Assembly: GCA_016218065.1 (NCBI GenBank)
Contig: JACRFA010000220.1
Location: 1-39,730 of the forward strand
DNA: 39,730 bases
From: Ignavibacteriota bacterium
GTDB lineage: Bacteria; Bacteroidota; Ignavibacteria; UBA10030; UBA6906
Reading direction: 5' to 3'
Shown here: positions 1 to 39,730 of the stretch, in pieces
Position numbering within the stretch: position 1 is the first letter of the stretch
How the letters are laid out: the number at the start of each line of letters is the position of its first letter
Translations under genes and position numbers: made by a program
Notes under the pieces: model-generated
Databases searched by the model: none
Told to the model about the DNA's origin: nothing
What the model saw: only the letters and a program-made list of their open reading frames with translations

Positions 1-2
1 AG

Positions 3-656
3 CAGGTTCACCCACATAAGCAGCGTTCTTCCCCGCCATCATCGCCAGCTTCCGACATCAAAGAGCAACAGAAGGCAGAATCCCGCGCCGACGATTCGCG
101 ACTGATTCAGGCAGCACTCGGCGGCGACGACACCGCCTACAAGAAGCTCATGAAGAAGTATCATGACGCCATCTACAATTTTATTTATCGGATGGTGCAC
201 GACAAGCATCAGGTGGAAGATCTGACGCAGGAAGCGTTCATCAAAGCGTTCGCGTCGCTGGCAAGCTTCAACGAAGAGTTCGCGTTCAGCACGTGGCTCT
301 ATAAGATTGCGACGAACAACAGCATCGATTACATCCGCAAGCGGAAGCTGCAGACGTACTCCATCGACAAACCGATCGAGGCGAAGGACAGCGACTACGC
401 GTTCGAGCTTCCCGACGATACCTACGAGGCGGACAAGGAGATGATTTCGGACCAGCGCGCGAGAATGCTGAACGAGGCGATCGGGAAACTGCCCGAGAAG
501 TACCGGAAAGTCATTCGCCTGCGCCACGTTGACGAGAAGAGCTATGAGGAGATCGCGCAATCGTTGAAGCTGCCGATTGGAACCGTGAAGGCGCACATCT
601 TCAGGGCAAGAGAAATGTTGTACAAATCGCTGAAGGACAGGATTCGACATTACTAA
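3..656 (+). CDS. ECF-type RNA polymerase sigma factor, 5'-truncated by window edge
   Basis: This is a sigma70-family (ECF) transcription initiation factor. The frame is open from the first bases of the window, and no ATG, GTG or TTG occurs in it before the ORF-track Met at 150. Region 2 clearly begins upstream of that Met (DDSRLIQAALGGDDTAYKKL), so the true start lies outside the window. Region 2 continues with a core-binding signature (VEDLTQEAFIKAF) and a -10 recognition segment (FSTWLYKIATNNSIDYIRKR). Region 4 follows (LPEKYRKVIRLRH, then an HTH around EEIAQSLKLPIGTVKAHIFR). No anti-sigma gene follows directly; a secreted LiaF-like protein is next. The regulon cannot be told from sequence. 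Confidence 0.93.
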   Translation, partial: QVHPHKQRSSPPSSPASDIKEQQKAESRADDSRLIQAALGGDDTAYKKLMKKYHDAIYNFIYRMVHDKHQVEDLTQEAFIKAFASLASFNEEFAFSTWLYKIATNNSIDYIRKRKLQTYSIDKPIEAKDSDYAFELPDDTYEADKEMISDQRARMLNEAIGKLPEKYRKVIRLRHVDEKSYEEIAQSLKLPIGTVKAHIFRAREMLYKSLKDRIRHY

Positions 657-681
657 CAGGATTTCATAAAAGAAAGAAAAT

Positions 682-767
682 GTCCACGAAGTACACGAAG
701 GTGCACGAAGGTTTTTCTGATACAAGTAGAAATCACTTCTTAGTGTTCCTTCGTGAACTTCGTGGAC
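682..767. repeat. 86-bp inverted-repeat element (CACGAAGG family)
   Basis: Two 20-base arms, GTCCACGAAGTACACGAAGG at 682-701 and the complement of GTCCACGAAGTTCACGAAGG at 748-767, pair at 19 of 20 positions around a 46-base loop. Inside the loop the CACGAAGG unit occurs once more. The element fills most of the gap between the sigma factor and the next gene. It looks like a small non-autonomous palindromic element. It is not a classic terminator because no T-run follows the stem. Confidence 0.7.
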
Positions 768-844
768 GAAAAGAGGGAGTTTTCCAACAACGTGCTTAAG
801 GCTGAAACTCTCCTCTCTGCCCGGCGTATCATGAACCAGAGGTC

Positions 845-1717
845 ATGAGAAACAGAAGAATCCATATTGCACTGCTGACGTCATTGTTGCTGTTGGGAAC
901 GGCAGCGGAGGCCGGCGATCCGGGCGGAAACGAGATCGGGCGGACGACGGAGAAAGAGCTGAACGTCGTCATCTCGTCCTCGTTCGGGAAAGTGGTGGTG
1001 GAGAAGGGCGAGCCGCAGAAGATCATCGTGGGTGAGGCGCTCGACGAGGAGTCGCGCGCGCTGACGATGGATTACAGCATCCGCAACCGCGTGGGGTTCC
1101 TTGATATCAACCTCAACCCCGACAAGGAACCTGCCGATCACAAGAACGGCTCTTTTCACTTCGGCGACCTAAAAAACTCCAAGTGGCTGCTTCGATTCAC
1201 AGACGCGATGCCGATCGCGTTTGACATTGAACTGGGCGTCGCGCAGGGCGAGTTCGACCTTACCGGCTTGCAGGTGAAGGACTTCAATCTGTCATGCGGC
1301 GCAAGCAACGTCGTTGTGTCGTTCGATGAGCTGAACACAGAGTCGATGAACGAGCTGAACGTTCAATGCGGCGTCGGCAAGTTCGAAGGACGGCATCTCG
1401 GCAACGCGAACTTCAAGCGGTTCAGATTCGAGGGCGGCGTCGGGACGGCGACGCTTGACTTCAGCGGCGCGATCAACAGCGAGGTCGATGTCGATGTGAA
1501 TGTGGGGATGGGTCTCTGCACGATCATCGTGCCGAAGGAAGTCGGTGCACGAGTTTTCTACGACGAATCGTTGGTCTCGCGGCTCGACGTGGAAAAAGAC
1601 ATCCGTGCCGTCGATGAGACGTCGTATGTGAGCGACAACTTCAAGAGCGCATCGGGACGGATGAACATTCGCGTCGAAACCGGATTCGGGAGCGTGAAGA
1701 TACGACGGCCAAAGTGA
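845..1717 (+). CDS. Secreted LiaF-like / toast-rack domain protein
   Basis: This predicted exported protein of 290 residues has an N-terminal signal peptide (hydrophobic LLTSLLLLGTAAEA, likely cut after AEA). The mature part is almost entirely beta-strand. It contains a toast-rack-like N-terminal segment (KELNVVISSSFGKVVVEKGE) and a LiaF-C/DUF4097-like repeat of Gly-rich strands (NLSCGASNVVVSF, NVQCGVGKFEGRHL, FEGGVGTATLDFSG, VNVGMGLCTIIVPKEVGARV). Such domains form beta-solenoids and are often linked to envelope stress sensing. It follows an ECF sigma gene with a repeat element between them, so a link to envelope response is possible but inferred. No enzyme motif is visible. Confidence 0.75.
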   Translation: MRNRRIHIALLTSLLLLGTAAEAGDPGGNEIGRTTEKELNVVISSSFGKVVVEKGEPQKIIVGEALDEESRALTMDYSIRNRVGFLDINLNPDKEPADHKNGSFHFGDLKNSKWLLRFTDAMPIAFDIELGVAQGEFDLTGLQVKDFNLSCGASNVVVSFDELNTESMNELNVQCGVGKFEGRHLGNANFKRFRFEGGVGTATLDFSGAINSEVDVDVNVGMGLCTIIVPKEVGARVFYDESLVSRLDVEKDIRAVDETSYVSDNFKSASGRMNIRVETGFGSVKIRRPK

Positions 1718-1724
1718 ACCTCGA

Positions 1725-2216
1725 CTACAGCGCTAGCCCAAGACTTATCCCACCATAGAGATGAAAGCGATTGTGTGCGAGATCGTGAAACGGTGTGAAC
1801 GACAATCGAATCAACACACCGCCCTCCTCAGGTTGAAATCGCAATCCTACTGTTGAAGAGAGAAACGCCGATCCCTCCTTGCCAATCGACAGGCCAGACT
1901 TCCACCGGGGCAAATACACGAACCCAAGACCAAGCTCAAGTCGGTATCTTTGTCCGTAATAGTAATTGCATAGCAGCGGAACCGTGACATCCTCGCCGGT
2001 CACGGCGCCGATTCCAATCCTCACGCCAAAATCTCTCGTAACAAACTTCTCGCAATTCACACTGACGAGAATGCCGTTACCCAACAGTTCTCCAAAGACG
2101 GCATCGCGAATGCTGTCATCTTTATTCGCTTCGGTGTATTGAGGTGAGGTCGAAGGCGTTCCGGCGAATGAGAATGCAACAACAGTTGTTATCAGAAGGA
2201 AGAGAGTGGATTTCAT
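1725..2216 (-). CDS. Small outer-membrane beta-barrel-like protein, paralogue 1
   Basis: The ORF track begins at a TTG, but an ATG two codons later (2216) is the likelier start; neither has a strong Shine-Dalgarno site. The protein has a signal peptide (MKSTLFLLITTVVAFSFAG) and a mature part of alternating hydrophobic strands ending in an aromatic or hydrophobic tail (GGISLGLAL), as expected of a small 8-strand-type barrel. The signature VFGELLGNGILVSVNCEKF is shared with the next gene upstream, its tandem paralogue. It converges with the toast-rack gene with only 7 bp between stops. No specific function can be assigned. Confidence 0.6.
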   Translation of the reverse strand: MKSTLFLLITTVVAFSFAGTPSTSPQYTEANKDDSIRDAVFGELLGNGILVSVNCEKFVTRDFGVRIGIGAVTGEDVTVPLLCNYYYGQRYRLELGLGFVYLPRWKSGLSIGKEGSAFLSSTVGLRFQPEEGGVLIRLSFTPFHDLAHNRFHLYGGISLGLAL

Positions 2217-2244
2217 TGTCAATCAGAAGGTTTTGGTATTTGAT

Positions 2245-2766
2245 CTAAAAAGTCGTTCCAATGCTAAGCCCAACGATGAGCCTTCCGCGAGATTTCTCTG
2301 GGTTGAAGAAAGGAGTAAGAGACGCTCGGAAGAAAAATCCCCCGCATGGCGGTGGGTCGAATTTCAGACCTACGGTCGAAGTTAAGATCAGAGGACCTTT
2401 TGATTCCTCCGAGAGAAAAACGATTTTCCATTTCGGCTGAAGGACAACGCCCATGCCGAGTTCGAGTTGGTACTTGGCGCCAACATAGTAGTTGGCCATC
2501 AACGGGACCGTTTGACCGACAATCCCATAGCCGATTCGTAAACCGAATCGACGCGAAAGGAATCGCTCGTAATTGATGGTCAAGCCGAGTCCGTTGCCGA
2601 CAATTTCTCCAAATACGGCGTTCTCGGGACACGTTTGGGATGTCTCGAGTGGGTACTCGGTTTGAGGAATTCTATTCAAATTCCCGGGTCGTGCTGACCC
2701 ACAACTATGTGATGTGCTTTGCAAGTCCACGAGACCGAAGATCAAAACTAGGAATGCTGATTTCAT
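2245..2766 (-). CDS. Small outer-membrane beta-barrel-like protein, paralogue 2
   Basis: This is a tandem paralogue of the gene at 1725. Both share VFGE-(L/I)-(L/V)-GNG, then an NYERF-like segment, FG(V/L)RIG, (V)PL(L/M)xNYY, (Y)(R/Q)LELG(L/M)G and STVGL(R/K)F. The start ATG at 2766 leads into a hydrophobic N-terminus (MKSAFLVLIFGLVDL) consistent with an export signal, though the cleavage site is unclear. The C-terminus (LIVGLSIGTTF) ends in Phe, as many outer-membrane barrels do. Only 28 bp separate it from its paralogue, so the two are probably co-transcribed after local duplication. Function unknown. Confidence 0.6.
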   Translation of the reverse strand: MKSAFLVLIFGLVDLQSTSHSCGSARPGNLNRIPQTEYPLETSQTCPENAVFGEIVGNGLGLTINYERFLSRRFGLRIGYGIVGQTVPLMANYYVGAKYQLELGMGVVLQPKWKIVFLSEESKGPLILTSTVGLKFDPPPCGGFFFRASLTPFFNPEKSRGRLIVGLSIGTTF

Positions 2767-2823
2767 TTTCCAAGTACGACAAAAGTTTTAAGATTATCGT
2801 TACGAATGCTGGTCATTCGCTGT

Positions 2824-5403
2824 TCACCACAAAGCAAACGCTGCCCACGCGTGCAACGCGGCGTACTCCTTGTTCTTGATCATCTCAAGCAACGCGTTTC
2901 TGTACGCAGCTTCCGCGGAATTTCCGGCAAGCAGATTCGCATAAAACAATCCGACAAAAAACTTCTTCGCTTTCCGTGTCGGCACGAACGTGTTCATCAC
3001 GACGTCGCCGGTTCCATTCATGCGCACGATCCGCGGGATGATCGCGTGAGGCGGCCGGGCGCTCAGGTTCGACACCACGAGAACGGGAAACGGCGAGATG
3101 CCAAAGAATTCTCCCAGCCGCTCGTAGCGCAGCGTCGCATATTCTTTTCCGCCCGACAACACCACATACGATTGAGGAAGGTCAGAAGGAAACACCCGCA
3201 ACTCGACTGCCATATGCAACACGTCTCCGTGTACCTGCCTCAACGTGCGAACGGACGCATCTCTGCCGAAGTACAGGCGAGCATCGCGCGAGAGCGTCCG
3301 CGTGTCGCTCAGTTCGTACTCGACGTCCCACGAAGTAGAGCCGGCGTTGCCGAATCCGATAACGGACGGCGGTGTATGAAGCGGCGTTCCCTTCAACGCA
3401 AGCGTCGAAACATCCGGCAGATAGCGAACGGAAAGCTGCTCGATGACGTACGATGCGCGAGTCTCTTGCTTCTGCAGCGCGTGCACCGGAATCAACGGCA
3501 GATCGACAGGCAGCGCGACGTAGAGTCTCGTCGCTCCCTGAAGTTCTCGCTCAATTGGTTGCAGCAGCATGCCGTACAGTTGCGCGGACAGTACACGCGT
3601 CCTGCGATCAAGTTGTGTCTGGGTAGATGGAGGAAGCTCGTGCGTGCTTTGCGCGAGAAGCGTGTTCAGCTCGTTCGCGGCTGCAATGAATTTGGATTTC
3701 TCCACGGCTGCGACCCGCACTGCGGATGATTGGTTCGTGACAAGGAACGCGTAGAGAGAGTTCTCCGTCGGGATATAGTCAACCAGCGCGGAGCCTGCCG
3801 GCAGGAATTTCGAAACGTCGCGAAGAGTGAGTTGCTGAGGCAAGACAGCGGCGTTGTATCGCGCGTTCGTTGCAGCAATCGAGTCGCCAAGTTCGCGCAA
3901 CCGCTGCGAAGTGCGGGCAAGAACGTTCTTCAGTTCCGCCGCAAGCGCTTGCGACTCCGAGCGCAACGCGGCGGCCACGGCAAGTTGCCGCTCAGTCCCG
4001 ATGTACTGACGGCGCGCATCGGCAAATGTCTCGAATGCAGAATTGAGTCGTTCATCTTTTGTGTTGATTGTCAGAGCCGGGAACGATTTCATCCAAATCA
4101 TCAACGTCTTCTGCTCGGCGTAGCGGAATGCTTCATCGTTCATGCCGAGCTGGAGCAGCAGATCAATCAGATCGTCGTAGTAGGATGTTCCATTGTTGCC
4201 GGCACGCTCGCAATTGACGTACAGATCATTCTCGTCGCGGGAGGCAAAGCTGCTATCGAAGTTGGCAACCGCGTTGCGAAAGTATTCCAGCGCCTCCGAC
4301 AATCGAGTGTTCTGCATCGCATTTTGTCCCAGACACGAGTGTGCATACGCGTTTGCCGCGGGCAACCCGACGTGAGCAAGAAGCTCGGCGCCGGCTTCGT
4401 ACTCCCGTGTCGCGTCGATTCTTCTTTCAGCGCGGTCGCAATGCCCGAGTTGCAGGAGCGCGTACGCTTCGTTCAATTTATTTTGGGTGCGGATTGCTGA
4501 TCGCAGCGCGAAGTTGAAATACGTTCTCGCCTGCGAAAATTTCTTCCGGGTGAGGTAGATGTTCCCGACTCTCAGCAAGATTTCTTCGCGTTCGCGAGCA
4601 ACGCCTTTCGCTGTGTCGGCCAAACGGATTGCGTCGGCGAAAGACCGGAATGCCGCAGTCTGGTTTCCCATCCGATCCTGAGCGATGGCGGCATGATTGA
4701 GCGCGATGATAATGGCAAGCGAGTTGCCCGCACGTCTGGCGAGAGACAACGAAGCGACGAAGTCCTGAAGTGCAGCGGAGAAATCATTGTACGCCAGCGA
4801 TGATCTTCCGCGCTCAAGGTACGCCCGGGATTGATTGAGGAGATCGTTGCGTCGTTGAGATGAGGCCAATTGCTCATTCAGCGTCCGACGTTCAAACTCA
4901 ACATCGCCGAGCGCATGCACGACCGGAATCAGCGCCCACTTCAGCGCGTTCGCGCTAACCGTATCGTTGCGCGCCTGTTCCACTCTCAGCGCTTCAAGTA
5001 ATGTCGTCGAAGCAGCGGGAAAGTTCTCGCAAAGCGTTTGCGCGTGAGCGATGGCAAGCGTCGCGGCGCGTATGCCGTGATTATCCGCGATGCCCCGATA
5101 GGCTTCCCGTGCGGCGCGGTACAACTCGAGCGCGCTGTCGAACCGCGCGGCCGCCGCGTAGTTTTCTCCGAGCAGAAGCAAGCCTTCCGCCCGGCGCTCA
5201 CGCTCGCCGAGTACGTCATCGAGCGCGATGCTTTCAAGGAGGAGCCGTCGGGTGGCGAGATGATCGCCGCGAGCGAGCGCGCCCTTCGCCTTGTCGAACA
5301 CGAGTGTTGCACGCTGATGCATAAGTTCATTGTCGTCGCCGCACCCAATCAGAACAGACACGGCGAACAGAACGGCAAGGAATTGAGAGAAGCGGTTTAG
5401 CAT
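2824..5403 (-). CDS. TPR lipoprotein with degenerate CHAT domain
   Basis: This 859-residue protein starts with a lipoprotein signal (VSVLIGC, lipidation at Cys21). Residues about 25-450 form many TPR-like helical pairs, with repeats such as LYRAAREAYRGIADNHGIRAATLAIA. A helical linker follows, then a C-terminal CHAT-like domain from about residue 545 (LPAGSALVDYIPTENSLYAFLV, YVALPVDLPLIPVHAL, FFVGLFYANLLAGNSAEAAYRNAL). CHAT domains are caspase-like peptidases with a His-Cys pair, usually in LHxAxHG and VxLSACxT contexts. Here those places read LHMAVEL and LVVSNLSA, so both catalytic residues appear lost. It is probably a periplasmic scaffold or binding protein rather than an active protease. 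It lies upstream of the two small barrels on the same strand. Confidence 0.82.
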   Translation of the reverse strand: MLNRFSQFLAVLFAVSVLIGCGDDNELMHQRATLVFDKAKGALARGDHLATRRLLLESIALDDVLGERERRAEGLLLLGENYAAAARFDSALELYRAAREAYRGIADNHGIRAATLAIAHAQTLCENFPAASTTLLEALRVEQARNDTVSANALKWALIPVVHALGDVEFERRTLNEQLASSQRRNDLLNQSRAYLERGRSSLAYNDFSAALQDFVASLSLARRAGNSLAIIIALNHAAIAQDRMGNQTAAFRSFADAIRLADTAKGVAREREEILLRVGNIYLTRKKFSQARTYFNFALRSAIRTQNKLNEAYALLQLGHCDRAERRIDATREYEAGAELLAHVGLPAANAYAHSCLGQNAMQNTRLSEALEYFRNAVANFDSSFASRDENDLYVNCERAGNNGTSYYDDLIDLLLQLGMNDEAFRYAEQKTLMIWMKSFPALTINTKDERLNSAFETFADARRQYIGTERQLAVAAALRSESQALAAELKNVLARTSQRLRELGDSIAATNARYNAAVLPQQLTLRDVSKFLPAGSALVDYIPTENSLYAFLVTNQSSAVRVAAVEKSKFIAAANELNTLLAQSTHELPPSTQTQLDRRTRVLSAQLYGMLLQPIERELQGATRLYVALPVDLPLIPVHALQKQETRASYVIEQLSVRYLPDVSTLALKGTPLHTPPSVIGFGNAGSTSWDVEYELSDTRTLSRDARLYFGRDASVRTLRQVHGDVLHMAVELRVFPSDLPQSYVVLSGGKEYATLRYERLGEFFGISPFPVLVVSNLSARPPHAIIPRIVRMNGTGDVVMNTFVPTRKAKKFFVGLFYANLLAGNSAEAAYRNALLEMIKNKEYAALHAWAAFALW

Positions 5404-5465
5404 TCAGTTGAGAGGTTCGTCATGGAAAAAGATAGTCAACGCGTGAGGCAGAAACAATGTCCGGT

Positions 5466-6761
5466 TCAGGAGATGAGCAGTCGCCGGACCTCGCTGTAGC
5501 GCGCCGGCATCGTGATCGTGTGAGTCGGCCTGTTCATCGATTCCTGAAGCGTCGAAGGCAGCGGAATCGTTGTGCCGATTGCCTCTTGAACAATGTCGGC
5601 ACACTTGGCTGGATGCGCAGGAGCGGTCACGATAATCGGCGGAGCGTTCGTCATCCATTGCTGCGCTTTGCGCGCGGCTGCAACACCGACCGCCGAGTGG
5701 GGATCGAGAATGGTGCTTCGTGTCTCATACGTTCGGCGGATTTCGGCAATCGTTTCCTCATCCGAAATACTCACGGCATCGATGTCGTTGCGCAAGAGGC
5801 GAACATCGTGCTTGTACAGACACTGGAGGCGCGCAAGATTGCCGGGGTTGGCGACATCCATCGCGTTGGAGATGGTGCGAATAGTGTCGGCGGGAACAAA
5901 CTCGCCCGTGTGCAGATAGTGAATCACGCCGTCGTTGGCGTTGGTCGCGGCGATGAACCCGCGCAGCGGCATCCCCATCCATTTCGCATAAACACCCGCC
6001 GTGATGTTTCCGAAATTGCCGCTGGGGACAACGACAAGGGGCGACTCGCTGACGCCGAATTGGCGCTGAAGCTGCGCAATACTCCAGCCATAGTATGCAA
6101 TCTGCGGCAAGAGCCGTCCGACGTTGATTGAGTTTGCCGTCGTCAGCGTGCGATGGCGCTGCACTACCGGATCGGCGAGCGCTCTCTTCACAAGCCGCTG
6201 ACAATCATCGAACGTTCCTTCGACTTCGATGGCGGTGATGTTGCCGCCGAGCGTCGTCATCTGCAACTCTTGCAGCCGGCTGATTTTTTCCGATGGGAAG
6301 AAGATGGCGACGGAAATGTTTGGGACGTTGTAGAATCCGCGTGCAACGGCGCTGCCGGTATTGCCTGATGTCGCGACAAGCACGGTCAGCTCTTGATGAT
6401 GATGCTCAAGGAAATGCGATATCACGTGCGCCATGAACCGGACGCCGATGTCTTTGAAGGCGAGCGACGGTCCATGAAAAAGTTCAAGCAGGAAAATTCC
6501 TTCGTCAAGCTTCACAAGCGGAATCGGAAAATTCCAGGCGTTGCGGAGAATCGACAGCAATTTCTGATTCGGAATCTCATCAACAAACAACGACAGAACG
6601 TCGAGGCCGATCTGATGCAGCGATGTCGAGCGTCCCGCGTCGGAGAGAAGGCGCGGAGTCGTTTCGGGCACAAGCAAGGCTCCATCGGGCGCGAGTCCGG
6701 CAAAAAGCGCTTCGCGAAAGCTGAGTGTTGGCGAGCTGTTGAGAACCGAATGGTACTTCAT
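5466..6761 (-). CDS. thrC: Threonine synthase
   Basis: This PLP enzyme converts O-phosphohomoserine to threonine, the last step of threonine synthesis. At 431 residues it matches the usual size of the bacterial long-type ThrC. The N-terminus has the family pattern (SFREALFAGLAPDGALLVPE). The PLP lysine lies in HGPSLAFKDIG (Lys103) and the phosphate-binding loop is SGNTGSA (about residues 132-138). A later motif, VVVPSGNFGNITAG, is also typical of this family. No other threonine-pathway gene is adjacent. The gene stands between a hydrolase and the CHAT lipoprotein on the same strand. Confidence 0.96.
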   Translation of the reverse strand: MKYHSVLNSSPTLSFREALFAGLAPDGALLVPETTPRLLSDAGRSTSLHQIGLDVLSLFVDEIPNQKLLSILRNAWNFPIPLVKLDEGIFLLELFHGPSLAFKDIGVRFMAHVISHFLEHHHQELTVLVATSGNTGSAVARGFYNVPNISVAIFFPSEKISRLQELQMTTLGGNITAIEVEGTFDDCQRLVKRALADPVVQRHRTLTTANSINVGRLLPQIAYYGWSIAQLQRQFGVSESPLVVVPSGNFGNITAGVYAKWMGMPLRGFIAATNANDGVIHYLHTGEFVPADTIRTISNAMDVANPGNLARLQCLYKHDVRLLRNDIDAVSISDEETIAEIRRTYETRSTILDPHSAVGVAAARKAQQWMTNAPPIIVTAPAHPAKCADIVQEAIGTTIPLPSTLQESMNRPTHTITMPARYSEVRRLLIS

Positions 6762-6836
6762 GCGCGTGCTTTCATGCCGTTGCTGATCGTCGCCGGCGCG
6801 AAGACAATCACCCGGTAGTTTCTTGAAACCATCGTG

Positions 6837-7742
6837 TTAAACGTGTTTCTCGAAAAACTCGATGATGCGTCGGGAGTACTCTGCGCCGCCGACTTCCATC
6901 ATGTCGTGATGCTTCGCTCCGGGAATGAGCCAGAATTCTTTGGGGTGATTGGCGGCCTTGTACACGCGTTCCGAGTAATCGTAGTTGATCAAACCGTCTT
7001 CCGTGCCATGAAGCAGAAAGATGGGAATGTGAATTTGCCGAACGGCTTTCATCGGCGAGACGTCGTTCGCACGGAAGCTCGCGAGAAATTCCGATCGCTT
7101 GATCACGATGTTCCGCAGGTAATGCCAGGGGAGTTTGATGATGCGCTTCTGATAGTCATCGAACACCGTGCGCAGCGATGCGAAGCCGCTTTCCGCGACA
7201 ACCGCCGACACGCGGGAGTCGATGGCGGCAAGTTGCAGCGCGACCGCGGCCCCCATCGACCAACCGAACACGCCGATCTTTCCGACGAACAGATCGGCCC
7301 GCGTCAGCAGGTAATCGATCACGAGCTGCGCGTCGAATTTTTCATGGTAGCCGTACGTGCAGAACTTGCCTCCGCTTTCGCCATGCCGTCGCGAGTCGTA
7401 CAAGAACACATTGTAGCCCACTTCATACATCTGCCGGGCAATCTTGAGGCCGGCGATTTTGCTTTCGCTGACCCCGTGCAGAATCAGGATCGTGCCACGC
7501 GCCGGCTGCGGCGCTTTGATGAGCCAACAGCTCAAGTCAAATCCATCTTTCGTCTTAAGCAGAATGTCTTCGAACGGAAGCTTGAGATGTGTCGGGTGCA
7601 GAATGTCGGTGCGCTGACGATACCATTCGCTTGTTCGACGGTACGGTTGCAGGAGCAACACGGGGCCGATGACAAGCAACACGAGCGAGACTGCGATCAT
7701 GAAAATCACGATCAGCAGAATAAGCAGTAGCAGTATATTCAC
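6837..7742 (-). CDS. Membrane-anchored alpha/beta hydrolase
   Basis: This serine hydrolase has an alpha/beta fold and an N-terminal membrane anchor (LLLLILLIVIFMIAVSLVLLVIGPVLLL). It shows the oxyanion strand LILHGVSESK, YDSRRHGESGG, nucleophile elbow GWSMG, an acid in LLHGTEDGLI and a histidine in PGAKHHDMMEV, so the triad is complete. It resembles YqkD/BAAT-like hydrolases; the substrate is unknown. The ORF track starts at 7820, but a good promoter (7782-7810, minus strand) lies inside that extension. I therefore prefer the GTG at 7742, just before the membrane segment. The Shine-Dalgarno site there is weak, so the start is uncertain. Confidence 0.82.
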   Translation of the reverse strand: MNILLLLILLIVIFMIAVSLVLLVIGPVLLLQPYRRTSEWYRQRTDILHPTHLKLPFEDILLKTKDGFDLSCWLIKAPQPARGTILILHGVSESKIAGLKIARQMYEVGYNVFLYDSRRHGESGGKFCTYGYHEKFDAQLVIDYLLTRADLFVGKIGVFGWSMGAAVALQLAAIDSRVSAVVAESGFASLRTVFDDYQKRIIKLPWHYLRNIVIKRSEFLASFRANDVSPMKAVRQIHIPIFLLHGTEDGLINYDYSERVYKAANHPKEFWLIPGAKHHDMMEVGGAEYSRRIIEFFEKHV

Positions 7743-7781
7743 GCCCGGTCGATCATTAGGAGAGGATAGATGTTCTGAGTA

Positions 7782-7810
7782 AATATAGGGAGCAAGGTTG
7801 CATGATGCAA
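7782..7810 (-). promoter_or_regulatory. Sigma70-like promoter for the hydrolase gene
   Basis: On the minus strand TTGCAT and TATATT are separated by 17 bases. The -35 overlaps a near-perfect palindrome (GTTGCATGATGCAAC, 7797-7811) that could also bind a regulator. The position inside the ORF-track reading frame argues for a start at 7742. Confidence 0.5.
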
Positions 7811-7882
7811 CGGCCTTCATTGTAAGTCCAGCGCATAGTCGTTATATTTTTCACAATCTACATTCTCCGCATATCCTTCACT

Positions 7883-8986
7883 ATGCTTACGCGTTGGTTT
7901 GATTTTCTTCTCGGCGTGCCGCTGCTCTGGCTGATCTCGCTCGTGAGGCTCAGGCAGCCGGCAGTTCGGGATTTCAGAAAGATTCTGGTAATCAAACTCG
8001 CCGCGATGGGAGACACGGTGTTGTTGATTCCCGTGCTTCACTCTCTTCGTGGCGCGCATCCGGACGCGACGATTCACTGGTTGATGTCACGTGTGAACGC
8101 TCCGGTCGCACGCACCGTGCCGTACGTGAACGAGACGATTGCGTGGAACGGATTCTCTCCGATGCATTTCCTGACGTTGATTCAACAGTTGAGGCGAGAG
8201 CGGTACGATGCCGTTATCGACTTTGAGCAGTGGGCCCGCGGCACGGCGCTGATTTCTTTTTTCTGCGGCGCGCCTCATCGGGTCGGGTTCACAACACCGG
8301 GCCAGTTCAGAAGCAGTCTGTTCACCGAATCGGTGGAGAAGACATTTCGCGTGCACGAGCTTGACGACTTCTACGCGCTGGCGGCGAAGCTGGGCACACT
8401 CGAACGACAACCAACGCTCGAAATTTTCGAAACGGAGAAGGGGAAGGACGAAATCGGCGCTCTTCTTTCCGACACACTTCAACGCAACAAGCTGAACGTT
8501 CTGATTCATCCCGGCTGCGGAGCTGACGGACTTCCGCGCGAATGGCCGTTGAGCAAGTACGCCGAGGTTTCTCAATGGCTGGAGAAAACATTCGACGCGC
8601 AGATTTTCGCGTCGGGCGGCCCCGAAGAAACGCAGAAGACTGCCGGGCTGGCACGACTGACCGGCGGCAACGTGATCGACCTCGGCGGCAAGCTCTCGTG
8701 GGAAGGCGTGATCTCTCTTGTTCGACACGTGGATCTGATTATTTCCGGCAACACCGGAGTGATGCACATTGCTGCTGCGCTCCAAAAGAAACAACTCGCG
8801 CTCCACGGCCCGACAAATGCGCTGCTGTGGGGACCGGTCAATCCGAATGCCGTCGTGGTGCGGAGTTCCTGCCCCGGATGTCCGAGCCTTCGGTTGGGCT
8901 TTGAGTACCATCGGCGCGACCAATTCTGCATGAACCTCATCGAAGTTGATGAAGTGAAGGCTTCTCTTTCGCAAATGCTTTCCTGA
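7883..8986 (+). CDS. Glycosyltransferase family 9 (heptosyltransferase-like)
   Basis: This 367-residue protein has the two-Rossmann (GT-B) layout of ADP-heptose:LPS heptosyltransferases. The N-terminal motif is KILVIKLAAMGDTVLLIPVL. The C-terminal half has the sugar-nucleotide site: HPGCGADGLPREWPLSKYAEV, then ASGGPEE, DLGGKLSWEGVISLV and ISGNTGVMHIAAAL. The tail contains Cys-rich CPGCP and FCMNLI, common in this family. It probably adds a sugar to LPS core or another envelope glycan at the inner membrane face. It is divergent from the hydrolase and not obviously in an operon. The exact donor and acceptor cannot be told. Confidence 0.9.
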   Translation: MLTRWFDFLLGVPLLWLISLVRLRQPAVRDFRKILVIKLAAMGDTVLLIPVLHSLRGAHPDATIHWLMSRVNAPVARTVPYVNETIAWNGFSPMHFLTLIQQLRRERYDAVIDFEQWARGTALISFFCGAPHRVGFTTPGQFRSSLFTESVEKTFRVHELDDFYALAAKLGTLERQPTLEIFETEKGKDEIGALLSDTLQRNKLNVLIHPGCGADGLPREWPLSKYAEVSQWLEKTFDAQIFASGGPEETQKTAGLARLTGGNVIDLGGKLSWEGVISLVRHVDLIISGNTGVMHIAAALQKKQLALHGPTNALLWGPVNPNAVVVRSSCPGCPSLRLGFEYHRRDQFCMNLIEVDEVKASLSQMLS

Positions 8987-9037
8987 ACTGCATCGTCTCC
9001 AACAGCATCAAACAAAAAGCCTTAGCGGAATTCTGCG

Positions 9038-9066
9038 TTGACATTCCATTGGGATTTCACTATATT
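9038..9066 (+). promoter_or_regulatory. Strong sigma70-like promoter upstream of M23-bactofilin-atp
   Basis: TTGACA at 9038-9043 and TATATT at 9061-9066 are spaced by exactly 17 bases, 30 bases before the M23 peptidase start. No comparable promoter was seen between this point and atpB, so the peptidase, bactofilin and ATP synthase genes may share this transcript, at least in part. Confidence 0.65.
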
Positions 9067-9095
9067 TTCCAGCAATTTTTTTGAGCAGGTGAGTA

Positions 9096-9959
9096 GTGTC
9101 TCTGACGGGGACCCGGCGTAGGAAAAAATCTCGATCATACGAAATTCTCGTCATCCCGCAAGGTGATGGCGCCGGGACGAAGAGCCTGAAAGCCGGAACG
9201 AACCAGTTTGTGCTGTGGGGGACTCTTGCCTTCGTTGCTTTCTTCCTGATTTTCCTCCTCCTGTTTCGATACACACCGCTCGGAACTCTCGCGGGTGTTG
9301 ACCGATTCGGGGATGATAGTCGAAGACAACGAGATGAAGCTACTGCCGCGCGCATCGAATCGCTGGCAGAGGAAATCGGAGTTCTGAAGAGCTACAATCT
9401 TCAGTTGCGCAAGGCTCTCGGCGAGCGATCGGGCGGAGAAGCATCACAGACAGAATCCGCCGAGAAGAAGACCGAGCCGGTCGTTACACACGCAGACGAT
9501 CAATCGCAAACGACGGGCGAGAATTTTTCGCAGCCCGCGTCGACTCGACCCGCGATGAATACTGAAGGACTGAAGGCAACGTTTCCGCTCTTCAATCCTG
9601 TGCAAGGCGCGGTGACGCAGAGATTCGAACCCGACACGAAACACATAGGACTGGATTTCGCGGCGAAAGAAGGTACGCCGGTGTTTGCGGCCGCTCAAGG
9701 TTACATCCTGTTCTCGGGCTGGACGTTTGAGTTTGGCAACATGATCATTCTCTCGCACGGCAGCGGATACGTAACGGTGTACAAGCACAACAGCAGCCTT
9801 CTCAAAGCAACAGGCTCGATGGTGCGTCGCGGCGATCTTATTGCGTTGGTCGGAAAGACGGGCAGCACAAGTAAAGGTCCGCATTTACATTTTGAAGTTT
9901 GGAAGGATGGCGTTCCCCAGGATCCCGAACGGTTTTTGTTGACCGGCAGGGAATCGTAG
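9096..9959 (+). CDS. M23 (LytM-type) peptidase, membrane anchored
   Basis: This 287-residue protein starts at GTG. It has a basic cytosolic N-terminus (GTRRRKKSRSYEI), one transmembrane segment (about residues 42-63, FVLWGTLAFVAFFLIFLLLF), a short coiled coil and a C-terminal LytM domain. Zinc ligands are visible: HIGLD (HxxxD) and HLHFEVW (HxH), with the typical GKTGSTSKGPHLHFEV context. It is predicted to be an active peptidoglycan endopeptidase in the periplasm. A bactofilin gene follows, the common partner of M23 enzymes in cell-shape modules. The upstream TTGACA/TATATT promoter fits this start. Confidence 0.93.
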   Translation: MSLTGTRRRKKSRSYEILVIPQGDGAGTKSLKAGTNQFVLWGTLAFVAFFLIFLLLFRYTPLGTLAGVDRFGDDSRRQRDEATAARIESLAEEIGVLKSYNLQLRKALGERSGGEASQTESAEKKTEPVVTHADDQSQTTGENFSQPASTRPAMNTEGLKATFPLFNPVQGAVTQRFEPDTKHIGLDFAAKEGTPVFAAAQGYILFSGWTFEFGNMIILSHGSGYVTVYKHNSSLLKATGSMVRRGDLIALVGKTGSTSKGPHLHFEVWKDGVPQDPERFLLTGRES

Positions 9960-10001
9960 CGTTTCGGAACGCCGAACTGCATTTGCACAAAGGAATTCAT
10001 C

Positions 10002-10376
10002 GTGGCAGATAAACAGCAACCAACCGGCGAGCTAACGCTCATAGCAGGCAACACCCTGTTCGAAGGGAAGATCAAAACAGAGGGAAGCATTCGTATCGAC
10101 GGCAAGTTCGTCGGCGAAGTGACGGCGAAAGCCAATGCTGCAGTCGGATCATCCGGCACAATCGAAGGCAACCTGTCGGCGCGCAACGTGACCGTTGCCG
10201 GCAAAATTTCCGGCACTGTACAGGCGACCGAGAAACTTGTTCTCGAATCGAAGAGCATTGTGCAGGGCGACATTCGTGCAGCCCGGCTCGTGGTGGATGA
10301 GGGCGCGACATTCGACGGGCGTTGCGATATGAAGCAGGCAGGCTCGCCGGCGCCATCTGCGCCGAAGAAGGAGTAG
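10002..10376 (+). CDS. Bactofilin (polymer-forming cytoskeletal protein)
   Basis: This 124-residue protein starts at GTG, with an AAAGGA Shine-Dalgarno site 8 bases upstream. The core is a right-handed beta-helix of repeated short strands (ITEG-like turns such as KTEGSIRIDGKFVGEVTA and EGNLSARNVTVAGKISG). This is the DUF583/bactofilin family, which forms non-polar filaments at the inner membrane and positions wall enzymes. The short disordered tail (AGSPAPSAPKKE) is typical. Placement directly after an M23 peptidase matches known bactofilin-peptidase pairs in cell-shape control. Confidence 0.93.
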   Translation: MADKQQPTGELTLIAGNTLFEGKIKTEGSIRIDGKFVGEVTAKANAAVGSSGTIEGNLSARNVTVAGKISGTVQATEKLVLESKSIVQGDIRAARLVVDEGATFDGRCDMKQAGSPAPSAPKKE

Positions 10377-10423
10377 AGTGTGAGCATGCCGCATCGATCT
10401 GATACTCTTACGGCGGCGGCGAA

Positions 10424-10672
10424 ATGAATCTCGCGAAAGACTTTGGGCCTTTCCTCACGCTGGGTTTACAACTGGCAATCTCCGTCGTTGCCTTTTTCTT
10501 TCTTGGGTATTGGTTGGATGGAAAGCTCGGCACGTGGCCCTGGCTGACGATCATCGGCGCATTTCTCGGAGCAACGGGCGGGCTGATCAAGTTTCTGCGG
10601 GAAGCAATCGCGCTGGGTCGCAAGGCAGACGCGGAGTTCAAGCAACACGAGAAGAGTTCACGTGAAAGTTGA
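10424..10672 (+). CDS. atpZ: AtpZ/AtpI-family membrane protein
   Basis: This protein of 82 residues has two transmembrane helices (LTLGLQLAISVVAFFFLGYWLD and WLTIIGAFLGATGGLIKFL). It belongs to the AtpZ/putative F0F1-ATPase subunit family, with the characteristic GYWLDGKLGTWP loop and GAFLGATGG helix. In other bacteria AtpZ with AtpI forms a Mg/Ca transporter or aids c-ring assembly. It overlaps the next gene by 11 bases. The position at the head of the atp operon supports the call. Confidence 0.82.
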   Translation: MNLAKDFGPFLTLGLQLAISVVAFFFLGYWLDGKLGTWPWLTIIGAFLGATGGLIKFLREAIALGRKADAEFKQHEKSSRES

Positions 10673-11039
10673 TACACGCTTTCCGATTCAGGTTGGGATA
10701 ACGTTTGCTTTGGGAATTGTCGTTGCTGTCGTGCTCTCGGTTCTGCTGGAAGCCGAAACGGCTATCGCGGCCGCAGTTGTTGGCGCGGTGCTCAGCACAG
10801 TGAATGTCATCGGCGGCTATCTTGCGATCGAGTACTCCATCGGAAAGTCGCAGGAGACGTTTCTCAAAGCTGTGCTGGGCGGGATGGGAATTCGGATGGC
10901 AATACTGCTCGTGGCTGTCGCTGTGTTGATCAGGTACACGTCGCTCCATACGATTGGGCTTGTCAGCTCGTTGCTCGGTTTCTACGTGGTGTATCTTGCG
11001 TTAGAGGTCTTGTACATTCAAAAAAGAGTTTCTCAATAA
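10662..11039 (+). CDS. atpI: AtpI-like ATP synthase accessory membrane protein
   Basis: This protein of 125 residues has four predicted transmembrane helices. It starts at a GTG that overlaps the end of atpZ. It matches the ATP synthase I family in size, topology and position (between atpZ and atpB), although sequence motifs in this family are weak. Family members assist c-ring assembly. The hydrophobic segments include FALGIVVAVVLSVLL, IAAAVVGAVLSTVNVIGGYL, MAILLVAVAVLI and LVSSLLGFYVVYLALEVLYI. Confidence 0.72.
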   Translation: MKVDTRFPIQVGITFALGIVVAVVLSVLLEAETAIAAAVVGAVLSTVNVIGGYLAIEYSIGKSQETFLKAVLGGMGIRMAILLVAVAVLIRYTSLHTIGLVSSLLGFYVVYLALEVLYIQKRVSQ

Positions 11040-11054
11040 AAACAAGAGTCAACG

Positions 11055-11990
11055 TTGAACTTTCTCGCGTTCTTTACATCAGCTGATACGACGCACGTTG
11101 CTGCGGAAAGCGCCCAGCATGCCGCCGCGGCCGGCGAGCACCACGGCGAGATGTCCGTCTCCGAAATGTTCAAGCATCTGTTCGAGCATGTGCAGGATTC
11201 ACGCGAGCTCGAGTTGCCGTTCATTGGTCATGTTCCTCTGCCGCAATTCGCCCCGATAGAGATTGGCGGCGTCTCACTCGATCTCTCCATCACCAAGCAT
11301 GTCGTCTTCCTTTGGTTTTCCGCCGCTCTCTTGATTTTGCTGATGGTGCTCGCTGCGCGGGCAAACAGGAAGAACCGCGTCCCCACAGGGTGGGGCAACC
11401 TCGTCGAAGTGTTCGTGAAGTTTATCCGCGATGAAATCGTCGTGCCGAATATGGGCGAGGCCGGACTGAAGTACATGCCGTATCTCCTCACGACGTTTTT
11501 CTATATTCTCATTATGAATCTGTTTGGACTCGTCCCCTGGGGTTCGTCGGCGACGGGCAACGTGAGCGTCACGGCCGGACTGGCGATTGTCGCGTTCATC
11601 ATGATTCAGTTCTCGGCCATTCGCGCACAAGGCCTCGGGCACTATCTCGCGCATCTGACGGGCGGCGTGCCCGTGTTTCTCTGGCCCATCATGATTCCCA
11701 TCGAAATTCTCGGACTGTTTACCAAACCCTTCGCACTCTGCATTCGTCTCTTCGCCAACATGACGGGCGGCCATCTGGTGATCGTCTCGCTCTTCGGGCT
11801 GATCTTTCTCTTCAAGTCGTACCTGATCGGCGCGGTGACGACGAGCTTTGTTGTCGCAATCAACTTTCTGGAATTGTTCGTCGCATTTTTGCAGGCCTAC
11901 GTCTTCACGATGCTCACCTCCATTTTTATGGGATTGGGCATTCAGGCGGGACACGCGCCACATGATGAACATGCAGAACATTCTCATTGA
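11055..11990 (+). CDS. atpB: F0F1 ATP synthase subunit a
   Basis: This 311-residue membrane subunit forms the proton half-channels against the c-ring. The essential Arg lies in FALCIRLFANMTGGH, and the downstream helix with IPIEILGLFTKPF is also characteristic. The start is TTG at 11055, with no strong Shine-Dalgarno site. The N-terminus is long and His/Ala-rich (THVAAESAQHAAAAGEHHGE), as in Bacteroidota/Chlorobi-type subunit a. A His-rich tail (HAPHDEHAEHSH) is also present. It is followed by atpE. Confidence 0.96.
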   Translation: MNFLAFFTSADTTHVAAESAQHAAAAGEHHGEMSVSEMFKHLFEHVQDSRELELPFIGHVPLPQFAPIEIGGVSLDLSITKHVVFLWFSAALLILLMVLAARANRKNRVPTGWGNLVEVFVKFIRDEIVVPNMGEAGLKYMPYLLTTFFYILIMNLFGLVPWGSSATGNVSVTAGLAIVAFIMIQFSAIRAQGLGHYLAHLTGGVPVFLWPIMIPIEILGLFTKPFALCIRLFANMTGGHLVIVSLFGLIFLFKSYLIGAVTTSFVVAINFLELFVAFLQAYVFTMLTSIFMGLGIQAGHAPHDEHAEHSH

Positions 11991-12040
11991 ACTCGAATCT
12001 ATCGAAACCACTCACTATCTAAACATCTAGGAGAAACACC

Positions 12041-12271
12041 ATGGAACACCTTGGTTGGGCATATCTGGCAGCAGGAATCGGAGCAGCTCTTACAATCATC
12101 GGCGCCGGTATGGGTATCGGCAAGCTTGCCGCCGCGGCAATGGAAGCAAGCGGTCGCCAGCCGGAAGCAGCCGGAGCAATCCGAACATCGATGATCATTG
12201 CTGCAGCCCTTATTGAAGGTGCAACGTTCTTTTCACTCGTGATCTGCATTCTTCTCGCACTGAAGTCATAA
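12041..12271 (+). CDS. atpE: F0F1 ATP synthase subunit c
   Basis: This 76-residue hairpin of two helices joined by a polar loop (ASGRQPEA) forms the rotor ring. The ion-binding Glu is in AALIEGATFF. The Gln and the Glu-Ser-Thr pattern typical of sodium-type c subunits are absent (first helix GAGMGIGKL), so proton coupling is inferred. A Shine-Dalgarno site (AGGAGAAACACC) precedes the ATG. The gene sits between atpB and atpF as usual. Confidence 0.97.
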   Translation: MEHLGWAYLAAGIGAALTIIGAGMGIGKLAAAAMEASGRQPEAAGAIRTSMIIAAALIEGATFFSLVICILLALKS

Positions 12272-12289
12272 TCCTTTAAAGGATTCATC

Positions 12290-12775
12290 ATGTTAGAAAT
12301 CAATCCGGGATTAATATTCTGGACGATCATCACGTTCATTGCCGTGCTGGCGATTCTCAAGAAGGTCGCGTGGAAGCCGCTGTTGACCGCATTAACGTCG
12401 CGTGAAGAGCAGATTCGGACAGCGTTGCAGCAGGCTGAACACGCGCAGACGGAAGCGATGAAGCTCCTCGAAGAAAACAAGCGACACCTTGCACAGGCTG
12501 ATGCGCATGCCCAGCAGGCGATGCGCGAAGGCCGCGAGATGGGCGAGCGACTGCGCGTCGAGATTGTCGAGAAGGCCAACGCGAATGCGCGGGCAATGGT
12601 CGAGCAAGCGAAGGATGAGATTCGCCGCGAGCGCGATGCGGCGCTGACTCAACTGCGCGGCGAAGTGGCCGACCTGGCTGTGATCGCCGCCGGCAAAATC
12701 ATCGACGCGAATCTCGACGTCAACAAGCATCGCCAGCTGGTGGACAACGTGATCAACGAAATCAGACCGAGCTGA
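12290..12775 (+). CDS. atpF: F0F1 ATP synthase subunit b
   Basis: This 161-residue peripheral stalk subunit has one N-terminal transmembrane helix (LIFWTIITFIAVLAILKKVAW) and a long charged helix rich in Ala, Glu and Arg for dimerisation. Length is normal. The sequence near the membrane (LEINPGLIFWTIITF) is typical of b subunits. It ends 2 bases before atpH, with which it is presumably translated in tandem. Confidence 0.95.
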   Translation: MLEINPGLIFWTIITFIAVLAILKKVAWKPLLTALTSREEQIRTALQQAEHAQTEAMKLLEENKRHLAQADAHAQQAMREGREMGERLRVEIVEKANANARAMVEQAKDEIRRERDAALTQLRGEVADLAVIAAGKIIDANLDVNKHRQLVDNVINEIRPS

Positions 12776-12777
12776 CG

Positions 12778-13230
12778 ATGAAGAACACGCGTCTTGCACG
12801 CCGATACGCACAGGCGGTGATGATTGCCGCCGAAGCCTCGAAAGCGATTGACTCAGTCGCAAACGATCTTGATGTGATCAAGCGGGCGTACGAATCGTCG
12901 CGCGATCTCCGGCGCTTTACCGAAAGCCCCATCATTTCGGTCGAGAAGAAGCGCCTGGTTTTTCGCGAACTGTTCTCGCGGCAGGTCACGCCCTTGACGA
13001 TGTCGTTTCTGGAGCTGATCACCGAGAAGCAACGTGAGTCCTCTCTTCTCGAAATCATTGAACAGTATCACGCTCTTCGCGACGCTGCGTACGGCATCAT
13101 CAACATCGATGTCGCGTCGGCAGTGGAGATTTCATCTGACCAAGAAAAAAATCTCTCGCAGAAGCTTGAGCAACACACCAGAAAGAAAGTCCGCGTCCGC
13201 TTTTCACTCGACAAGGCGCTGAAGGGCTGA
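12778..13230 (+). CDS. atpH: F0F1 ATP synthase subunit delta, truncated by in-frame TGA
   Basis: Delta joins the F1 crown to the b stalk. The N-terminal helical domain (RLARRYAQAVMIAAEASKAI) and much of the C-terminal domain (REQKARFSLD-type region) are present, but the frame stops at TGA after KALKG (13228-13230), giving 150 residues where about 175-185 is usual. In the same frame the next codons read LVVKIGDTVLDSSIKRQLEL, the conserved delta C-terminus, and end at TAG 13324-13326. A single GGA to TGA change would explain this. TGA is an ordinary stop in other genes here, so recoding is unlikely. It may be a sequencing error, a recent mutation or a tolerated truncation. Confidence 0.88.
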   Translation: MKNTRLARRYAQAVMIAAEASKAIDSVANDLDVIKRAYESSRDLRRFTESPIISVEKKRLVFRELFSRQVTPLTMSFLELITEKQRESSLLEIIEQYHALRDAAYGIINIDVASAVEISSDQEKNLSQKLEQHTRKKVRVRFSLDKALKG

Positions 13231-13326
13231 CTCGTGGTGAAGATCGGCGACACGGTGTTGGATTCGAGCATCAAGCGGCAACTGGAGTTGATGCGCGAGC
13301 AATTCGCCCACGGGCATTTGAATTAG
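13231..13326 (+). other. In-frame continuation of atpH beyond the TGA
   Basis: These 31 codons plus TAG match the delta-subunit C-terminal strand and helix (VVKIGDTVLD). They start with CTC then two GTG codons, so reinitiation is conceivable but no Shine-Dalgarno site is seen. No frameshift is needed to join them to the main atpH frame. Confidence 0.8.
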
Positions 13327-13368
13327 GGAAACTCTGGATTTCATCATAGAATTACGAAGGCAAACAGC

Positions 13369-14924
<1,556 letters not shown>

Positions 14925-14925
<1 letters not shown>

Positions 14926-15806
14926 TGGCAACGTTACGCGAATTGCGCGGGCGCATTTCGGGCGTCAAGAAAACTCAGAAGATCACGAAGGCGATGAAGA
15001 TGGTCGCCGCAGCGAAACTACGCCGCGCGCAGGCCAACATGATTCAGGCCCGCCCGTACGCGGCAAAGATCAAAGCGCTGCTGCAGCATCTTTCTCTCGG
15101 CACGGACATGACGCAGAATTCGTTGTTCCAGGTCCGACCGGTCAACGCCGTTGCGGTTGTCGTCGTCACAGCCGATCGCGGCTTCTGTGGCGCGTTCAAT
15201 AACAATCTTGTGAAAGCAGCCGAAAAACATATTCTCACCAGCCACAAACCGCTGCTTGACCAAGGCAAGGTGAAAATCTTCGCCGTCGGGAAGAAGGGTT
15301 TTGACTACTTCAACAAGCGCGGCTACTCTCTCGCGGGCAAGTACATCGGCGTGTATAACAACCTCATCTTCAGCGAAGCGCAGACGATCGTGCGCGATGT
15401 GTTGAGCGGCTACGAGAAGGGCGAGTACGATCAGGTCGAGATCATTTCCAATGAGTTCAAGAGCGTCGCGCAATCGAAAATATCGCTCGAACAGTTTCTG
15501 CCGATTGCGCCGCTTGCCTTCGACTCAACGCAGCACAAATCCGTTGACTACATCTACGAGCCATCTCCCGCAGACATTCTGAAGGCGCTCGTGCCGAAGC
15601 ATTTGAATTTTGTCGTGTGGAAAGTTTTGCTGGAGAGCAACGCATCGGAGCAAGGCGCCCGCATGGCGGCAATGGAGAATGCAACGACAAACGCAAACGA
15701 GCTGATCAATACACTTCAGCTTTCGTACAACAAAGCCCGCCAGGCCTCGATTACGAGTGAGCTGCTTGAGATTGTTGGAGGAGCGGAAGCGTTGCAAAAG
15801 GGGTAG
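14925..15806 (+). CDS. atpG: F0F1 ATP synthase subunit gamma
   Basis: This 293-residue central shaft has the usual N-terminal helix (RGRISGVKKTQKITKAMKMVAAAKLRRAQ) and the conserved C-terminal helix (MAAMENATTNANELINTLQLSYNKARQASITSELLEI, abbreviated). The Rossmann-like middle domain has VVVTADRGFCGAFNNN. It is the last atp gene here: a strong terminator follows, so atpD and atpC must lie elsewhere, as in other Chlorobi/Bacteroidota-type genomes. Confidence 0.97.
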
Positions 15807-15842
15807 GAGAGCGTGTGAGTATGTATAGAGGTTGAGGTCGAG

Positions 15843-15877
15843 AAGCGCCGTTACAATCTGGTTGACGGCGCTTTTTT
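15843..15877 (+). terminator. Rho-independent terminator of the atp operon
   Basis: AAGCGCCGT (15843-15851) pairs perfectly with ACGGCGCTT (15865-15873) around a 13-base loop, and six T residues span the base of the stem and the following bases. It lies 37 bases past the atpG stop. Confidence 0.9.
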
Positions 15878-15922
15878 CATGTCCGAACAAATAGGAAAAT
15901 TTTGGGGGATGCGCAAACACCC

Positions 15923-15952
15923 TTGACTTCCCCCGAGTTACCTTAGTATATT
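15923..15952 (+). promoter_or_regulatory. Sigma70-like promoter for the AraC-type gene
   Basis: TTGACT (15923-15928) and TATATT (15947-15952) are spaced by 18 bases. The predicted start of transcription is about 80 bases before the ATG at 16042. Confidence 0.55.
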
Positions 15953-16041
15953 CATCACGCGAATTCCCACGTTAGCGATGTTGTTTGACTTGCCGATCAG
16001 TTTCCAAAGCAGCGAAAACCCTGAGGTGGAGGAGTTTGGGT

Positions 16042-16461
16042 ATGATGGATCGTTTCGCTCAAGACCGATGGCTCGACAACAATCTGCTGAGCATTAAAGA
16101 GCAACTTGCCTCTGTTCATCCGCAAAACCGCGAGGTTGACAAGATTCTGACGACAATCCACACGCACCTCTTCGAGGAGGGCCTGAATGTCGTTAGGGTA
16201 AAGGAGCTAAGCGGAATCAGAACCAATAACATCTCCTGCCGATTCAAACGTCTCACCGGATTGGGGATCCATCACTACATCGAAAACAAACGCCTCGAGA
16301 CGGCAAAACTCCTTCTCACGCACACCAAAATTACCGTTGGCGACATTTCGTTCAAGCTCGGCTATTCCTATCAGGAGTCGTTCACGCGCGCCTTTAAGCG
16401 CGTCATCGGACACAGTCCCGCCAGATTTCGGGAGATAAGCTCCACGAAGAGTAATTGTTAA
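16042..16461 (+). CDS. Stand-alone AraC/XylS-type DNA-binding protein
   Basis: The start at 16042 is chosen over the ORF-track 15985 because a GGAGG-type Shine-Dalgarno site (GAGGTGGAGGAG) lies just upstream. The 139-residue product is essentially one AraC-type domain with two helix-turn-helix motifs: LFEEGLNVVRVKELSGIRTNN-ISCRFKRLTG, then ITVGDISFKLGYSYQESFTRAFKR, and the terminal GHSPARFRE. The short N-terminus (about 35 residues) has no visible ligand-binding domain. It may control the metalloprotease gene downstream; this is inferred from position only. Confidence 0.88.
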   Translation: MMDRFAQDRWLDNNLLSIKEQLASVHPQNREVDKILTTIHTHLFEEGLNVVRVKELSGIRTNNISCRFKRLTGLGIHHYIENKRLETAKLLLTHTKITVGDISFKLGYSYQESFTRAFKRVIGHSPARFREISSTKSNC

Positions 16462-16798
16462 GATGATTCGTCAATAGGATCGGGAGAGCTTCGAGTATAT
16501 TTCCCGTTACCTTTTGACGTTGAGTATGGAGAGCGGCAGGTGGGCTGCCGAGGCCCGGTTTCCATGGGCAACTCCATGCGACGCATTTTTCCTTATCCTT
16601 TCTTCTCTTGTTGATGTGGGGACGACTCCTGCAATCTAAGCACGCCCGCAAAGGAGGTGGTGTGGAGGACGAAACATCCGATCTGACTTTTAGCTGATAC
16701 AACCCAGTCTCCGGCGCGGTGGGTCGCGGCTCATTTCCGTGCGATCATCCGCGTTGCTCTCGAAATCCATCAAAATCATTAAACAGAGGGAGGTTACC
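16462..16798 (+). other. 337-base leader without a recognised gene
   Basis: This gap precedes the metalloprotease. It holds small hairpins (GGCAG/CTGCC at 16535-16549; GCCC/GGGC nearby), a TATATT at 16496 without a good -35, and a perfect AAGGAGGT Shine-Dalgarno site at 16651-16658 followed by GTG (16662) and an 11-codon ORF ending at TGA. A 27-codon ORF starts at ATG 16614 in the same frame and includes it (MWGRLLQSKHARKGGG...). I do not recognise a known riboswitch. The metalloprotease has its own site (GGGAGG) at the end of this stretch. Confidence 0.45.
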
Positions 16799-18904
16799 AT
16801 GGCTCAGAAAGATCCAACACTTGCAGTGGATTACGCCAGAGAGTTCTCGATCACGGAACGCTCTGTTGAAGAGACGGCGGCAATAGAGTCGGTGCGTGAA
16901 GAATTCCAGGAGGAGCCTGAACAAATCGAGATGGAAGCAACTCAGGCGCCGGCGAAAGCAGCGCCGCCGATTCCGACTCCAATTCCAATACCCATTCCCA
17001 TTCCGATTCCTGTTCGCACGGTCAGCGGCAGGTATCGGGGAACGGCGGGCGTGTATCAACTCGAGCTACGCGTCGATGTTGATCGCACCCGGCCATTGAA
17101 GAAGATCAGCGGCGACTTCTATCAAACCATCGGTGGAACGACAACGTACTTCGGGTCGTGGGTTGTCAACTCGCCGGCGGTGACCGCAACAACGACGAAG
17201 ATCACCATCAAAGGCGCAACGAGCGGAACATTTGCGACAGGCGCACCGATTGTACAGGTGAGCATCATGCGGCGTTCGGCAATTCTTCCGCCGGCCCCGG
17301 CCATCGTGCAATTCTTTACAACCGGAGGCTCGCCCGGTGCGATGTATCTGTGCACATTCGAATCGACGTTGTTCCGTCGAATTCGCATCGAAACGGATCG
17401 CGCATCCGACGTGACCACTCCGATCTTCACGAACTACAATACGGGATCGTTGCCGTCAGGAGGTCCGGCTCGCAATCTGAATGTCGTGAGCGCGTATGCA
17501 GAAGCGGGCATCGAAATGATCCCGACAACGGGGAGCAACGTCATCAACATCGCCGAAGCGGGAACGAACGCCCGATGGAGCAATGCCGAATTGCACAATG
17601 CAATGATGAGGAACTTCACGTTGTGGCGAGATCAACCGCAATGGGCGGTGTGGCAATTCGTTGCCCAACTTCACGACATGGGATCGGGTCTCTACGGAAT
17701 CATGTTCGACCAAGCGGGGAAACAACGACAGGGATGCGCCGTGTTCCACGCGGGCATTGGCGGCACGACCGCCGACAAGCTCCGGCTTCAACTCTACACG
17801 TACGTGCATGAGTTGGGTCATTGCTTCAACTTGCTGCATTCATGGCAGAAGTCGTATGCCGTGCCTCCGTCACCGAATCGTCCGCTGGCTCTCTCGTGGA
17901 TGAACTATCCGTGGTATTATCCCAGCGGAGGGGCGGGCGCATTCTGGAGCAACTTCCCGTTCCAATTCGATGCCGAAGAATTGATGCATCTCCGTCACGG
18001 CTTCCGCAACAAAGTGATCATGGGAGGCAACAACTTCACCGTCGGCTCGGCGCTGGGTCGCGACATTATGGCCGATCCGTTGCGTGATGACTCGCAGTTG
18101 TCATTCAACATCACCACCCATCAGAAATCGTTCGCTCTCGGCGAGCCGGTTGTGCTGCAACTGACATTGGGCACGACGGATGCGCGTTCACACAATGTGC
18201 ATACCTGGCTCCATCCCAACTACGGACTCACCAAAGTCGCAATTCAAAAGCCGGATGGCAAGGTGATTACGTACGAGCCGCTGATCGACCATCTTGTTGG
18301 TTTGCAGGAGCGAGTGATTGGTCGTGATGCGTTGGTGCAGGATAGCGCGTATATTGGATACGGAAAGGACGGATTCTACTTCGACCTGCCGGGCTACTAT
18401 CGCATCAGAGCAGCGTATGCTGCACTGGATGGCTCGGAGGTTCTGTCGGAGATGATCACCGTCCGTGTGCGCTACCCGGTTACGGCGCAGGATGAGGAGC
18501 TGGCCGATATGTTCATGGGCGAGGATCAAGGCGCGCTGCTGTACTTGCTCGGGTCCGATAGCGAGTTCCTGAGCAACGGCAACGCGGTGTTCGATGAAGT
18601 GCTGGCGAAGCATCCGAAGCATCCGCTCACGAATTACGTTCGGCTGCTCAAGGGCGTGAATGCGAGCCGTGACTTCAAGAACATTGTCGATCCGAAAGAA
18701 GGCCAGGTGATCGTTCGTCGCGCATCGCTGGATGAAAGCGCAAAACTCCTGACCGCCGTTGCAGATACCGGCATCGTCGATCCGGTTTCCGTCCGCATGA
18801 GTCTCTCGAAGCTGGCGGAGGCGCAAAGCTCGCACGGCGATGACGAGTCCGCTGCAAAGACGTTCAGCAAACTTTCGTCCATCGGGTTGCGGACAAAGCC
18901 GTGA
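16799..18904 (+). CDS. Zincin (metzincin-like) metalloprotease, non-secreted
   Basis: The start at ATG 16799 (701 residues) is preferred to the ORF-track GTG at 16739 because GGGAGG lies 6-7 bases before it. No signal peptide is visible. An acidic N-terminal segment (EEFQEEPEQIEME) leads to a Pro-Ile repeat linker (PIPTPIPIPIPIPIPV). The protease domain has HELGHCFNLLH (zinc His337, His341, His347; Glu338) and a Met-turn-like SWMNYP (Met368), then FDAEELMHLRHGF. A beta-sandwich-like region follows (about 430-600) and a helical TPR-like C-terminus. Function unknown. A small beta protein gene follows and an AraC-type gene precedes it. Confidence 0.8.
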   Translation: MAQKDPTLAVDYAREFSITERSVEETAAIESVREEFQEEPEQIEMEATQAPAKAAPPIPTPIPIPIPIPIPVRTVSGRYRGTAGVYQLELRVDVDRTRPLKKISGDFYQTIGGTTTYFGSWVVNSPAVTATTTKITIKGATSGTFATGAPIVQVSIMRRSAILPPAPAIVQFFTTGGSPGAMYLCTFESTLFRRIRIETDRASDVTTPIFTNYNTGSLPSGGPARNLNVVSAYAEAGIEMIPTTGSNVINIAEAGTNARWSNAELHNAMMRNFTLWRDQPQWAVWQFVAQLHDMGSGLYGIMFDQAGKQRQGCAVFHAGIGGTTADKLRLQLYTYVHELGHCFNLLHSWQKSYAVPPSPNRPLALSWMNYPWYYPSGGAGAFWSNFPFQFDAEELMHLRHGFRNKVIMGGNNFTVGSALGRDIMADPLRDDSQLSFNITTHQKSFALGEPVVLQLTLGTTDARSHNVHTWLHPNYGLTKVAIQKPDGKVITYEPLIDHLVGLQERVIGRDALVQDSAYIGYGKDGFYFDLPGYYRIRAAYAALDGSEVLSEMITVRVRYPVTAQDEELADMFMGEDQGALLYLLGSDSEFLSNGNAVFDEVLAKHPKHPLTNYVRLLKGVNASRDFKNIVDPKEGQVIVRRASLDESAKLLTAVADTGIVDPVSVRMSLSKLAEAQSSHGDDESAAKTFSKLSSIGLRTKP

Positions 18905-18959
18905 TGTGAGAAGCCACTCATGGCGGTCGGTTGACATCAAAACGCCACGCGTCTTTCGT

Positions 18960-18983
18960 AGGGACGTTCACGAGAACGTCCCT
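18960..18983. repeat. Perfect hairpin AGGGACGTTC-ACGA-GAACGTCCCT
   Basis: A 10-bp perfect stem with a 4-base loop lies 56 bases after the metalloprotease stop. No T-run follows, so it is not a standard terminator. It could be a short dispersed palindrome or an mRNA end-stabilising hairpin between the protease and the small gene downstream. Confidence 0.6.
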
Positions 18984-19044
18984 GCGGTAATCTGGAGGAT
19001 TGACCGCCCAGACCATTTAGTGAATACGCGAGAGGAGAATGGTT

Positions 19045-19338
19045 ATGCAGTTGTCAGTCAAACTTCGCGATGGTTTCAGCAACGACTCAGTGACGATCTA
19101 TGTCGATGGGACGGAAGTGTACCGAAAGTCCGGCGTTACGACAGATCTGAGTACCTCCACTGCCGATGTGTTCGAACTTACAATCACTGATACGATTGTG
19201 AAGTTCGAAGTGTCAGTGGCGGGCGGGCCGCCGAAAGCGAAGTACATTCGGATCAGAGAGACTCCGTTTGTCGAAGTCTTGATGATAGGTGGTGATGTTG
19301 AGATCCGCGCTTCGCGCGAAGAAATTCCAATGTTGTAG
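19045..19338 (+). CDS. Small beta-rich protein of unknown function
   Basis: The ATG at 19045 is preferred to the one at 19039 because the AGAGGAG site is only 1 base from 19039 but 7 from 19045. The 97-residue product is predicted to be mostly beta-strand (MQLSVKLRDGFSNDSVTIYVDGTEVYRKSG, VFELTITDTIVKFEVSVAG), with no signal peptide or membrane helix. Strand spacing suggests a single Ig-like or jelly-roll domain. It follows the metalloprotease on the same strand at a distance of 140 bases, with a hairpin between, so it may be a partner or an independent gene. I do not recognise a family. Confidence 0.6.
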   Translation: MQLSVKLRDGFSNDSVTIYVDGTEVYRKSGVTTDLSTSTADVFELTITDTIVKFEVSVAGGPPKAKYIRIRETPFVEVLMIGGDVEIRASREEIPML

Positions 19339-19362
19339 CATTTCAATTTCCTCACACTACAC

Positions 19363-19392
19363 AACAGCCCACTCCGCCTGGAATGGGCTGTT
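19363..19392. terminator. Terminator between the small gene and ftsZ
   Basis: AACAGCCCA (19363-19371) pairs with TGGGCTGTT (19384-19392) around a 12-base loop; a T-rich stretch (TTTGCTTTCT) overlaps the 3' side on the + strand. It lies between convergent genes and may serve both, though the T-run on the minus side is weak. Confidence 0.7.
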
Positions 19393-19421
19393 TGCTTTCT
19401 GCGCTCACACCTATCTATCAA

Positions 19422-20618
19422 TCAATCCATAATCTTCCGCAAGAACGCAGGCTTCTCCGGATCATTCTTATCGATCTTCTCACGATCAAGCTCCGCCTGC
19501 GGACCCTGGCGATACGCCACGTTGAGATCAACCCCGCGCCGCGCAAACGCCGGCTCGTCGTACGACTTCAGCTCCGACACGCCGGTCGGAATGCGCTCAA
19601 CAACGCGCGGATTTTTCACCGCCGGACGAATGCCGGTCCCGATCGTCACGCCTGGCTGCGAACGCTTGTTGAAGCCCGTCGCGATCACCGTTACCATGAT
19701 CTCATCGGTCATTTTCTCATCGACCACCGCGCCGAGAATCACGTTCACATCGTCGCCTGCCGCGCCGTGAATGATTTCCGTCGCTTCTTCAATCTCGACA
19801 AGCGACATGTTCTGGCCGCCGGTGATATTCACCAGCACACCTTGCGCGCCGCTGATCGTGACTTCCTCAAGCAACGGACTTGAAATTGCCGCGTGCGCAG
19901 CGACCGTTGCGCGATTATCGCCCTGAGCAACTCCGCTCCCCATTACGGCGTCGCCCATTTCCTTCATTACTGTCTTCACGTCGGCAAAATCAACGTTGAT
20001 GAGACCCGGAACGGTAATGACTTCCGAGATGCCGCGTGTTGCGCCATACAGAACGTCGTTGGCGATATCGAACGCGACCTGAAGCGGCGTCGTGCGCTCG
20101 ACGATCGTGAGCAGTTTTTGGTTCGGGATGATGATGAGCGTGTCCACTTGCTTCTTCAGTTCTTCGATCCCCATCTCCGCCTGTGCATTCCGGCGCTTCA
20201 CTTCGCAGTTGAAGGGACGGGTGACGATGCCTACCACCAGCGCGCCGACACTCTTGGCGATATTTGCCACGAGCGGAGCGCCGCCTGTTCCTGTGCCGCC
20301 TCCCATGCCCGCAGTAACAAACACCATGTCGCTGCCGGTGAGCGCGCGCGCAATCTCATCGCGATCCTCTTCGACTGCCCGGTGTCCCACGGCAGGGTCG
20401 GCGCCCGCACCGAGGCCGCGTGTCAGGTTCTTGCCGATCTGAATTTTACTCGGTGCGGCATTGCGCTCCAACGCCTGCAGGTCCGTGTTGATCGCGAAAA
20501 AGTCTACGCCATGCAGACCCTTCGCAATCATGCTGTTGATTGCGTTGCCCCCGCCGCCGCCGACACCGACGACGCGGATCTTGGCACCACGCTCGAAATA
20601 ATCATCGAGTTCGATCAC
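19422..20618 (-). CDS. ftsZ: Cell division protein FtsZ
   Basis: This 398-residue tubulin-like GTPase forms the division ring. The glycine loop GVGGGGGNAINSM and tubulin signature GGGTGTGGAP are intact, as is the T7 synergy-type NVDFADV segment. The C-terminus has the conserved partner-binding peptide (KPAFLRKIMD) after a variable linker. The start is GTG with a strong AAAGGAGG site just upstream. It is last in the dcw cluster and separated from ftsA by 202 bases that contain a repeat fragment. Confidence 0.98.
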   Translation of the reverse strand: MIELDDYFERGAKIRVVGVGGGGGNAINSMIAKGLHGVDFFAINTDLQALERNAAPSKIQIGKNLTRGLGAGADPAVGHRAVEEDRDEIARALTGSDMVFVTAGMGGGTGTGGAPLVANIAKSVGALVVGIVTRPFNCEVKRRNAQAEMGIEELKKQVDTLIIIPNQKLLTIVERTTPLQVAFDIANDVLYGATRGISEVITVPGLINVDFADVKTVMKEMGDAVMGSGVAQGDNRATVAAHAAISSPLLEEVTISGAQGVLVNITGGQNMSLVEIEEATEIIHGAAGDDVNVILGAVVDEKMTDEIMVTVIATGFNKRSQPGVTIGTGIRPAVKNPRVVERIPTGVSELKSYDEPAFARRGVDLNVAYRQGPQAELDREKIDKNDPEKPAFLRKIMD

Positions 20619-20650
20619 AGGATTTCCTCCTTTATGAGTGATTGATTAAC

Positions 20651-20674
20651 AATTCTGAGCGAAGCGAAGAATCC
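20651..20674. repeat. Fragment of the TGTCATTCTGA-type element
   Basis: ATTCTGAGCGAAGCGAAGAA, in the ftsA-ftsZ gap (20619-20820), matches the right-hand half of the elements near murG in reverse orientation. No complete second terminus was found, so it is a truncated or decayed copy. The rest of the gap is pyrimidine-rich (TTTTCTTTTTCTTTTTC) with no gene. Confidence 0.55.
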
Positions 20675-20820
20675 GCTTGTCGAGTCTCTGCACTTCGCGT
20701 TTTCTTTTTCTTTTTCTATTTCATATTGAGAATCGCCCGAAGGATTCCCTCCGAACATGAAGCCACTACATCCTCAACGGCCATTCCCTTCGCAAACACC
20801 GCTCAGGGCGAGGAGACATC

Positions 20821-22110
20821 TTACAGCTCATCAAACCACGATCTCATTTTATCGAGAACGCCGCTCTTGCCAAGAAGAGGTATCTTGAACTTTGACTGCC
20901 CCGCATCGGCTGTTGCGTTCACCTTCGCAGAGGACGACCGCTCCTGATACTTTAATCCATGATATACCAACCCGACCGCAGTTGAGTACACAGGGTTCTG
21001 GATTTCGCGAACAAGTCCGCCGGCGAACCCGCTTGGGATTCCGATCTTGACCGGCATACCGAGCACTTCTCGCGCAAGCTCAGACGTACCTTTGATCAGC
21101 GCACCGCCGCCCGTCAGGACAACACCGGCGGAGAGATGCTTCGAGTAGCCTGAGCGTTTGATTTCGAGCGCGGCGATTTCAAAAATTTCCTCCATGCGCG
21201 GCTGAATGATCGTCGCAAGCAACCGCTTGTCGATTTCGATCGGCTGCCGTCCGCCAACTCCCGGCAGGATGATCGGATCATTATCAACAACGGCGGGAAT
21301 GTATGCGAAGCCGTGTTCCTTCTTCAGCTTCTCCGCCTGTTCGCCGAGTATGCCAAGCCCCTTGCGAATGTCATCGGTGACTTTCTTCCCCGCGATCCCG
21401 ATCACGGCTGTATGACGGATAGTTCGCTCTTCAAACACGGCAAGATCTGTCGTTCCACCTCCAACATCGAGCAGCGCGATGCCCACTTCTTTTTCCTCAT
21501 CATCAAGAACGGCGTAGCTCGACGCGAGCGGTTCGAGCACCATATCGGCGACTTCGAGTCCGGCGCGCTGAACGCATTTGTAAATATTCTGCGCAGCGCT
21601 GACGAGTCCGGTAATGATGTGCACGTTCGCTTCCATCCTCACGCCCGACATGCCGAGCGGATCGTACACGCCATCCTGTCCGTCGATGATGAACTCCTGC
21701 GGGATGACGTGAATGATCTTTCTGTCGGTCGGCAGCGCGACGCGCTTCGTGTCTTCGATCAGGCGATCGATGTCGGCCTGCGTCACCTCGTGGTCCGCGC
21801 CGCTAATACCGATGACGCCGCGGCTCTGGAAGCTCTGGATGTGATCGCCGGCGATACCCACGATCACCGATTTGATATCGACGCCTGATTGCGCACGCGC
21901 CTCGTCAACCGCCGCGCTGATCGAGCGGATCGTTCGGTCGATGTGGGTGACAACGCCGCGCATCATGCCTTCCGACGTCGCCCGTCCGACGCCAAGAATA
22001 TTCACGCGGCCATGTTCATCGGTGCCAGCGACGACGGCGCAGACCTTTGTTGTGCCGATATCAAGTCCAACAATGATGTTGTTGTCGTTGTCCATAGCGT
22101 CTTCCTTCAT
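20821..22110 (-). CDS. ftsA: Cell division protein FtsA
   Basis: This actin-like ATPase tethers FtsZ to the membrane. It shows phosphate 1 (VGLDIGTTKVCAVV), phosphate 2 (IALLDVGGGTTDLAVF) and adenosine (VLTGGGALIKG) motifs, and a C-terminal amphipathic helix (VLDKMRSWFDEL). The ORF track begins at 22134, but the ATG at 22110 overlaps the ftsQ stop (ATGA), and a second ATG at 22095 has a good AAGGAAG site. Either is more likely. ftsA with ftsQ upstream and ftsZ downstream is the canonical order. Confidence 0.96.
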   Translation of the reverse strand: MKEDAMDNDNNIIVGLDIGTTKVCAVVAGTDEHGRVNILGVGRATSEGMMRGVVTHIDRTIRSISAAVDEARAQSGVDIKSVIVGIAGDHIQSFQSRGVIGISGADHEVTQADIDRLIEDTKRVALPTDRKIIHVIPQEFIIDGQDGVYDPLGMSGVRMEANVHIITGLVSAAQNIYKCVQRAGLEVADMVLEPLASSYAVLDDEEKEVGIALLDVGGGTTDLAVFEERTIRHTAVIGIAGKKVTDDIRKGLGILGEQAEKLKKEHGFAYIPAVVDNDPIILPGVGGRQPIEIDKRLLATIIQPRMEEIFEIAALEIKRSGYSKHLSAGVVLTGGGALIKGTSELAREVLGMPVKIGIPSGFAGGLVREIQNPVYSTAVGLVYHGLKYQERSSSAKVNATADAGQSKFKIPLLGKSGVLDKMRSWFDEL

Positions 22111-22892
22111 GAGTGAGCATCCTTGTGGCTCCATCGAACCACAACCTGATCTTCGAAACGTAAGTCGATGTACTGCAGCATATCGACGCCTTCGCGCACG
22201 ACAGCGGAATTCCAGAATCCTTCGAACTTCACGAGCTTCGCGCCGATGTGCTCGCGACCCAGCACGACGGGAATGCCGAATTCAGAAGTGTAGAACATGA
22301 ACTCCCTGTTTGCATCGAGCCGCAGTTCGGAAATATTTTTGTACACATCATCTCCAACCTCGCGGGCAACGGAAAGAATGCGCAACGCCTCACGCACCGT
22401 CGCATCGGTCGTTTGCTTTCCGGCGATGAGAGTCGCCGTTGCCATCGATCCATTCAGGACCGGGAGATCGAAGATGTACTGCGATCGCGCCGGAGGAAGA
22501 ACAACGCCTTCGGCGTCGAGGTAATACAGCTTGTCCAGCACGATGGCCGCCACGGGCACGCGTTCATCAATGGAGATGCGGACGCGATTGGGGATGTCGC
22601 GATGCACCGCCGCTGATTTCACATACTCCATGTTCAAGACTCGCTGCTCGATTGCATAGAGATCGAGTTCGAACAGCCGGGCGTTGGGACTGACTTTCGC
22701 CAGCGCCAGAATTTCTTTCGATGACGAGATGCGATTGCCTTCGACAAGGACTTCGATTGCGCGACACTCCTCCTTCCACGCATTGACGTACACCGCTAAT
22801 GCCAGCAGCGTGAGAAGCAGCAGCGCCATCAGAAGAAAGCTCTTCTTCGCGCTCGGGCGTTTCGGCGTGTCAGGCTGTCGCCATTCGTCCAT
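22107..22892 (-). CDS. ftsQ: Cell division protein FtsQ
   Basis: This 261-residue bitopic protein has a short basic cytosolic tail, one transmembrane helix (FLLMALLLLTLLALAVYV), a POTRA domain (IEVLVEGNRISSSKEILALAKV) and a beta domain (NRVRISIDERVPVAAIVLDKLYYLDAEGVVL, typical of FtsQ). It links division enzymes to the ring in the FtsQLB complex. Its ATG overlaps the upstream stop (TAATG), and its own stop overlaps ftsA. Confidence 0.93.
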   Translation of the reverse strand: MDEWRQPDTPKRPSAKKSFLLMALLLLTLLALAVYVNAWKEECRAIEVLVEGNRISSSKEILALAKVSPNARLFELDLYAIEQRVLNMEYVKSAAVHRDIPNRVRISIDERVPVAAIVLDKLYYLDAEGVVLPPARSQYIFDLPVLNGSMATATLIAGKQTTDATVREALRILSVAREVGDDVYKNISELRLDANREFMFYTSEFGIPVVLGREHIGAKLVKFEGFWNSAVVREGVDMLQYIDLRFEDQVVVRWSHKDAHS

Positions 22893-23416
22893 TACGCAAC
22901 CCGCGCAAGTTGTTCTTGATCAAAGCCGACGAAATCGAAGTTCATCTCAAGATCCACTCCGCACCTATCGCGAATAATCCTCTGTGCATGCGTGACGAGC
23001 GCGAAGATGTCCGCCGCTGTTGCTCCCCGCATGTTCGCGACCGTGCCGCCGATGATCTCAGCGCCGCCCCAGAGTATGCCGTTCACATCCGCCGCGTGGA
23101 TGAGGGCGTCGATGGATTGGTTCTCGGGCGGCTTGAACATTGCTACAGCTTTTGCGCCGGTGAAACGACGATTCGTGAAGCAGATCGCTGCCCCGCGAAT
23201 CCCTCTGTCGCTCACAAGCGTCGTTGACTGAAGCGTGACGTGCGGAATGCGATGCCGGGAAAAGTACGCTCGAAGTTCCGCGGCTTCATTCTCATTCGAC
23301 ACTTCGAAGAGATAGTCAGCCGGGCCTCCGACGCCGAGCGCGCAGTAGGGCGCCGCCGGCTCATCGATTTTTATCGTGCAGCGAAAGTGCTTTCGTATTT
23401 CCGTGAGCGACAACAT
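22892..23416 (-). CDS. MurB-like protein, short form lacking catalytic residues
   Basis: The gene occupies the usual murB slot between murC and ftsQ and is fully integrated (8-base gap, then TAATG). MurB reduces UDP-GlcNAc-enolpyruvate with FAD and is normally about 300 residues; this is 174. The N-terminal part (ALGVGGPADYLFEV, then STTLVSDRGIRGAAI) matches the first FAD-domain half, but the GGGSN loop is degraded. The sequence then jumps to the C-terminal part (FKPPENQSIDALIHAADVNG, GGAEIIGGTVANMRGATAADI). The catalytic Ser of GSxFKNP reads VAMFKPP, and the Glu of LExEV reads LEMNF. Activity is unlikely; a structural or regulatory role is possible. Confidence 0.78.
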   Translation of the reverse strand: MLSLTEIRKHFRCTIKIDEPAAPYCALGVGGPADYLFEVSNENEAAELRAYFSRHRIPHVTLQSTTLVSDRGIRGAAICFTNRRFTGAKAVAMFKPPENQSIDALIHAADVNGILWGGAEIIGGTVANMRGATAADIFALVTHAQRIIRDRCGVDLEMNFDFVGFDQEQLARVA

Positions 23417-23424
23417 CGTTGTCT

Positions 23425-24810
23425 CTATGCCTTTTCTGATTTCAAATGCGCGATGAACTCTTCGCCGAATTTCCAGATATCGCCGGCGCCCATGGTGATG
23501 ATGATGTCGCCGCGCTGCTTCGTGCGCAGCAGGAACGCGGGAACATCCTTCTTCTCCGGGACGTAGTGAACGTTTTTGTGTCCGTACTCTTTTGCCGTGT
23601 TTGCAATCAGCTCACCGGTGATGCCCTGAATCGGTTCTTCGCGAGCCGGATAGATGTCGGTTACAACCAGCACATCGGCGTTGAAGAACGATCGACCAAA
23701 ATCTTCATAGAAATCCCGCGTGCGCGAGTAGAGATGTGGTTGAAACACAGCGATCACGCGTCTGCGCCATCCTGCTTTGACCCCGGAAAGCGTCGCCGAG
23801 ATTTCCGTCGGATGATGAGCATAGTCATCCACCACCATAATCCCGTTCACATCCGCCTTCACTTCCCAGCGACGGAACACGCCCGTAAATTTTTCGATGC
23901 CCGCTTTCACTTTGTCGAATGGAACGCCAAGCTCAAGCCCCACCGCGGCTGCCGCCAGGGCGTTCTGCACGTTGTGCTTTCCGGGAATCTGGAGCGTGAT
24001 CTCGCCAAGCTCCTTCCCGTCGCGCACGACGAGGAACGACGTTGTGTTTTCTTTATGCCGGATATCGACAGCCTGCAGATCGGCCTGACCATTCAGTCCG
24101 TAGGTGATGATTTTCTTTTTGATCTTCGGCATGATGTTCTGCAGCGCCGGTTCATCAAGACACAACACGACGAATCCATAGAACGGAACCTTTGCCGCGA
24201 ACTGAATGAACGCGCCTTTGATGTCTTCCAGATCGCGGTAGCAATCGAGATGATCCGTTTCCAGCGTCGTTAACACGGCGATCGTCGGGGTGATCGAGAG
24301 AAACGAGCGATCAAACTCATCGGCCTCGACAACGATGAAGTCGCCTTTGCCGAGTCGCGCGTTTGACCCCGCCAGGCCGCGCAAGCGTCCGCCGACGATG
24401 ACCGTGGGATCGACCCCTCCTTCCATCAACACCAGACTCACCATCGACGTTGTTGTCGTCTTGCCGTGAGTACCCGCGATGCCGATGCCGTACTTCAGTC
24501 GCATCACCTCCGCGAGCATTTCGGCGCGACGGATCACGGGAATTTTTCTTTTCTGCGCCTCGACGATTTCTGGATTGTCGAGCGCCAGCGCCGATGAATA
24601 GACAACGGCATCGACGTCCGGGTCGAGATTCTGCGCCTGATGTCCGATGAAAACTTTTGCGCCGAGCGATTCCATACGCTCGGTATTGTCGCTCGCGGCT
24701 TTGTCGGATCCCGTGATCGTGAATCCTTGATCGATCAGGATCTCAGCGATGCCGCTCATGCCGATGCCGCCGATGCCGACGAAGTGGAGTTTTTTTATTG
24801 ATGAAAACAA
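23425..24810 (-). CDS. murC: UDP-N-acetylmuramate-L-alanine ligase
   Basis: This Mur ligase adds the first amino acid (L-Ala) to UDP-MurNAc. It has the MurC-typical N-terminal Rossmann loop (HFVGIGGIGMSGIAEIL), ATP loop AGTHGKTTTT (about 112-121), VVEADEFDRSFL, and a C-terminal domain with DDYAHHPTEI. At 461 residues the length is normal. The start codon appears to be TTG (24810), since no ATG lies nearby in frame. The cytosolic product feeds MurD. Confidence 0.97.
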   Translation of the reverse strand: MFSSIKKLHFVGIGGIGMSGIAEILIDQGFTITGSDKAASDNTERMESLGAKVFIGHQAQNLDPDVDAVVYSSALALDNPEIVEAQKRKIPVIRRAEMLAEVMRLKYGIGIAGTHGKTTTTSMVSLVLMEGGVDPTVIVGGRLRGLAGSNARLGKGDFIVVEADEFDRSFLSITPTIAVLTTLETDHLDCYRDLEDIKGAFIQFAAKVPFYGFVVLCLDEPALQNIMPKIKKKIITYGLNGQADLQAVDIRHKENTTSFLVVRDGKELGEITLQIPGKHNVQNALAAAAVGLELGVPFDKVKAGIEKFTGVFRRWEVKADVNGIMVVDDYAHHPTEISATLSGVKAGWRRRVIAVFQPHLYSRTRDFYEDFGRSFFNADVLVVTDIYPAREEPIQGITGELIANTAKEYGHKNVHYVPEKKDVPAFLLRTKQRGDIIITMGAGDIWKFGEEFIAHLKSEKA

Positions 24811-24868
24811 AACTTGTTAATCCTATGTTTATTGTATGATTGAGTCATTGAGCCAATGATTCAATTCC

Positions 24869-25378
24869 TTATCTGTCTGTGAACCCCGGTTGTCGCCAGC
24901 GCGGCCGTTTCCGTTTTGGCACGTGTTGGGCAAGCCGCTGCATCTCAATCACCAGCTCGCGCTCTTTCTCGTACCGACCGATGCGAATCCGGATTGCGCG
25001 GCGGCGTCCCTTGAGCTTCATCACCACCACTTGAAAGCGGCCGCTTGTCTGAACCAGCCGCTCGCGACCGATATGCATCCAATCGATGTCCTTGATGCTA
25101 ATCGTGCGTTCGTGAAATCTGTTTTTGAAAATGATCGCGTCCTCGGCGATGATCAGCCGCCGGTTGCGCACGAAATTCAGAATCAAGGCGCCGAACGACA
25201 TCAACACAAAGAAGATGATGACGTAGATGATCGGATCGTTCATCACGTAGCGAAATTCCTTTTCGACCAGCGAGCCGCGTATTCCACCGTACGCAATCAG
25301 CGTCACTAGATAGATCAACGCCGACAGGTAGTAGAAGTCGAGTTTGTATTTGAATGTCTTTTCGTGATGGTCGTCCAT
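24869..25378 (-). CDS. Two-helix membrane protein with PH-like domain
   Basis: This 169-residue protein has two transmembrane segments (YYLSALIYLVTLIAYGGI; YVIIFFVLMSFGALILNFV), followed by a beta-rich domain (RRLIIAEDAIIFKNRFHERTISIKDIDWMHIGRERL) that resembles bacterial PH (bPH2-type) domains. A very basic C-terminal tail follows (PKRKRPRWRQPG). It sits inside the dcw cluster between murG and murC, which are normally adjacent, and is transcribed with them. The family assignment is from fold-like pattern only. It may be a membrane-bound adaptor for the cell wall machinery. Confidence 0.6.
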   Translation of the reverse strand: MDDHHEKTFKYKLDFYYLSALIYLVTLIAYGGIRGSLVEKEFRYVMNDPIIYVIIFFVLMSFGALILNFVRNRRLIIAEDAIIFKNRFHERTISIKDIDWMHIGRERLVQTSGRFQVVVMKLKGRRRAIRIRIGRYEKERELVIEMQRLAQHVPKRKRPRWRQPGFTDR

Positions 25379-25409
25379 AATGCTCTCGTTGGGCGGGAGT
25401 GAGTCCCGC

Positions 25410-26522
25410 CTACACTTTCGCCAGTGTCAATACCGCCCCCGCAATCGTTGCCGCGGCTTCGGGCTTGCCGAGCTTCGCCGCGTTTTCCGCGATGCGATTG
25501 AGGCGTTGCTGATCCGTGATCAACTCCTTGACGACGCCGTACAGTTGCTCTTCGAGCTTGCTGTCTTCGATCATGACAGCCGCATTCTCTTGAACCATCG
25601 TTATCGCGTTCAGTCGTTGATGGTCCGCCGCTGCGAACGGGTACGGAACGAGCACGGCGGGAATTCCAAAGCTCGTCAACTCGGATAATGTTGTCGCGCC
25701 GGCGCGACACACAGCGAGATGGCACACCGAGTACGCGTACTGCATCTTGTCAATAAATTTGTACACTCTCACGAACGGCTCCTTCTCCTGTGCGTGAATC
25801 CGTTCGACTTCACGATTGATCGTTTCCAAATCCTGTTCGCCGGTTTGCCACACAATCTGCATATCGAGCGCTCGAATGTCCGGCAAAATGCTCGCAAGCG
25901 ATTTGTTGATTGATGACGCGCCCAAACTTCCGCCGAACACGAGCAGCGTTTTCTTCGCCGGATTCAGATTGAAGAATGTCGCCCCTTCAGCCATGCTCAC
26001 TCTCTCGCTCGACATCGTTGGGTTGCCGCTGACTCTCACGTTGTCTTGCCGCTTGAGATATTTTCTCGTCATCTCGAACGACACGTGAACCTCCGTCGCT
26101 CGAGCAGCCAACAACTTTGTCGTCACGCCCGGCAGGCTGTTCTGTTCCTGAATCACCGTCGGGACGCCGAGCAGCGACGCAACGAGCAGCGGCGGACCGC
26201 AGACATAGCCGCCGGTTCCCACCACAACGTCCGGCTTCATCTTCTTAATGAGAAAGAACGACTGCACAATTGCCGTTACCACTTTGAGCGGAAAGAGAAG
26301 ATTTCTGATCGCGAGCTTTCTTCTGAATCCGCTGATCCAGATTGGCGCGAACGTGTAGCCGCGTTGCGGAACAACCCGCGCCTCGATTTTGTCTTTCGTG
26401 CCGATGAATGTAATGTTCGCATCAGCAGCTCGTCGTTTGATTTCATCTGCGATAGCGAGACCGGGAAACAGGTGACCTCCGGTTCCGCCGCCTGCAAACA
26501 AGACCCTCAGCGTTGCTGTCAT
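25410..26522 (-). CDS. murG: UDP-GlcNAc transferase MurG (makes lipid II)
   Basis: This membrane-associated GT-B enzyme adds GlcNAc to lipid I. It shows G-loop 1 ([20 protein letters not shown]), G-loop 2 (VGTGGYVCGPPLLVASLLG), G-loop 3 (VFGGSLGASSINKSL) and donor-site CRAGATTLSEL with PFAAADHQ. At 370 residues it is normal. The present ATG (26522) lies in the terminus of a repeat element (CTCAGAATGACA). Its 5' end is duplicated as a 66-bp perfect repeat at 27091-27156. The upstream AGGG is within a small hairpin (CCCTG/CAGGG). Confidence 0.97.
   Translation of the reverse strand: MTATLRVLFAGGGTGGHLFPGLAIADEIKRRAADANITFIGTKDKIEARVVPQRGYTFAPIWISGFRRKLAIRNLLFPLKVVTAIVQSFFLIKKMKPDVVVGTGGYVCGPPLLVASLLGVPTVIQEQNSLPGVTTKLLAARATEVHVSFEMTRKYLKRQDNVRVSGNPTMSSERVSMAEGATFFNLNPAKKTLLVFGGSLGASSINKSLASILPDIRALDMQIVWQTGEQDLETINREVERIHAQEKEPFVRVYKFIDKMQYAYSVCHLAVCRAGATTLSELTSFGIPAVLVPYPFAAADHQRLNAITMVQENAAVMIEDSKLEEQLYGVVKELITDQQRLNRIAENAAKLGKPEAAATIAGAVLTLAKV
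26430..26495. repeat. 66-bp perfect direct repeat, copy A (inside murG)
   Basis: Bases 26430-26495 are identical to 27091-27156 at every position, including third codon positions, and diverge immediately on both sides. The repeat encodes the G-loop-1 part of MurG ([22 protein letters not shown]). The two copies are 661 bp apart and bracket the GIY-YIG unit. Confidence 0.97.
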
Positions 26523-26639
26523 TCTGAGCCCTGCTTTTCAGGGGCGAAGAATCCAGAGCTTCTGTCTTCACCTGAACGGGATTCTTCACTACGCTTCGCT
26601 GAGTTTACCGTGAGCGAAACCGAAGGGTTCAGAATGACA
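26517..26639. repeat. Palindromic element E1 (123 bp, 11-bp terminal inverted repeats)
   Basis: It is bounded by TGTCATTCTGA (26517-26527) and TCAGAATGACA (26629-26639), exact inverted complements. Inside are a CCCTG-CTTTT-CAGGG hairpin and an inverted pair GAAGAATCC/GGATTCTTC, followed by ACTACGCTTCGCT. It shares this layout, in the same orientation, with E2. The left end contains the murG start codon, and the right end lies 3 bases from the GIY-YIG stop. Confidence 0.85.
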
Positions 26640-26642
26640 TGT

Positions 26643-26933
26643 CTAAATCGATTCGCCCAAATCATTCCACGCCGGATTCTTTGATTCGATAAGAACAAGT
26701 TTTCGTATCCTCAACCAGCCTTTCAATTGTTTCTCTCTTGCAATCGCGAACCTGATATCGTCAAACGGTTCGTAGTACACCAATCGGTCAAGACCATATT
26801 TGCTCGTGAAGCCTTCGACAAGTCTGTGTTTGTGTTCATACATTCGTCGTAGCAAGTTGTTTGTTACGCCGATGTACAGCGTTCCGTTCCTTTTATTCGT
26901 CGTGATGTAAACGAAATACTGCCGCGTCTGCAT
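26643..26933 (-). CDS. Single-domain GIY-YIG nuclease
   Basis: A predicted single-domain nuclease of about 96 residues. The GIY-YIG core is visible: YFVYITTNKRNGTLYIGVTN, then NLLRRMYEHK, Glu in the later helix (YYEPFDDIRFAIAREKQLKGW) and terminal NPAWNDLG. This is the small YhbQ/UPF0213-like type, not UvrC. The ORF track begins at GTG 26951, but ATG 26933 places the protein start just before the first strand and has a GGAG close upstream; both are possible. It sits between elements E1 and E2 in the murG-ftsW gap, where it is not a normal dcw member. Confidence 0.9.
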   Translation of the reverse strand: MQTRQYFVYITTNKRNGTLYIGVTNNLLRRMYEHKHRLVEGFTSKYGLDRLVYYEPFDDIRFAIAREKQLKGWLRIRKLVLIESKNPAWNDLGESI

Positions 26934-26952
26934 TGCTCCAACTCTTTCCACC

Positions 26953-27079
26953 TGTCATTCTGAGCCTCGCTTTTCGAGGCGCCGTGCCTGCCGGCAGGCA
27001 GGAAGAATCCAGATCGCTGTTTGCCTCGCAATGCTCTGTTCTGGATTCTTCACTACGCTTCGCTCCGTTCAGAATGACA
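26953..27079. repeat. Palindromic element E2 (127 bp, 11-bp terminal inverted repeats)
   Basis: It is bounded by TGTCATTCTGA and TCAGAATGACA, identical to E1. It contains a GCCTCG/CGAGGC hairpin, a perfect 16-bp palindrome (TGCCTGCCGGCAGGCA) absent from E1, and GAAGAATCCAG/CTGGATTCTTC as an 11-bp inverted pair. The right third (GGATTCTTCACTACGCTTCGCT) is the same as in E1. Confidence 0.85.
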
Positions 27080-27081
27080 CG

Positions 27082-27174
27082 TCACGGTGTTCGTCGTTTG
27101 ATTTCATCTGCGATAGCGAGACCGGGAAACAGGTGACCTCCGGTTCCGCCGCCTGCCATCAAAATTCTGATCAT
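27082..27174 (-). pseudogene. 5' fragment of murG (30 codons)
   Basis: ATG 27174 opens a frame reading [20 protein letters not shown] and on to IKRRTP, then TGA at 27082-27084. It is the canonical MurG start, placed 68 bases after the ftsW stop, where murG normally begins. Homology stops after Arg-Arg, near the E2 boundary. It is probably the original murG start, interrupted. It might still be translated as a leader peptide. Confidence 0.8.
27091..27156. repeat. 66-bp perfect direct repeat, copy B (in murG fragment)
   Basis: This is the partner of 26430-26495. The flanks differ: on the ftsW side it reads MIRILM before the shared part, while the intact murG reads MTATLRVLF. Confidence 0.97.
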
Positions 27175-27242
27175 GCAATTCTTAGCCTACCAAAACGCCC
27201 TTCATCCCTCATTCGGCAACAGATGCTTCGCTTCGCTCAACA

Positions 27243-28415
27243 TTAAAAAACTTGCCCCACTGCCGGCTCGGGCCGCGGCGCCTGTTTGCGCCTGAAGAAA
27301 TCGAGCGTGAACCGCGGATGCAAATCCGTCTGCGACGAAATATTGAGCAGCACGCCAATCGCCATCGACGAAAAGAGCATCGATGAGCCGCCGTAACTCA
27401 CAAACGGCATCGGCAATCCTGTCGTCGGCAGGAGGCCGAGTGTGACACCCGCGTTGATCAACGCGTACAACGTGATCGACGACGTAATGCCAATCGCGAG
27501 ATTCCGCCCGAAATCATCCTGCGCGTACTTCGCGATCTTCATGCCGCGCAGCATGATCGTCAGAAAGAGCGCGAGAATGAACAGCGTGCCGATGAGTCCG
27601 TACTCTTCCCCCACAATCGAGAACACGAAATCGCCATACGATTCCGGCAGAAAAAAATCGCGTTGCTTGCTCTCGCCCGGTCCGACGCCGAAGATGCCGC
27701 CATTGCCGAAGCCGATGATACCTTGCCAGAGCTGATAATTAACCTTGCTCCCATTGTCTTCACCGAAGCCGATGAACGCCATGATGCGCTTCATCCGATA
27801 AGGGGCGCTCAACATGTATGCGACGAGCAGCGGCAGCATTGTCGCAAACGTCAGTGCAACGTGGGAGATTTTGGCCCGTCCGACAAACAGCATCACAAGG
27901 CTGACGGCGAAAATCATCGCGCCGTTGCTGAAGTTCGGCTGCAAGAGCACGAGCAGCGTCACGAGTCCGATCCAGATCATTACCGGCATGAAGCCGTGTT
28001 TGAAATCTCGGATGCGTTCCTTCTTCTCCGCGAATAGTGTGCAGATGTGAAAAAGCAGCGCGTACTTTGCAAACTCCGACGGCTGCAGCCCGAGGCCGCC
28101 CAAGCGGAGCCATCGTGAAGCGCCTTTGACTTCGCCGCCCAGCGCGAGCGTAACGAGCAAAAATATCACCGCAATAACGATGGCGGGCTTGGTGATCTTC
28201 CGGTATTTCTTGTAATCAATTCGCATGAAGAGTATGATCGCGGCAAAACTCGCCAGCACTTTGATGACATGCAGCGTCATCAGCTTTGAGCTTGATCCCC
28301 ATTTCTCCATCGCGAATGTCGAGCTTGCGCTGTACACGACGCCCAGACTCAGCACCATCAGCATGAGCACGCTGACGAGGGTGGAGAGGTCAATATGGTT
28401 GCGTTTGGGTTCCAT
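27243..28415 (-). CDS. ftsW: Septal peptidoglycan polymerase FtsW (SEDS)
   Basis: A SEDS-family multi-pass membrane glycosyltransferase that polymerises lipid II at the septum with its partner PBP. Family motifs are visible: GASRWLRLGGLGLQPSEFAK, LVLLQPNFSNGAM, ESYGDFVFSIVGEEYGLIG (catalytic Asp context) and GLLPTTGLPMPFVSYGGSSM. The ORF track starts at 28517 inside murD. The ATG at 28415, 1 base after the murD stop, begins MEPKRNHIDLSTL just before the first helix and is preferred (390 residues). A degenerate repeat-like sequence (CTTCGCTTCGCTCAACATT) lies at its stop. Confidence 0.96.
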   Translation of the reverse strand: MEPKRNHIDLSTLVSVLMLMVLSLGVVYSASSTFAMEKWGSSSKLMTLHVIKVLASFAAIILFMRIDYKKYRKITKPAIVIAVIFLLVTLALGGEVKGASRWLRLGGLGLQPSEFAKYALLFHICTLFAEKKERIRDFKHGFMPVMIWIGLVTLLVLLQPNFSNGAMIFAVSLVMLFVGRAKISHVALTFATMLPLLVAYMLSAPYRMKRIMAFIGFGEDNGSKVNYQLWQGIIGFGNGGIFGVGPGESKQRDFFLPESYGDFVFSIVGEEYGLIGTLFILALFLTIMLRGMKIAKYAQDDFGRNLAIGITSSITLYALINAGVTLGLLPTTGLPMPFVSYGGSSMLFSSMAIGVLLNISSQTDLHPRFTLDFFRRKQAPRPEPAVGQVF

Positions 28416-28416
28416 C

Positions 28417-29787
28417 TTACAATGTGAAAACAATTTCCTTGAACACGCGTCCGCGGTGTTCATAATTCTCAAACCAATCAAACGACGCGCACGCGGGCGA
28501 CAACAGCACAACATCACCCGCTGAAGCGAACGCAGTCGCCTGACGGATCGCTTCTTCCATCGTCTCTGCTTTGCTCATCGGCTTCATGCCTTTGAACGCA
28601 GTCATCACTTTGTCCCCCGATTCGCCGATTGCAACAATTGCCTTCACGTATTTTTCGACGAGCGGATAAAGGGTTGAATAGTCGTTCCCCTTATCGCGCC
28701 CGCCGAGCAGGACGATGATCGGCCTCGAAAAGCTCTGAAGCGCGTACCAAACAGAATCCACGTTTGTCGCCTTCGAGTCGTTGACGTACGCAACGCCGTT
28801 CAGCTCACGCACGAATTCGAGCCGATGCTCGACGCCTTTGAAGTTCTTCAACGTTGCGCGCACGGACGCGGTCGGCACGTCGAATGATTGTGCAATGAGC
28901 GCCGCCGCCATCGCGTTCATCACGTTGTGCTGCCCTCTGATGCTGATCTCATCGAGCGCTATCACGTCTGATTCACGGCCATCGAGTGCGGTGAAGAGCG
29001 AGGCGCTGCTGACGAATGCCCCTTGCTTTAGTCTCGCTTTCGTGCTGAACGGCAATTTGCACACGTCGGGATGGACATGCGCTTCTACATTTGAACGAAC
29101 GAGATCGTCATCGTAATTGTACACGACGGAATCTCCGGATCGCTGGTTCTCAAACACCCTGCACTTCGACGCAATGTACTTCTCCATCGAGTGCTCATAT
29201 CGGTCGAGGTGATCGGGCGTGATGTTCAGCAGCGCAGCAACGCGCGGCCTGAACCGCTCTATCGTATCAAGCTGAAAACTGCTTACTTCCACTATTGCCG
29301 TGCTGTCACGCTTCACATCTTCCACTACTTGTGAAAATGCCAATCCGATATTTCCGGCAACGACGGCCGGGCGTTTTGCGTCGTCAAAAATTCTTCCGGC
29401 TAATGCCGTCGTCGTTGTTTTGCCGTTCGTACCGGTAATCGCGACGATCGATCCTTCACAAAACCAACTGGCGACTTCGATTTCGCTAACGACTTTCTTT
29501 CCTTGCGTCAGCGCCTGCTTCACGATCGGCGCGTCCGACGGAACGCCGGGACTGAGCACGACAATGTCTGACTGAAGCACTCGCTCGGTGTTGCCGCCGA
29601 ACTCACAGGCGATTTTCAGTTGACTCAACTCCGCTGCCGCAGCCTCCATCTTTGTCGCAGGAGCTTTGTCGCTGAGAAACACTTCCGCTCCGTGCAACTT
29701 CAACAACTTTGCTACTGCAATGCCGCTTCTCGCGGCGCCGATGATGCTGTATTTCTGTCCTTGAATCAACATTAGACCATTGTTCAC
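28417..29787 (-). CDS. murD: UDP-MurNAc-L-alanine-D-glutamate ligase
   Basis: This Mur ligase adds D-Glu. It has the N-terminal fold (YSIIGAARSGIAVAKLL), ATP loop TGTNGKTTTTAL, LNITPDHLDRYEHSMEKY, and C-terminal VNDSKATNVDSV and LLGGRDKGNDY, all typical of MurD. At 456 residues the length is normal. GTG 29787 overlaps the HEPN stop (GTGA); ATG 29772 is an alternative start just before the Rossmann loop. In this cluster it follows a HEPN/MNT pair rather than mraY directly. Confidence 0.96.
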   Translation of the reverse strand: MNNGLMLIQGQKYSIIGAARSGIAVAKLLKLHGAEVFLSDKAPATKMEAAAAELSQLKIACEFGGNTERVLQSDIVVLSPGVPSDAPIVKQALTQGKKVVSEIEVASWFCEGSIVAITGTNGKTTTTALAGRIFDDAKRPAVVAGNIGLAFSQVVEDVKRDSTAIVEVSSFQLDTIERFRPRVAALLNITPDHLDRYEHSMEKYIASKCRVFENQRSGDSVVYNYDDDLVRSNVEAHVHPDVCKLPFSTKARLKQGAFVSSASLFTALDGRESDVIALDEISIRGQHNVMNAMAAALIAQSFDVPTASVRATLKNFKGVEHRLEFVRELNGVAYVNDSKATNVDSVWYALQSFSRPIIVLLGGRDKGNDYSTLYPLVEKYVKAIVAIGESGDKVMTAFKGMKPMSKAETMEEAIRQATAFASAGDVVLLSPACASFDWFENYEHRGRVFKEIVFTL

Positions 29788-30176
29788 GACGTTGCTTCAA
29801 CTCGCCTGAGAACAAAGCTACGGACCTCCTCTGCCGCTTTGATTGCCTGCTTTGCATCCGAGAGTGTCAAGCCCAACTCTGCTGGGTATTTCACGTGTAC
29901 ACTGTACGGATTCAGCACGCGGCAGAAATCATTCAGGAAGAGGAATTCAGGGTCACTCGACACGCACGCATGGTTAAGGGCAAGCAGGTCGTGAGTTCTC
30001 TCCGGTGGAATTCCTTTGCTCGCCAAGAAAGCCTTCAGCACCTTCTCCGCAGATTGTTGAGAATGATTGCAGGCTGACCAGACGATCTTATTTTTGCCAC
30101 GCAGCGCACGTTTCGCCATCGTGAGATCATCCTCGGCTTTTGAAAGCCATTGATCAAACAGGTTACCAACGCTCAT
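29784..30176 (-). CDS. HEPN domain protein (MNT partner)
   Basis: This all-alpha protein of 130 residues has the HEPN pattern: WLSKAEDDLTMAKRAL, then SACNHSQQSAEKVLKAFLASKGI, RTHDLLAL, and a late NPYSVHVKYPAE. It overlaps the nucleotidyltransferase gene by 14 bases and the murD start by 4. HEPN-MNT pairs often act as toxin-antitoxin modules, in which MNT modifies or controls HEPN. The RNase motif R-x4-6-H of toxic HEPNs is not evident, so an RNase role is doubtful. The location inside dcw is unusual. Confidence 0.85.
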   Translation of the reverse strand: MSVGNLFDQWLSKAEDDLTMAKRALRGKNKIVWSACNHSQQSAEKVLKAFLASKGIPPERTHDLLALNHACVSSDPEFLFLNDFCRVLNPYSVHVKYPAELGLTLSDAKQAIKAAEEVRSFVLRRVEATS

Positions 30177-30486
30177 AGAGCACTCTGCCGCGGTCCAATA
30201 TTTCCCTGTAAAAAAAGTCTCCCATTTCTATTCTCTTCTTTATCTCAGCCGGTGTTGAGACAATTACATCGAGAGAAAAAGTGCGCGGGAGGAAGATGTC
30301 AGAAACTTCCCTGATCCTTTCGACTGCACGCTTTCGCGTTCGCTTGATGACCAGAAAGTCATAATCACTTGAACTCGTTGGAATTCCGTACGCTCGCGAG
30401 CCGAAAAGAATGATCTTCTCGGGGCGATATTCTCTCACAATCTTATCTCGGATTTCCCTAATTCGCTTGTCTTGTCTTTGCCGCAT
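30163..30486 (-). CDS. MNT-type nucleotidyltransferase domain protein
   Basis: This protein of 107 residues has the minimal nucleotidyltransferase signature GSRAYGIPTSSSDYDFLVI (GS then DxD) and a third acidic residue in FSLDVIVST, so the active site appears intact. It is the partner of the HEPN gene that overlaps its end. It lies 45 bases after the mraY stop in the same direction and is presumably read through from the wall genes. Confidence 0.88.
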   Translation of the reverse strand: MRQRQDKRIREIRDKIVREYRPEKIILFGSRAYGIPTSSSDYDFLVIKRTRKRAVERIREVSDIFLPRTFSLDVIVSTPAEIKKRIEMGDFFYREILDRGRVLYERW

Positions 30487-30531
30487 CTTGTTGCTTCACC
30501 TCTTCTCTTCAGTCATAATCGAAAGAAGGCC

Positions 30532-31662
30532 TCACCTCACCTTGAACGTTGCGAGGCTGAGAATCATCATCAGAATTGCGATGATGTAAAAGCGCGTCAC
30601 AATCTTCGGCTCCGGCCATCCGCACAATTCAAAGTGATGATGAATCGGCGCCATCTTGAACACCCGCCTTCCTTCGCCGTAGCGCTTCTTCGTGTACTTG
30701 AAATAGACACGCTGGATAATCACGGAAACCGTCTCTGCAAAGAAAATGAACCCGAGCGTCGGCAGCAGAAGCTCTTTCTTGATCAGCACGCAGAGTGCGC
30801 CGATTGCGCCGCCCAGCGCGAGCGAGCCGGTGTCGCCCATGAACACCTGCGCCGGATATGCGTTGAACCAGAGGAACCCGATCGCCGCTCCCGACATCGC
30901 GGCGCAAAACACAACAAGCTCGCCGTTGCCGCGAAGATACGGAATCGTGAGATAGCTGCTCAGGTTCACGTTGCCGGAGATGTAGCTGATGACGCCGAGC
31001 GTGAGCGCGACGATGGCCGTTGTTCCGATGGCAAGCCCGTCAAGTCCATCAGTCAAATTCACAGCGTTGGACGTCGCGATGATGATGAAGATAACCATCG
31101 GCACGTAGAGCATGCCAAAATCAACTTCTTTGTGTTTGAAGAACGGCACCGTGCTCGACGAGTTGATTTTCCAGAGATCGGAATCAATCCACTCGGGATA
31201 GAAGTAGATGATGCCGCCCACCGCCAATCCGACAACAAACTGTCCGACGATTTTGTATCTGCCGATCAGACCCTTCGGCTTCTTCTTCACCACTTTCAAA
31301 TAGTCATCAAGAAAGCCGACAGCGCCGAGCGTGATTGTCACGAAGAGGATCAAGACGATGTACAAGTTCGTGAGAGTTCCCCACAGCACTGTCGGGATGA
31401 TGATGGCCGCGAGGACAATCAGGCCGCCCATCGTCGGGGTGCCGGCCTTCGTCAAATGTGTTTTCGGCGCTTCGAGTTTTGCCGACTCGCCGATCTGATG
31501 ACGCTTGAGCGCGGCAATAATCTTCGGTCCGAGCCAGAACGCGATCAACAACGCTGTCACTGCAGCCGCAGCCGCGCGGAACGTGATGTACCTGACCACC
31601 CCGAATCCCGGAGGATGATAGAGCTTCTCGAGTAATTCGAAAACGTACGTCAGCATTCTCAC
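30532..31662 (-). CDS. mraY: Phospho-MurNAc-pentapeptide translocase MraY
   Basis: This polytopic enzyme makes lipid I from UDP-MurNAc-pentapeptide and undecaprenyl phosphate. It has the family motifs KAGTPTMGG, FLDDYLKV, NAVNLTDGLDGLA, FMGDTGSLALGG and MAPIHHHFELCGW. At 376 residues it is slightly longer than E. coli MraY. The GTG start at 31662 overlaps the murF stop (GTGA); ATG 31656 is an alternative. Confidence 0.97.
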   Translation of the reverse strand: MRMLTYVFELLEKLYHPPGFGVVRYITFRAAAAAVTALLIAFWLGPKIIAALKRHQIGESAKLEAPKTHLTKAGTPTMGGLIVLAAIIIPTVLWGTLTNLYIVLILFVTITLGAVGFLDDYLKVVKKKPKGLIGRYKIVGQFVVGLAVGGIIYFYPEWIDSDLWKINSSSTVPFFKHKEVDFGMLYVPMVIFIIIATSNAVNLTDGLDGLAIGTTAIVALTLGVISYISGNVNLSSYLTIPYLRGNGELVVFCAAMSGAAIGFLWFNAYPAQVFMGDTGSLALGGAIGALCVLIKKELLLPTLGFIFFAETVSVIIQRVYFKYTKKRYGEGRRVFKMAPIHHHFELCGWPEPKIVTRFYIIAILMMILSLATFKVR

Positions 31663-33053
31663 GCGCCCGAAAGTCGTTCGTTCATAAATACCAGAATGTC
31701 TTCCATCTTCATACTGCGCGATCCTTTGATCAACACGGCGTCGCCGGGGCCAACCAGTTCCACCAGATACTCGGCGAGCATGTTCTTTTGATCATAATGG
31801 AATTTGTATTGGATCTTCGCTGCGTCGTAAATGCGCTTCGCCTCCTCGCCGAACGTAAGCAGATAATCAATCGGGAGGGAAGAAATCTCCTTGCCGATGC
31901 GCGTATGTTCGTCGCCCGAGGCTTCGCCAAGCTCCTTCATGTCCGCAAGGACGGCAATGCGTTTGCCCGACGCCTGAGTCGATGCCAGCGTGTGCAACGC
32001 CGCGAGCATCGAATCGGGATTTGCGTTGTAGCTATCGTTCAATACCTGAATGCCGCCAATCGTTACTGTCTCCATACGTTTACTCGCAGGTGTGAAACGC
32101 TCCAACACATTCTTGATTTTCTGCGCAGGGACTTTGAATGTCAGTCCAATTGTCGCTGCCGCAAGCGCGTTCTGCGCATTGTGCTTTCCGGGAATCGAAA
32201 GCTTGACACGGGTTGAGCGCTTCGAGTTTTTTGATGCGAAGCTGAATTCCGCGCAGCCACGAGCATCAACATCCAACAGATTGCCGCACACGGAAGCTCG
32301 TTGTGTGCTGAATGCATACGTCACTTTCGTTTTCAGCTTCTTCGATTTTGCGACGAGGTGCTTGTCGTCTGCGTTCACAAATGCTACGGCGCCCTTCTTT
32401 CGATGCAGCGTCGCAAACAGTACTGCCTCCTCCTTTGCAACGCCCGCGATCGTTTTGAAAAATTCCAGATGTTCTCTTCCGATATTCGTAATCACGCCGT
32501 GAGTCGGATCGAGTATCTCGCAAAGGTACGCGATCTCTCCCAGATGATTCGTTCCCAGCTCGATAACCGCGATGTCATGCTTCTTCTCCAGCCTGAACAA
32601 CGTCTGCGGCACGCCAAGATGGTTGTTGAGGTTTCCTTCCGTGTGCAGCACGTGATACCTTGTCCGAAGCACAGAGGCAATCATATCCTTTGTCGTCGTT
32701 TTGCCGTTACTGCCTCCGACAGCAACGAAGGGAATCGCGAACTTCGATCTGTAGTATCGTGCGATTTCCCCCAGCGCGCGAGTTGTATCCTGCACAACCA
32801 GCAGCGGCATCGTCTCGACCGCATCGATTCGTGCATTCGCATCGACCACCGCTGCAACGCAGCCTTTCTCGAACGCCGCGGCGAGAAATTTGTGCCCATC
32901 GAAATTTCCACCCCTTAAGGCAACGAACAATTCGCCTTCACGCACCGTTCGCGAATCCGTCGAGACGCCGATGATTGTCTTCCCCGTAAGTTTCTCTCTC
33001 CTGCGAAACTCGAGATGCGTAATATGGAGCAGCTCGTCGGGGGAAAGCTTCAT
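31659..33053 (-). CDS. murF: UDP-MurNAc-tripeptide-D-alanyl-D-alanine ligase
   Basis: This Mur ligase adds D-Ala-D-Ala to the stem peptide. The N-terminal domain has STDSRTVREGELFVALRG, the ATP loop is VGGSNGKTTTKDMI, then NLNNHLGVPQTLFRL, and the C-terminal domain has LNDSYNANPDSM, the MurF hallmark. At 464 residues it is normal. Its ATG overlaps the murE stop (ATGA), so it is translationally coupled. Confidence 0.97.
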   Translation of the reverse strand: MKLSPDELLHITHLEFRRREKLTGKTIIGVSTDSRTVREGELFVALRGGNFDGHKFLAAAFEKGCVAAVVDANARIDAVETMPLLVVQDTTRALGEIARYYRSKFAIPFVAVGGSNGKTTTKDMIASVLRTRYHVLHTEGNLNNHLGVPQTLFRLEKKHDIAVIELGTNHLGEIAYLCEILDPTHGVITNIGREHLEFFKTIAGVAKEEAVLFATLHRKKGAVAFVNADDKHLVAKSKKLKTKVTYAFSTQRASVCGNLLDVDARGCAEFSFASKNSKRSTRVKLSIPGKHNAQNALAAATIGLTFKVPAQKIKNVLERFTPASKRMETVTIGGIQVLNDSYNANPDSMLAALHTLASTQASGKRIAVLADMKELGEASGDEHTRIGKEISSLPIDYLLTFGEEAKRIYDAAKIQYKFHYDQKNMLAEYLVELVGPGDAVLIKGSRSMKMEDILVFMNERLSGA

Positions 33054-34561
33054 CGTTTCTTCCTGTGTATGAACGATTCAACTTCTTCCCGGTCATCGAA
33101 GTGCAGCTTCTGGTCGCCGATGACCTGATAGTTTTCGTGCCCCTTGCCGGCCAGCAACACAATGTCGCCTGCTTGCGCCATCTCCAAAGCCAGAGCAATG
33201 GCTTTGCGCCGATCCATCTCGACAACCACTACCGCATCAGGCGCGACGCCGGCACGCACATCCTCGGCAATTGCCGCAGGCTCTTCGCGCCGCGGATTAT
33301 CGGATGTAATGATCGTGATGTCGCTCAGCTCGGATGCAACGCGACCCATTTTCGGTCGCTTCGATTTGTCGCGGTTTCCGCCGGCGCCGAAGACGGTGAT
33401 GATTCGGCCGCGCCGATCTTTGGGAGCAATATCATGAATCGCGTGAAGGCAATTCGCCAGTGCATCGTGCGTGTGCGCATAGTCGATAACGGCAACCCAG
33501 CCGTCCGGCGAGACGATCTGCTGAAACCTTCCGGCAACGGCGTGCAGATTCTTGATTCCCGAGAGAACAGTTTGCTGCGCTATTCCCAAACCGATCCCCG
33601 TCGCATACGCGGCCAGAATGTTCTGCACATTGAAGCGACCGATCAGCTTCGAAGTAACGTTCACCGCTGTCGCGTTGTGAATGACGTTGAACGATGTCTC
33701 CGTCGGACTCAGTCGCACGTTGGTCGCCGTGATGTCTGCATCTCCCTCAAGGCTGTAGCTGATTCGTTTCGCGTGCGTGTCAGAAACGATTTCACGTCCG
33801 TACGCGTCATCAACATTCGTGACAGCAACTGACGTCGAAGGAAGCGTGTCGAACAAGATTTTCTTCGCAGAGTAGTAAGCATCCATTGTCACATGGAAGT
33901 CGAGATGATCTTGCGTGAGATTGGTGAATGTTGCTGCCGCAAAATTCAGCCCGTACACTCTGCGGAGCGCCAGCGAGTGCGAGGAGACTTCCATGACGAC
34001 GTCGCTGCATCCTTTCCCGACCATCGTTGCAAGAAGCTGATTCAGCTCAAGCGATTCAGGAGTCGTATGAGTCGCGGGAATCACGTCGGCGCCGACTTTG
34101 TACTCGATTGTTCCGATCAAGCCGACGGTCTTTCCGTCTGCTTCGAGTATGGATTTGATCAGGTGCGTCGTTGACGTCTTTCCATTCGTGCCCGTCACGC
34201 CGATGAGTCGCAGCTTCTGCGACGGATGGCCAAAGATGGTTGACGACATCAGCGCCAGCGCTTTGCGCGCATCGCCGACGACGACTTTCACTACGCCGCT
34301 GTGCATGAAGAATGCATCGGGTATTGCCGCATCATCTTCTACCACAACAACCTTTGCTCCGTTTGCTACTGCATTGCCAATGAACGTATGACCATCGACC
34401 GTGCCGCCTTTGATCGCAACGAAGAGATCGCCGGCCTGAATCTTGCGCGAGTCGTACTGAATGCTGTTGACCTCGACATCATGCGTGACGACCATCTTGC
34501 CGTACATCGTCTGAAACATTTTGATGACGGTGACACCGTTAAGCACGCGAGAAAGAATCAT
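33050..34561 (-). CDS. murE: UDP-MurNAc-tripeptide synthetase MurE (meso-DAP type)
   Basis: This Mur ligase adds the third residue of the stem peptide. The ATP loop is TGTNGKTSTT, with EVSSHSLALRRVYG, NLTQDHLDFH and GAGGNRDKSKRP. The specificity motif is DNPR (TSDNPRREEP), which indicates meso-diaminopimelate rather than lysine, as in Gram-negative walls. At 503 residues it is normal. The start overlaps the upstream PBP stop (ATGA). Confidence 0.97.
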   Translation of the reverse strand: MILSRVLNGVTVIKMFQTMYGKMVVTHDVEVNSIQYDSRKIQAGDLFVAIKGGTVDGHTFIGNAVANGAKVVVVEDDAAIPDAFFMHSGVVKVVVGDARKALALMSSTIFGHPSQKLRLIGVTGTNGKTSTTHLIKSILEADGKTVGLIGTIEYKVGADVIPATHTTPESLELNQLLATMVGKGCSDVVMEVSSHSLALRRVYGLNFAAATFTNLTQDHLDFHVTMDAYYSAKKILFDTLPSTSVAVTNVDDAYGREIVSDTHAKRISYSLEGDADITATNVRLSPTETSFNVIHNATAVNVTSKLIGRFNVQNILAAYATGIGLGIAQQTVLSGIKNLHAVAGRFQQIVSPDGWVAVIDYAHTHDALANCLHAIHDIAPKDRRGRIITVFGAGGNRDKSKRPKMGRVASELSDITIITSDNPRREEPAAIAEDVRAGVAPDAVVVVEMDRRKAIALALEMAQAGDIVLLAGKGHENYQVIGDQKLHFDDREEVESFIHRKKR

Positions 34562-36726
34562 AGCGATGTCATAATGGGAAACCGTTTTGCTTCACACCTG
34601 ATGCCGACACGGGTCCCGACTTTCACTTGCGTTCCCGCGCTGATCGACTGCGACGCCACGAGTCCCGATCCTTCGATCTTTACGTCAAGCCGCGCAGCGG
34701 TCAGTTGATTCAACGCTCTGCGCAGCGACATTCCTTTGAGCTGCGGAACGATAGTGTAGCCGCCTGCGACCGTCGTTGCTACGCCGCTCGTCGCGAGCCG
34801 AACAGTCTGGCTGCGCGCAATTCTCGTTCCTGCCTCGGGCGCTTGCTTCGTTACGATTATTCCTTCGCCCGTTACCTCTACCTCGAATCCCAGCGCTTCG
34901 AGCGTACGAGTTGCAGATTCCACTTCAATCGCGCGCACGTCGGGAGTCGTGAGCAGCTCCTCCTGGCCAACAGGAGACGGCGCTGCCTGCGCGAGCGCGC
35001 TTGATGTGGCCATCACCTTCTCGGCAATGTTCTTGACGATCGGCGCGCTGGCAACGCCGCCGTAGTAACCGAGTTTCCTGGGATTGTCGAGCATCGCCAG
35101 ACAAACCACCTGCGGATTCTCGGCCGGGAACATTCCCACAAATGATGCCGTGTAGCTCGAGAGTGAATATCTGCCGTCGATGATTTTCCGTGACGTTCCC
35201 GTCTTGCCGGCGATATGAACAACGGCGCTCTTCGCGGCGGTTGCGGTTCCCCGCTCGACCACGCCGCGCATAAACGACCGGATCGTATCCGCGGTGGATT
35301 GCGAGATCACGCGTCGGATCACCTCAGCGTTGGTTTCTGATGAGACCACATTGTGTTCATCGAGCACTTGCTTGAGAATGTACGGCCGCATGAGTTTGCC
35401 ACCGTTGGCCACAGCCGCATACGCAGCCGCGAGTTGCAACGGCGTGACGCCCACTTCGTATCCGTAGGCCATCGTGTTCAATGTTGTGCGTGACCACTCG
35501 TTGGGGCGCTTCAACTGTCCGCCGACTTCACCCGGCAATTCCAGTCCGGTCGGAGTTCCGAAGCCATAGTTCCGTGCGGTGGTGTACATGTTCGCCGCGC
35601 CGATGATGTCTGACGCTTTCGCCATGACGATGTTGCTCGAAAGCTCAACCGCCTCGCGGAACGTCAACATCCCATACTGATGAACATCCGTGATCGGCTT
35701 TGGCCGTCCCTTGACAACGTATTTCCCTTTCTCCGCGTAGAATTTTTGAGTCGGATCGATCAGCTTATGTTCCAGCGCGGCGGAGACTGTCACAACCTTG
35801 AAGACGGAACCCGGCTCAAACACATCGGTGATGACGCGGTTCTTTGTTGCTGCCGGGTCGGCAAGCTGATAGTAGTTGGGATTGATGCTCGGCCAGCTTG
35901 CCATAGCGAGAATCTCGCCCGTCGCCGGATCGAGCACAAGCACAAGTCCGCTTGATGCCCCGTTGGCTTCAATGCCTTTTTTGAGTTCTTCTTCTGCGAC
36001 CGACTGGATATCAAGATCGATCGTCAGCACAATGTTGTTGCCGTTGATCGGCTCGACACGCGGATAATCGACAGTCGGTCGCTTCCTGCCGAGGCCATCA
36101 CGCTGCATGATGAGAAAGCCGTTCTTTCCCTTCAGCTGCTGTTCGAATTCCAGTTCGATCCCGCTCAGACCATTGTTGTCGATATCGGTAAAGCCTAGCG
36201 CCTGACCCGCGACATGATCGTAGTGATAGATGCGTCGAGGCTCATTCATTTGAATGATGCCGTCGAACTCCGTCGCCTTGATGCGTGCAGCCGTCTCGGG
36301 ATTCGCTCGCCGTTCGAGCCAGACAAAACGCGAGTTATTTTTGCGACTCCGCGCGCGGTAATCCGATCTCCGCGATTCACCAAACACCCGCGCAAAACGA
36401 TCGGCAATCTTCTCCGCATCCTTGGCTGCAAACTTTGGATCTGCCGCGTACGACACAGCCATCGAGCTTGAGACGAGGATCTTTCCGTTTCGGTCGTAGA
36501 TGTTGCCGCGTGAGGCAAGAAGCGGAACGTTAACTTCATATTGCTTCTTGGCAATCTCGCGGTACTTCGCCGATTCAAAAACCTGAATCTGGACAAGCCT
36601 TGCGGCGACAACGGCGAAGAAGATCAGCAAGCCGATTTTCAACCAGAGGAGCCGTACCAACGATTGATGAGCGGGGTCCGGCTTCTCGCCTGATTGCGAT
36701 GGCGTATTGTGCGCGTTGTTCATCAC
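34558..36726 (-). CDS. Class B penicillin-binding protein (FtsI/SpoVD type) with PASTA repeats
   Basis: A septal transpeptidase that cross-links the polymer made by FtsW. It has one N-terminal transmembrane helix (LLWLKIGLLIFFAVVAARLVQI) and a dimerisation domain (ASRGNIYDRNGKILVSS). The catalytic domain has SVFK (Ser307), SSN (ELSSNIVMAK) and KTGT (IAGKTGTSRK). Two C-terminal PASTA-like repeats follow (VESATRTLEALGFEVEV; LKGMSLRRALNQLTAARLDVKI). The length of 722 is expected with PASTA. GTG 36726 or ATG 36723 starts it, overlapping the ftsL-like stop. Confidence 0.94.
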   Translation of the reverse strand: MMNNAHNTPSQSGEKPDPAHQSLVRLLWLKIGLLIFFAVVAARLVQIQVFESAKYREIAKKQYEVNVPLLASRGNIYDRNGKILVSSSMAVSYAADPKFAAKDAEKIADRFARVFGESRRSDYRARSRKNNSRFVWLERRANPETAARIKATEFDGIIQMNEPRRIYHYDHVAGQALGFTDIDNNGLSGIELEFEQQLKGKNGFLIMQRDGLGRKRPTVDYPRVEPINGNNIVLTIDLDIQSVAEEELKKGIEANGASSGLVLVLDPATGEILAMASWPSINPNYYQLADPAATKNRVITDVFEPGSVFKVVTVSAALEHKLIDPTQKFYAEKGKYVVKGRPKPITDVHQYGMLTFREAVELSSNIVMAKASDIIGAANMYTTARNYGFGTPTGLELPGEVGGQLKRPNEWSRTTLNTMAYGYEVGVTPLQLAAAYAAVANGGKLMRPYILKQVLDEHNVVSSETNAEVIRRVISQSTADTIRSFMRGVVERGTATAAKSAVVHIAGKTGTSRKIIDGRYSLSSYTASFVGMFPAENPQVVCLAMLDNPRKLGYYGGVASAPIVKNIAEKVMATSSALAQAAPSPVGQEELLTTPDVRAIEVESATRTLEALGFEVEVTGEGIIVTKQAPEAGTRIARSQTVRLATSGVATTVAGGYTIVPQLKGMSLRRALNQLTAARLDVKIEGSGLVASQSISAGTQVKVGTRVGIRCEAKRFPIMTSL

Positions 36727-37217
36727 TTTTCCCTAAACTCCTCCAACTTCTCCTCATCAACATCAAACGATTGTGCAGCTTCTCGCGCATGCGCCAGCCC
36801 GAGATCTTTTGCCTTATCGCTGACACGCTCCCACGCCGACTTACGGTTGATCTCCGACTTCAGCACGTTGTTCTCGTTCACGATCGTGTCGTACTTCGTA
36901 CGCAGACGATGGACGTCAACAACAAGCTCGTTGACGATCAGGATGTTGCCGATGTACAGAACAATCGCAATGGCCGCGAAGAAGAGTACCGAAATGATGC
37001 TGAATGTCGATCGCCGCTTCTTCGGCGTTATCTTCTTGTTCGATGGACGCGCAGCATAACCGGGATTCTTCGGCTTTACATCGCCGCTATAAATCCGTCG
37101 AGCGTCCTGCTCAGGCGCTCGCTGCGCGACCGGCTGCGGTTTTGCCCGTGTGTTCTTCGTGTCGGCATCGGCACGAGCAAGAAGTTCGGTCATATCGCTT
37201 GCGAGCTTGCGCGCCAT
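36723..37217 (-). CDS. ftsL: FtsL/DivIC-like division protein
   Basis: This 164-residue bitopic protein has a long basic, proline-containing cytosolic tail, one transmembrane helix (FSIISVLFFAAIAIVLYIGNILIV) and a leucine-zipper-like coiled coil (LRTKYDTIVNENNVLKSEINR). FtsL is poorly conserved in sequence; the call rests on topology and on its position between rsmH and the PBP gene, the standard ftsL slot. It probably complexes with FtsQ. Confidence 0.82.
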   Translation of the reverse strand: MARKLASDMTELLARADADTKNTRAKPQPVAQRAPEQDARRIYSGDVKPKNPGYAARPSNKKITPKKRRSTFSIISVLFFAAIAIVLYIGNILIVNELVVDVHRLRTKYDTIVNENNVLKSEINRKSAWERVSDKAKDLGLAHAREAAQSFDVDEEKLEEFREK

Positions 37218-37219
37218 TG

Positions 37220-38164
37220 CTATCCCATCATCTTCGTAACAATTGCCAGCCTTTCGGCGACTCTCATCTTTGCGCTCCGCGCGCGCGGATTGTGCGCAAC
37301 TTCTTCCTCCGATGCGAGCACCGGAGATTTCGTCAGAATGCGAAGCGTCGGAAAAACGACAGTGTCGGGAACGTACTTATGGCCGGAGGGAATTCGATCG
37401 AGAGATGCATTCCTGAAAAACATCTTCACAATGCGATCTTCAAGCGAGTGATAGGCAATCACCACGATGCGCCCCCCCGGCGCAATCAACTCCACTGAAT
37501 CGGTAAGCACTTGTTCCAGACTTCTCAACTCGTCATTCACTTCAATGCGTATCGCCTGAAACACACGCGCAAGCGTCTTGACGAGAAACTTCTTCCCCAC
37601 AGCAGACTCGACAACCGCGGCGAGCGCGCCTGTTGTTTGCACAGGCCTTGCATCAACGAGCCGACGGGCGATGCGGCGCGAGTTTCTTTCCTCACCATAC
37701 TTCCAGATCACTTCGGCAAGCCGGTCTACGTCGTAGCTGTTGACAACGTCCCAACCGGTAAGCGCCTGTCGCCGATCCATTCTCATATCAATCTTTTCAT
37801 CCCCGCGAAAGGAAAATCCTTTTGACTCTTCATCGATCTGATATGAAGAAACACCAAGATCGAGGAGGATGCCGCTTACACGTCCGACGCCGAGTCTCGC
37901 CAATTCGGCTCGGAGATATCTGAAATTCGAATGAACGAACGTAACATGTTCTGCGTATTTTTCCAGCCGACGGGTCGCAGCTCGGAGCGCGTCCTCATCG
38001 GCATCAAGGCCAATCAACCGTCCCTTCGTTCCCAGCCGTTCGCAAATCGCTTGCGCATGTCCGCCACCGCCCAGTGTTCCGTCAACATACGTTCCATCAC
38101 TATCTGAGACGAGAAACTTCACGCTCTCATCGCGCAACACCGGAGTGTGGAAACTGCTGCTCAC
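37220..38164 (-). CDS. rsmH: 16S rRNA N4-cytidine methyltransferase RsmH
   Basis: This SAM-dependent enzyme (MraW) methylates C1402 of 16S rRNA. Motifs present are FHTPVLRDESV, YVDGTLGGGGHAQAI (SAM loop), GLDADEDAL, LLDLGVSSYQID and VVIAYHSLEDRIVK. At 314 residues it is normal. The GTG start overlaps the mraZ stop (GTGA). It is second in the dcw cluster. Confidence 0.97.
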   Translation of the reverse strand: MSSSFHTPVLRDESVKFLVSDSDGTYVDGTLGGGGHAQAICERLGTKGRLIGLDADEDALRAATRRLEKYAEHVTFVHSNFRYLRAELARLGVGRVSGILLDLGVSSYQIDEESKGFSFRGDEKIDMRMDRRQALTGWDVVNSYDVDRLAEVIWKYGEERNSRRIARRLVDARPVQTTGALAAVVESAVGKKFLVKTLARVFQAIRIEVNDELRSLEQVLTDSVELIAPGGRIVVIAYHSLEDRIVKMFFRNASLDRIPSGHKYVPDTVVFPTLRILTKSPVLASEEEVAHNPRARSAKMRVAERLAIVTKMMG

Positions 38165-38613
38165 ATTACTTTCTTCTGCAAAACCGTCTGCGCGACATCC
38201 TCATACGAGTTTTGCTGCGATGCCAAATACTTACTATATTCATTCGGGTTCCACACTTCGATATGCTCGAGTATCCCAAGGATCAACACTTCGCTTTCAA
38301 TGGACGCGAATTGAAGCAGATCTTTCGGAATGATGATGCGTGCTTGCGCGTCGAGCGTGGACTCCATGGCCTGATGCAAGAGCAGGCGCATGAAAAATCT
38401 GTGTTGCGAATTTGTCGGCGACAGTTCGCGAATGTTCTGCTCGAGCTTGATCCACTCGTCGTGCGGATAGATGTAGATGCACTTTTCGAATCCGCGCGTA
38501 ACGGTGAACGTGTCGTTCGATTCGGGCGCGACATACTTTCGCAAGCGGGCGGGAATGTTGATGCGCCCTTTGCTGTCAATCGAATAGGTGTATGAACCCT
38601 TGAATGCTGACAT
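38161..38613 (-). CDS. mraZ: Transcriptional regulator MraZ
   Basis: This dcw repressor is an AbrB-like protein with two copies of the MraZ fold: KGSYTYSIDSKGRINIPARLRKYV and later STLDAQARIIIPKDLLQFA. The ORF track begins at GTG 38673, but family members start at the equivalent of MSAFKGSY (ATG 38613), giving 150 residues. The longer start would overlap the MraZ-box-like repeats, which supports 38613. It is the first gene of the cluster. Confidence 0.95.
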   Translation of the reverse strand: MSAFKGSYTYSIDSKGRINIPARLRKYVAPESNDTFTVTRGFEKCIYIYPHDEWIKLEQNIRELSPTNSQHRFFMRLLLHQAMESTLDAQARIIIPKDLLQFASIESEVLILGILEHIEVWNPNEYSKYLASQQNSYEDVAQTVLQKKVM

Positions 38614-38656
38614 CGGAGCCTTGCAAGTTTCACCAAAGAGTGGTGTGGGTGACTTA

Positions 38657-38680
38657 TCCCTTTTCACCCACAATTACCCA
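38657..38680 (-). promoter_or_regulatory. MraZ-box-like repeats in the mraZ leader
   Basis: On the minus strand TGGGT occurs twice at an exact 10-base period, then AGGGA one base short of a third period. MraZ is known to bind TGGGN repeats with 5-base spacers upstream of mraZ. The second repeat also forms an 8-bp inverted pair (GTGGGTGA with TCACCCAC) that reaches 38646. Confidence 0.65.
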
Positions 38681-38692
38681 CTGCGGTGTGTT

Positions 38693-38720
38693 AAGATAAG
38701 CAAAACAAATGTAAAGTCAA
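38693..38720 (-). promoter_or_regulatory. Sigma70-like promoter of the dcw cluster
   Basis: On the minus strand TTGACT (38715-38720) and TATCTT (38693-38698) are spaced by 16 bases. The MraZ-box-like repeats begin about 13 bases downstream of the -10, a placement that suits repression. Confidence 0.6.
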
Positions 38721-38779
38721 GAGAAAACGTCAGAATTTGAGCCGTTTTAGCCCAAAATCTCTGCGAACCATCCGTGCCG

Positions 38780-39715
38780 ATGGCGGGCCAGCGTAACAGG
38801 AGTGCATTGTCCAATTACTTTCACATTGCAGTCGCGTGGGATTGGGAATTTGACCGCGAGTTTGTCGCTATTCTGGAGAGGAATGTTCAGGGGCAGCGAA
38901 TGCTTTCCTACTCCGTTTCTCACCACAATGCCGCAGAAACGCTTCAGAAGCTTCAAAATGGGGAGTTGAAGTTCGGCGCCTTCCTCGATAGGGCCGGCGA
39001 TGGAGACGAAAAATTTGCGCCACTTGCCCACTATCTCCGGCGAACGCCGACGCTGTTCCTCAATCATCCCGACCGGATCCATCACGCGATCGATAAGGCC
39101 ACGATGCATCTTGAGTTTATTCAGAAAGGAATCGATGTCCCGTTCTCCATCATCATCTCACCGTATGCGAAGAAGAAGGAGATTGAACTTCGGCTCAGCG
39201 ACATTGCGAAACTCAAGTGGCCGTTCATCATCAAGCCGGCGAACACAACCGGAGGCGGGATTGGCGTTGTACTGAACGCTGCATCGCTTCAGGACATCAT
39301 CAACTCACGGCAACATCACCGCAACGACAAGTATCTGCTGCAAGAGAAGATTGCACCGTTCATGCTGAACGGGAAGAAGGGATGGTTCCGCGTGTTTTGT
39401 GTATTTGGTGATGTGATTCCCTGTTGGTGGGACGACGAGACGCACATCTACTCCATCATAAAGAACCATGAGATGAAGCAGCATCGACTTCGTCCGCTCG
39501 TCTCAATCGCGAAGCGAATCTTTGAAGTCTGCAAGCTCGAATTCTTTTCGACGGAGATCGCCGTGACGGAGGGAAGAAAGTTTGTCGCGGTGGATTACGT
39601 CAACGATATCTGCGACATGCGACTTCAATCGCTGCATATCGACGGCGTGCCTGACTCGGTGGTGCAGGAGATCTGTAAGAAGATTGCGCGCCACGTCAAA
39701 GCCCGGCTCCGATAA
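38780..39715 (+). CDS. ATP-grasp domain protein
   Basis: A protein of about 311 residues, divergent from mraZ. The N-terminal half is a pre-ATP-grasp-like fold ending in LFLNHPDRIHHAIDKATMHL. The C-terminal half has ATP-grasp features: FIIKPANTTGGGIGVV (lysine and Gly-rich loop), YLLQEKI, and metal-site-like FFSTEIAVTEGRKFVAVDYVNDICDMR. Such enzymes ligate a carboxylate to an amine or thiol; it may be a RimK/YheC-type relative, but the substrate is unknown. The ORF track starts at GTG 38774; the ATG two codons later is equally possible. Confidence 0.75.
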   Translation: MAGQRNRSALSNYFHIAVAWDWEFDREFVAILERNVQGQRMLSYSVSHHNAAETLQKLQNGELKFGAFLDRAGDGDEKFAPLAHYLRRTPTLFLNHPDRIHHAIDKATMHLEFIQKGIDVPFSIIISPYAKKKEIELRLSDIAKLKWPFIIKPANTTGGGIGVVLNAASLQDIINSRQHHRNDKYLLQEKIAPFMLNGKKGWFRVFCVFGDVIPCWWDDETHIYSIIKNHEMKQHRLRPLVSIAKRIFEVCKLEFFSTEIAVTEGRKFVAVDYVNDICDMRLQSLHIDGVPDSVVQEICKKIARHVKARLR

Positions 39716-39730
39716 GGCGAACATTTCTTG

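Follow-up and report, generated by a model that had tools for sequence, protein, structure and literature searches.

A MurB-derived, domain-deleted probable pseudoenzyme between murC and ftsQ in a genus of Ignavibacteriota

Results and Discussion

Position and anatomy of the half-length gene

The window, a stretch of 39,730 nucleotides from an Ignavibacteriota bacterium (contig JACRFA010000220.1), contains a dcw (division and cell wall) cluster in which the murB slot between murC and ftsQ is occupied by a gene of about half the usual length. The open reading frame (22892..23416, minus strand) encodes 174 amino acids from an ATG start. The order of the genes is murC, half-length gene and ftsQ, with a gap of 8 nt on the murC side and a stop/start overlap (TAATG) on the ftsQ side, in agreement with the original prediction of an intact frame adjoining ftsQ. 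The features of the locus are given below, with codons counted in the half-length gene.

22107..22892 (-): ftsQ, downstream neighbour; its start overlaps the stop of the half-length gene
22892..23416 (-): half-length slot MurB, catalytically decayed by its motifs, with domains I and III; orthologues at L004:1498-2028(-) and L005:1498-2028(-)
23183..23416 (-): remnant of MurB domain I, codons 1-78, with VGGPADY and SDxGxRG kept; placed by hhalign on residues 2-81 of the active slot MurB
23222..23230 (-): former GxGSN FAD loop, codons 63-65 (QST), shortened by two residues relative to active MurB
23141..23182 (-): poorly conserved linker at the domain II gap, codons 79-92; domain limits from PMC4408115 and PMC3689657
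22895..23140 (-): domain III remnant with the C-terminal tail (LARVA), codons 93-174; placed by Pfam MurB_C and hhalign
23126..23146 (-): former GSxFKNP motif, codons 91-97, now VAMFKPP, with the proton-donor Ser changed to Ala
22937..22951 (-): former LExEV motif, codons 156-160, now LEMNF, with the active-site Glu changed to Asn
23425..24810 (-): murC, upstream neighbour, 8 nt from the half-length gene

Homology of the half protein to MurB was found at both of its ends. Pfam MurB_C matched residues 90-162 with 33.4 bits against a cut-off of 27, whereas FAD_binding_4 of Pfam, which matches the remote and the full-length slot copies described below, gave no match in the half protein. In the profile-profile comparison by hhalign with the full-length slot MurBs of the same order, the half protein aligned with a probability of 99.9% (E 1.5e-31), and its residues 1-78 and about 92-174 were mapped to residues 2-81 and about 220-306 of the 307-aa enzyme. 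These two pieces bear out the earlier reading that the ends of MurB are kept and the centre is absent; about 137 residues of the full-length slot MurB are missing.

LucY, a 302-aa MurB without type I insertions, is composed of domain I (residues 1-83 and 297-302), domain II (90-215) and domain III (235-288), and its FAD is bound mainly between domains I and II (PMC4408115). The identical three-domain layout has been described for MurB, in which FAD is bound by a module of domains I and II and the substrate by domain III (PMC3689657). According to these domain limits and this layout, the stretch absent from the half protein corresponds to domain II, with the cut near the interdomain loops. Judged by its sequence, the protein encoded at 22892..23416 is a MurB derivative without the FAD-binding domain II. 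The engineered 3+1 fragments of LucY likewise contain domains I and III without domain II; good expression was reported for them, and combining them with domain 2 produced no FAD fluorescence (PMC4408115). Those fragments are artificial and in the order 3-1, whereas the half protein is natural and in the order 1-3. The AlphaFold2 model of the half protein, built on a two-sequence alignment, had a pLDDT of 44.6, a value too low to support a folded structure.

Loss of the catalytic motifs

All three catalytic motifs were changed in the half protein, as had been noted originally for the GGGSN loop, the catalytic Ser and the catalytic Glu. Compared with the motif consensus, GxGSN was replaced by --QST, GS[MVI]FKNP by VAMFKPP and LELEV by LEMNF, in which Asn stands in place of the second Glu, the residue that we take to be the active-site Glu of MurB. 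In the two congeners of the window genome (G001 and G002), GxGSN was lost too, and Arg was found at the proton-donor Ser site and Asp at the active-site Glu site. None of the half proteins contained a proton-donor Ser, the Cys that replaces it in type IIb, or the active-site Glu. The half protein is predicted neither to bind FAD in the manner of MurB nor to reduce the substrate.

The positions lost in all three half proteins are those of the active site, while the framework was retained: GGPAD, SDxGxRG, the glycine and hydrophobic positions of domain III, and GF near the C-terminus were kept in 3/3. Such a pattern would be expected when folding is still required of a protein and catalysis no longer is. 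The half protein shares domains I and III, the murC-murB-ftsQ slot and a clade of slot MurBs with type II MurB (NF010480/PRK13905; 1HSK, 3TX1, 4PYT), but it is without domain II, GxGSN, the proton-donor Ser/Cys and the active-site Glu. It was matched by NCBIfam NF010480 in two pieces with 67 bits, about one quarter of the equivalog cut-off of 259, and its score for TIGR00179 (25 bits) was far below the equivalog cut-off of 144.5.

An intact MurB encoded elsewhere in the genome

With such a protein in the slot, the cell had been expected to need a true MurB elsewhere or another route, and the search of the genome revealed such a MurB. The remote MurB, encoded on contig C6 (L001:820-1902), is 360 aa long, contains the intact motifs GGGSN, GSFFKNP and LEREP, and scored 361.5 bits against the NCBIfam cut-off of 231. 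It appears to be a type-I-like MurB and presumably performs UDP-GlcNAc-enolpyruvate reduction.

MurB_C matches above the cut-off were present in 21/21 genomes of the family, and the remote copy was present in 20 of them, with its motifs intact wherever they could be read; the genome without it (G011) is 70% complete. Contamination as the origin of the remote MurB, which lies on a contig of 9.9 kb, was rejected, as orthologues occur in 20/21 family genomes and all remote copies fall into a single clade. In the MurB tree, this clade (support 100) was separate from the half proteins, which grouped with the full-length slot copies of the family (support 96-100).

Conservation of the half-length gene in the genus and selection on it

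The half-length gene was found in the same slot in 3/3 genomes of the genus (the window genome G000, G001 and G002) with a length of 174-176 aa, and in both congeners it is separated from ftsQ by 3 nt. The congener proteins were 44-48% identical to the window protein. The domain III remnant was the best conserved part (52-55% versus 44-47% for domain I), and the only length change between the window and congener halves was one 6-nt difference in the linker. An assembly or frameshift artefact, which had been named as a result that would undo the original prediction, might be suspected in a draft assembly of 319 contigs; it is excluded for practical purposes, since two further assemblies share the architecture at this level of divergence. 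A single-sequence search of the genome-contig collection gave no match, and the alignment search returned the record of G001 only. The scan of viral contigs for additional MurB sequences gave one match of 39 residues.

The half protein is under purifying selection, as tested formally on one close species pair (G001-G002, 19% of residues differing): omega was 0.26, and omega = 1 was rejected (2dlnL 30.8). In the same pair, omega was 0.16 for the remote MurB, 0.11 for ftsQ and 0.04 for murC, the half-length gene evolving more quickly than the two genes beside it. Between the window and its congeners the synonymous sites were saturated; the third codon positions were 0.34-0.37 identical, which is near random, and the first and second positions 0.58-0.70. 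Because the third positions are near random, constraint at the DNA level, for example by a promoter of ftsQ, was rejected as the main reason for the conservation. In the neutral simulation, the frame stayed open in 16/4000 runs at the G001-G002 distance and in 0/4000 runs at the window-congener distances. Purifying selection and the presence of the same gene in three species support the earlier view of a maintained pseudoenzyme, and the half protein is very probably non-catalytic and selectively maintained; a function of its own is a further step, discussed below.

The murC-ftsQ slot across the family and its relatives

In the family of 21 genomes, with the slot counted in all but G017, the slot contained a half-length gene in three (G000, G001, G002) and a full-length gene in four (G005, G006, G007, G011), and it was empty in 13, where murC is followed directly by ftsQ. 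All seven slot copies of the family were decayed. Phe was found at the Ser site and Ala at the Glu site in G005; Ser was changed to Ala and Glu to Leu in G007; Ser was changed to Ala with Glu retained in G011; and in G006 Ser was retained, Glu was changed to Asp and the FAD loop was broken (SNKSN). Among the relatives from other families that were examined, Ser, Glu and GxG[ST]N were all present in the slot copy in 23/23. The original prediction had counted full-length murB genes in the slot of relatives as evidence against it. Such genes do occur in four genomes, but those copies have lost catalytic motifs too and extend the pseudoenzyme case.

The four full-length decayed copies resemble the half protein in their slot, their clade and their decayed motifs, but they retain domain II and are 300-330 residues long. 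By gene order and length, these copies (L082, L083, L084 and L062 in G005, G006, G007 and G011) would be annotated as MurB. An intact remote MurB is encoded in addition to the decayed slot copy in G005, G006 and G007, though not in G011. Gene order alone is insufficient for calling a murB of the dcw cluster the working MurB.

The class-wide census of MurB covers the matches listed, and half-length MurBs may occur elsewhere. Twelve genomes of family f5 had, among these matches, a single MurB_C hit that lies elsewhere, and their slot was empty. Two genomes of genus g22 in family f6 (G030 and G224; 99% and 97% complete) had no MurB_C among the matches listed and no MurC match; other genomes of g22 have MurB, and the two may have lost peptidoglycan synthesis or may be missing sequence.

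In the tree of eight dcw proteins, in which several inner nodes were weakly supported, the genomes with a retained slot copy were scattered among about five separate losses. The simplest order of events would be presence of the second MurB in the ancestor of the family, release of the slot copy from catalysis, decay of the active site in each lineage, many losses of the gene and, in the window genus, loss of domain II. On this order, catalytic decay probably began before the deletion of domain II.

The same history could be read as slow decay throughout, with the slot gene made redundant by the second MurB and the half-length form a late, functionless stage. Active-site losses that differ by lineage, several independent outright losses of the slot gene, and an omega above those of murC and ftsQ are consistent with such a relic. 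The rejection of neutrality at omega 0.26, the frame still open at distances that saturate synonymous sites and at which a neutrally evolving frame would be broken, and the framework residues retained in 3/3 species argue against it, and we consider it rather unlikely, though the strongest of the alternatives.

The frame might also be kept solely for the coupling of ftsQ translation, with the protein selected merely against misfolding. The TAATG overlap in the window and the 3-nt spacing in the congeners would fit such a spacer, and selection against misfolding could explain part of the signal. Relatives in which murC is joined directly to ftsQ show that a spacer is not needed, and the retention of specific motifs (GGPAD, SDxGxRG) is not expected of one; this explanation is improbable.

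Possible role of the half protein

In the explanation that we prefer, the half-length gene would be the old murB of the dcw cluster, of type II. The second, type-I-like MurB (contig C6) would have taken over UDP-GlcNAc-enolpyruvate reduction in the family, after which the slot copy would have lost catalytic residues in each lineage that kept it and been deleted in the others. In the window genus, it would additionally have lost the FAD-binding domain II to give a protein of domains I and III. The translation of this protein may be coupled to that of murC and ftsQ, the protein may fold on the surviving body of domains I and III, and selection may keep it because it binds other proteins, without catalysis, in a cytoplasmic Mur/divisome assembly, with MurC, the remote MurB, FtsQ and FtsA as candidate partners. 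Co-localisation or complex formation has been reported for Mur proteins, and fusions of MurB with MurC are known (PMC6420597, PMC4803751). On the other side, the empty slot in 13 genomes of the family and 12 of family f5 implied that any role of the half protein is dispensable in relatives. Taken as a whole, the account from replacement through domain loss to a binding role has in our judgement an even chance of being correct; the binding or scaffolding role as such is plausible, at somewhat less than an even chance.

A different function could be proposed from the domain III remnant, which might still bind a UDP-sugar or nucleotide and regulate MurC or the remote MurB. In favour of this, MurB binds its substrate through domain III (PMC3689657), and this is the part of the half protein with the highest conservation. 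Against it, every one of the pocket residues (Ser, Asn, Glu and KHxNF) is altered, and the other wall of the pocket was lost with domain II. We regard a ligand sensor or regulator of this kind as very improbable.

The half protein resembles pseudoenzymes in general, in which a catalytically inactive paralogue is retained as a regulator or scaffold, in the lost catalytic residues, the continuing purifying selection and the active copy elsewhere; a binding or scaffolding role of its own is what the preferred explanation would add. In the search of openly licensed papers, no description of a MurB pseudoenzyme or of such a half-length MurB was found, although one may have been published outside that literature; we class the half protein as a MurB-derived, domain-deleted probable pseudoenzyme.

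MurB is usually seen as nothing more than an enzyme and a drug target. The window lineage offers a natural separation-of-function experiment, in which the chemistry presumably resides in another gene and a catalytically dead, domain-deleted MurB is selected beside ftsQ, and any role of MurB besides catalysis becomes directly testable there. It is conceivable, though unlikely, that the body of MurB serves a structural purpose at the murC-ftsQ node independently of catalysis, and that some lineages kept first a dead and then a domain-deleted MurB for this purpose once the reaction had passed to another gene. If so, ordinary MurB may hide a non-enzymatic function in the Mur/divisome assembly.

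Other features of the dcw cluster and the window

Several further open reading frames were observed in the window. The 721-aa frame at 16739-18904 (+) contains a zinc-metallopeptidase-like motif (HELGHxFNLLHSW) and a Pro/Ile-rich repeat, and had no Pfam match. Between murG and ftsW, a small frame with a GIY-YIG endonuclease domain (26643-26951, minus strand) was present, and no counterpart was seen in the dcw regions of the remaining family genomes that were checked. An overlapping pair of HEPN and nucleotidyltransferase (MNT) genes is inserted between murD and mraY (29784-30486, minus strand) and resembles a HEPN-MNT module of the toxin-antitoxin type within the dcw cluster; no such pair was seen in the corresponding cluster regions of G001, G002 and seven further genomes of the family.

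Between murG and murC, the frame at 24869-25378 (-) encodes a membrane-protein-like product of 169 aa, for which a DUF6585 match was obtained below threshold only. This protein was 61-81% identical in every family member checked and 78-81% identical to the congener proteins, versus 60% for FtsQ, and its gene is a constant, unnamed member of the dcw cluster in the family.
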